Shown piece by piece: positions 1-39,997 of a DNA stretch of 39,997 nt. Every line of letters begins with the position of its first letter. Position 1 is the stretch's first letter. The notes beneath the pieces are model-generated. The model did not search any database. It was not told where the DNA came from and worked only from the letters and a program-made list of their open reading frames with translations. Source of the DNA: Candidatus Aenigmatarchaeota archaeon (GTDB taxonomy: Archaea > Aenigmatarchaeota > Aenigmatarchaeia > CG10238-14); the NCBI GenBank assembly GCA_026414305.1, contig JAOAJH010000002.1, forward strand, positions 1 through 39,997, given 5' to 3'. Position numbers and translations under genes: made by a program.

Positions 1-19
1 AGATGTGTATAAGAGACAG
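1..19 (+). other. Tn5 mosaic-end (Nextera transposase) adapter left on the contig end
   Basis: The first 19 bases are exactly the Tn5 mosaic end, AGATGTGTATAAGAGACAG, which is the transposase adapter used in tagmentation libraries. Read from the GTG at base 5 it encodes the MYKRQ peptide, a familiar adapter translation in protein databases. These bases are therefore library sequence rather than genome, and the true contig begins at base 20. Confidence 0.97.
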
Positions 20-67
20 GCTATAAGGAATAGATATGATCCTTACAAGCAAGTAAGAGACAGGCTA
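10..67 (+). repeat. 14-bp direct repeat bridging adapter and genome
   Basis: The 14 bases TAAGAGACAGGCTA occur at 10-23 and again at 54-67. In the first copy ten bases belong to the adapter. In the second copy all are genomic, inside the Elp3 gene. The identity may have helped an assembler or a tagmentation event join adapter to genome here. No biological role is suggested. Confidence 0.7.
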
Positions 68-1255
68 AATCAATACAAAATAATGGGTCACCCTACTGAT
101 AAAGTAGAGATAATAGTCATAGGCGGAACGCTGCTAGCATTAGACAGAGATTATCAATATCGGTTCATTAAAGGAATTTATGATGGTTTAAATGGTAGAA
201 AATCAAGGACGCTAGAGCAAGCCAAAAAATTAAATGAAACAGCAAAACACAGATGCGTTGGCTTGACAATAGAAACAAGGCCAGATTATTGCATGGAAAA
301 GCATATTGACAGCTTGCTTGATTTTGGCTGCACAAGAGCTGAGATAGGCATACAATCGATATATAATGATGTCCTTGATAGAGTTAAACGAGATCATCAT
401 GTTGAAGAAACCATAAAGTCTATACAGATAGCAAAAGACGCTAGCTTCAAAATAATAGCTCATGTTATGCCTTTTTTGCCTGGATCAAATTTTGAAAGAG
501 ATGTTGAGATGTTTAGGCAGATTTTCACACATCCTGACTTGCAAGTAGATGAGTTCAAGATATATCCGTGTGTTGTAATGCCTGGGACAGAGCTCTACCA
601 AGAGTGGAAAAGAGGTGATTATAGACCGCCTACGCTTGAAGAAACAGTAAAGCTTATAGTGGAAATGAAGAAAATGGCTCCTCCTTGGGTAAGGTTTAGA
701 AGAGTATTTAGAGATATACCTGCAAATGAGATTGTTGCCGGGCCAAAAAAGAGCAATTTAAGAGAAATTGCAATACAGGAATTGAAAAGGCAAGGCAAAA
801 GATGCAGGTGCACAAGATGCAGAGAGCCTGGACATGCCAAAAAAATATATGTAATTGATATTGATGAAAAGGAAGTAGAGCTTGTAAGAAGAGATTATGA
901 TGCATCTAATGGAAAGGAAATATTTTTGTCGTTTGAAGATACAAAAAATGATGTTTTGATTGCTTTGCTGAGACTAAGGATGCCGTACAAGCCTCATAGA
1001 AAGGAAATAGATGATAAAACCGCCTTGATAAGGGAAGTTCATACTTATGGCAAGCTTGTTCCTATAAATGTTCAGGATAAAAGTGGTTGGCAGCATAAAG
1101 GTTTTGGTTCTTTGTTGCTTAAAGAAGCTGAAATTATATCAAGAGAAGAGTTTGATAAGCAAAAGATGATAGCAATAGCGGGTATTGGTGTAAAGCAATG
1201 GTTTATGAAATATGGTTATAAGCATGAAGGGCCGTATATGAAAAAAGAAATTTAA
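20..1255 (+). CDS. elp3: Elp3-type tRNA uridine-34 carboxymethyltransferase (radical SAM/GNAT), 5'-truncated
   Basis: Archaeal Elp3 uses a radical SAM domain and a GNAT domain to install the carboxymethyl group at C5 of wobble uridine-34 in tRNA, taking the acetyl group from acetyl-CoA. What remains here is the second half of the radical SAM barrel (IVIGGT, then AEIGIQS, then PGTELY) and the C-terminal acetyltransferase with the acetyl-CoA loop QHKGFGSLLLKEAE. The C-x4-C-x2-C cluster binding the Fe-S centre lies upstream of the surviving sequence. An apparent GTG start at base 5 is adapter, so the frame simply runs off the contig. The 3' end overlaps the convergent next gene by 4 nt. Confidence 0.93.
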   Translation, partial: AIRNRYDPYKQVRDRLNQYKIMGHPTDKVEIIVIGGTLLALDRDYQYRFIKGIYDGLNGRKSRTLEQAKKLNETAKHRCVGLTIETRPDYCMEKHIDSLLDFGCTRAEIGIQSIYNDVLDRVKRDHHVEETIKSIQIAKDASFKIIAHVMPFLPGSNFERDVEMFRQIFTHPDLQVDEFKIYPCVVMPGTELYQEWKRGDYRPPTLEETVKLIVEMKKMAPPWVRFRRVFRDIPANEIVAGPKKSNLREIAIQELKRQGKRCRCTRCREPGHAKKIYVIDIDEKEVELVRRDYDASNGKEIFLSFEDTKNDVLIALLRLRMPYKPHRKEIDDKTALIREVHTYGKLVPINVQDKSGWQHKGFGSLLLKEAEIISREEFDKQKMIAIAGIGVKQWFMKYGYKHEGPYMKKEI

Positions 1256-1872
1256 TATATACAGCTGATTTTATCTTTGGAATTTATCAAAGTTTGAATT
1301 CCTTTTTGATATTCAGACGGTAGTGATTGTGTTGGTTTTCCGTTAAGAATTTCATGTATACAACCATATTTACTACGTAAATTACATTCGGGGCATACGT
1401 ATCTGTTCATGTATTCAGGAAATTGTGAACCTTCTTGAGAAAGAATGGCTAATATATCATATATATCTTTTCCATAAATTTCACCTTTCTTTTGAATGCC
1501 TCTTCTTACTTTTAGTGCTGCATTCAAATCCGGGGGGATTATATATATTATTCCAAATTTTGTAGAAACAGATACAGGTTTTACATCAATTTCCAAACCT
1601 TTTATATTGCCAACATAAAAACCTACTGTTAAACCTTCAATTGTTGTATAAGGTAACCCATATTTTGGATGTTTTTCTGTTAGATGATGTATTCTTTCTA
1701 AACCTTCTTTTTTTGTATAAAAATCTATATCTAAACTAGGTGGTCTAGCTCTTCTTACACCTAAAATTTCAGGATGTATCATAGACCCACCAAGAAGCAT
1801 TATTTCCCCTGGCGCAAATTTACATACAAATGCGATTACTCTCAAAATGTTCTGTTCCTGTTCCGTGATCAT
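1252..1872 (-). CDS. Orphan nucleotidyltransferase-like protein with a Cys/His zinc-knuckle tail
   Basis: The N-terminal half carries polymerase-beta-type nucleotidyltransferase signatures: LLGGS, then DID about 20 residues later, then a third acidic strand GLEIDVKP, followed by a helix KDIYDILAIL. This resembles AbiEii-like nucleotidyltransferases, some of which are toxins. The C-terminal part has CPEC followed by C-x-H, a likely zinc knuckle. No antitoxin-like partner adjoins it; the neighbours are tRNA-related (Elp3 and CCA enzyme). I chose the ATG at 1872 over one at 1890 because a TATA-like TTTAAAAA at 1894-1901 lies 25 nt upstream, which fits a leaderless start. The substrate is unknown. 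Confidence 0.7.
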   Translation of the reverse strand: MITEQEQNILRVIAFVCKFAPGEIMLLGGSMIHPEILGVRRARPPSLDIDFYTKKEGLERIHHLTEKHPKYGLPYTTIEGLTVGFYVGNIKGLEIDVKPVSVSTKFGIIYIIPPDLNAALKVRRGIQKKGEIYGKDIYDILAILSQEGSQFPEYMNRYVCPECNLRSKYGCIHEILNGKPTQSLPSEYQKGIQTLINSKDKISCIY

Positions 1873-1890
1873 GAAATAAAATAAATACAT

Positions 1891-1901
1891 AAGTTTTTAA
1901 A
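1891..1901 (-). promoter_or_regulatory. TATA box for the nucleotidyltransferase-like gene
   Basis: On the minus strand the sequence reads TTTAAAAACTT, centred about 25 nt before the ATG at 1872. This is the spacing expected for an archaeal TATA box serving a leaderless transcript, and it is the reason for preferring that start. Confidence 0.5.
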
Positions 1902-1943
1902 TGTCTCTAAGTTTTTTGAATTGCGTTTCACATATTATTCTTA

Positions 1944-3359
1944 ATGCAGTATAAATTTGTAGAAAATATAATAAAAAAAATAACCCCAAAACCTCAAGAA
2001 GAAAAAAAGATCAAAGAAATAAGCAACAAAGTCTTAGAGGTAACTAGAAAAATATCATCTTCATATGACGCAGAAGTTATACTTGCTGGCTCGCTGACAA
2101 GGGACACATGGCTTCCTAACAAAAACGAAATAGATGTGTTCATACTTTTCCCCAAAACACTATCAAACAAACAGCTTGAGGAAACTGGATTATCTGTTGG
2201 TAAGAAAGTCATTGAAACCCTTAAAGGAAAATGGACAATAGAATATGCCCAACATCCTTATATAAGAGGAAAAATAGAAGGAATAAGTATTGATCTTGTT
2301 CCTTGTTACAAACTTGAAAAAGGAGAAAAGATAATTTCTGCTGTTGACAGAACGCAATTTCATGTCAAATATCTAGAAGAGAAACTACCAAAACAGCTAA
2401 GCAATGAAGTCAGGTTATTGAAACAGTTTTTGAAAGCCAATGGGTTGTATGGGGCTGATGCAAAGACAAATGGGTTTTCTGGTTATTTATGCGAACTTCT
2501 TATAATAAAATACAGCAGCTTCTTGAATCTGTTAAAAGCTGTAAAAGACTGGAAGGTTAAGGAAATAATTGATATAGAAAATCAATGGAAAAAAAGCGAA
2601 CACAATCAGCTAAAAAACAAATTCAAGAATGAAATTCTAATAGTAATAGATCCTGTTGATAAGCATAGAAACGTTGCATCTGCAATAAGCCCTGAGAATT
2701 TCTACAGATTCAAAAAAATATCACAAGAGTTTCTGCTAAAACCAAGTGAAGATTTCTTTTTCAAAAAAACTAAAACCATAAAATCAAATGAATTTGAAAA
2801 ATTTGTTAAATCAAGGGGTACTGAATTCATAGCAATTGTGTTTGAACCACCAAAAACTGTTCCTGACATATTGTGGCCTCAGTTAAGAAAAGCAACAAAA
2901 AGGCTAGAAAGTATAATGAAGGAATATGAGTTTGCAGTATTAAGAAGTGATTGCTGGACAGATGAAAAGAAAACTGCAATAATTGTTTTAGAAATGCAGG
3001 TAAGCAGATTGCCTACAATTGACAAAATAGTAGGACCATGGGTTTTTGATGAGAGAAATGCTGAAAGATTTGCTGAAAAACATAAAAATGATGCAGTAAA
3101 TGGGCCTTTTATAGAGGATGATTATTGGGTTGTTGAGGTTAATAGAAGTTGGACATCAGCAAAGGTCAAACTTGTTGATACTTTAAGCGATGATGAAAAA
3201 ATTTTGAAAGCCAAAGGAATACCAAACTTCATAGCAACTCAACTTTCAAAAAGCTTCAAGATAATTGACCAAAATGAATTGAAAAAGTTTTTGAAAAACA
3301 AAGAGTTTGCCGAATTTATGAAAAGTTATTTTGAAAAAGGCAACTTGTTTACAAAATGA
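1944..3359 (+). CDS. cca: Archaeal CCA-adding enzyme (tRNA nucleotidyltransferase, class I)
   Basis: This enzyme adds or repairs the 3' CCA of tRNAs from CTP and ATP without a nucleic acid template. The class I catalytic core is clear: AGS at residues 48-50, then E62 and D64 in NEIDVF, and a third carboxylate in SIDLVPCYKL near residue 111. The central and tail domains follow, and 471 residues is close to the usual length of about 440-460. It matches the single tRNA gene in the window, which encodes no CCA. The 3' end overlaps the convergent phospholipase-like gene by 34 nt. Confidence 0.97.
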   Translation: MQYKFVENIIKKITPKPQEEKKIKEISNKVLEVTRKISSSYDAEVILAGSLTRDTWLPNKNEIDVFILFPKTLSNKQLEETGLSVGKKVIETLKGKWTIEYAQHPYIRGKIEGISIDLVPCYKLEKGEKIISAVDRTQFHVKYLEEKLPKQLSNEVRLLKQFLKANGLYGADAKTNGFSGYLCELLIIKYSSFLNLLKAVKDWKVKEIIDIENQWKKSEHNQLKNKFKNEILIVIDPVDKHRNVASAISPENFYRFKKISQEFLLKPSEDFFFKKTKTIKSNEFEKFVKSRGTEFIAIVFEPPKTVPDILWPQLRKATKRLESIMKEYEFAVLRSDCWTDEKKTAIIVLEMQVSRLPTIDKIVGPWVFDERNAERFAEKHKNDAVNGPFIEDDYWVVEVNRSWTSAKVKLVDTLSDDEKILKAKGIPNFIATQLSKSFKIIDQNELKKFLKNKEFAEFMKSYFEKGNLFTK

Positions 3360-4078
3360 TTAAAAAGCTCTATTATTTTGTTTTTAATCAAAGCTATCAT
3401 CCCTGTTTGCTTCAAGCTTTCATACCTGCCTTCACTAATATTAAGTTTGTGTGAAACTTCTTTGTCTATAACAACAACTAGCTCAGCCAAATTGTCATAA
3501 GAAAATTCTATTGTTGAGTTGTATTTTGTTTGGCATTTTCTTATCATGCTTCCTGCTTTAGAGCATGGAAAACTAAATTCGCAATCTTGTCGAACGATCC
3601 AATTTCTTTCTTTCAGTTTTTTGTCAATCTTATCTTCAAACGGTTTGTGACATCTATAATAGTCTTCGCCCGTTATTTGATGAACAGGTGTAAATGCGTC
3701 AGACAAATAATGTATGCTTGCTCCTATCCAATATGAATCGTTTTTAGCAATCGATGAGTTAAATTTCAATAATGCCGGGCAGCTATAGAAATCTTTTTCA
3801 AAACAATCTTTTATTTCTGCAAAATATGCCAAACTAACAGGATCTTTTATTTCTGTGTTAATATGTTTGCATTCTCTTGCATAATAGCAGTTATGATAAA
3901 GCTGGTCTTTTATTTCTGTGTCAGGTGCGTTGCAGCCCCTGATAAAATCATTTTCATTAACAATATTTCTCAAATCTTTATTCCCAATAAGCAATTGCTT
4001 GCAAATCCATTCATGAGTCTCAAAACTCCAAGAATAAACTGCTGGAATTAAAAGCAGTATTAAAAACAAAAATCTCAT
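3326..4078 (-). CDS. Secreted zinc-dependent phospholipase C/S1-P1 nuclease-like protein
   Basis: A signal peptide (residues 1-16, hydrophobic core FLFLILLLIP) is followed by a predicted mature N-terminus WSFETHEW. In phospholipase C and S1/P1 nucleases the mature N-terminal Trp itself binds zinc, and W17 fits that role. Further candidate ligands are H22, D53, H62 and the family-type motif H123-x3-D127-x3-P-x-H133 (HYLSDAFTPVHQ). Many cysteines suggest disulfides outside the cell. The substrate could be phospholipid or nucleic acid; the sequence does not decide. It starts at an ATG and converges on the CCA gene. Confidence 0.8.
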   Translation of the reverse strand: MRFLFLILLLIPAVYSWSFETHEWICKQLLIGNKDLRNIVNENDFIRGCNAPDTEIKDQLYHNCYYARECKHINTEIKDPVSLAYFAEIKDCFEKDFYSCPALLKFNSSIAKNDSYWIGASIHYLSDAFTPVHQITGEDYYRCHKPFEDKIDKKLKERNWIVRQDCEFSFPCSKAGSMIRKCQTKYNSTIEFSYDNLAELVVVIDKEVSHKLNISEGRYESLKQTGMIALIKNKIIELFNHFVNKLPFSK

Positions 4079-4093
4079 AAAATTATTTTGATT

Positions 4094-4969
4094 TTATAAT
4101 AAATCTTCATCATCCATTCGAGGGCAAAGCATGTTTATCAAAATATCAAACTTCATTCCTATTGTTTTTGATTTAGAAGCTGTATCAAAGGCGAGTATGT
4201 AAACTTTTTTTCCTTGTTTTTCAAGTTTTTCTTTTAATGCAAAAGCCTCATCAATTCTATTTTGACCCCGCTTCCACGAAACAGCTATTCCAACTACATT
4301 TGCATCTTTCAGTTCTTGATCTCTCCATGCCTTCTTTTTTAAATAAATCATCTTCTCTTTTTGAAAATCAATTATCTTTTGTTTCTCTAAATCAAGTGAA
4401 TAAACAGGTTTTTCTGTAGCCAGACAAACACCCATTGGATGAAATCTGCCTGTGCCAACATAAAGGAAACAATCAACCTTGCTAGCAAATTTTAATGCTG
4501 CGTCCACTCGACAACCCAAAACTTGACCTTCATATTTTTGTGTTTTACCAACAAAAACTTGCTTTGACCTTTTCTTCAAATAATCAACAACCCTCTTCAT
4601 TGATTCAACATATTGCAAGCTAGTAAATACACAAATGTTTTTATAATTTGACAGCTTTTCATACTCTTTTTCAATTATTGGAATTGGATCTATGTCAAAA
4701 ACATAATCTAAATAAATAACTGGCAATTCTGACTTGACGCCAAAATCAGTATGAGCTATATGCACCACAGTGTCGCACTTTAACCTTTTTGCCTCAAAAT
4801 CTCTTACATCACATGCCCCAAAGGTTGGTTCGCAACATAAAACTGTCTGATAACCATTTTTTTCAAGCTCACTGCTTATTTCCTGTATTTTTGTCTTCAA
4901 ACCTTCTGGATATTGAATAAAAACTCTTCTCGCTTTTAACTTCTTTAACTGATCAAGCAGCTCATTCAT
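4094..4969 (-). CDS. dph2: Diphthamide synthase Dph2 (3-amino-3-carboxypropyl transferase)
   Basis: Dph2 is a non-canonical radical SAM enzyme that transfers the 3-amino-3-carboxypropyl group of SAM to a histidine of elongation factor 2, the first step of diphthamide synthesis. Counting from the ATG at 4969, the three cysteines that hold the 4Fe-4S cluster in the archaeal homodimer are visible: C53 (GACD), C153 (VLGC) and C282 (LCPRMD). The frame is open for 57 codons further upstream, but that extension has no homology-like sequence and crosses the divergent promoter region, so 4969 is preferred. Length is 291 residues, slightly short for the family. Confidence 0.95.
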   Translation of the reverse strand: MNELLDQLKKLKARRVFIQYPEGLKTKIQEISSELEKNGYQTVLCCEPTFGACDVRDFEAKRLKCDTVVHIAHTDFGVKSELPVIYLDYVFDIDPIPIIEKEYEKLSNYKNICVFTSLQYVESMKRVVDYLKKRSKQVFVGKTQKYEGQVLGCRVDAALKFASKVDCFLYVGTGRFHPMGVCLATEKPVYSLDLEKQKIIDFQKEKMIYLKKKAWRDQELKDANVVGIAVSWKRGQNRIDEAFALKEKLEKQGKKVYILAFDTASKSKTIGMKFDILINMLCPRMDDEDLL

Positions 4970-4983
4970 ATAAACACCAATAA

Positions 4984-5013
4984 CAATTAAACATTTGGGA
5001 AATAATTTAAATT
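4984..5013. promoter_or_regulatory. Crossed divergent promoters between dph2 and the SWIM gene
   Basis: Only 45 bp separate the two start codons. CAATTAAAC at 4984-4992 lies 27 nt before the plus-strand ATG at 5015. AAATAATTTAAATT at about 5000-5012 can serve the minus strand with a short leader before 4969. Each TATA-like box thus lies nearer to the gene it does not drive, so the two promoters overlap. Confidence 0.4.
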
Positions 5014-5014
5014 T

Positions 5015-5269
5015 ATGTCTGAGCTTTCGTGGAGAACAAAAAGAAAAGGGTATTGGATTTTCAAAGAGGGCAAAGTCTCCAAAGATGTTGAAAATGACAA
5101 GAGATCCTATTTTATTGTGAAAAGCGACGAAAAGGACCATTCTGTCATATTCGACAAAGCAAAAAAAGTTTTCACATGTGACTGTGAATTCTTTTCATTA
5201 AAATTAAAAGATTGTTCTCATATATATGCTGTAAGACTTTTCATGGATGATAAAAATGGAAAAAGTTGA
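5015..5269 (+). CDS. Small SWIM zinc-finger protein
   Basis: An 84-residue protein with one recognisable element, the SWIM motif C-x-C-xn-C-x-H, seen as CDCEFF...DCSH at about residues 54-68. SWIM fingers are predicted to bind zinc and contact DNA or proteins. The rest is a short beta-rich N-terminal part (WRTKRKGYWIF...FIVKS). It overlaps the start of the next small zinc-ribbon gene and is probably cotranscribed with it. The specific role is unknown. Confidence 0.75.
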   Translation: MSELSWRTKRKGYWIFKEGKVSKDVENDKRSYFIVKSDEKDHSVIFDKAKKVFTCDCEFFSLKLKDCSHIYAVRLFMDDKNGKS

Positions 5270-5459
5270 ATATTATTGCACTACATGCAGAAAATTTGTG
5301 AAAAAATTCAGAGTAGAACCAAATTTCTATGGTTTAGGTACTGGATTAACTGGGAAGAGAAGTTTACCTGGTTCTGGAATGGTTGTAAAAATTTGTGAAA
5401 AATGCAACACAGTTTTAATGGAAATGATAAAAGAAGAAAAAGAAAAAAAGAAAAAATAG
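5256..5459 (+). CDS. Small zinc-ribbon protein, function unknown
   Basis: About 67 residues with two CxxC knuckles, CTTC near the N-terminus and CEKC in the second half, separated by a Gly-rich loop, and ending in a Lys/Glu-rich tail (EEKEKKKK). This is a typical zinc-ribbon layout, but I do not recognise the family. A GGATGAT sequence lies just upstream of the ATG at 5256, so that start is preferred over the ATG at 5247. The gene overlaps the end of the SWIM gene, and its stop codon directly abuts the stop of a minus-strand micro-ORF. Confidence 0.7.
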   Translation: MEKVEYYCTTCRKFVKKFRVEPNFYGLGTGLTGKRSLPGSGMVVKICEKCNTVLMEMIKEEKEKKKK

Positions 5460-5495
5460 TTATTTCTTCTTTGTTGTCTTCTTTTTTGCTGCCAT
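5460..5495 (-). CDS. Candidate 11-residue Lys/Thr-rich microprotein
   Basis: The minus strand encodes MAAKKKTTKKK followed by TAA. Its stop codon starts exactly where the plus-strand zinc-ribbon gene stops, as at most other convergent pairs here. A perfect TATA-like palindrome TTTATATAAA (5522-5531) lies 31 nt upstream of the ATG, allowing a near-leaderless transcript. The alternative is that the plus-strand T-rich tract is simply a U-rich terminator for the zinc-ribbon gene and the frame is chance. The tail resembles that of the microprotein at 7323-7370. Confidence 0.35.
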   Translation of the reverse strand: MAAKKKTTKKK

Positions 5496-5521
5496 TTTAA
5501 TCACAATATTAATTTGTAAAG

Positions 5522-5531
5522 TTTATATAAA
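5522..5531. promoter_or_regulatory. Palindromic TATA element TTTATATAAA
   Basis: This perfect 10-bp palindrome reads as a TATA box on both strands. On the minus strand it is suitably placed for the 5495 micro-ORF. On the plus strand it would start transcription near 5552, between the two possible ATGs (5548 and 5575) of the TGS-GTPase gene. Confidence 0.45.
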
Positions 5532-5574
5532 AATCCATTCTAAATTTATGAACTTTATTTACAAATATTATTTT

Positions 5575-6402
5575 ATGCCTGTAAATGCTCCAAACGAGTA
5601 TTATCTTGCTGAAGAGAAATACAAAAACGCTAAAACTAGAGATGAAAAAATAAAATATCTTCAAGAAATGATAAGTTTATTGCCAAGGCATCATGGTTCT
5701 GAAAAACTTTTAATGGAGTTAAAAAAAAGGTTGTCAAAACTGAAAGAGCAAAAAGAAAGCAAACCATCCAGATCTTCAGTTTCAATAAAAAAAGAAGGCG
5801 CTGCTCAAATATGCTTGGTTGGGCTTGTTAATTCTGGAAAAAGCACATTGCTGAAAAAAATGACAAATGTTGATGTAGAAATAGATCATCATCCTTATAC
5901 AACACTAAAACCTGTTGTCGGAATGATGAAATATGAGGATGTTTGGATTCAGGTAATCGAAATACCTTCAACTTTTGAGCCTGAATGGATGGCTATAGTA
6001 AGAAACTGTGATCTCATAATAAAAGTAATAGATGGTGATTATGATTTGAATAAACAAAGAAATGAGCTGAAAAAAATACTTGATGAAAACAGAATAAAAA
6101 TAAAATCAATAAAAATTATAACAAAAAGACCATTGAATCTTGACAAAATAAAAAATGAGATTTGGTCAAATTTGAATATAATAAGAATTTATACAAAAAC
6201 TCAAGGGAAAGATCCAGAGAAAGATCCAATAATATTCAAAGGCAAGGCAACTGTAAGGGATGTTGTCAAGGAGGTGCATAAAGAATTTTTAAAGCATTTC
6301 AGATTTGCAAGAATTTGGGGAAAATCTGTCAAATTTCCAGGAGCTCAAGTGGGTCTTGACCATCAATTAAAAGACGGTGACATAATTCAAATATATGCCT
6401 AA
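5575..6402 (+). CDS. TGS-domain GTPase-like protein (OBG/DRG-related) with eroded GTPase motifs
   Basis: A helical N-terminal region is followed by a P-loop GVN-type motif GLVNSGKS (residues 83-90) and a C-terminal TGS domain (FARIWGKSVKFPG...LKDGDIIQIYA), the arrangement of archaeal DRG/OBG-related ribosome-associated GTPases. The usual G3 DxxG is replaced by EIPS, and G4 NKxD has no clear match (ITKRP stands in that place). It may bind nucleotide but hydrolyse poorly. The start at 5575 (MPVNAPNEYY) suits the family and the TATA position; an ATG at 5548 would add nine residues. Confidence 0.8.
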   Translation: MPVNAPNEYYLAEEKYKNAKTRDEKIKYLQEMISLLPRHHGSEKLLMELKKRLSKLKEQKESKPSRSSVSIKKEGAAQICLVGLVNSGKSTLLKKMTNVDVEIDHHPYTTLKPVVGMMKYEDVWIQVIEIPSTFEPEWMAIVRNCDLIIKVIDGDYDLNKQRNELKKILDENRIKIKSIKIITKRPLNLDKIKNEIWSNLNIIRIYTKTQGKDPEKDPIIFKGKATVRDVVKEVHKEFLKHFRFARIWGKSVKFPGAQVGLDHQLKDGDIIQIYA

Positions 6403-6444
6403 AGCATCACTAAAATAAATCTTTTTCTATATATTATTAATTTT

Positions 6445-6858
6445 ATGGAGAAATTCAAAATATCCACACATGCAATCGTAGAAAATGGAAACAAAATTCT
6501 AGTGTTGCAGAAAAAATCTGAAGATGCATTCTCAGCTGACAAGTGGTTTTTACCTGGCGGGGAAATGAAATTCGGTGAAGACACAATAGATTCACTAAAA
6601 AGGACTGTGAAAGAATGCTGTGGCATTGAAATAGAGGTTTTAAGCCCTATAGAGGTTTCAGTTGATGTCAATGAAGAAAAACAAGAACAAAATGTATCAA
6701 TAACATATATATGCGAATACAAATCAGGTCAACTGACAAAACCAAAGAATGTGAAAGAAGCGAAATGGCTTGAACCAAAAAAAGTAATAGACTTGGAAGA
6801 ACTTGATCCAGTACTTGAAAAATCTGTTTACACATACAATGAATTTATTTCAGCATAA
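6445..6858 (+). CDS. Nudix-fold protein with an altered Nudix box
   Basis: The fold is recognisable from the N-terminal strand KISTHAIVENGNKILVLQKK, the LPGGE turn and the C-terminal AKWLEPKKV. Nudix hydrolases cleave nucleoside diphosphates linked to another moiety, using G-x5-E-x7-REUxEExGU. Here the second part reads RTVKECCGI, so two of the three metal-binding glutamates of REUxEE are replaced by Thr and Cys. It may be an inactive, regulatory or differently acting member. It stands as a single gene between the TGS-GTPase and the ferritin-like gene. Confidence 0.82.
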   Translation: MEKFKISTHAIVENGNKILVLQKKSEDAFSADKWFLPGGEMKFGEDTIDSLKRTVKECCGIEIEVLSPIEVSVDVNEEKQEQNVSITYICEYKSGQLTKPKNVKEAKWLEPKKVIDLEELDPVLEKSVYTYNEFISA

Positions 6859-6899
6859 GCTTTTAACAACAAAAACACATTTTATGCTTGGGTGATAGA

Positions 6900-7313
6900 A
6901 TGAATAAAGAAGAGATTTTGAAAGACTTAAATCACGCTCTGACAACAGAATATCAAGCAGTAATACAATATTTAACACATGCAACAATTGCAAAAGGTTT
7001 AGATGCAGATGTTGTTATAACGACATTAAAGCATATAGCTGAAGAAGAAATGAAACATGCAGAAATATTAAGAGAAAGAATATTTTGGCTTGGTGGTACT
7101 CCGACAATGGACGTTGATGAAAGAACTCTTGTAAAAGATTTGAAAAAAATGATACAAGTCAACGCAAAAGCCGAGGAAGATGCAATAGAAATGTACAAAA
7201 AAATACTAAAAAAATTGAATCATATAGAAGATGTAAAGGTATACGAGGCTGTTGAAGAGATTTTAGAAGACGAAATTGAGCATTGGGAAGAATTAAAAAG
7301 GCTTCAAGATTAG
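6900..7313 (+). CDS. Ferritin-like diiron protein (bacterioferritin/Dps-like)
   Basis: A four-helix bundle of 137 residues with carboxylate and His ligands in the expected places: E in TTEYQAVIQY, the EEEMKHAE helix (ExxH), EEDAIEMY and EDEIEHWEE (ExxH). Such proteins oxidise and store iron or remove peroxide. The ATG at 6900 is preceded by GGTGAT at a good distance; an upstream TTG at 6888 would destroy that site's spacing. A Cys-rich micro-ORF with its own ribosome-binding site follows immediately, so the two probably form an operon. Confidence 0.88.
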   Translation: MNKEEILKDLNHALTTEYQAVIQYLTHATIAKGLDADVVITTLKHIAEEEMKHAEILRERIFWLGGTPTMDVDERTLVKDLKKMIQVNAKAEEDAIEMYKKILKKLNHIEDVKVYEAVEEILEDEIEHWEELKRLQD

Positions 7314-7322
7314 GTGAGCTTT

Positions 7323-7370
7323 ATGGGTTGTTGTGGTTGTGGTTCAAAAAAATCCACAAAGAAAAAGTGA
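7323..7370 (+). CDS. 15-residue Cys-rich microprotein MGCCGCGSKKSTKKK
   Basis: The frame ATG...TGA encodes MGCCGCGSKKSTKKK. A ribosome-binding site GGTGAG starts in the stop codon of the ferritin-like gene and lies 5-6 nt before the ATG, so translation coupled to the ferritin gene is likely. Its stop codon is followed directly by the end of the convergent decarboxylase gene, leaving no spare DNA. The CC-x-C cluster suggests metal binding and the basic tail suggests nucleic acid or acidic-partner binding. I do not know a characterised homologue. Confidence 0.6.
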   Translation: MGCCGCGSKKSTKKK

Positions 7371-8399
7371 CTAGTCAACAAAAACTACAGGTAGCTTGGG
7401 TAAATTGCAAAAATCTGTAGTAAAACAATAAGCGCCTGCATTAAGAAAAACAATTTTATCGCCAACTTTTGGTTTTTCTTTTAGTTTTACATCATATCTG
7501 AATATATCCATAGAGCAGGGCGTACATCCTTTAATTACGTAATTTTCTCCTTCATCAACCTCATTTTCAACTAAAAGTTTTATGGGTACTATTATACTGT
7601 CCATTGAACCGTTGTAAACAGATGCATCAACTATTATGTTATTTTCATGTATTGAAAGTATTTCTGTCTCAAGCTTTGTAGGTGGTGCCGCCAAAAATCT
7701 TCCAGGTTCTATTATCATTTCTATGCCCTTATCATTCAACCATTCTCTAAGCTCTTTTATTTTTTGAAAAATAAAGTCAATGTTCCTTGCTGTAGTGTTT
7801 TTATAATCTACTGGCAATCCACCACCTATGTTAACTATGTCAATCATACCCCAAACATCAGCAGCAATCATTTGTGTAAGCTCGTCTTTTATGTTCCACT
7901 CGCTTGTGTTTTGTGTTTTTCTATGAAAATGAATACCTAATTTTTCTATATTTTTTATTTTCCTCAATTTTGGTATCCATTCATTTATCTGTTTTGAATA
8001 CATCCCAAAAACAAAATATTTTCCCGTGTGTATAGTATGCTCCCTCATTTTTAATCTTAAAAGCAGGTTTATTTTGACGTCTTTTTTTTCCAAATATTCA
8101 ATTAAAACTTTCAAATCTGTTTCATTGTCAACAATGAAATTTCTCACTTTTTTTTCTATAAGACTTTTTATTTGATCTTTTGACCAAGCTTGAGCAACAA
8201 ACCAAATCCTACTATGATCTTTTACAAAACTGAAAGATTCCATCATATGTATTGTGAAAAAGCTATCGGTTTCATCCTCAAGGATATGTGCTATTTCTGG
8301 AAAAGTTTTCAAGCTATAAGATATCTTTAGACCTAAATCTTTCAATATTTTATACTGAGACAAAAGTTTGCTTCTGCTGACAATAAACCTACTCTTCAT
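7371..8399 (-). CDS. PLP-dependent ornithine/lysine-type decarboxylase (alanine racemase fold)
   Basis: Fold III PLP decarboxylases remove the carboxyl group of ornithine, lysine, arginine, diaminopimelate or carboxynorspermidine. K31 in SYSLKTF is the Schiff-base lysine. The HFH strand, the phosphate-binding IGGGLPVDY, EPGRFL, and the active-site CTPCSMD with a C-terminal NAGAYCF complete the set. At 342 residues it is shorter than classical ornithine decarboxylases (about 370-420). It overlaps the deoxyhypusine synthase gene by 11 nt, so a role in polyamine supply (for example putrescine or carboxynorspermidine to spermidine) is the likeliest reading. The exact substrate is not fixed. Confidence 0.85.
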   Translation of the reverse strand: MKSRFIVSRSKLLSQYKILKDLGLKISYSLKTFPEIAHILEDETDSFFTIHMMESFSFVKDHSRIWFVAQAWSKDQIKSLIEKKVRNFIVDNETDLKVLIEYLEKKDVKINLLLRLKMREHTIHTGKYFVFGMYSKQINEWIPKLRKIKNIEKLGIHFHRKTQNTSEWNIKDELTQMIAADVWGMIDIVNIGGGLPVDYKNTTARNIDFIFQKIKELREWLNDKGIEMIIEPGRFLAAPPTKLETEILSIHENNIIVDASVYNGSMDSIIVPIKLLVENEVDEGENYVIKGCTPCSMDIFRYDVKLKEKPKVGDKIVFLNAGAYCFTTDFCNLPKLPVVFVD

Positions 8400-9333
8400 T
8401 TATAATCCCCTCATCAGAAAGAATGTCTAAAACACTCATCATAGCTAACGGAAATGTTATGCTTACATCGCCTATAACAGTAACTGCATCTGCTGCATCC
8501 TTTATTTTACCCCAACTTTTTGCTTCTCTAGTCGTTGCTCCGCTCAAACTTCCAGAATATTCATGGGCGGTAGTCATATAAACAGCATAATCAGCACCTC
8601 CATTAAGCAATGTGCCTAAAATAGCATGATGTTTTGAAACGCCACCACCCAACGCTATTATGCCCTTTTTATCATCGTGTGTTGAGCTAAAAATCAGATC
8701 GGCAAAATCCTTGACAACGTCTACTATGAAATCTTTATTGTCTTGTTGAAACATAAACAAATGAAAACCAAATGATCCATCTGTTATTGCCGGGCAAAAT
8801 ATTGGTACGTTGTTTTTTGCTGCCTGATACAGTATTGAATTTTCATCATTAAGCATAAGCCCTATTTCTCTAAGCATTTCTGTTACACTGTACCTGTTTT
8901 TCTTCTCATACAATTTTCTTAAAATATCAAGCATATATGACTCAAACTTCTCATAACTCTCATTTCTTATCAAAAGATTCCCGACTCTGTTTATTCCTTT
9001 TTCATGTAAACCAACATCATCAGCTGAGTAGTTTCCTATGAAAAAATCCTCACCTATAGCCTTCATTATGTCTTCTTCTATGCTTCCTACAGTAGTTATA
9101 ATTACATCTGCCATTTTCAGTTTTATTATCTGTGCAAAAAAGCCCCTCAAGCCAGTTGTGACCATGTTGGATGTGAATGTTAAATATATCTTTGCGTTTT
9201 CTCTTTTCATCTTTGAAATGCATTCTACTGCCTTACCCAATTCGACTGCTTGAAATCCAGTCGTAGACAAACTTTTTACCAACTGGGATACCTTTATCCC
9301 CTTAGTCCACTTTATATCTTTTACTTTTACCAT
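8389..9333 (-). CDS. dys: Deoxyhypusine synthase
   Basis: This enzyme uses NAD and spermidine to transfer an aminobutyl group to a lysine of translation factor aIF5A. The C-terminal active-site block is well kept: GGADYAVYMTTAHEYSGSLSG followed by AKSWGKIK with the catalytic lysine at K276, and ALGGGVSKHH for cofactor binding. Length is 314 residues, close to archaeal homologues. AAGGTGG precedes the ATG at 9333 by about 5 nt. The downstream decarboxylase overlaps it, and a hairpin lies in the presumed leader at 9351-9399. Confidence 0.96.
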   Translation of the reverse strand: MVKVKDIKWTKGIKVSQLVKSLSTTGFQAVELGKAVECISKMKRENAKIYLTFTSNMVTTGLRGFFAQIIKLKMADVIITTVGSIEEDIMKAIGEDFFIGNYSADDVGLHEKGINRVGNLLIRNESYEKFESYMLDILRKLYEKKNRYSVTEMLREIGLMLNDENSILYQAAKNNVPIFCPAITDGSFGFHLFMFQQDNKDFIVDVVKDFADLIFSSTHDDKKGIIALGGGVSKHHAILGTLLNGGADYAVYMTTAHEYSGSLSGATTREAKSWGKIKDAADAVTVIGDVSITFPLAMMSVLDILSDEGIINEE

Positions 9334-9350
9334 AAAACCACCTTAAAATT

Positions 9351-9399
9351 ATGTCTAACAAAAGAAAGAGATTCACGGAGTTGTTCTCTTTTTAGACAT
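9351..9399 (-). promoter_or_regulatory. Hairpin in the presumed leader of the deoxyhypusine synthase operon
   Basis: ATGTCTAA (9351-9358) pairs with TTAGACAT (9392-9399), and AAAGAG (9365-9370) pairs with CTCTTT (9386-9391), giving 14 pairs with a 6-nt bulge and a 15-nt loop. On the minus strand an AT-rich TATA candidate near 9420 would start the RNA close to the hairpin's 5' side, and the hairpin ends about 18 nt before the start codon. It may control translation of the operon. The plus strand also reads as a 14-codon frame, probably by chance. Confidence 0.5.
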
Positions 9400-9439
9400 T
9401 AAAAAATAATTAAAATGTAAAAATTTAAAACGTTTACTA

Positions 9440-10336
9440 ATGCTTATACTGATAGAGATTGGAATAATTGGACTGTTTTTGGCCACACTTTTTTATATAT
9501 TAAAAAAAGACAAAAATGAGCTTTATTTGTTTTTGTTGTCTTTTGCTTATGCTATTTTGTTTGAAAATATAAACATACTTTTATCGTTAGGCAAAACTGG
9601 GGGTTATTTCTACAATGAAAATTTTGCATTGTATATATTTCATGTCCCTTTATTTGTTACCTTGTCATGGTCAATTATAATATATTCAAGTAAGAAAATT
9701 GCTCAAAATTTGCCAATAAAATGGTTTTCAGTGATTTTCGCTGCATCGTTGTTAGTATTGTTGGTTGATCTTTCAATAGACATTGTGGCCATAAGACTTT
9801 TTTACTGGTATTGGATTGGCTATGAATTTAATGAAGGATTTTTTGGTGTTCCTGCAAACAATTATTTGGGATGGCTTCTCGTGTCTTTTACTTTTTACGC
9901 AACTTGTGTTTTCTTCAAAAATAAAAAAATAAACTCTTTCATAAAATCTATTGTAATACTAGCTTTGAGCTATACAATTTTCCTTTTTATATTTTTAACA
10001 ATAGACTCAATTAACATGTATTTTAACTTCAACAAATCCCAGCAATTCATCACACTATCATTTTTTATTATAATGTTTTTATCTTTCATAAGAATTGAAA
10101 AGAAAGCAACAAAGTATGAGCTTTTCCCTTTCGCCATCAGACTACCTTTCTATCTTTTTGGTTTAATTTCTATTATAGCCTTTAAATTATATACAGAAAA
10201 TATAACTATCCTTTGGATATCTATATTGTTTATATTGTTTGAACTTCTTTTATTTTTATTAGCGTGGTACAATGAACATAAACAAAAAGGCAAGATTGGA
10301 AATATCAAGATTACTAAAAAAAATAGACTATCTTAA
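9440..10336 (+). CDS. CruF-like (carotenoid biosynthesis family) polytopic membrane protein
   Basis: About eight hydrophobic segments span its 298 residues. Two sequence blocks resemble the CruF/DUF422 carotenoid hydratase family: a first with FHVPLFVTLSWSIII, and a second with the acidic DLSID helix followed by FYWYW and FFGVPANNYLGWLLV. Family members hydrate or modify carotenoid ends, but no phytoene or lycopene gene is nearby, so a carotenoid role is only an inference. The C-terminal tail overlaps the start of argS by 65 nt, which implies coupled expression. Confidence 0.6.
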   Translation: MLILIEIGIIGLFLATLFYILKKDKNELYLFLLSFAYAILFENINILLSLGKTGGYFYNENFALYIFHVPLFVTLSWSIIIYSSKKIAQNLPIKWFSVIFAASLLVLLVDLSIDIVAIRLFYWYWIGYEFNEGFFGVPANNYLGWLLVSFTFYATCVFFKNKKINSFIKSIVILALSYTIFLFIFLTIDSINMYFNFNKSQQFITLSFFIIMFLSFIRIEKKATKYELFPFAIRLPFYLFGLISIIAFKLYTENITILWISILFILFELLLFLLAWYNEHKQKGKIGNIKITKKNRLS

Positions 10337-11987
10337 AAATGAAGACATTGAAAATAGCATTGAAAAACCTGCAAAAGAAGAGTTTGGAGACTTTAGTTGC
10401 AAAATCGCTTTTAATCTAGCGAAAAAATTGAAAAAAAATCCGAATGATATAGCAAACGACATAGCTGAAAAAATTGAAATTAAAAAATCTATGTTTGAAA
10501 AGGTCGAAGTAAAAGGTGCCTATATAAATTTCTTTTTTAATTATGAAAAACTCTCTGATTTTTTAATCAAAGAAATTATGAATAATGGAAAAAATTATGG
10601 AAGATCTGAAATAGGCAGGGGAAAAAGGGTGATGGTAGAGTTTTCTCAACCAAACCCTGTTCACCCAATGCACATAGGCCATGCCAGAACGACGCTTTTA
10701 GGCGATGCGCTTTCAAATCTGTTTGAATTCAACGGATACAAAGTTATAAGGGCAAACTATATGAATGATGTCGGATTTCAAGTATCAAAACTTGTTACTG
10801 CTTATGTCTTATGGGGAAAAAATCAAAACCCGAAAGGTAAACCTGACTTGTGGCTGTGGGATTTTTATGTAAAATTTCATAAAGAAGCAAAGGACAAACC
10901 AGAGCTTGAAGCAAAGGCAAGGGATATGCTAAGAAAATTTGAGCTTGAAAAAGATATTCAAGTCTCAAAGCTATGGAGAAAAATAGTAAACTGGTGTATT
11001 GATGGATTTAAAGAAACTTACAAAAAAATTGGTGTTGATTTTGACATTTATTTTTATGAAAGCGATTATAGAGACTTGGGAAAAAAGCTTGTAAATGAAG
11101 CATTAAAAAAAGGTGTTGCATTTAAATCAGAAAATCAAACAATAGTCGCTGATTTAGAAAAACATGGTTTACCGAATTTTGTACTGCTTAGATCAGACGG
11201 TACTGGATTATATCAAACAAGTGACCTTGGGTTAACGGTTCATAAATTTGAAAAGTACAAACTAGACAAGTCAATTTGGGTTGTTTCTTCGCAACAAAAA
11301 CTATATTTCTCACAAATTTTCAAAACACTTGAACTTCTGGGATATAAATGGGTTAAAGATTGTCATCACTTGTCATTTGAGCATGTTGTTCTACCAGAAG
11401 GCAAAATGTCTTCAAGAGAGGGTAGGGCCATAATGCTTGATCAAGTTACAGAAGAACTTGAGAAAATGGCATTGAACGAAACTGAGAAAAGAAACAAATT
11501 GCCTGAAAAAAAGAAAAAGGATATAGCAAGAAAAATTGCTGTGGGTGCATTGAGATATTCAATACTTAAAATAGACGTAAAAAACCTTATTACATTTGAT
11601 TGGGAAAAGATGTTGAGTTTTGATGGAAATACAGGTCCATACATACAATATGCATATATAAGATGCAAAAGCATCCTTGAAAAAAACAAGACAATAAACA
11701 ATTTTAAATTAAAAGATTTTGATGAAAAAGAAAAGGTACTTTTGAAAAAATTAATGGAATTTCCAGATGTTGTAATACAGGCAGAAAAAGAGCTAAAGGT
11801 AAATTTGATATGCAATTATGTTTATGATTTAGCAGTATGTTTCAGTGAATTTTATCATTCTTGTCCTGTTTTAAAGGCCGAAGATGAGAATAAGAAAAAT
11901 TTTAGGTTGGGTCTTACAAAATCTACAAAAATAGTAATAGAAAACTGTTTTAAAATTCTTGGAATTGAAGCCCCAGAAATAATGTAA
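10272..11987 (+). CDS. argS: Arginyl-tRNA synthetase
   Basis: This class I synthetase charges tRNA-Arg. The N-terminal additional domain (EEFGDFSCKIAFNLAK) binds the tRNA D-loop. The HIGH signature is H134-I-G-H137 within HPMHIGHARTTLLG, the KMSKS-like loop is K378-M-S-S in EGKMSSREGR, and the helical anticodon-binding domain follows (SFDGNTGPYIQYAYIRC). At 571 residues it has full length. The start codon lies 65 nt inside the previous gene; a TTG at codon 9 is an alternative. It converges on glmS with a 1-nt gap. Confidence 0.97.
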   Translation: MNINKKARLEISRLLKKIDYLKNEDIENSIEKPAKEEFGDFSCKIAFNLAKKLKKNPNDIANDIAEKIEIKKSMFEKVEVKGAYINFFFNYEKLSDFLIKEIMNNGKNYGRSEIGRGKRVMVEFSQPNPVHPMHIGHARTTLLGDALSNLFEFNGYKVIRANYMNDVGFQVSKLVTAYVLWGKNQNPKGKPDLWLWDFYVKFHKEAKDKPELEAKARDMLRKFELEKDIQVSKLWRKIVNWCIDGFKETYKKIGVDFDIYFYESDYRDLGKKLVNEALKKGVAFKSENQTIVADLEKHGLPNFVLLRSDGTGLYQTSDLGLTVHKFEKYKLDKSIWVVSSQQKLYFSQIFKTLELLGYKWVKDCHHLSFEHVVLPEGKMSSREGRAIMLDQVTEELEKMALNETEKRNKLPEKKKKDIARKIAVGALRYSILKIDVKNLITFDWEKMLSFDGNTGPYIQYAYIRCKSILEKNKTINNFKLKDFDEKEKVLLKKLMEFPDVVIQAEKELKVNLICNYVYDLAVCFSEFYHSCPVLKAEDENKKNFRLGLTKSTKIVIENCFKILGIEAPEIM

Positions 11988-11988
11988 A

Positions 11989-13731
11989 TTATTCAACTGT
12001 GACACTTTTTGCTAAATTTCTAGGTTTATCAATCTCTCTGTTTAATTTTTCCGCAACTCTCAATGACATCAGCTGTGAAGGAATTATTGAAACTATAGGT
12101 GTTAATGTATATGAAACATTTGGCACTTTTATGCAAAAATCATATATTTCTTCATTTGACCCTATATTTATTATTATAGCACCTCTAGCCTTTGACTCTT
12201 CCAAATTTATTTTTGTTGTCCTGTTTCCGTTAGGGTTTATAGACACTACATTCCTTCCATGAAAAACAGTTGCTAATGGACCATGTTTAAGCTCACCTGA
12301 TGAATAACCGACAGCATCCATATATGTTAATTCTTTGAACTTAAGGGCTGATTCTAAAGCTACAGGATAGTTGATCCCTGAACCCAAAAATATCGGGTTG
12401 TTTTTAGTTAACTCGTGTATTATTTCAGAATTTATTCCGTTTTGCAAAATTTTTTCGACATGTCTTGACATATCATAAAAATCTTTTTTTACTTGACTAA
12501 CATCAATTCCATTTTTCTCACATATTTTCAAAAATACATAGTTTAGCAAATAAACTTGGTTTAAAAAATTTTTTGTTGAAGCAACACCTATTTCAGGTCC
12601 TGCTCTTGTGTATGCTACATGATCAACAAGTCTTTCCATTTCACTTCCAACCACGTTAACTATACCTATTTTTCTAGCATTGAAAGAGTGAATTATTGCA
12701 TTATTTGTATCTGCAGTTGTCCCAGATTGAGATAGAAATATACATAAAGTGTTTTCATCAACTATTGATTTGTATGGAAATTCTTGAGATTGAATTGCTT
12801 CACTTGATATGCCAGCTTCTCTTAAAATGTAGCTTCCTATAAGTCCTGCATTATATGATGTTCCTGCACCGACAATATAAATTCTTTTTGAGTTTATTAT
12901 ATAATCAACTATTGGCATTACCTCATTTTCTTCAATACTTAAAAGATTAGCGAGTGAATTGGGTTGCTCAAAAATTTCTTTTTCTGTGTATGTCCTGTAA
13001 CCATCTAAAAATATTTTATTTTTTATTGAGTTAATTGGAATGTATTTTCTTTCAACTTTATTCCCGTTATTCAAATTATAAATTTCAATTTCATCTCCAA
13101 CACAAGCAATTTCATAGGGTTCTAAAGGTATCATTTTTTGTGAATACAAAGTTAATGTTGGTATGTCAGAGCAAACACACCTGCTTAAATCATCAATCCC
13201 TATAAATATCGGGTTTGAATTTCTTGCTACGATTATTTTATTGGGTTCAAAAACACTTAAAACAGCAATTGCATAAGATCCTATTATTTGATTTAAAGAT
13301 TTCATAACTGCGTCTTTCATACTTAAACCAGATAGAACATTGTCTTCAATTAGATGTGGTATGACTTCTGTGTCTGTTTGTGATGAAAAAACATGACCTT
13401 TTAACTCGAGGTATCTTCGCAATTCTTTATAATTTTCCAAAGTTCCATTATGGACTACAGCTATTCTATTATAACAATCTGTATGAGGATGTGCATTTTG
13501 ATAAGTAACACCTCCGTGAGTTGCCCATCTTGTGTGACCTATTGATATATAACTTGATGGTGCGCTCCAAGAGATTTCAGATGGTGCGCCTGTTTTTTTG
13601 GATACATACAGGCTGCTTGAATTTAAACATGCAAAACCAGCTGAATCATATCCCCTATATTCAAGAAATTTTAAAGCTTCTAATGTTTTTTCTGTCGAAT
13701 CAAAACCGAAATAACCAAATATACCACACAT
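11989..13731 (-). CDS. glmS: Glutamine--fructose-6-phosphate aminotransferase (isomerizing)
   Basis: GlmS makes glucosamine-6-phosphate from fructose-6-phosphate and glutamine, the entry to UDP-GlcNAc and surface glycans. The N-terminal glutaminase domain starts MCGIFGYFGF with nucleophile C2, and has RYATHG-type RWATHGG and HNGTLENY. Two SIS domains follow (AGTSYNAG, SQSGTTADT) and the C-terminus ends LAKSVTVE, the family signature. Length is 580 residues, normal. A GC-rich hairpin lies upstream in what may be its leader (13794-13840). Confidence 0.97.
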   Translation of the reverse strand: MCGIFGYFGFDSTEKTLEALKFLEYRGYDSAGFACLNSSSLYVSKKTGAPSEISWSAPSSYISIGHTRWATHGGVTYQNAHPHTDCYNRIAVVHNGTLENYKELRRYLELKGHVFSSQTDTEVIPHLIEDNVLSGLSMKDAVMKSLNQIIGSYAIAVLSVFEPNKIIVARNSNPIFIGIDDLSRCVCSDIPTLTLYSQKMIPLEPYEIACVGDEIEIYNLNNGNKVERKYIPINSIKNKIFLDGYRTYTEKEIFEQPNSLANLLSIEENEVMPIVDYIINSKRIYIVGAGTSYNAGLIGSYILREAGISSEAIQSQEFPYKSIVDENTLCIFLSQSGTTADTNNAIIHSFNARKIGIVNVVGSEMERLVDHVAYTRAGPEIGVASTKNFLNQVYLLNYVFLKICEKNGIDVSQVKKDFYDMSRHVEKILQNGINSEIIHELTKNNPIFLGSGINYPVALESALKFKELTYMDAVGYSSGELKHGPLATVFHGRNVVSINPNGNRTTKINLEESKARGAIIINIGSNEEIYDFCIKVPNVSYTLTPIVSIIPSQLMSLRVAEKLNREIDKPRNLAKSVTVE

Positions 13732-13793
13732 GATATCACAAAAATATCATAAATTCTGTGAAACATATGAAAACATAAAATCACTTTAATTTT

Positions 13794-13840
13794 AAGGGGG
13801 CGCGAAAATTTATTGCCCACCCCAAGGGTTTTGCCCCCTT
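13794..13840 (-). ncRNA. GC-rich hairpin RNA candidate upstream of glmS
   Basis: AAGGGGGC at 13794-13801 pairs perfectly with GCCCCCTT at 13833-13840. On the minus strand an inner AAAA-CCC can pair with GGG and TTTT, leaving a bulge. Such G/C runs stand out sharply in an AT-rich intergenic region. Minus-strand TATA boxes lie at 13852-13860 and 13876-13884; the farther one would include the entire hairpin in a glmS leader of about 120 nt. The plus strand shows a T5 run after the stem, so a terminator-like or plus-strand RNA is the alternative. Confidence 0.5.
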
Positions 13841-13851
13841 TTTGCATCCGC

Positions 13852-13884
13852 TATATAAAATAAAGTTTTAAATCTATATAAAAA
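13852..13884 (-). promoter_or_regulatory. Tandem TATA boxes upstream of the glmS hairpin
   Basis: The minus strand reads TTTTATATA at 13860-13852 and TTTTTATATA near 13884-13875. The second would place initiation around 13853, just before the hairpin; the first would place it inside or next to the stem. The rest of the 13732-13994 gap is AT-rich with no convincing gene. Confidence 0.45.
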
Positions 13885-13994
13885 ATTCTTAAAAATTTAA
13901 TAAAAAAACAAAGTATGTCTTCTCATATTAAAGGAAAAATTTAACCTAAATATTACAATAAAGTTTATAATATTATATTTTGTATTTTAATAAT

Positions 13995-14930
13995 ATGGAG
14001 TTTTTGATTGAAGAAACAAACAAAGGCCAAAAGATACATGAAACAATTCTTCTTAAAGATAAAAAGGCACTTTCATGCCTATCAACTGATCTTGCATACA
14101 AAATATTAAAAGAAATTGCAAATTCGCCATCGTGTGCAATGGACATTGCAAGAAAGCTCAAACAACACGAACAAAAAGTTTATTATCATATGAGAAAATT
14201 TGAAAAATATGGCTTGATAAAACTCGAAAATGTAGAGGAAAGGGTCGGCGCAACTGCAAAAATATACTCTCTTGTCTCGCCTTCAATATCATTTAAAATA
14301 AGCGATGATGATTACACTTTTTCTGTGAAAACCAAACCACTTGAAACTAAATTTCTTTCACCCTTTATTCAAGATGCAAAATTAAATTCGCTTATAGTGG
14401 TCGGTAGTCCTGATCCTCATGGAAAATACAAGGCATCCGCCTCTGATGGATATTCTGTAATATTACTTGGCACGTATTTTGGGCAGTTCATAAACAAAAT
14501 CAATTTACCAATTTACAAACTAGACACACAAGTAAATGAGTCTGATCTAAGAAAAAATTTAATACTTGTAGGCGGCCCAAAAATAAACATAATAACGCAA
14601 AAAATAAATGAAAATCTTCCAATTTATTTCAACTATTCTGAAGAAATCAAAGACTGGACAATAATATCCACTTTATCCAAAAAAACTTATAGAGAGAGGG
14701 AAATAGGCATTGTTTGTAGAATAAAAAACCCCTTCAACGAAGAAAAGGAAATACTATTCCTTTCAGGAATGGGGTTCAGAGGCACTTTGTCTGCTACAAT
14801 AGCAATAATAAAACACTCGGTAGAAATACAGTCCGGTAATATTAATGACAGAAAAACAATAGCCAAAGTTGTAAAAGGTATAGACGAAGATTCTGATGGT
14901 ATTATAGATGAGGTTGAATTTTTGGAATAA
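13995..14930 (+). CDS. HTH regulator fused to an S-layer-type domain with an EF-hand-like loop
   Basis: The N-terminal third is a winged helix of ArsR/TrmB type (ILKEIANSPSCAMDIARKLKQHEQKVYYHMRKFEKYGLI). The C-terminal two thirds resemble archaeal S-layer protein domains, with LIVVGSPDPHGKY and NLILVGGPKINIITQKI, and a GMGFRGTLSATIAIIK block. The protein ends in DEDSDGIIDEVE, which matches an EF-hand calcium loop at positions 1, 3, 5, 6, 8, 9 and 12. No signal peptide or membrane segment is seen, so it should be cytoplasmic. The ATG at 13995 lies 28 nt from a TATA-like TTTATAATATT (about 13963), fitting a leaderless start. The ligand is unknown. Confidence 0.75.
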   Translation: MEFLIEETNKGQKIHETILLKDKKALSCLSTDLAYKILKEIANSPSCAMDIARKLKQHEQKVYYHMRKFEKYGLIKLENVEERVGATAKIYSLVSPSISFKISDDDYTFSVKTKPLETKFLSPFIQDAKLNSLIVVGSPDPHGKYKASASDGYSVILLGTYFGQFINKINLPIYKLDTQVNESDLRKNLILVGGPKINIITQKINENLPIYFNYSEEIKDWTIISTLSKKTYREREIGIVCRIKNPFNEEKEILFLSGMGFRGTLSATIAIIKHSVEIQSGNINDRKTIAKVVKGIDEDSDGIIDEVEFLE

Positions 14931-14931
14931 T

Positions 14932-15165
14932 TTAACTTGATTCTATTATTCTTTCTATAGCGCTTCGATTGAAACCTATTATTATTTTTTTATCTATTTC
15001 TATTACTGGAACACCCATTTGGCCTGATTTTTCTATCAATTCCACAGCTGCTTCAGGATTATCTTGAACGTTTATCTCTTCAAAATCGATGTTTTTTGAT
15101 TTGAAATATTTTTTTGCCATTTCACAATAAGGGCAAGTGCTTGTTGTGTATATTTTTACTTCCAA
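14932..15165 (-). CDS. Glutaredoxin-like protein (NrdH/GlrX type)
   Basis: A 77-residue thioredoxin-fold protein with the redox motif CPYC (residues 11-14) in STCPYCEMAKKYF, the cis-proline MGVPVI and the C-terminal GFNRSAIERII. It would reduce disulfides or serve as electron donor for ribonucleotide reductase or another reductase. The start is a TTG preceded by GGGTGAT, an unusual start that the ribosome-binding site supports. It converges on the S-layer/HTH gene with a 1-nt gap. Confidence 0.9.
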   Translation of the reverse strand: MEVKIYTTSTCPYCEMAKKYFKSKNIDFEEINVQDNPEAAVELIEKSGQMGVPVIEIDKKIIIGFNRSAIERIIESS

Positions 15166-15259
15166 AAAATCACCCTGAAATTCTTGATTGTTTTTTTATA
15201 TATTTAAACATTTTTAATGAAACTTATTATTTATTAATATTAAAAAATATTTGAATTGA

Positions 15260-16144
15260 ATGAACGTAGCTATAATAGGTAGTAAAGGATTAGGAAAGGA
15301 CCTAGCTAAAAAGAACACTGTTTCTGACATAGCACTTTACAGCACGGTATTTCAAGGAAAGTCATATACATTTGTAGAACCTGAAAAATATCCGGAAAAA
15401 ATCCAAACACTTTTTCAAGTTATCAACATGTCTAGTTTTTTAATATTGTACATTACATCTGATTTAGAAAAAAAATATCTTGGTGAATGTATTTTGGCGG
15501 CCAGCATGTCAGGAAAAAAAGGTTTCATTGTGTCTCAAAACTCTGATTTTGAAATTAATAATATAATTTCTGGCACAAATATTGAAAATTTCAGAATAAT
15601 TGAAAACTCTCACAATAAAATAATGGAAGCTTTGACATCTTTTGAAGAGGAATCCAAAAATGATCAGCCAAAAATTTTAATTGATCATGCTTTTCAGGTA
15701 AAAAGTGTTGGAACAGTCGTTCTAGGAACGGTTTTATCTGGTGAAGTAAAAAAATATGAAAATATGAAAATATTCCCAAAAAACAAGGATGTCATGATAA
15801 AGTCCATACAAATAAATGACAAGGATGTTGATACTGCTAAATGCAATGACAGAGTTGGATTAGCGCTTAAGGGTATTGATGCAGATGAAATTCAGAGAGG
15901 TGATATTATAGCCAAGAATTTGGAATGTATAAATGAGATTTCTGTAAAAATAGAAAAAAACAAATTTTTCAAAGATGAAACACCAACAAACTTGATGTCA
16001 TTAGTTGGTCTGCAATATGTTAATTCAAAAATTTTGGAAAATAAAATCATTTTTGATAGAAAAATAGTCTATAATAATGAAAGAATTTTTTTAATATCTC
16101 CTGACAGGCCTATGAGAATTTTTGGTGTAGCTTTTTCTTGTTGA
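15260..16144 (+). CDS. EF-Tu/SelB-like protein with a degenerate GTP-binding domain
   Basis: Residues from about 145 to 225 form an EF-Tu domain II-type barrel (VKSVGTVVLGTVLSGEVKKYENMKIFP...RVGLALKGIDADEIQRGDII), with a further C-terminal barrel. The N-terminal part begins MNVAIIGSKGLGKD, a G-x4-G-K-D sequence in which the P-loop Ser/Thr has become Asp, and the DxxG and NKxD motifs are not evident. It is therefore a translation-factor paralogue that probably no longer hydrolyses GTP. Similar archaeal EF-Tu-like proteins exist but their role is not settled. The 3' end overlaps the helicase gene by 54 nt. Confidence 0.75.
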   Translation: MNVAIIGSKGLGKDLAKKNTVSDIALYSTVFQGKSYTFVEPEKYPEKIQTLFQVINMSSFLILYITSDLEKKYLGECILAASMSGKKGFIVSQNSDFEINNIISGTNIENFRIIENSHNKIMEALTSFEEESKNDQPKILIDHAFQVKSVGTVVLGTVLSGEVKKYENMKIFPKNKDVMIKSIQINDKDVDTAKCNDRVGLALKGIDADEIQRGDIIAKNLECINEISVKIEKNKFFKDETPTNLMSLVGLQYVNSKILENKIIFDRKIVYNNERIFLISPDRPMRIFGVAFSC

Positions 16145-17272
16145 AAAAACTTTTTCATAATTCAACTTATTATATCTAGATGGGATTGATTTTTTTATTT
16201 CAAATGAATACTTTGAAATTATATTTTGAAAAGACCTATGATCATCTCTACTTAACAGACATATTGCTTTTCCTTTATTACCTGCTCTAGCTGTTCGGCC
16301 TATTCTATTAACATAATCTTCAGTATTATTCGGAACATTGTAATTGAAAATATGCGTAACGTCCTTTATATCTAGGCCTCTTGCTGCAACATCTGTTGCA
16401 ACTAGCACGTTAATTTTGTTTCTATGAAAATCTGAAATTATTCTTTCTCTTAAATTTTGGGATAGACCTCCATGAAGTGATTTTACTCTAATTCCGTTTA
16501 AAAACAAATTTTTGCTTAAACTATCTGCCTCATTTCTTGAGTTACAAAATATTATTGTTTTTTGTGGTCTTTCATTTTTCAAAAGATGTACTAAAAGCGA
16601 GAATTTGTCTTTTCTGTCAACATCATAATAATACTGTTCAAGCAGATTTTCATCAACTTTTGTTTTTGCCTTTACTTTTTTTGCATTTACTGTCAGGCTG
16701 TCCCGTATTTTATGTAAAGATTCTGGCATTGTTGCGCTAAAAAGTATTGTCTGCCTTTGTTTAGGCAAAAATCTCTCTATTAAATTTATATCATCTATAA
16801 AACCCATGTCAATCATTTTATCTGCTTCATCTAAAACAAAAAATTTTACTTTATCTGTTCGTATTGACCCTCGTTTAAGATGATCGAGTATCCTGCCTGG
16901 TGTTCCAACTACTATTTCTGTTTTTCTAAGTTCATAAATCTGTCTGTCAATTGGAACCCCTCCATATATTGGTGTTACTTTCAACGCTTTGTATTTTGAA
17001 ATCTTTCCAAGTTCGTTTGATATTTGCAACGCTAATTCTCTTGTAGGCGATAAAATTATAGCTTGTATTTGGTTGTTTTTGTTTATCATTTCAACAATTG
17101 GTATACCAAAAGCCAAAGTCTTTCCAGAGCCCGTTGCAGACTGTCCTATTAAATCAAAACCCTGTTTTATAAACGGTATTGACTCTATCTGTATTGTTGT
17201 AGGGTTGTAAATACCTATGTCCCTTAAGGACAGCAATATTTCATTCTGTATATTCATATCTTCAAATTTCAT
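16091..17272 (-). CDS. DEAD-box RNA helicase
   Basis: All core motifs are present in 393 residues: the Q motif (PTTIQIESIPF), Walker A SATGSGKT at residues 45-52, PTRELALQ, TPGRILDHL, DEAD in VLDEADKMI, SAT, IIFCNSR, ATDVAARGLD and NRIGRTAR. Motif VI usually begins with His; here it is Asn. These helicases remodel RNA in ribosome assembly, decay or cold adaptation. The short basic C-terminal tail (YTKNSHRPVRRY) may bind RNA. GAGGT precedes the ATG, and a 26-bp palindrome lies in the promoter. Confidence 0.95.
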   Translation of the reverse strand: MKFEDMNIQNEILLSLRDIGIYNPTTIQIESIPFIKQGFDLIGQSATGSGKTLAFGIPIVEMINKNNQIQAIILSPTRELALQISNELGKISKYKALKVTPIYGGVPIDRQIYELRKTEIVVGTPGRILDHLKRGSIRTDKVKFFVLDEADKMIDMGFIDDINLIERFLPKQRQTILFSATMPESLHKIRDSLTVNAKKVKAKTKVDENLLEQYYYDVDRKDKFSLLVHLLKNERPQKTIIFCNSRNEADSLSKNLFLNGIRVKSLHGGLSQNLRERIISDFHRNKINVLVATDVAARGLDIKDVTHIFNYNVPNNTEDYVNRIGRTARAGNKGKAICLLSRDDHRSFQNIISKYSFEIKKSIPSRYNKLNYEKVFSTRKSYTKNSHRPVRRY

Positions 17273-17290
17273 TTAATTACCTCTTACACT

Positions 17291-17316
17291 ATAGAATTAG
17301 TTTAAACTAAAACTAT
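17291..17316. promoter_or_regulatory. 26-bp imperfect palindrome (candidate operator) upstream of the helicase
   Basis: TTAGTTTAAACTAA at 17297-17310 is a perfect 14-bp palindrome, flanked by ATAG and CTAT that extend the symmetry through two AA mismatches. It contains a TATA-like TTTAAA at its centre, about 31 nt before the helicase ATG. A dimeric regulator bound here would block TBP or the transcription start. Another TATA candidate lies at about 17322-17332. Confidence 0.5.
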
Positions 17317-17371
17317 GTTCAAGTTTAATAAATGAAGTATAACGTATTTAAAGATATGTTTTTGTCTCAAA

Positions 17372-17884
17372 TCATAGAAATCCCATCAAAAAACTTCCAA
17401 ATTGCAAAAAGTATATAATATTTGCAAAATAATTAACCAGTGAATTGACAAAACCGCCCTCCCATCCAACAATTTTATTTATAAAATAGCCAAGTGTTAG
17501 ATTTAGTGTTGATAAAATTATGCCAAGATATATTATATCCAAATTTATTATGTTTGACAAGAAACTTTGAAAAGCAAAACTTCCTAAAAAAAGAAATGAT
17601 GGTAAACCTACTTCTCCGCCCGCAATAATAGCAGGGATTATACTTGAAATTATTACAAAAATAATTGACTGTGGAAAGCCGTATTTAATAGATATTATTA
17701 TCATAAGAAAAAATGTTGGCGATATATCAAATGGCATTTTGAATGTTGCCTGAAAATATGAAATTATTGCGCATATTATAATTGAAATTACAAAAAAACC
17801 TGTTCTCAATATATTGGCCAAATTAAAATAAATTATTAAAAGAATTAAAATAATTGGTACGATATACAATTTTTTATAGTCCAT
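17372..17884 (-). CDS. Small polytopic membrane protein, function unknown
   Basis: A 170-residue, strongly hydrophobic protein with about five to six predicted membrane segments, starting MDYKKLYIVPIILILLIIYF and ending in LQFGSFLMGFL. No catalytic or binding motif is apparent. The GGEVGLPSFLFLGSF and NKIVGWEGG loops are the only polar landmarks. It is the last gene of a minus-strand run behind smc and scpA, 45 nt downstream of scpA, but nothing ties it to chromosome organisation. I do not recognise the family. Confidence 0.7.
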   Translation of the reverse strand: MDYKKLYIVPIILILLIIYFNLANILRTGFFVISIIICAIISYFQATFKMPFDISPTFFLMIIISIKYGFPQSIIFVIISSIIPAIIAGGEVGLPSFLFLGSFAFQSFLSNIINLDIIYLGIILSTLNLTLGYFINKIVGWEGGFVNSLVNYFANIIYFLQFGSFLMGFL

Positions 17885-17929
17885 AAGACTATGTTGAAAC
17901 TGAAAATTATATTATTTTTGAATCAGATA

Positions 17930-18637
17930 TCATTCTCTTTTCCTACTAATTAATATCTCTTTAAAGAAATCTTCCTGCTCTGTAACAACTTCCCCTCTGT
18001 TTGCAAGATAAAGCAAAGGTAGAAAGTGTTTTATTATTTCCTCTCTATTCCATTTTTCAACAATTTTCGAAAATTCAATTTTGTCCTTTTTCATCATTTT
18101 TATTAAACTATCAATTTCTCCTAAAAGCTTGTTGATTCTAATTTCAATGTCTTCTTCGCTAAAATCAATGTTGTTTACAACCTTTCTCCCCAAAGCATGC
18201 CTTCTGTATTCTTTTCTTTCCTTTACTCTCATTGCCTTTCTTAAAGCATCAACTAATTCATCAAGTGTAACTGTCCTAGTAGGCATTCTTTCTATTGGAG
18301 GTGATAGTTTGATTTGATCTAAACGTTCTTTTATCTCCTTAAATTCATCTTCAGTTATCTCTGGAATATATGGTTTTTCTTCTTTTTCTTTGGGAAAAAG
18401 TGTGTCAGTCTTTAATTTTAATAATATTGCTGCAACAAAAACGATTTTTGCTGGAATTCTAAAATCCAAAGATTTTATATTTTTTATGTATTCCAAAAAA
18501 GAATCTGCAAGTTTTACAATGTCTATATCCCATGGGTCCAGTCCTTCCAAACTGACAATGTTGTATATAACATCTTCCCACGCCTCGGTTTCTATGACTG
18601 ACTTTAATAAATCTTGCTCATTCATCTTCGTCTGCAT
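17930..18637 (-). CDS. scpA: Segregation and condensation protein A (kleisin)
   Basis: ScpA is the kleisin that bridges the two SMC heads and closes the condensin ring. The N-terminal block typical of the family is seen (SLEGLDPWDIDIVKLADSFLEYI), followed by AKIVFVAAILLKLKTDTLFP, and the C-terminal winged helix (FSKIVEKWNREEIIKHFLPLLYLANRGEV). Length is 235 residues. The gene overlaps the 3' end of smc by 20 nt, and GGAGAT lies just before the ATG at 18637, so translational coupling is likely. No scpB is present in the window. Confidence 0.93.
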   Translation of the reverse strand: MQTKMNEQDLLKSVIETEAWEDVIYNIVSLEGLDPWDIDIVKLADSFLEYIKNIKSLDFRIPAKIVFVAAILLKLKTDTLFPKEKEEKPYIPEITEDEFKEIKERLDQIKLSPPIERMPTRTVTLDELVDALRKAMRVKERKEYRRHALGRKVVNNIDFSEEDIEIRINKLLGEIDSLIKMMKKDKIEFSKIVEKWNREEIIKHFLPLLYLANRGEVVTEQEDFFKEILISRKRE

Positions 18638-21128
18638 TTGGCATCTCCAAACCTAAAATTTTTGATTCGCCATTTTCCATAGCAACACCATAAACTTTGT
18701 CTGCTTGCTTTACAGTGTAATCATTGTGTGATATTACAATAAACTGATCTTTCAAAGATAGTTTTTTTATCATGTCAATAACCTTTTTTGTATTTATTTT
18801 ATCAAGAAATGCATCAATTTCATCCAAGATATAAAATGGCGCTGGTTTATACATTTGAACTGCAAACAGAAATGCCAAGGCTGTCACAGATTTTTCACCG
18901 CCAGACATTGCATCTATGTTCACTATTGCTTTCCCAGTCGGATTTGCTTTTATGATCAAGCCACTTTCAATGTTTAAAGGATCCTCTAATTCGATTGAAG
19001 CTTCGCCGCCAAATATTTCCTTGAAAACTTTGTTAAAATTTTCATTTACACCTGACAATGTTTCATAAAAAACTTGCTTTCTTCTTTCTTCAATTTTTTC
19101 TATCATTTCAAGTATGGATTGTCTTTCCTGGTTTATAACATCATACTTTGACTTGAGCTCGTCAAACTCTATTTTAAACGAATCGTACTCTTCTATTGCT
19201 TTTAGATTAACCAACCCTAGTGAATTCAATTCTCTTATTTCATCTTGAATTCTCATCTCTAAAATTTCAGGTTTTTCGTCTATGAATTGAATGTCGCCAT
19301 ATCTTTCTGCTTCTATTTTCAAGTTTCCTAATTCAGCCTCAAGTTTAGCAGCCTTTATTTTTGTTCTGTTTATTTTGTTTTGAAGCACAATTCTTTGTTC
19401 ATACAACTCTTTTCTTTTATCCTTTAACTCCTCTATATCCTGATCTATTTTCATCCTTTCTTCATCCAAAACGCTTATCTCTTTGTTTCCTTTTTCCTCT
19501 ATTTTTTTGAGCTCATCTATTTTTTTGTTTATTTGGTCTATTTCCACTCTTAAAAAGTTTATTTCCTCAGCCAGTTCCTTTTTAGCATTCATATATTCGC
19601 TTATTTCTTTTTCCGGGCCCAAAAGTTCCTTTTTTTCATAAAAACCGCCTATCATTGCGCCACTTGTTTCAATCAAATCTCCGTCCAAAGTAACCATTCT
19701 TACAGAGCCTATACCTATATCTCTTGCTACACCAAGGCTCTCAACTATTATTGTGTCACCAAAAACGTATTCAATTGCGGCAATGAATTTTCTATCAAAA
19801 TCTATGACATCTGTCACAAGACCTATCACTCCAGGTTTTTTGAGTAAATTTCTTTGCTCTGGTGTTAATTTTTTTGGTTTTATCTTGTTTAAAGGCAAAA
19901 AAGTAGCTCTACCCAACTTTTCTCTTTTAAGATAGTTTATACATTCTGTGGCAACAAGAGTATCTTCAACTACAATATTTTGCAGTCTTTGCCCACCTGC
20001 AACTTCTATTGCTATTTCATATTCTGGCGGCACTTGGATCAGATTGCTTATGACGCCATAAACACCTTTCCTATTCAAATCAAGTATTGCGTTGACTCCC
20101 CTGCTAAAGCCTCTTTTTTCAAGCTTTATAGAATCTAATTTTTGTATCATTGAATTTATTCTGTCTATCTCTCTTACATTGGAATCTATTCGTGCCTCAT
20201 TTCTCACAAGCCTATTTCTCAAATCCTCTATCTCTGACCTGATGCTGCTATCTTTCGACCTTACAAACATCTTGTTTGATATTTCTTCCTTTCTTTTTTC
20301 TGCTAGATCTAAATCTTTTTCAACAACTTTTATTTCATCCTCAATCTGCTTTATTTCAACATCAACATTTGTCACTTCATCGTCTGCTTTTCTAAAATCA
20401 TTCAAAAGGTAAACATATTTTTGATGAGCTAAAGATGCTTTTAGAATTTCCACACTTTTTTGGAGCTCTTTATATCTTAAAGCAGTGTTTCTGTCACGCT
20501 CAAGCTCCACAAGCCTTTGCATCCTTTCTGATATTACTATCTCAACTTCCCTGAGTTTTTGCTCTACCTTGTCAAGGTTTGCTTTTGCCTTGTTTTTCTT
20601 TTCATTGTATTGGCTTATTCCTGATATGTCATCTATTATGAATCTTCTTTCTTCAGGCGTCATTTCAATTACTTGGTTAACGTCACCCTGCATTATTATG
20701 TTAAACCCATCTGGGTGTATTCTTGCTGCTGATAGAACCTCTAAAACTTTTTCTCTTGTCGTTGTCTTGCCATTTATTTTAAAAAGACTCATGCCGCTTT
20801 TGTTTACTTTTCTTGTTATGGAAATTTCTGTTTCTTCAAAAGGGAATATTTTTGAGCTGTTATCAAACCACATGCTTACAGAAGCAAATTCAGAAGGAGG
20901 TGTTTTCTTGTTTCCATGATATATTAGGTCGTGAAGCCTTTCAGCTCTCAATGACTTGACAGAACTTCTGCCTAATGCAAAACATATGGCATCAAGTATG
21001 TTTGTCTTGCCTGAGCCATTTGGTCCTGCTATTACTATCAAACCTGGAAAAAATGGTATCGAAACCCTTTTTCTAAACGACTTAAATCCTTGTATGCTTA
21101 ATCTAGTTATTCTCGTCATTCCTACCAT
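18618..21128 (-). CDS. smc: SMC chromosome condensation ATPase with short coiled-coil arms
   Basis: SMC dimers with ScpA compact and segregate chromosomes. Counting from a TTG at 21131 (ATG at 21128 is codon 2), Walker A is GPNGSGKT (36-43), the hinge is about 355-496 (GVYGVISNLIQ...SGAMIGG), the ABC signature SGGEK is at 743-747 and Walker B ILDEID has D770-E771. All functional parts are intact, yet the total is about 836 residues rather than 1150-1190. Each arm is about 170-185 residues, roughly half the usual length. The frame is continuous. ATG 21119 is another possible start. Confidence 0.93.
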   Translation of the reverse strand: MVGMTRITRLSIQGFKSFRKRVSIPFFPGLIVIAGPNGSGKTNILDAICFALGRSSVKSLRAERLHDLIYHGNKKTPPSEFASVSMWFDNSSKIFPFEETEISITRKVNKSGMSLFKINGKTTTREKVLEVLSAARIHPDGFNIIMQGDVNQVIEMTPEERRFIIDDISGISQYNEKKNKAKANLDKVEQKLREVEIVISERMQRLVELERDRNTALRYKELQKSVEILKASLAHQKYVYLLNDFRKADDEVTNVDVEIKQIEDEIKVVEKDLDLAEKRKEEISNKMFVRSKDSSIRSEIEDLRNRLVRNEARIDSNVREIDRINSMIQKLDSIKLEKRGFSRGVNAILDLNRKGVYGVISNLIQVPPEYEIAIEVAGGQRLQNIVVEDTLVATECINYLKREKLGRATFLPLNKIKPKKLTPEQRNLLKKPGVIGLVTDVIDFDRKFIAAIEYVFGDTIIVESLGVARDIGIGSVRMVTLDGDLIETSGAMIGGFYEKKELLGPEKEISEYMNAKKELAEEINFLRVEIDQINKKIDELKKIEEKGNKEISVLDEERMKIDQDIEELKDKRKELYEQRIVLQNKINRTKIKAAKLEAELGNLKIEAERYGDIQFIDEKPEILEMRIQDEIRELNSLGLVNLKAIEEYDSFKIEFDELKSKYDVINQERQSILEMIEKIEERRKQVFYETLSGVNENFNKVFKEIFGGEASIELEDPLNIESGLIIKANPTGKAIVNIDAMSGGEKSVTALAFLFAVQMYKPAPFYILDEIDAFLDKINTKKVIDMIKKLSLKDQFIVISHNDYTVKQADKVYGVAMENGESKILGLEMPNADEDE

Positions 21129-21165
21129 CAAAATTCAATAAAATAATAGTTATTCAAATCTAAAT

Positions 21166-23793
21166 TTAAAAAGGCAAGTAATTATATTTTGCCCTTTTGA
21201 TTTCACCCAATACTATTACTGTTAATGCAATAGATACTGTTAGTAAAAATTCACCAAATGTTAGAGGATGCAAACCCATTATTTGCCTGAAAATTTCGCT
21301 ATTAACAGCAATTGCTTGAATTATTATTGATAAACTCAGTAAAATAACAAAAGGCACATTATCCTTTATTTTCATTTTTAGAATTGATGTTTTTTCTGAC
21401 CTACAATTTATTGCATTAAATAATTCGAACCATACCATTGTATTGAATGCTATAGCAACCGCTTTTTGCACATCATTAGCTGAGAAAATGTAATAAAGGG
21501 TGAATACTCCTGTGAATATAACAAAACCTAGTCCTGCTATTCTTAAAATTACATCTCTACTCAAAAATCCTTTTTTGGGATCTTTTGGTTTTTCTTTTAA
21601 AAGTGTTTTCTCACCCTTTTCAAATGCAAAGCCAGTCGCAGGTATACCTTCTGTGATTATATTCAACCATAAAATTTGTTTAGCAGTATATGGAAATGGT
21701 AAGCCTGACAATATGCTTGCAAGAATAACAAAAACTTCTGCAATTGATGTTGAAACTAAATATACAACAGAATTCTTTATGTTTTGATAAACTCTTCTTC
21801 CTTCTTCTATTGCATTGATTATTGTGTTAAAATCTTCCTCGACGAGTATAATATCGCTTGCTTCCTTTGCAACCTCTGTTCCCCTTCCCATTGAAATTCC
21901 AACTTCTGACATTTTTATAGCTGGTGCATCATTAACACCGTCGCCTGTAAAGAGTACTCTGTGCCCATTTTCTCTCAAAGCTTTTACTATTTTTATTTTA
22001 TGTTCTGGTGTAACTCGAGAAAATATGTCAACGCTATCGACAACTTTGACAAGCTGCTCAAAAGTCATTGAATCTATATCTCTGCCGTTTAATACTTTTC
22101 TTACCTTCATTCCAGCTTCTTTTGCAACATATAAGGCAGTCAATTCATGATCTCCTGTTATTATTTTAACATCAATTCCAGCTTCTTTGCATTTCTTTAA
22201 TGCTTCTTTGGCTTCTTGTCTGGGGGGATCTATCATACCAACTAATCCTATAAAAATTAGCCCAGATTCAACATTTTTTGTTTTTTCTGTCTTTTTATAT
22301 GCAAGTGCTAGTGTTCTTAATCCTCTTTTGGCCATGTCCCCTGATATTTTCAATAATTCTTTTTTCTTTCTTTCTGACAGTATATTTCCATTATAATCAT
22401 ACGAGCATTTTTCTAGCAAAATTTCAGGTGCGCCTTTTGAGAAAACAAATGTATCTTTGTCTTTGTAAACTACACTCATCATTTTTCTTTGAGAATCAAA
22501 TGGTATCTCTAAAACAACATTTTCATCTTTTTTTTCTATTTCAACTCCTGCTTTTTTAGCTAAAACTAACAAAGCACCTTCTAAAGGAGAACCCATCACC
22601 CAATAGTTTTTTGTGTCATCTTTGAAAACAGCATTATTACAAATAACACCAGCTTTTATTAGCATTATCAATCTTTCATCTTTTAATGGATCAATTTGTT
22701 TTCCATTCAAGAAAAAGCTACCTTCAGGTATATATCCACTTCCTGTAACTTGGTAAGTTTTATTCGTATATACTTCTCTCACAGTTAATTCGTTTCTTGT
22801 CAATGTACCTGTTTTGTCTGAGCAAATAACATCAACACTTGCAAGGCTTTCAATAGAAACAAATTTTCTTACAAGTGCCTTTCTTTTAGCCATAGTATTT
22901 GCTCCTACTGCAAGTGAAACTGTTATTATTATCGGTAAACTTTCAGGTACTGTTGATATTGCAAGTGCGAGAACTGCAAGAAAGGCATATTTTAAATCCA
23001 TTCCTTGTGAAATTATAACAAAAAATATTAGAACGCATATACCTACCAATAGAAGCGTTAGGTTTTTTCCCAAAATATCTATCTCTTTGCTTAAAGGCGC
23101 TTTTTCTTCTTCTTGACTTACTATTCGCGCTATTCTACCTATCTCTGTTTTATTTCCTGTTTCTGTGACTATTGCCATGCATCTACCATGAGTAACAGTT
23201 GAGCCAGAAAAAATCATATTAATTCTATCAGCAAGTTGAGCTTCATTTTTTATAGAATCACTAATTTTTTTAACTGGAACCGATTCGCCTGTTATCAAAG
23301 ATTCGTCAACTTCTAAATGATGAGATTCTATTATCCTGCAATCAGCTGGGACTTTGTCGCCTGAAAGTAAAATTATAATATCTCCTGGAACAAGATCTTC
23401 AGAACTTATTTCTGTTTGCACATCATTTCTCAAAACCTTTACTTTTGGTAAAGTCATCTTTTTGAGTTGTTTCACTATGCTTTCTGCTTTGTATTCTTGA
23501 AAAAAACCAATAAAAACTATAATAACTATGAATGCTGCTATCAAATAAAAATCAATCATTTCCCCTATTGCTATAGAAATTCCTGCGGCGATGAAAAGTA
23601 ATATAACCAAAAAATTTTTAATTTGATTAAAAAATATTTTTAGTGCATTTATTTTGTATTCTTCATAGATGATATTTTTTTTATAAACTAATTGTCTTTT
23701 TGAAACTTCATCTTGTGATAAACCTTTTTTGGATGAATTTAACTCTTTTATAGTTTCTTCTGCCGAAATCATATACCAATTTCTTGAACTCAT
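21166..23793 (-). CDS. P2-type cation-transporting ATPase (calcium-ATPase-like)
   Basis: An 875-residue P-type ATPase in the order actuator (LITGESVP), phosphorylation site D326-K-T-G-T-L-T, nucleotide domain (KGAPE), hinge TGDGVNDAPAIK, and six C-terminal membrane segments. The N-terminal cation-ATPase domain and the M4 motif PESLP (PEGLP in calcium pumps) place it among P2 ATPases. It probably exports Ca2+ or another cation with ATP. Substrate residues in M5 and M6 are not conclusive by eye. It follows the aldolase gene with 1 nt between them, so it is probably cotranscribed with aldolase and PfkB. Confidence 0.93.
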   Translation of the reverse strand: MSSRNWYMISAEETIKELNSSKKGLSQDEVSKRQLVYKKNIIYEEYKINALKIFFNQIKNFLVILLFIAAGISIAIGEMIDFYLIAAFIVIIVFIGFFQEYKAESIVKQLKKMTLPKVKVLRNDVQTEISSEDLVPGDIIILLSGDKVPADCRIIESHHLEVDESLITGESVPVKKISDSIKNEAQLADRINMIFSGSTVTHGRCMAIVTETGNKTEIGRIARIVSQEEEKAPLSKEIDILGKNLTLLLVGICVLIFFVIISQGMDLKYAFLAVLALAISTVPESLPIIITVSLAVGANTMAKRKALVRKFVSIESLASVDVICSDKTGTLTRNELTVREVYTNKTYQVTGSGYIPEGSFFLNGKQIDPLKDERLIMLIKAGVICNNAVFKDDTKNYWVMGSPLEGALLVLAKKAGVEIEKKDENVVLEIPFDSQRKMMSVVYKDKDTFVFSKGAPEILLEKCSYDYNGNILSERKKKELLKISGDMAKRGLRTLALAYKKTEKTKNVESGLIFIGLVGMIDPPRQEAKEALKKCKEAGIDVKIITGDHELTALYVAKEAGMKVRKVLNGRDIDSMTFEQLVKVVDSVDIFSRVTPEHKIKIVKALRENGHRVLFTGDGVNDAPAIKMSEVGISMGRGTEVAKEASDIILVEEDFNTIINAIEEGRRVYQNIKNSVVYLVSTSIAEVFVILASILSGLPFPYTAKQILWLNIITEGIPATGFAFEKGEKTLLKEKPKDPKKGFLSRDVILRIAGLGFVIFTGVFTLYYIFSANDVQKAVAIAFNTMVWFELFNAINCRSEKTSILKMKIKDNVPFVILLSLSIIIQAIAVNSEIFRQIMGLHPLTFGEFLLTVSIALTVIVLGEIKRAKYNYLPF

Positions 23794-23794
23794 A

Positions 23795-24562
23795 CTAAAA
23801 CCTTAACATGACACTTTTTACTTGTTTAAGCAACTCTACAGAACCATCTCTTGACCATATATTTCTTCCAAGTGCAAACCCTCTTGCACCTGCTGATAAA
23901 GCATCTTGAATATTTGTCAAAAATTCTTCTTTTGTCTTTGCTTCTGGACCACCAGCAACTAATAAAGGTACAAAACAATTTTTAATTACTTTTGAAAAGC
24001 TTTGTTTATTTCCAGTATAATAGGTTTTTACAATATCGCAGCCGATCTCAGCTCCAACTCTTGCTGCATATTCTATTGCTTTAGCATCATATTTGTTTTT
24101 ATATTTTGGCGAGCGTGGATACATGAATCCAATTATAGGTAATTCAAGTTCGATACACCTTTTCTTGACTTGGGAAAATTGTTCAAGCATATAATATTCC
24201 ATGTCACTTCCCAAATAAATTGTGAAAGCAACTGCATCTGCACCTAATTTTGCTGCCTCATCAACTGTTGTAACTAATGATTGAACCATGTTTTTGTCAT
24301 TAACAAGAGATGTTCTGGCTGTTAGTTTTATCACAAGTGCAAAATTTTTTGGTATATAATCTTTAACAATTCTTGCTGCACCTGAATGCAAAATAATACC
24401 GTTTGCACCGCCATCTAAAGCTATTTTCAGAATTCTAGTTGGGTGTAAATCAACATTTTCATAAGCTATCGGGCCATGCTCAACTGCATGATCAAATGCA
24501 ATCAATAATGCTTTACTATCATTGATTATCTTTTTTATTCTTTCTTTCTTTTTGTCAAACAT
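23795..24562 (-). CDS. Archaeal class I fructose-bisphosphate aldolase family (FbaB/DhnA)
   Basis: A 255-residue TIM-barrel Schiff-base aldolase. The family N-terminal AFDHAVEHGP, the substrate-binding LTARTSL and the catalytic lysine in CDIVKTYYTG are visible, with phosphate-binding AGGP and ALGRNIW at the C-terminus. The same family includes 2-amino-3,7-dideoxy-D-threo-hept-6-ulosonate synthase. The PfkB gene just upstream favours a glycolytic role. The ATG at 24562 is preceded by AGGTGG; a GTG at 24571 would lie within that site, so 24562 is preferred. It overlaps pfkB by 8 nt. Confidence 0.88.
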   Translation of the reverse strand: MFDKKKERIKKIINDSKALLIAFDHAVEHGPIAYENVDLHPTRILKIALDGGANGIILHSGAARIVKDYIPKNFALVIKLTARTSLVNDKNMVQSLVTTVDEAAKLGADAVAFTIYLGSDMEYYMLEQFSQVKKRCIELELPIIGFMYPRSPKYKNKYDAKAIEYAARVGAEIGCDIVKTYYTGNKQSFSKVIKNCFVPLLVAGGPEAKTKEEFLTNIQDALSAGARGFALGRNIWSRDGSVELLKQVKSVMLRF

Positions 24563-25508
24563 TCTTACCACCTATGACTTTGATTATATCGTTTTCTGAA
24601 GGAAAATTAGTTACTGCTCCAAAAGATTTTACATTCAAAGCTGAACAAACAGTAGCATATTTTAAAGCATATTCTATTGAATCCTTTCTTATTATTGAAT
24701 TCAAAAATCCTGCTGTAAAAGCATCGCCAGCGCCTGTTGTGTCTAAAACCTTTACTCTGAAGCTTTTTTGTTCATATATCTTTTTTCCATGCATAGCTAT
24801 ACAACCATCTTTGCCTCTTGTCACAACAACTGTGTCTGGACCCAAATCTCTTATTGCCTCCAATGATTTCGGTATTTTTTTACCTGTTAATAGTTTTGCT
24901 TCTTCTTCGTTCATTATTGCTATACGAGACTTTTGTAAAAAATTGATGAAATCCTTCTTTCTTTTAACTATCATGCTTGCGCTAGGGTTTGCTACAACTG
25001 TCAAATTAGACTGCAATGCAAATCTTATTGATTTATCTAAAGCCTTTATAGAATCTTCGCCAGTAACAGAAGTGAAAACAAAATATCTGAAAAGATTTAT
25101 GTACTCTTTTGATATGTTTTTTTGATCTATATAGTCATTTGCCCCTCTGTATATCATTATGGTTCTTTCATTATCCTCACCTATAATAACGACAGATTTT
25201 CCTGTGGGTTTTTTTGAGTATTGCAGGCCGTTTATATCAACGCCAACCAATTCAAGGGATTTAACAATGGACTTTCCGAATTCATCATCGCCTATACAAC
25301 CTATCAAACCCGACCTTCTTCCCAAAGACGCTATTCCATAAGCTATGTTGTGTGCAGAGCCGCCAAATGTGACTTCAAACCTATCTGCCTCTATTTTAGA
25401 ACCATACTTCATGAAAAAATAATCTTTGCCTTTTATTTTTGTTTTCTTGACATTATTTGACTTTACAAGAATGTCAGATAATACGGAGCCAAAAGCCAAT
25501 ACATCCAT
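24555..25508 (-). CDS. PfkB-family sugar kinase
   Basis: A ribokinase-fold enzyme of about 317 residues. It shows the N-terminal GGSAHNIAYGIASLGRRSGLIGCIGDDEFG block and the C-terminal catalytic signature DTTGAGDAFTAGFL with the general base Asp. The substrate may be fructose-6-phosphate, ribose or a nucleoside. Being translationally coupled to an aldolase makes a phosphofructokinase-like role attractive but unproven. The start at 25508 (MDVLAFGSVL) fits the family and lies about 22-25 nt from a TATA-like TTTAATAAAG; an upstream ATG at 25541 adds eleven residues without homology. Confidence 0.87.
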   Translation of the reverse strand: MDVLAFGSVLSDILVKSNNVKKTKIKGKDYFFMKYGSKIEADRFEVTFGGSAHNIAYGIASLGRRSGLIGCIGDDEFGKSIVKSLELVGVDINGLQYSKKPTGKSVVIIGEDNERTIMIYRGANDYIDQKNISKEYINLFRYFVFTSVTGEDSIKALDKSIRFALQSNLTVVANPSASMIVKRKKDFINFLQKSRIAIMNEEEAKLLTGKKIPKSLEAIRDLGPDTVVVTRGKDGCIAMHGKKIYEQKSFRVKVLDTTGAGDAFTAGFLNSIIRKDSIEYALKYATVCSALNVKSFGAVTNFPSENDIIKVIGGKNV

Positions 25509-25563
25509 AATATGAATATCGTTTTTCTTTATTAAATTCAATGTCTATTGTATATGTAGAAAT

Positions 25564-25575
25564 TTTATAATAAAA
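25564..25575 (+). promoter_or_regulatory. TATA box for the winged-helix/PEP synthase operon
   Basis: TTTTATAATAAA is centred about 27 nt before the ATG at 25596, with no ribosome-binding site between them. This is a typical archaeal leaderless promoter. Confidence 0.55.
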
Positions 25576-25595
25576 GAAAATAAATATTTCATAAT

Positions 25596-25805
25596 ATGAA
25601 ACCAGAGGAAGTTTTTGGATTAAACGCTGGCAAAGTCTGGCAATTGTTAGACAAAAACAGAACAACACCATTAACAATGCAAGAAATAATGAAAATAGGA
25701 AAACTTACAAGAGATGATGTCATGAGCGGTCTTGGATGGCTTGGAAGGGAAGGAAAAATAGAAATTTTGGAAAAAGACGGTAAATATGCATACAAGCTTA
25801 TATGA
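25596..25805 (+). CDS. Small winged-helix protein (DUF2582-like)
   Basis: A 69-residue protein whose whole length is a winged helix: KVWQLLDKNRTTPLTMQEIMKIGKLTRDDVMSGLGWLGREGKIEILEKDG. The pattern matches the DUF2582 family of short winged-helix proteins, for which no clear DNA target is known to me. It precedes the PEP synthase gene by 9 nt, whose ribosome-binding site overlaps this gene's stop codon, so it may regulate or simply accompany PEP synthase. Confidence 0.85.
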   Translation: MKPEEVFGLNAGKVWQLLDKNRTTPLTMQEIMKIGKLTRDDVMSGLGWLGREGKIEILEKDGKYAYKLI

Positions 25806-25814
25806 GGTGATTAT

Positions 25815-28070
25815 GTGAAATTTATAAAGTTCTTGAATGAAATGTCAAGAAAGGACATACCTATAGCAGGTGGCAAAGGCGCTAACCTAGCAGAAATGTA
25901 TAATATGAAGCTGCCTGTACCAAATGCCTTTGTTGTGACTTCACATGCTTACAAGTATTTTCTTGAGAAAACAAACATAGATGAAGCTATATTTGACATT
26001 CTTAAAAGCACCAACGTAAATGATAGTGAAGAATTGCAGAAAAACACTCAAAAAATAAGAGATTTGATTGAAAAAACAAAAATACCAAAAGAGATTGAAG
26101 AAGAAATTGAGTTAGCATATCAAAAACTTTCAAAACAGTATGGTGTAAAGGAAGAATTTGTTGTTGCAAGAAGCTCTGCTACAGCCGAAGACTTGCCTGA
26201 TGCTTCTTTTGCAGGTCAACAATTGACAGTTTTAAACGTGAAAAGTAAAGACAATGTCATAAAAGCTGTTAAAAAATGCTGGGCGTCGCTGTTTACTGCA
26301 AGAGCAACCTTTTATAGAGTAAGCAAAGGATTTGACCATAAAAAAGTCCTAATAGCAGTTCCTGTTCAAAAACAACTAAATTCTGATAAAGCAGGTGTCG
26401 GTTTCACTGTTCACCCTTCAACTGGTGATAAAAACAAAATAATGATTGAAGGATCTTGGGGTCAAGGTGAAAGCGTGGTTTCTGGTGCTGTAACCCCAGA
26501 TACATACATTTTGGATAAAAAAACAGGTGAAGTCTTGCAAAAACACATTGCAAGAAAGTTGGAGATGAGAATTCTCGAAAAAAAAGGTGGTATTAGAACA
26601 ATCAAAGTACCAACTAAAATGCAAAATAAAAGAGTTTTAAGCAACGATGAATTAAAGCAACTTTACAGGTTGGCATTAAAATTAGAAGGGCATTACAAAA
26701 AACCCCAAGATTTTGAATGGGTCATTGAAAAAGGTAAAGCTTATTTGGTTCAAACAAGGCCTATAACTGTTATTTATGAAAAACGTGGTGAAACTAAAAC
26801 AATTTCAGAAAAACCGTTACTACAAGGTTTGGCTGCATCCCCTGGAATAGCTCATGGTGTTGTTAAAATAATAAGATCTCCAAAAGAGCTTAACAAAATA
26901 AAGCAAGGTGACATACTGGTAACAAAAATGACAAATCCTGATTATGTCCCTGGTATGAAAAGGGCTGCTGGTATAATAACAGATGAAGGTGGAAGCACAT
27001 CACATGCAGCCATTGTCTCAAGAGAATTAGGTGTTGTCTGCGTTGTAGGCACTAAAGATGCTACCAAAAAATTAAAGGATGGTAATTCTGTAACAATAGA
27101 CGGGTATAATGGTTTGGTTTATCTTGGTAAAGTTGACATAGAAAAGAAACAAGAAACATACGAATATGTTAAAACTAAAACAAAAGTTTACATGAATCTT
27201 GGAGAGCCTGAAATGGCTGAAAAATACAAAGATCTAAAATGTGATGGCATTGGTTTGATGAGAGCTGAATTCATGGCATCTGAAGTTGGTAAACATCCTA
27301 AATTGCTTATAAAAAGAGGTGGAGATGATTTATTCATCAATACATTTGCTAAAGGAATTGAAAAAGTCGCCAAAGCATTTTATCCTAGACCAATTGTTTA
27401 CAGAGCTTTGGATTTCAAGACAAACGAATATGCTGATTTAGCAGGTGGCAAAAGATATGAACCGCACGAAAACAATCCAATGATTGGTTGGAGAGGTGCC
27501 TCAAGATATATAACAGAGCCAGAAACATTTGAATTAGAATTGAAAGCTATAAAAAAAGTAAGAGACAAAGGATATGACAATGTCTATTTGATGATACCGT
27601 TTGTCAGAACATTATGGGAATTGGATGAAATAAAGAAGATTATTGACAAAGTTGGTTTAAGCAAAGACAAAAAATTCAAGTTATGGATAATGGTTGAAGT
27701 GCCATCAGCTGCTATTCTCATAGAAGAATTTTGCAAAAAAGGTATAGACGGTGTTTCTATCGGCAGTAATGATTTGACGCAATTAGTTTTAGGTGTTGAC
27801 AGAGATTCAGCAATACTCGGGCAGAGATGGTTCAATGAACTTGATCCAGCCGTTTTATGGTCATTAGAAAGGATAGTTAAATCTTGTAAAAAATACAATG
27901 TTACTTGCTCTATTTGTGGACAAGCACCAAGTGTTTATCCTGAATTGACAAGAAAACTTGTTAAATGGGGTATCACCAGTGTTTCAGTGAATCCTGATGT
28001 TGTTGATAAGACAAGACATATAGTTGCTGAAGCTGAAAAAGGAATAATACACAAAATTTTGAAAAAATAA
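25815..28070 (+). CDS. ppsA: Phosphoenolpyruvate synthase (pyruvate, water dikinase)
   Basis: PEP synthase makes PEP, AMP and phosphate from pyruvate and ATP and, in archaea, supports gluconeogenesis. The nucleotide-binding domain (GGKGANLAEM, VVARSSATAEDLPDASFAGQQ) is followed by the phosphohistidine domain with H397 in GGSTSHAAIVS, and the PEP/pyruvate barrel with NDLTQLVLGVDRD and C701 in SICGQAPS. Length is 751 residues, slightly below the usual 790-820. The start is a GTG with GAGGTGA immediately upstream. It shares an operon with the winged-helix gene. Confidence 0.97.
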   Translation: MKFIKFLNEMSRKDIPIAGGKGANLAEMYNMKLPVPNAFVVTSHAYKYFLEKTNIDEAIFDILKSTNVNDSEELQKNTQKIRDLIEKTKIPKEIEEEIELAYQKLSKQYGVKEEFVVARSSATAEDLPDASFAGQQLTVLNVKSKDNVIKAVKKCWASLFTARATFYRVSKGFDHKKVLIAVPVQKQLNSDKAGVGFTVHPSTGDKNKIMIEGSWGQGESVVSGAVTPDTYILDKKTGEVLQKHIARKLEMRILEKKGGIRTIKVPTKMQNKRVLSNDELKQLYRLALKLEGHYKKPQDFEWVIEKGKAYLVQTRPITVIYEKRGETKTISEKPLLQGLAASPGIAHGVVKIIRSPKELNKIKQGDILVTKMTNPDYVPGMKRAAGIITDEGGSTSHAAIVSRELGVVCVVGTKDATKKLKDGNSVTIDGYNGLVYLGKVDIEKKQETYEYVKTKTKVYMNLGEPEMAEKYKDLKCDGIGLMRAEFMASEVGKHPKLLIKRGGDDLFINTFAKGIEKVAKAFYPRPIVYRALDFKTNEYADLAGGKRYEPHENNPMIGWRGASRYITEPETFELELKAIKKVRDKGYDNVYLMIPFVRTLWELDEIKKIIDKVGLSKDKKFKLWIMVEVPSAAILIEEFCKKGIDGVSIGSNDLTQLVLGVDRDSAILGQRWFNELDPAVLWSLERIVKSCKKYNVTCSICGQAPSVYPELTRKLVKWGITSVSVNPDVVDKTRHIVAEAEKGIIHKILKK

Positions 28071-28083
28071 TATTTTCTATAAT

Positions 28084-28095
28084 TTTAAATAAAAC
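28084..28095 (+). promoter_or_regulatory. TATA box for the Kazal/cytochrome b5 protein gene
   Basis: TTTTAAATAAAA is centred about 26 nt before the ATG at 28116 with no ribosome-binding site, fitting a leaderless transcript that starts the surface-protein block. Confidence 0.5.
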
Positions 28096-28115
28096 TTATT
28101 AATGTAGATTCAAAT

Positions 28116-28904
28116 ATGAATAAAATGAGGTTAGAAATTTTTATTATAATTTTTCTATTGTTTCCCATTGTTAATGCACAATATTTACAAGATGTTGGAA
28201 TGCTTCCAGATAGTCCATTTTATTTTCTCAAAGAATTAAAAAGAAATGTTCAGCTAGTATTTAAATTTAATCAAGAGAAAAAAATACAACTTGAAGAACA
28301 ATTTGTTCAAGAAAAATTATTGGAATATGAAAAGCTCAACTCTATGAATAAAACAAGTGTATCAGAAAAAGCATGGCTAAATTATCAGAATGCAAGATCA
28401 AGACTTGTTGAAAGGTTAAATTCATTGGAAGGAAAAGAATCACAAGAAATAATCCAAAATGTAAAAATTAAACTAAATGAGCATGATAAAATTATAAACA
28501 GGACAAGGCAAAAACAGAATGTTGTATGTATACAGGTTTATGATCCTGTATGCGGTGAGGACGGAAAAACATACTCTAATTCATGTTTTGCTTCGGCGGC
28601 AAATGTAAGAGTAAAATACAAAGGAGTGTGTAATCAAGATGAAAAATGCATAACAGTAATAAGAGACCAAGCTTATGATTTAACAGATTGGTCAAGTAAG
28701 CACCCAGGTGGCGATAAAGCAATACTTAAATTGTGCGGTAAGGATGGTACATCTGCTTTTGAAAGAGCACATGGCGGAAAGCAAAAACAAGAGCAAACTT
28801 TGAATTCATTTAAAATAGATGCTGAAATATCATCTGACAGTAGCTTTTATTATGTTGGTATAAACAAAGATGGAAATTATGAATATAAAATTTCAAGAGT
28901 CTGA
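28116..28904 (+). CDS. Secreted DUF5667/Kazal/cytochrome b5-like fusion protein
   Basis: After a signal peptide (IFIIIFLLFPIVNA) the mature protein starts with a helical DUF5667-like segment (LPDSPFYFLKELKRNVQLVF, common in archaeal secreted proteins). It continues with a Kazal-type module (CIQVYDPVCGEDGKTYSNSC...GVC, residues about 137-175) and ends with a cytochrome b5-like domain. The b5 heme ligands are plausible: H196 in KHPGGDK and H219 in ERAHGG, 23 residues apart, close to the 24 in classical b5. Thus it may be an exported heme protein with a protease-inhibitor-like fold. Next to it lie a small membrane protein and the metal operon. Function unknown. Confidence 0.8.
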   Translation: MNKMRLEIFIIIFLLFPIVNAQYLQDVGMLPDSPFYFLKELKRNVQLVFKFNQEKKIQLEEQFVQEKLLEYEKLNSMNKTSVSEKAWLNYQNARSRLVERLNSLEGKESQEIIQNVKIKLNEHDKIINRTRQKQNVVCIQVYDPVCGEDGKTYSNSCFASAANVRVKYKGVCNQDEKCITVIRDQAYDLTDWSSKHPGGDKAILKLCGKDGTSAFERAHGGKQKQEQTLNSFKIDAEISSDSSFYYVGINKDGNYEYKISRV

Positions 28905-28908
28905 TTAA

Positions 28909-29217
28909 ATGAAAGGTGAAATAATAAAATTGATATATCTATACACATTTTCTGCAATAGGTTTAATACTTGTGGTAATAAGCTCTGTTAAAATTGTTGA
29001 CATATTCTTGAGAGAATACATATTCAAAGATGCCGATATGATATACACATATTTTCCTGAAAATATTAGTGAAAATGAACAAACCAGGAAAATTCAAATT
29101 GAAACTATAAAGTCTGAAAGACAAAAGGTTATTTCATCTTCGATATCCATGTTGATTATTGGTTTGCCACTATTCATTTATCATTGGAAAATTTTAAGAA
29201 AAGATAACTTTTATTAA
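28909..29217 (+). CDS. Small two-helix membrane protein, function unknown
   Basis: A 102-residue protein with two predicted membrane segments (residues about 8-33 and 77-95) joined by a polar loop containing YTYFPENISENEQTRK. The first part, IYLYTFSAIGLILVVISSVKIVDIFL, resembles small conserved membrane domains seen in many prokaryotes, but I cannot name the family safely. It starts 4 nt after the cytochrome b5-like gene and is probably cotranscribed with it. Confidence 0.7.
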   Translation: MKGEIIKLIYLYTFSAIGLILVVISSVKIVDIFLREYIFKDADMIYTYFPENISENEQTRKIQIETIKSERQKVISSSISMLIIGLPLFIYHWKILRKDNFY

Positions 29218-29248
29218 GGTTTTTAAGCTTTGCTGATTGAATTGTTTT

Positions 29249-29761
29249 ATGAAAAACAGAATAGTTGGATTTATAATACTTGGTATCGCCATACTCATTG
29301 GCTTCATAATTTATTCTTTTAACAAAGCCTTGACAGATATAGTAAACACTTCATGCTCACATGGTCCAGAATGCCCGATGTGGGGTTCGATTGATTTTCA
29401 AACAAACATAAGCATTGGAATAATGGTTTTCATAATAATAATAGGTTTATATATGGTTTTTTTTGGTCAAGAAGAAAAAATAGTCACAAAAGTAAAGAGA
29501 ATTAAAATTCATGAGCAACCACAAAAAGTTGACTTGACTAATATAATGAAAAAACTTAACAATGATGAAAAGCAATTGTTTCAAAAATTAGTCGAGTCAG
29601 ATGGCGCTGTTTTTCAATCTGATCTTGTTGAAAGAACAGGGTTTTCTAAGGTTAAAGTTACAAGAATATTAGACAGGCTTGAAGGCATGGGTATAGTTGA
29701 AAGAAAAAGAAGGGGAATGACAAACATTGTAATAATTAAAAATAGGACAAATAGTTCCTAA
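29249..29761 (+). CDS. Membrane-anchored winged-helix regulator (MarR-like)
   Basis: Two N-terminal membrane segments (RIVGFIILGIAILIGFIIY and ISIGIMVFIIIIGLYMVFF) enclose a short external loop with two cysteines and His (SCSHGPECPMWG). The cytoplasmic C-terminal half is a winged helix: LNNDEKQLFQKLVESDGAVFQSDLVERTGFSKVKVTRILDRLEGMGIVERKRRG. The loop could sense an external ligand such as a metal ion or redox state, while the wing acts on DNA. The start at 29249 fits a TATA-like TTTTTAAG at 29220-29228. The metal operon follows in the same direction, so it is a candidate regulator of it. Confidence 0.8.
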   Translation: MKNRIVGFIILGIAILIGFIIYSFNKALTDIVNTSCSHGPECPMWGSIDFQTNISIGIMVFIIIIGLYMVFFGQEEKIVTKVKRIKIHEQPQKVDLTNIMKKLNNDEKQLFQKLVESDGAVFQSDLVERTGFSKVKVTRILDRLEGMGIVERKRRGMTNIVIIKNRTNSS

Positions 29762-29778
29762 ATATAATTTATTTTAGA

Positions 29779-29816
29779 TGAAACTAGTTTCAAACAATAT
29801 TTGATATACTGTTTCA
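29779..29816 (+). promoter_or_regulatory. Operator-like palindrome flanking the TATA box of the metal operon
   Basis: TGAAACTAGTTTCA at 29779-29792 is a perfect 14-bp palindrome made of TGAAAC and GTTTCA around TA. A third half-site GTTTCA is at 29811-29816. Between them lies the TATA-like TTGATATAC (29801-29809), 26 nt before the ATG at 29831. Half-sites on both sides of a TATA box are a common layout for a repressor or activator of an archaeal operon. Confidence 0.55.
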
Positions 29817-29830
29817 TTCTATATTTTGAC

Positions 29831-30709
29831 ATGAAAAATCAAAAAAAATTGATAAAGATAAAGGGAATGCATTGTAATAGTTGTGTTAAAAACATAGAGA
29901 GCACTGTATCCAAATTATCTGGTGTAAAAAGGGTTAAAGTCGACCTAAAAAAGGAATCTGCAGAAGTTGTATATGATCAGAATAAGATTAATTTTGAAGA
30001 AATAAACAAAAAAATAACATCACTCGGATATTGTGTGTGCGGAAAGACACCATGTGTCTGCAATTCTCATTCGATCAAACAAGGCATCATTTACGGTGTA
30101 ATACCACATTTAGGCTGCATAGCATTTGTAATTGCATCCATAGTTGGCTCTACATTTTTTGTAAACATATTCAAGCCACTTTTAATGAATCCTTACTTTT
30201 TCTATATATTAATAGGAATGTCTTTAATTTTTGCAACAGCATCGTCTTTGATATACTTGAAAAACAATGGATTTCTTTCATTTGATGGTATAAAGAGAAA
30301 GTGGAAATATCTGACTGTGATGTATGGATCAACATTAGGTGTAAATGTTCTTTTTTTCTTTTTTATTTTCCCTTTGTTAACGAATATATCAACAGCATCT
30401 GCATCTGAATATAGCAGCTATCCTAGCTTCAAAATAAGTGTAGATATCCCATGTTCTGGTCATGCGCCACTAATAACAGAGGAACTAAAGTCTTTAGACG
30501 GTGTGGAAAATGTAAAGTTTGAATTTCCAAATTATTTTTACATATCTTATGATCAAGCAAAAATATCAAAATCAGATATACTATCAATTGAAGTTTTTAA
30601 AACATATGCGGCAACCGAAGTCGTTTCAAGCCAAACTCAAAATAATATAAATTCTATGAACAATCAAAACGCCTGTGGAATGTCATCTTGTGGATGTAAT
30701 ATAAGGTGA
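29831..30709 (+). CDS. Membrane protein with an N-terminal HMA domain and a C-terminal HMA-like domain
   Basis: The N-terminus is a heavy-metal-associated domain with GMHCNSC (C15, C18), then CVCGKTPCVC, a possible second metal site. About four membrane segments follow, then an external ferredoxin-like domain beginning DIPCSGHAPLITEELKSLDGV, where the HMA CxxC is replaced by CSGH, and a Cys-rich tail ACGMSSCGC. It may carry a soft metal ion such as copper or mercury across or along the membrane. The ATG at 29831 fits the TATA box. The DUF2318 gene follows, with GGTGA overlapping this stop codon. Confidence 0.78.
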   Translation: MKNQKKLIKIKGMHCNSCVKNIESTVSKLSGVKRVKVDLKKESAEVVYDQNKINFEEINKKITSLGYCVCGKTPCVCNSHSIKQGIIYGVIPHLGCIAFVIASIVGSTFFVNIFKPLLMNPYFFYILIGMSLIFATASSLIYLKNNGFLSFDGIKRKWKYLTVMYGSTLGVNVLFFFFIFPLLTNISTASASEYSSYPSFKISVDIPCSGHAPLITEELKSLDGVENVKFEFPNYFYISYDQAKISKSDILSIEVFKTYAATEVVSSQTQNNINSMNNQNACGMSSCGCNIR

Positions 30710-30714
30710 TTTGC

Positions 30715-31140
30715 ATGAAAATTATATTTTTGATTTTACTTGTAATATTGATATTTTTTGTTGTAAAAGCTGTTATCACACCGTCAGAAGCCCAAGTTAT
30801 AAAAATACCTGTATCTGATATCAATGAAAATGCGAAGTGGTATGAGTATGAAAAAGATGGTGTAATAATAAAGTTTTTTGCTGTCAAAGCAAGGGACGGT
30901 TCAATAAAAACTGCCTTTGATGCATGTGATATATGTTACAAAAACAAAAGAGGCTATAGGCAAGACGGAAATTACATAATTTGCAATAATTGCGGCAATA
31001 AATATTTGATAGATGATTTGGGAAACAAAAACAAAGTCTCTGGCGGTTGCTGGCCTGGTCATTTGTCAAACAGTGTTGAAGGCAATTATATCATTATTAA
31101 AAAATCATATCTTGACAAAGGAATTTGGAGATTTAAATGA
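30715..31140 (+). CDS. DUF2318 membrane-anchored cysteine protein (FtrD-like)
   Basis: One N-terminal membrane segment (KIIFLILLVILIFFVVKAV) anchors an outside domain of the DUF2318/FtrD type: CDICYKNKRGYRQDG, then CNNCGNKYLIDDLG, then GGCWPGHL. The paired cysteines and the extra GGC are thought to bind iron-sulfur or another metal site in the family, which is linked to iron uptake and metal transport. The ATG at 30715 has GGTGA upstream; the apparent GTG start at 30706 lies inside that site. Its stop codon overlaps the ATG of the copper ATPase. Confidence 0.82.
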   Translation: MKIIFLILLVILIFFVVKAVITPSEAQVIKIPVSDINENAKWYEYEKDGVIIKFFAVKARDGSIKTAFDACDICYKNKRGYRQDGNYIICNNCGNKYLIDDLGNKNKVSGGCWPGHLSNSVEGNYIIIKKSYLDKGIWRFK

Positions 31141-33308
31141 AAAATATAAAACTAAAAATATCTGGAATGCATTGTGCAAGCTGTTCACAAAACATAGAAT
31201 CATCTCTGAAAAATTCAAATGGTGTATTAAAGGCAAATGTAAATCTAGCCGCAGAAACTGTATTTGTTGAATATGATGAAAGCTTAACAAATCAAGAAAA
31301 AATATCAAAAGTTATAGAAAGTCTTGGATATAATGTTTTAAAAAGTGATGATGTTTTTAATGATGTAGAAACAAAAAAACTAAAAAAATTATTCATAATT
31401 TCCATGATTTTTACAATACCTGTGTTTTTGATATCAATGCCTTTTAAGTGGTTTGGTGTTCAAGTACCGTATGAAAATATAATTTTACTTTGTTTATCAA
31501 CACCAGTGCAGTTTTTTGTTGGATACATCTTCTACAAAGGCTCATTTTATTCATTAAAAAATAGAAAAGCGAACATGGACACTCTTATAGCAATAGGTAC
31601 ATCTGCTGCATACTTTTACAGTGTTCTTTCATTTTTTTATCCGTCAAAATTTGGAGATCACCTTTATTTTGAAACATCAACTGTGATAATAACTTTTGTA
31701 ATTCTTGGGAAATGGATGGAAGCTGTGACAAAAGGTAAAGCATCACAAGCAATAAAAAAACTAATAGAAATACAACCAAAAAAAGCAATCATAATTAAAG
31801 ACGGTAAAGAAATTGAAATAGATATCAGCCTAATTAAAAAAGACGACATAATTGTTGTTAAGCCAGGTATGAAAATCCCTGTTGATGGTGTTATAACTGA
31901 AGGTTATGCAACAATAGATGAATCTATGTTGACTGGTGAAAGTATTCCAGTTGAAAAAACAAAAGGACAAGAAGTTTTTGGAGGTTCCATCAACAAAAAT
32001 GGATATATTCTTTTCAAAGCAACGAAAGTAGGTGAAGACACTATGATAAATCAAATAATAAGACTGATTGAAGATGCTCAAATGAAAAAAGCACCAATAC
32101 AAAAAATCGCTGACAAAATAAGCTCTATTTTCGTTCCAACTGTTTTTTCAATAGCTGTTTTATCTTTCTTTATATGGTATTTTGTTTTATCTCAAAGTCT
32201 TTATTTTGCATTAAGTATTTTCATATCTGTGCTGATAATAGCATGTCCATGTGCATTGGGTCTAGCTACTCCAACGGCAATAATGATGGGAAGTAGCAAA
32301 GGTGCTGAAATGGGCATTTTAATAAAAAATACCGAATCGATTGAGAAAATCAACAAAATAGATACAGTCGTTTTTGACAAAACTGGAACACTTACAAAAG
32401 GCAAACCAGAAGTAGTCGATATCATCTCTTTTGGTAAAAATAACACACTTCTTTATGCTGCTATTGCTGAAAAAAATTCAGATCACCCGTTGGCTGAAGC
32501 TGTAATAAAAAAAGCTGAAGAAACTGGAATAAAAATACCAAACCCATCTCAATTCAATTATATACCTGGAAATGGAATTGTTGCCAAGTATAAAGGTGCC
32601 AAAATATTTGTAGGTAACAGAAATTTGATGAAATCCAATCACATAGATTTTAAAGAAAATGAAGGCAAAATACAAGAATTTGAAAATCAAGGCAAGACAG
32701 TTTTTCTTGTCGCTCTAAACAAAAAGTTAATTGGTTTTATTTGCATTTCTGACAGCATAAAAGATGAAGCAAAAATAGTAATAGACAATTTGAAAAAAGA
32801 TGGAAAGGAAATTTATATGATTACAGGGGATAATTTTAGAACTGCAAATTACATGGCAAGACAGCTTGGGATAAACAACATAATAGCTGAAGTTATGCCA
32901 GATGAAAAAGAGAATGAAGTTCAAAAACTTCAGCAAAAAGGAAAAAAAGTTTTGATGATCGGGGATGGAATTAATGATGCGCCAGCATTGGCTAGAGCAG
33001 ATGTTAGTATGGCTATAGGCGCTGGAAGTGATATTGCTATTGAAACTGGAGATATCATACTTGTTAAAAGCAGCCTTCTTGATGTAATAAATGCCATTAA
33101 ATTGAGCAAATTGACAATGAAAAAGATAAAACAAAACATGTTTTGGGCGTTCTTCTATAATTCACTGGGAATACCTATAGCAGCTGGGGCATTATATCCA
33201 TTCACAGGGTTTTTGTTAAATCCTATGATAGCAGGAGTTGCTATGGCTTTTAGCTCTGTTTCTGTGATTATAAACTCTTTGACGATAAAAAAATTCAAAC
33301 CTCTATAG
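31137..33308 (+). CDS. copA: CopA-type heavy-metal (P1B) ATPase
   Basis: P1B ATPases pump soft metal ions across the membrane. One N-terminal HMA domain has GMHCASC (C13, C16). The membrane transport motif is C370-P-C372 in IACPCALGLATP, which is typical for Cu+ (and Ag+) or Zn/Cd pumps. D414-KTGTLTKG is the phosphorylation site, with SDHPLAEAV (the HP motif) and GDGINDAPALA. A CPC motif with these surroundings favours Cu+. At 723 residues the gene is complete, and it overlaps the upstream DUF2318 gene by 4 nt, which places the metal proteins in one operon. Confidence 0.95.
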   Translation: MKNIKLKISGMHCASCSQNIESSLKNSNGVLKANVNLAAETVFVEYDESLTNQEKISKVIESLGYNVLKSDDVFNDVETKKLKKLFIISMIFTIPVFLISMPFKWFGVQVPYENIILLCLSTPVQFFVGYIFYKGSFYSLKNRKANMDTLIAIGTSAAYFYSVLSFFYPSKFGDHLYFETSTVIITFVILGKWMEAVTKGKASQAIKKLIEIQPKKAIIIKDGKEIEIDISLIKKDDIIVVKPGMKIPVDGVITEGYATIDESMLTGESIPVEKTKGQEVFGGSINKNGYILFKATKVGEDTMINQIIRLIEDAQMKKAPIQKIADKISSIFVPTVFSIAVLSFFIWYFVLSQSLYFALSIFISVLIIACPCALGLATPTAIMMGSSKGAEMGILIKNTESIEKINKIDTVVFDKTGTLTKGKPEVVDIISFGKNNTLLYAAIAEKNSDHPLAEAVIKKAEETGIKIPNPSQFNYIPGNGIVAKYKGAKIFVGNRNLMKSNHIDFKENEGKIQEFENQGKTVFLVALNKKLIGFICISDSIKDEAKIVIDNLKKDGKEIYMITGDNFRTANYMARQLGINNIIAEVMPDEKENEVQKLQQKGKKVLMIGDGINDAPALARADVSMAIGAGSDIAIETGDIILVKSSLLDVINAIKLSKLTMKKIKQNMFWAFFYNSLGIPIAAGALYPFTGFLLNPMIAGVAMAFSSVSVIINSLTIKKFKPL

Positions 33309-33870
33309 TATAATGAAAATATTCGTCATATGGGTTTTCTAATTTCATCATCTCTTTTATCGTCAATTTCTCAAAATATCTTCTAAAAGGTCTCATAGAA
33401 TTTCCATGAGCTGATATTGCAACATTAACCTTTTCTTCTTTCATCATTTTTAATAAATCTTTTATGAATGATCTAACTCTTTTTTCAACCATTTTTATTG
33501 ATTCGCCACCAGGAGGAGCAACACTATATGATCTGTGCCATATATCAAACTGCTTCTGTCCATATTTCTCTATTATTGACTTGTGATATTTACCTTGCAA
33601 CTTTCCATAACTTCTCTCTATAATTCTGTCATCAACTATTATTCTTTTACATTCTGGATGATATTTCAAAACATACTTCAAAGTGTCTTTTGACCTTGAC
33701 AAAGACGAGCAAAAAGCGACCTGAAACCTGAGATTTTGCATTTTTTTTGCCAATGTTTTTGCATTTTTAACTCCCTCTGGAGATAATTTAGAATCTTTCC
33801 AGCCTGTAAATCTTTTTGCTAAATTAAAATAAGTTTTGCCATGCCTGAAAAGGTAGATATGAAGTTTCAT
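33295..33870 (-). CDS. Histidine phosphatase/phosphoglycerate mutase-like
   Basis: The catalytic RHG motif is at the N-terminus (YLFRHGKT), with the acid residue block ERSYGKLQGK and the second phosphate-binding SAHGNSMR, which are features of cofactor-dependent phosphoglycerate mutases. At 191 residues it is shorter than a typical dPGM of about 230-250, so another phosphatase role is possible. It converges on the copper ATPase gene with 14 nt overlap and lies opposite the YkgJ-type gene, with which it shares an 82-bp divergent promoter region. Confidence 0.85.
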   Translation of the reverse strand: MKLHIYLFRHGKTYFNLAKRFTGWKDSKLSPEGVKNAKTLAKKMQNLRFQVAFCSSLSRSKDTLKYVLKYHPECKRIIVDDRIIERSYGKLQGKYHKSIIEKYGQKQFDIWHRSYSVAPPGGESIKMVEKRVRSFIKDLLKMMKEEKVNVAISAHGNSMRPFRRYFEKLTIKEMMKLENPYDEYFHYTIEV

Positions 33871-33920
33871 TAAATAATTATTGTAGACTAAATAAAAATT
33901 GTTTCCATCAAAATAAAAAT

Positions 33921-33930
33921 CTTTTAAAAT
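33921..33930 (+). promoter_or_regulatory. TATA box for the YkgJ-type gene
   Basis: CTTTTAAAAT is centred 27 nt before the ATG at 33953, with no ribosome-binding site, fitting a leaderless transcript. Confidence 0.5.
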
Positions 33931-33952
33931 CTTTCATTTCATAAGAATTTGT

Positions 33953-34462
33953 ATGAACATATGTCAAAAGTGTAGAGGGTGTTGTAAATTTAAAAAGGAT
34001 GAAGAATACTTTTCTCCAGTTTTCACAAAAAAAGAAATTCAAAATGCTAAAATTGAAGAAAAAATGTTCAAGAAAAAGTCTGATAATGTTTTTCAGATAA
34101 AGTTGGTTAAATCAAAAATTGGCGATTATTTGATATGCCCTTTTTTGGACGAAAAAACACATTTATGTAAAATTTACGTAAACAGACCTATGGACTGTAA
34201 ATTGTGGCCTATAATATTCATGTTTGACAAGGCGAAAAAAGATGTGCTTATCGCTTGTTTTGACAAAAGTTTCTGTAAAATACTTGAAAATATGGATGAT
34301 GATGAATTTGAAAAATACAAAAACAATGTACTTGAATTCATAAAATCAAATAATATTTTAGATCAACTGAAAGAGCACAAAGAACTTATTTGGGATTATG
34401 AGAGTGATACTTTTGTAATAGCAAAAATAAATTTATCTAACTCTTCTTTTCAAACTATCTGA
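33953..34462 (+). CDS. YkgJ-family CxxCxxCC metal-chelating protein
   Basis: The N-terminal C4-x2-C7-x2-C10-C11 cluster (CQKCRGCC) and a second block, CPFLDEKTHLCKIYVNRPMDCKLWP, are the signature of the YkgJ/zinc- or iron-chelating family. The biological role is not well defined; some members are thought to bind Fe-S or zinc and to work with modifying enzymes. It is a single-gene unit of 169 residues, and its 3' end overlaps the GH57 gene by 30 nt. Confidence 0.85.
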   Translation: MNICQKCRGCCKFKKDEEYFSPVFTKKEIQNAKIEEKMFKKKSDNVFQIKLVKSKIGDYLICPFLDEKTHLCKIYVNRPMDCKLWPIIFMFDKAKKDVLIACFDKSFCKILENMDDDEFEKYKNNVLEFIKSNNILDQLKEHKELIWDYESDTFVIAKINLSNSSFQTI

Positions 34463-35905
34463 AACATCAATCAAATTACCAATGTTAACATATGTGCTTG
34501 GATATTCCATTTGTTCTGACAATATAAATTCTATTGGTTCTTGTTTTGTTTGAACTGTTTCGGTTTTTTCTGTTTTTTTAAGTTTTTTCGGTTTTTCTTG
34601 TTTTATTGTTTCCAAAGAAACTGACAGTTTTTCTAAATCCTGCTTTTCTTTGTTTAAATTCAACAATGCTATTTCCTTCATCAACCTCATTTTTATTTCT
34701 GTTAAACCACCCAATGTATTTATAAATGCATCATGTGGTGTTGCAAATGGTGAAAAGTATTTATGAACATCCCCATCATTCCACCATTTAGTGCACATAT
34801 AGTATAGCAAATCACTTTGTTGAAGCAGGCGCCACATTCTCAAATGCTGCTGCCCATTTTGTTTTACAATAGATTCTAATCTTTCAAGCTCGTCAAAAAT
34901 CATTTTCTGCATCGAGTTGCCTATCCATGCAGATGTATCCCTTTCCATGTCAGCCCATGATATAGTTGACAACTCATGAACGTCAAATTCACCAACTGCG
35001 TCAAATTTTTGCGAAGCTTCTGAAGGCAAGACAAAATCTAAATTGTTCCAGTCGAAAACTTTCCAGGGCAATGCTTTCAAGAAGAAAAATATGCCGCTGT
35101 TTTCAGGTTGATGTTCACCAAAGGTTTCATAATCCATAAAAATTGGGATAACATTTCCAGGTGTTGAAGAAAGCCATATTGAATACTTTTCAGCTGTCAA
35201 AGGCCATTGATTCCATTCTTTTGAGGAAAATCTATAACCAATATCATCACTAAGTCTGTAATTTCTTGTAAAAACTTTTATCCTTTCATTTAACGGTTTG
35301 TCATTTTCAGAAACAGGTCCTCTTGCATAAACATAATTTGGTGATCTCCAACCTAAAACTCTGTCAACCCCTTCTGTGAATATTGCCTTGTATCCGAGAT
35401 CTTCAACGGTTTTAGCTATCATGTTATTGTAAAGCATCTCTGTGTTAACAAAAACTGAAGGCTTTACACCAAGCAAATCTTTTACTGCTTGGTTTTGCAT
35501 TTTAACTTGTTCTACAAATTCCTTTTTATCTCTAAACAAGCTTGCAACTGAATGAAAATATGTGCTACCTAAAAATTCTGCTTTTCCTGTTTTAGCTAGC
35601 TGTCTGAATAATTCAAGCAAGTCAGGCTGCCATTTTTGACATTGTTCTAACCACACTCCTGAAATATTAAATGCGCACTTAAACTCTCTTTTCTGCCCTT
35701 TAAAAGTGTCTATCAACTCAAGAAGTATATGAGTAGTCGGATAATAACATTTTTGGGAGGCTCTGTCAAAAACAAACTTGTTCAAACCATTGCTGCTAAA
35801 AAAATGATCAATTAGTTCAACATCATTTAAATTATCGCTTGGTCCAGGAAGATGTTTTACTCTTAAAGGTTGGTGAATTTCAAATCCAAGTAATATTGAT
35901 GTCAC
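34433..35905 (-). CDS. Glycoside hydrolase family 57 (alpha-amylase-like) with a charged C-terminal tail
   Basis: GH57 enzymes act on alpha-glucans such as starch, glycogen or maltodextrins. The family opening LLGFEIHQPLR is present, with the nucleophile E156 (FVNTEMLYNN) and acid/base D258 (FMDYETFGEHQ). The usual four-motif order is kept, and the 490 residues end with a Lys/Glu-rich linker (KPKKLKKTEKTE) and a short tail. The start is a GTG with a strong GGAGG ribosome-binding site upstream. It lies 42 nt behind the SIS gene, so the two are probably cotranscribed. No signal peptide is seen, so it is probably intracellular. Confidence 0.92.
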   Translation of the reverse strand: MTSILLGFEIHQPLRVKHLPGPSDNLNDVELIDHFFSSNGLNKFVFDRASQKCYYPTTHILLELIDTFKGQKREFKCAFNISGVWLEQCQKWQPDLLELFRQLAKTGKAEFLGSTYFHSVASLFRDKKEFVEQVKMQNQAVKDLLGVKPSVFVNTEMLYNNMIAKTVEDLGYKAIFTEGVDRVLGWRSPNYVYARGPVSENDKPLNERIKVFTRNYRLSDDIGYRFSSKEWNQWPLTAEKYSIWLSSTPGNVIPIFMDYETFGEHQPENSGIFFFLKALPWKVFDWNNLDFVLPSEASQKFDAVGEFDVHELSTISWADMERDTSAWIGNSMQKMIFDELERLESIVKQNGQQHLRMWRLLQQSDLLYYMCTKWWNDGDVHKYFSPFATPHDAFINTLGGLTEIKMRLMKEIALLNLNKEKQDLEKLSVSLETIKQEKPKKLKKTEKTETVQTKQEPIEFILSEQMEYPSTYVNIGNLIDVSDSLKRRVR

Positions 35906-35947
35906 TTTTAACCCTCCTACACCGATTCTTTAATAAAAATTAATTTA

Positions 35948-37078
35948 TTAGGTTAAAAAGTTTTTTACATTTTCTTGACTTCTGATCTTGTTTACAAGCT
36001 TTCCTCTGCCTGGATCTCTTCCTTTTATCAAAGCCAAGTAATAACCTATCCATTCCAAAGGTACAGTATAAACAAATGGTGAAAAAATGTCGGCATCATC
36101 TGACGAAAATATTGTTTTTGTGTCAACATCTAAAAATTCAAAAGGATCTATTTCCACAAGCTTGTTCTTTGGCCACGTATTTTTTATTATTTTGTAAAGT
36201 TGCATTGGCTTATCCCAAAAATCCAAAGGTTTGAGTAAAAGCATGAAATTTGGTTTTCCTTCAATTGTTTCTATTAAACTGTGTATGAATTCTTCTGATT
36301 CAATGTCATGCGCATTCACTTTTGAACCTTCCATAAACATTATTCTTGCTGCCTTTTTTGCAGAAACATATCTTGGCCCATCACCCAAAACATAAAAATT
36401 ATCTTCTGACTTGAGTTTTTTAGCCACATTTTTTGAAAAATACATTAGTTTTTCGCTCCTGCTTAAAACATCAATCAGTTTTGGGATATAATTTGTTTGA
36501 ATTTCTGTTATTCTGGAACGATTATTGTTTACAGCTAAAGAAAATAAATTCAATGCTGCCAGGCTTGTGTGAAAAGTTGATGTGCTTGGCAGCGGCTCTT
36601 CTGGATATATTTCAGTATGTGTCCTTATTACATATCCGTTTTCATAATTTTCACACAATTCGATTATACTTGATTCTTTTTTTTCTTTTAAATTTGTTAT
36701 ACATACCACTTTTGATTTTTTGCTAATTGCAAATTTACATGCCTGAATTGTATCAAATGTTGTCCCTGATTGTGTTGTGAATACTATACATGTTCTTTTA
36801 TCCATATAATTAGGGTAATTAACAAGCAATCTTGACTGAACAACAGACAGGTGCTTGTTGGATATTTTATTCCATAAAAACTGACTAGCCAAGCCAACTA
36901 TATGTTTGTCGCCGCATCCTGAAAATATGAAATTTTCAGAGTTCTTCACTTTGGAAGCTATTTTGATTATATTTTCAATTTCATTGTTTATGGTCTGGGA
37001 TATAGATCTTCCCTGACTTTGAATATGCTGTTTCATCTTTGTGCTATCCAACCTTTTTTCCAAAGAACCCCAATTCAT
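35948..37078 (-). CDS. Double-SIS-domain sugar isomerase/deaminase-like protein
   Basis: Two SIS domains bind sugar phosphates in this 376-residue protein: NFIFSGCGDKHIVGLASQFLW and TTQSGTTFDTIQAC in the first, YVLGDGPRYVSAKKAARIMFMEG and the SEEFIHS block in the second. It resembles the isomerase half of GlmS and glucosamine- or fructosamine-6-phosphate deaminases, but lacks the glutaminase domain. The substrate is not evident. Its position between two GH57 genes, and in an operon with one of them, suggests metabolism of a sugar or amino sugar from alpha-glucan or glycan. Confidence 0.82.
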   Translation of the reverse strand: MNWGSLEKRLDSTKMKQHIQSQGRSISQTINNEIENIIKIASKVKNSENFIFSGCGDKHIVGLASQFLWNKISNKHLSVVQSRLLVNYPNYMDKRTCIVFTTQSGTTFDTIQACKFAISKKSKVVCITNLKEKKESSIIELCENYENGYVIRTHTEIYPEEPLPSTSTFHTSLAALNLFSLAVNNNRSRITEIQTNYIPKLIDVLSRSEKLMYFSKNVAKKLKSEDNFYVLGDGPRYVSAKKAARIMFMEGSKVNAHDIESEEFIHSLIETIEGKPNFMLLLKPLDFWDKPMQLYKIIKNTWPKNKLVEIDPFEFLDVDTKTIFSSDDADIFSPFVYTVPLEWIGYYLALIKGRDPGRGKLVNKIRSQENVKNFLT

Positions 37079-37105
37079 TTAATCAAATAAAAATGAGGAA
37101 AATGT

Positions 37106-37117
37106 AAATTTATTTTT
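37106..37117 (+). promoter_or_regulatory. TATA region between SIS and GH57 genes
   Basis: TTTATTTTTTAA is centred 27 nt before the ATG at 37139. The same AT-rich tract could also serve the divergent SIS gene (start 37078), so the 60-bp gap probably holds both promoters. Confidence 0.45.
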
Positions 37118-37138
37118 TAATACCCTATATGTATAGTT

Positions 37139-38359
37139 ATGAAATCTGTATATGTACCTTGGCTTCACATGCATCAACCAATGGTATGGCAAAATGGAAA
37201 GCTTGTAAGCAATCTGCAAAAAATGCTCGAATCAAGCGACTCGAAGGAATCGTGGGAAGCCAAGTTAATGGCTAGAGCTTACAAAAACCCCGCCAAATAC
37301 ACTATGGAACTTTCTGAAAAAGGATTCAAACCAAAAATAATGCTTGACTTTTCTGGCATATTACTTGAAAGCTTGAATGATATGGTTGATATTTTGGAAA
37401 ATACAAACGTTGATGGTGAAGAAATAGGTGATATAATAAAACTATACAAAACAGCTATGGATAAATACCCTGATGCCATAGAGTTTGCTGGTACTGCATA
37501 TTCACATTGTTATTTTCCTGCTGTGCCTGAGGAAGACTGGGATATGCAGATAAAAGAATGGAAAGATGTATTTAAAAAATTGTTTGGACAAAAACATCTA
37601 AAAAGGGTCAAAGGTTTCTGGCTTCCTGAAATGGGCGTGCCTGGTGGTAAAAAACTTGAAAAGCTCATTCAAGTATTAAAAGACAACGATTATGAATGGC
37701 TAATTTTGCCTATAGAAGCATTGAAAGGTGAAAAACAGCTTGGTTTTGAGCAAAGAGTCACAATAACAAGCCAACCTCATTTAATTGAAGTTTATGGAGA
37801 AAAAATGCCTGTTATATTCAAAGTCAAATATGACTTTATCGACCAGCAGGCAGGTTGTGATGCAAACGGTGTCTATGATAAAGCTGTATTAGCTGGAAAA
37901 ATATTTTCTTATACTTCAAAAAAACCAGCACTTGTTGTTCCTGCATCAGACGGGGAAAATGGAAACGTAATGATGAATGAGTTTTTCAGAGGCACTTTTG
38001 TTCCATTTTACACAAAAAAAGTTGATCAAAACGTTGAATCGATGTGCATAACAGAATTTCTGAGAAAATACTATTCGAAAAACGGAAAAATAGATGTTGA
38101 AAGTGTTATTGAAATTTCTGATGAGGGGTCATCTTGGATTGGCGGTCATCAAAATTGGCTTGTTGGTGACAGAAGGTTGGAAATGAAAAGCAAAGTTGAT
38201 GAACTAAGCAAACAGTTCCATAAACTGAAAAATAAAAGCGATCACTCAAGAAAGATGCTATTGTTAGCAGAAACAAGCTGTTATGTATATTGGGGTATAG
38301 ATTATTGGTTTGAACAAGGAGACGAAATGATAAATTATGCTAAAAAAACATTCAAGTAA
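37139..38359 (+). CDS. Second glycoside hydrolase family 57 protein
   Basis: The 406-residue protein begins VPWLHMHQPMVW, the GH57 opening, and has the candidate nucleophile E164 in GFWLPEMGVPGG and acid/base D271 in PASDGENGN. The conserved GG-HQNWL segment follows. It is shorter than the neighbouring GH57 and diverges from it in sequence, so its substrate is probably different. The start is leaderless, with the TATA region 27 nt upstream. The 3' end overlaps the small membrane protein gene by 8 nt. Confidence 0.88.
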   Translation: MKSVYVPWLHMHQPMVWQNGKLVSNLQKMLESSDSKESWEAKLMARAYKNPAKYTMELSEKGFKPKIMLDFSGILLESLNDMVDILENTNVDGEEIGDIIKLYKTAMDKYPDAIEFAGTAYSHCYFPAVPEEDWDMQIKEWKDVFKKLFGQKHLKRVKGFWLPEMGVPGGKKLEKLIQVLKDNDYEWLILPIEALKGEKQLGFEQRVTITSQPHLIEVYGEKMPVIFKVKYDFIDQQAGCDANGVYDKAVLAGKIFSYTSKKPALVVPASDGENGNVMMNEFFRGTFVPFYTKKVDQNVESMCITEFLRKYYSKNGKIDVESVIEISDEGSSWIGGHQNWLVGDRRLEMKSKVDELSKQFHKLKNKSDHSRKMLLLAETSCYVYWGIDYWFEQGDEMINYAKKTFK

Positions 38360-38852
38360 CAACAACTTCCTTGTTTAAATTTTTTTGAATTGTGAGGGTG
38401 TACTCCTTTATTAGCGGTCTGCCCAAAATTTTATTAACCATTATTTGCAAATCATTGTAATCTTCTAATGCACCTATATAAGGCATGTGGCTGTTGCAGC
38501 TTACCTTTTCGCACCTCAATTCCTGTTCCTTTTTGAATTGCATGCAAAGATAATTTCCTTGGCTCTGAGAGCTTCTTTCTATCAAATCAACAACAGTCGG
38601 CAGTGGATTCACATTATCGTCAGTGAAATACACAACTCTTACTGTCACAGGTATCTGAAGTTTTACTGTCATTTTGCTACCAATCTCCTTTTGACATATT
38701 GTCTGAACTTGCGAGTAAAAGTTGTTAAAATTCTGTATTGTTACTTGATATTGGGCTTGGTTTATTGAAACTGTTAAAAGCCTATAAGCTAGAGTAAAAA
38801 CCAAAACTCCTATTATTATACCTGATACTATTCCAAAAATTTCATCGGCCAT
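38352..38852 (-). CDS. Single-pass membrane protein, function unknown
   Basis: The N-terminus MADEIFGIVSGIIIGVLVFTLAYRLL is one membrane helix, followed by about 140 residues that should lie outside the cell and contain several cysteines (ICQKE, NYLCMQF, LRCEKVSCNSH). The N-terminal helix recalls membrane-anchored pilin-like proteins, but there is no clear processing site. I do not recognise the family. It lies downstream of the tRNA-Val on the same strand, 35 nt away. Confidence 0.65.
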   Translation of the reverse strand: MADEIFGIVSGIIIGVLVFTLAYRLLTVSINQAQYQVTIQNFNNFYSQVQTICQKEIGSKMTVKLQIPVTVRVVYFTDDNVNPLPTVVDLIERSSQSQGNYLCMQFKKEQELRCEKVSCNSHMPYIGALEDYNDLQIMVNKILGRPLIKEYTLTIQKNLNKEVVVT

Positions 38853-38887
38853 TCAAATTAATTTTGTTTCGCGAAAAATTAAATTAA

Positions 38888-38961
38888 TGGGTTCGGCCGG
38901 ATTCGAACCGGCGATTTCTGCCATGTGAGGGCAGCGTCTTAACCAGCTGGACCACGAACCC
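38888..38961 (-). tRNA. tRNA-Val (anticodon CAC)
   Basis: The minus strand folds as a complete cloverleaf of 74 nt. The acceptor GGGTTCG pairs with CGAACCC, the anticodon stem CTGCC pairs with GGCAG around the loop CTCACAT with anticodon CAC, and the T arm is GCCGG-TTCGAAT-CCGGC. The discriminator base is A and no CCA is encoded. No intron is visible. Its first G is the last base of the upstream gene's TAG stop codon, and no clear TATA box lies 25 nt upstream, so it is probably cut from the endonuclease Q transcript. Confidence 0.95.
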
Positions 38962-39997
38962 TAAAAATCTGATAGGCTTTTTTGTGGTGATTTTTTAACT
39001 TGAATTTTTTTATCTCTATCGAATATTGGCTCACCATATGTCCCATCATAACCTGGCCTAAAAATTATTTTTCTTTCTCTTATATCAATTATTGCATTTG
39101 CTATTTTTTCATCTGTAACTTTAATCAAACTGTCAAAATCTGCATTAATCAAAACTTCAAGTTCATTCCCAAAAAATGAAATTATTTTGTCTTGCTCTTG
39201 TATTATCTTTTTTGAATATAGCTGATTGCTGCCTCTTACAAAAGAAATTATCTCATATAAAGGAAGCAAAGATTTAAACGGTATGGCAGTTTTTGGTATA
39301 AAACCTTCCTCTCTATCAGCCAACTCTTCTAATCTTTGTAATACTCCTATTGTCATCTGTTTTTTGCAGATAGGACAAATGTTTTTTTGTTTCAAAGCTT
39401 CTTTTGGATGCATGAATACTCCGCATTTGCTATGTCCTGTAAAATGATATTTGCCATAATTTGGATCTACTTCGATTGTATAAGCAATTTTTTTTCTGTC
39501 TTTGTTTTTTATTGCATCCCAAATTTTGAAATAATCAGGCTCATTTAAATCAAAAACATTGGCTTCTCTACCTAGTCTCCACGGCCACGGTGAATGTGAG
39601 TCAGAATTCGATAACAAAACATAATCATCAAGCTCTGATACTCTCCAGTTCATTGTTGGATCACTGCTTAAACCAGTCTCCACTGAATGTATATTCTTCG
39701 TTTTATCAAGATAACAATCCTTTATGGAGTCAAAACCTGTTACGCTTCCAAGACAGCCAAAATAAGGAGTCCATATGTGTGCTGGTATTATGTGTATATC
39801 GCTGCTTATTTGTTTAAGCAGCTCAACAAGTTCGGGTGATGATATTTTCATCATCATCCTTCCGTCTATACCGGTATTTGCACCCTTTCTACTTAAAACA
39901 TCAATTATTTGATCTATTATTTCAATAGATGGCGACGCAACTATGTGATGAACTCGCCTTGATTTATTGTCTTGAAAATAAAATGTTGCCATTTCGG
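38961..39997 (-). CDS. Endonuclease Q-like (TIGR00375 PHP family), 5'-truncated by the window end
   Basis: Endonuclease Q cuts DNA 5' to uracil, hypoxanthine and abasic sites in archaea. The remaining 343 codons carry the later parts of the PHP domain (HIIPAHIWTPYFGCLGS, SNSDSHSPWPWRLGREANVF) and the zinc domain (GHSKCGVFMHPKEAL...CPICKKQMTIGVLQRLEELADR). The N-terminal metal-binding HxH strand is missing because the reading frame continues beyond base 39997 without a stop; the ATG at 39992 is probably internal. It is transcribed towards tRNA-Val, whose first base lies in its stop codon. Confidence 0.88.
   Translation of the reverse strand, partial: EMATFYFQDNKSRRVHHIVASPSIEIIDQIIDVLSRKGANTGIDGRMMMKISSPELVELLKQISSDIHIIPAHIWTPYFGCLGSVTGFDSIKDCYLDKTKNIHSVETGLSSDPTMNWRVSELDDYVLLSNSDSHSPWPWRLGREANVFDLNEPDYFKIWDAIKNKDRKKIAYTIEVDPNYGKYHFTGHSKCGVFMHPKEALKQKNICPICKKQMTIGVLQRLEELADREEGFIPKTAIPFKSLLPLYEIISFVRGSNQLYSKKIIQEQDKIISFFGNELEVLINADFDSLIKVTDEKIANAIIDIRERKIIFRPGYDGTYGEPIFDRDKKIQVKKSPQKSLSDF

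Follow-up and report, generated by a model that had tools for sequence, protein, structure and literature searches.

A cysteine- and lysine-rich micro-ORF behind an archaeal ferritin-like gene, and frames of the same build at archaeal copper loci

Between a ferritin-like gene and a convergent decarboxylase gene, the genome of a Candidatus Aenigmatarchaeota archaeon has space for a reading frame of only 15 residues, three of which are cysteines and five lysines. Does so short a frame encode a protein, and if it does, is that protein a partner of the ferritin or a member of something more widespread? The stretch of DNA that we analysed (the window) comprises 39,997 nucleotides of contig JAOAJH010000002.1. 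The genome to which it belongs (G000) amounts to 819 kb, and the contig carrying the micro-ORF to 178 kb.

Evidence that the micro-ORF is coding

The micro-ORF occupies positions 7323–7370 of the plus strand and reads MGCCGCGSKKSTKKK, closed by a TGA stop at 7368–7370; it combines a CC-x-C cluster with a lysine-rich tail and has a net charge of +5. Directly upstream lies the gene for a four-helix protein of the ferritin-like or bacterioferritin-like kind (6900–7313, plus strand, 137 aa; ATG at 6900, TAG at 7311–7313), which matches Pfam PF00210 (E = 2.8e-18) and has bacterioferritin 9qq4 as its nearest solved relative (E = 2.2e-19). A Shine-Dalgarno sequence, GGTGAG (7313–7318, plus strand), takes the last base of the ferritin TAG as its first, and five bases separate its GGTGA from the ATG at 7323. 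The 3' end of the 16S rRNA of the same genome, GGATCACCTCC (G000:C12:14760), is complementary to GGTGA and provides the matching anti-Shine-Dalgarno. On the other side, the gene for a PLP-dependent decarboxylase of the lysA/Orn-DAP family (7371–8399, minus strand) converges on the micro-ORF, its stop codon beginning at 7371 where the micro-ORF ends at 7370. An earlier sequence-only reading had described the ribosome-binding site overlapping the ferritin stop, the cysteine cluster, the basic tail and the exactly filled gap, all of which are present in the sequence. A detail missing from it is that the ferritin gene and the micro-ORF share one reading frame, running TAG-GTG-AGC-TTT and then ATG.

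The nearest named relatives of this genome are two Candidatus Aenigmatarchaeota MAGs, DRTY-6_1_bin_65 (G003) and DRTY-7_1_bin_34 (G001). The first of these encodes the identical 15 residues in the same place with four base differences, all of them synonymous or stop-to-stop, and retains GGTGA. Because a random single change preserves the peptide with a probability of only 0.19–0.25, four silent differences out of four are expected by chance at 0.001–0.004, and for this one genome pair the pattern is that of purifying selection on the reading frame. Between the same two genomes the ferritin gene has 48 base differences (38 silent, 7 replacement codons) and the decarboxylase gene 158 (100 silent, 37 replacement). 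The nine-base spacer at 7314–7322 (plus strand) carries three base differences in two codons, both replacements and none silent (VSF in G000, VNI in G003), so that it is not conserved as protein. When 145 relatives were searched with a strict MGCCGC pattern, a matching frame was found in one other genome only, again G003 and in the same place. A match in G019 proved to be out of frame, inside a SuhB-like gene, and was rejected.

A frame of this length might have arisen by chance where two convergent genes leave little space between them, the complement of its lysine codons, rich in T, acting as the terminator of the decarboxylase gene. The gap is indeed short, the minus strand is rich in T across the lysine codons, and the third congener, G001, has no such frame; nevertheless, the silent-only substitutions, the conserved Shine-Dalgarno and stop codon, and the fact that it is the sole frame of its kind on the 178-kb contig, where shuffled sequence gives 0.1, make a chance origin very unlikely. 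Less probable again is that the frame represents the end of a longer ferritin, reached by readthrough of the TAG or left over from a former C-terminal tail. The shared frame, which would arise by chance one time in three, the TAG stop in both G000 and G003, and the CxC tail (...MGTCECT) with which another ferritin of the family (L009) ends are all in keeping with such an origin. The bridging codons, however, change residues while the micro-ORF does not, GGTGA is kept at the usual distance from the ATG, and these observations favour separate initiation over readthrough; frames of the same build are moreover free-standing in relatives. We therefore regard readthrough as extremely improbable and the micro-ORF as very likely to be a translated microprotein, as judged from these sequence comparisons. 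The silent-only conservation in G003, together with the Shine-Dalgarno-led CC/lysine micro-ORFs of relatives described below, supports the earlier view that a coding frame small enough to escape gene callers lies here, with a ribosome-binding site to itself.

The link to ferritin

The sequence-only reading had suggested that MGCCGC frames be sought behind the ferritin-like genes of relatives, and the outcome was divided: the frame is there in G003, but is missing behind the ferritin of G001 and behind those of five more distant relatives. The G001 ferritin, 83% identical, is encoded at another site, flanked by glutaredoxin-like and ScpA-like genes, and in that genome the NUDIX and decarboxylase genes abut exactly where G000 and G003 hold the ferritin gene and the micro-ORF. 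Set against L015 480–500, window positions 6859–7370 look as though a 0.5-kb unit made up of these two had been cleanly gained or lost. When GTDB genome contigs were scanned for the ferritin, the two known congeners alone came up. The coupling of ferritin and micro-ORF is thus weak and confined to two close congeners, and since the frame is missing in G001 and the five distant relatives, the linkage is either recent or since lost, and not general.

These data bear on whether the peptide could serve the ferritin-like protein as a dedicated iron partner. It would then be a pared-down counterpart of the bacterioferritin-associated ferredoxin Bfd, binding iron or an Fe-S centre and aiding iron loading or release. 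The translationally coupled arrangement in G000 and G003, and the compact unit that ferritin and micro-ORF form between genes that abut in G001, would suit such a role. It is hard to reconcile with the missing frames just described and with the other micro-ORFs of the same build, none of which adjoins a ferritin and most of which lie at copper loci; three cysteines could also not form a four-Cys Fe-S site unless the peptide dimerised. A dedicated ferritin partner of any kind is unlikely, and the iron-binding Bfd analogue somewhat more so. The earlier proposal of a tiny iron or copper chaperone or ferritin partner accordingly divides: a copper role gains indirect support from the frames at copA and PadR loci, while an obligate partnership with ferritin is not supported.

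CC/lysine micro-ORFs concentrate at copA/PadR-TRASH promoters

By its build, the window micro-ORF is one instance of a recurring kind of archaeal peptide of 9–25 residues in which a Cys-Cys motif, often CC-x-C, accompanies a lysine-rich stretch. A first pattern, GGTG-(3-10)-ATG-(3-6)-TGYTGY-N12-AARAAR, run over 156 genomes of the phylum, matched seven genomes and gave one control match; two of the matches were spurious and five were genuine micro-ORFs, namely those of G000 and G003 and new ones in G007 (MSGCCGSGKKKKK), G080 (MGGCCRKKKKKE) and G010 (MECCCCGCKKTETKKTVKKIAKKKK). Two of the three new frames (G007, G080) have as neighbours a divergently oriented copper ATPase gene and the gene of a PadR-type regulator whose C-terminus is rich in cysteine, neither of which the pattern searched for. 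A second, lysine-first pattern ending in CC-stop gave five matches and no control match over 294 genomes. Four were in frame (two in G036, one each in G077 and G061). Three of these lie upstream of copA, and the remaining one falls in the same region at a distance of about 7 kb. The ten genomes of G214's phylum contributed one further case, MDKKKPCCH in G296, and the 34 genomes of G229's phylum one in-frame match, MGCCGCTEKKNEKKKKYYDKERVNE in G298. The latter, a Shine-Dalgarno-led frame from another archaeal phylum (L217 1510–1587, downstream of a 285-aa ORF), is the closest in sequence to the window peptide, and the 1.5 kb on either side of it contain no copper gene. Pattern matches in L020–L024, L030, L031, G234 and L218 were judged spurious once translated. 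In all, the searches took in 324 genomes.

Loci were also picked by regulator only. The PadR protein of G007 was used as a query against 294 archaeal genomes, 141 of which gave a match, and the best 30 PadR-TRASH loci were taken with 1.5-kb flanks and scored by a fixed rule (Shine-Dalgarno, ATG, 8–25 aa, CC, at least 25% K/R), a rule that the window frame passes as well. Ten of these best 30 loci, from ten genera, carry a CC/lysine micro-ORF: G007 (above), G214 (MDGKKKPCC), G138 (MVDCCCGVKKSKKKKGGCCGKC), G077 (MAKKKERKHGCC), G061 (MAKKKKQGGGCC), G121 (MKKKKEQKKGSCCGNC), G080 (above), G124 (MAGKKKGAEKEACCSGCSCK), G036 (MAKRKKKQGCC) and G095 (MGCCGKKKKRKK). Background sequence of 396 kb (G000, G036, G077 and G007, outside the window) contains one such frame and shuffled loci give 0.07. 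The resulting rate ratio is 40 with a binomial p = 8e-7, a value that is indicative because the genomes are related and not fully independent and because the rule was set with the first examples already known. The next 19 PadR loci add G107 (MMEDRRKNKTDKKKKPACCR) and G141, and about two thirds of PadR loci are without such a frame. Both in other Aenigmatarchaeota families and in one further phylum, CC/lysine peptides concentrate at copA/PadR-TRASH promoters. Near the PadR-TRASH regulator of G174 there is also a Shine-Dalgarno-led cysteine micro-ORF, MCGACGGGGN (L036 1292–1324, minus strand).

Seen from the side of the ATPase, TIGR01511 is matched at E<=1e-120 in 53 of 156 genomes, and ten of those 53, with the loci of the preceding searches included, have a CC/lysine frame of the strict kind next to copA or PadR, so such frames are common but not universal near copA. 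Nine ATPases neighbouring micro-ORFs pass the TIGR01511 copper-ATPase cut-off, as does the window's own, and the regulators beside the micro-ORFs are PadR proteins, several with a TRASH-like C-terminus. The peptides of G121 and G141 are identical with silent changes between them, and those of G214 and G296, both directly upstream of copA, keep their composition across genera despite an indel. The lysine run is not an artefact of AT content, since lysines are still encoded at the G080, G061 and G296 loci, where GC is 55–57%. At 9–25 residues the peptides offer too little sequence for homology statistics or proof of common descent, and their likeness could possibly reflect convergence instead. 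No description of such CC/lysine peptides was found in the literature, mainly openly accessible papers. Through these genome comparisons a single unusual frame becomes a recurrent and testable kind of microprotein, which makes the finding worth following.

For the copies upstream of copA the main rival explanation is a regulatory leader ORF: translating the CC codons would report on the supply of copper or cysteine and thereby set expression of the gene that follows, and the peptide product would have no importance of its own. In G214, G296, G107, G124, G121, G141 and G036 the micro-ORF comes first and copA follows it directly, and CruR offers a precedent for a copper-sensing uORF (PMC9426467). 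In the window and in G007, however, the next gene is convergent and no co-oriented gene directly follows the frame; an Rfam scan of 6700–7700 also gave no match. Among the peptides CC may come first or last and the lysines before or after it, so that composition is kept and position is not. A leader function is, on balance, improbable.

The peptide could alternatively be read as a zinc knuckle. Its C3-C-G-C6-G segment forms one CXXCG half-knuckle, and two peptides sharing a zinc would make a tiny RNA- or DNA-binding homodimer with lysine tails on the nucleic acid. CXXCG occurs in the window and G010 peptides, and haloarchaea commonly possess C(P)XCG micro-zinc-finger proteins according to the available parts of two reports (PMC11241148, PMC10716476). 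Each such protein, as far as the same parts describe them, has a fold and two or more of the motifs, whereas most copper-locus peptides have CC alone without CXXC, and the genomic concentration is at copper ATPases. We give the zinc reading as little credence as the leader ORF.

How far the copper context extends to the window peptide itself is a separate matter. The window does contain a copper operon (29801–33308), consisting of an HMA membrane protein that ends CGMSSCGCNIR (29801–30709), an FtrD-like protein (30706–31140) and CopA, a copper-translocating P-type ATPase (31137–33308, plus strand). This copA is 24 kb from the micro-ORF and is context, not a demonstrated part of the same system, and the G007 PadR query found no PadR-TRASH match in G000. 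The window micro-ORF, not being at a copA/PadR-TRASH locus, is consequently grouped with the CC/polylysine kind by build and not by locus. The peptides most like it, those of G010 and G298, also lie outside copper loci within the flanks examined, and because neither its own copy nor these lookalikes are beside copA, its copper link is one of resemblance only. There may be two subsets, CC/polylysine peptides at copA and CCxC/lysine peptides elsewhere.

Just upstream of several micro-ORFs there is a TATA-like stretch with a TATC/GATA element, GATATATC-N6-GATATAT, after which the micro-ORF is often the first gene. The element gives 44 redundant matches in 909 kb of PadR loci versus one in the 396-kb background, with copA/PadR intergenic examples at L032 1361, L044 1955, L047 1933 and L084 4553, and is probably the operator of the PadR-TRASH regulators, common to several archaeal phyla. 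In the window it has only matches with 2–3 mismatches, none at the ferritin or copper-operon promoter.

The copper regions of Aenigmatarchaeota also contain a second type of microprotein, 21–30 aa long, basic and finishing with ECC or KCC followed by a few more residues (for example MKRIKKIFKIIIRAIEECCKNG and MMLKKLESKLGKMKSKISETMKEVLECCFE), which is probably an amphipathic helix. Its genes mostly overlap or abut the preceding gene and cluster with a HCPLCTAATGAAVAVTR membrane protein (L215 7332–7400, L120 13242–13322 and, on the minus strand, L211 172–243, L192 4014–4079, L127 2711–2803 and L193 1081–1173). Small predicted membrane or secreted proteins ending VGGC-stop recur in these regions as well (L120 7248–7616, L121 2077–3043, L193 2701–2967).

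A candidate minimal metal-binding peptide and its closest known systems

Taken together, the best reading of the window micro-ORF is probably that of a translated microprotein that binds metal through thiolates, most likely Cu(I), as a minimal chaperone or buffer. Thiolate metal binding is a reasonable expectation from the cysteine cluster; copper in particular, although the leading candidate ligand, falls a little short of an even chance. Adjacent thiolates would bind a soft metal, and the lysine stretch might confer solubility or allow docking on acidic partners such as heavy-metal-associated domains, on nucleic acid or on the membrane. Attached to the ferritin-like gene, the window micro-ORF would be made from the same transcript and could buffer copper or another thiophilic metal beside iron storage. 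For DPANN archaea more broadly we tentatively propose, with rather less assurance, a previously undescribed class of 9–25-residue Cys-Cys/polylysine microproteins acting as minimal Cu(I) chaperones or buffers in the place that CopM holds in Sulfolobales, the ferritin-coupled peptide being an offshoot.

If the proposal is true, few known genetically encoded metallochaperones would be as small as these peptides. Should the copper operons of ultra-small archaea regularly begin with a gene for a dozen residues that include two cysteines and a lysine run, metallochaperone function would be reducible to a synthesisable peptide, and reduced archaeal genomes would hold an unread layer of genes, as frames so short are dropped by annotation pipelines. 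The comparisons supply a simple search rule for metaproteomics: a Shine-Dalgarno sequence, CC and lysines, next to copA.

Among known systems, Bfd is a small protein of about 64 aa, encoded next to ferritin, in which four cysteines ligate a [2Fe-2S] cluster; the window peptide, with three cysteines in 15 residues, likewise stands beside a ferritin and shares nothing further. CopZ/Atox1-type chaperones have an HMA fold and a CXXC motif and use two cysteines to deliver Cu(I) to CopA. Delivery by two cysteines is also what is proposed here, but the peptides lack the HMA fold, have adjacent CC in place of CXXC and are about one fifth the size. The Haloferax C(P)XCG micro-zinc-finger proteins resemble the window peptide as archaeal microproteins with clustered cysteines, but are larger and, in the available part of the source (PMC11241148), have at least two motifs against its single CXXCG. 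CruR/DUF2946 is a copper-responsive upstream ORF whose product contains CXXC and has the arrest motif RAPP at its C-terminus (PMC9426467). It shares with the micro-ORFs a cysteine-containing frame at the head of a copper operon; it is larger, however, and the micro-ORFs have no arrest motif and in some cases no co-oriented gene directly downstream, the window frame having no RAPP and a convergent gene downstream. In the copT-copM-copA cluster of Sulfolobales, copM is co-transcribed with copA and encodes a protein of 56–71 aa with a TRASH domain (PMC3595675). The peptides described here differ in having 9–25 residues and no domain (15 in the window copy, which is not beside copA) and a regulator of PadR and not Lrp type, yet several of the copper-locus micro-ORFs are, like copM, small, upstream of copA and near a TRASH-type regulator.
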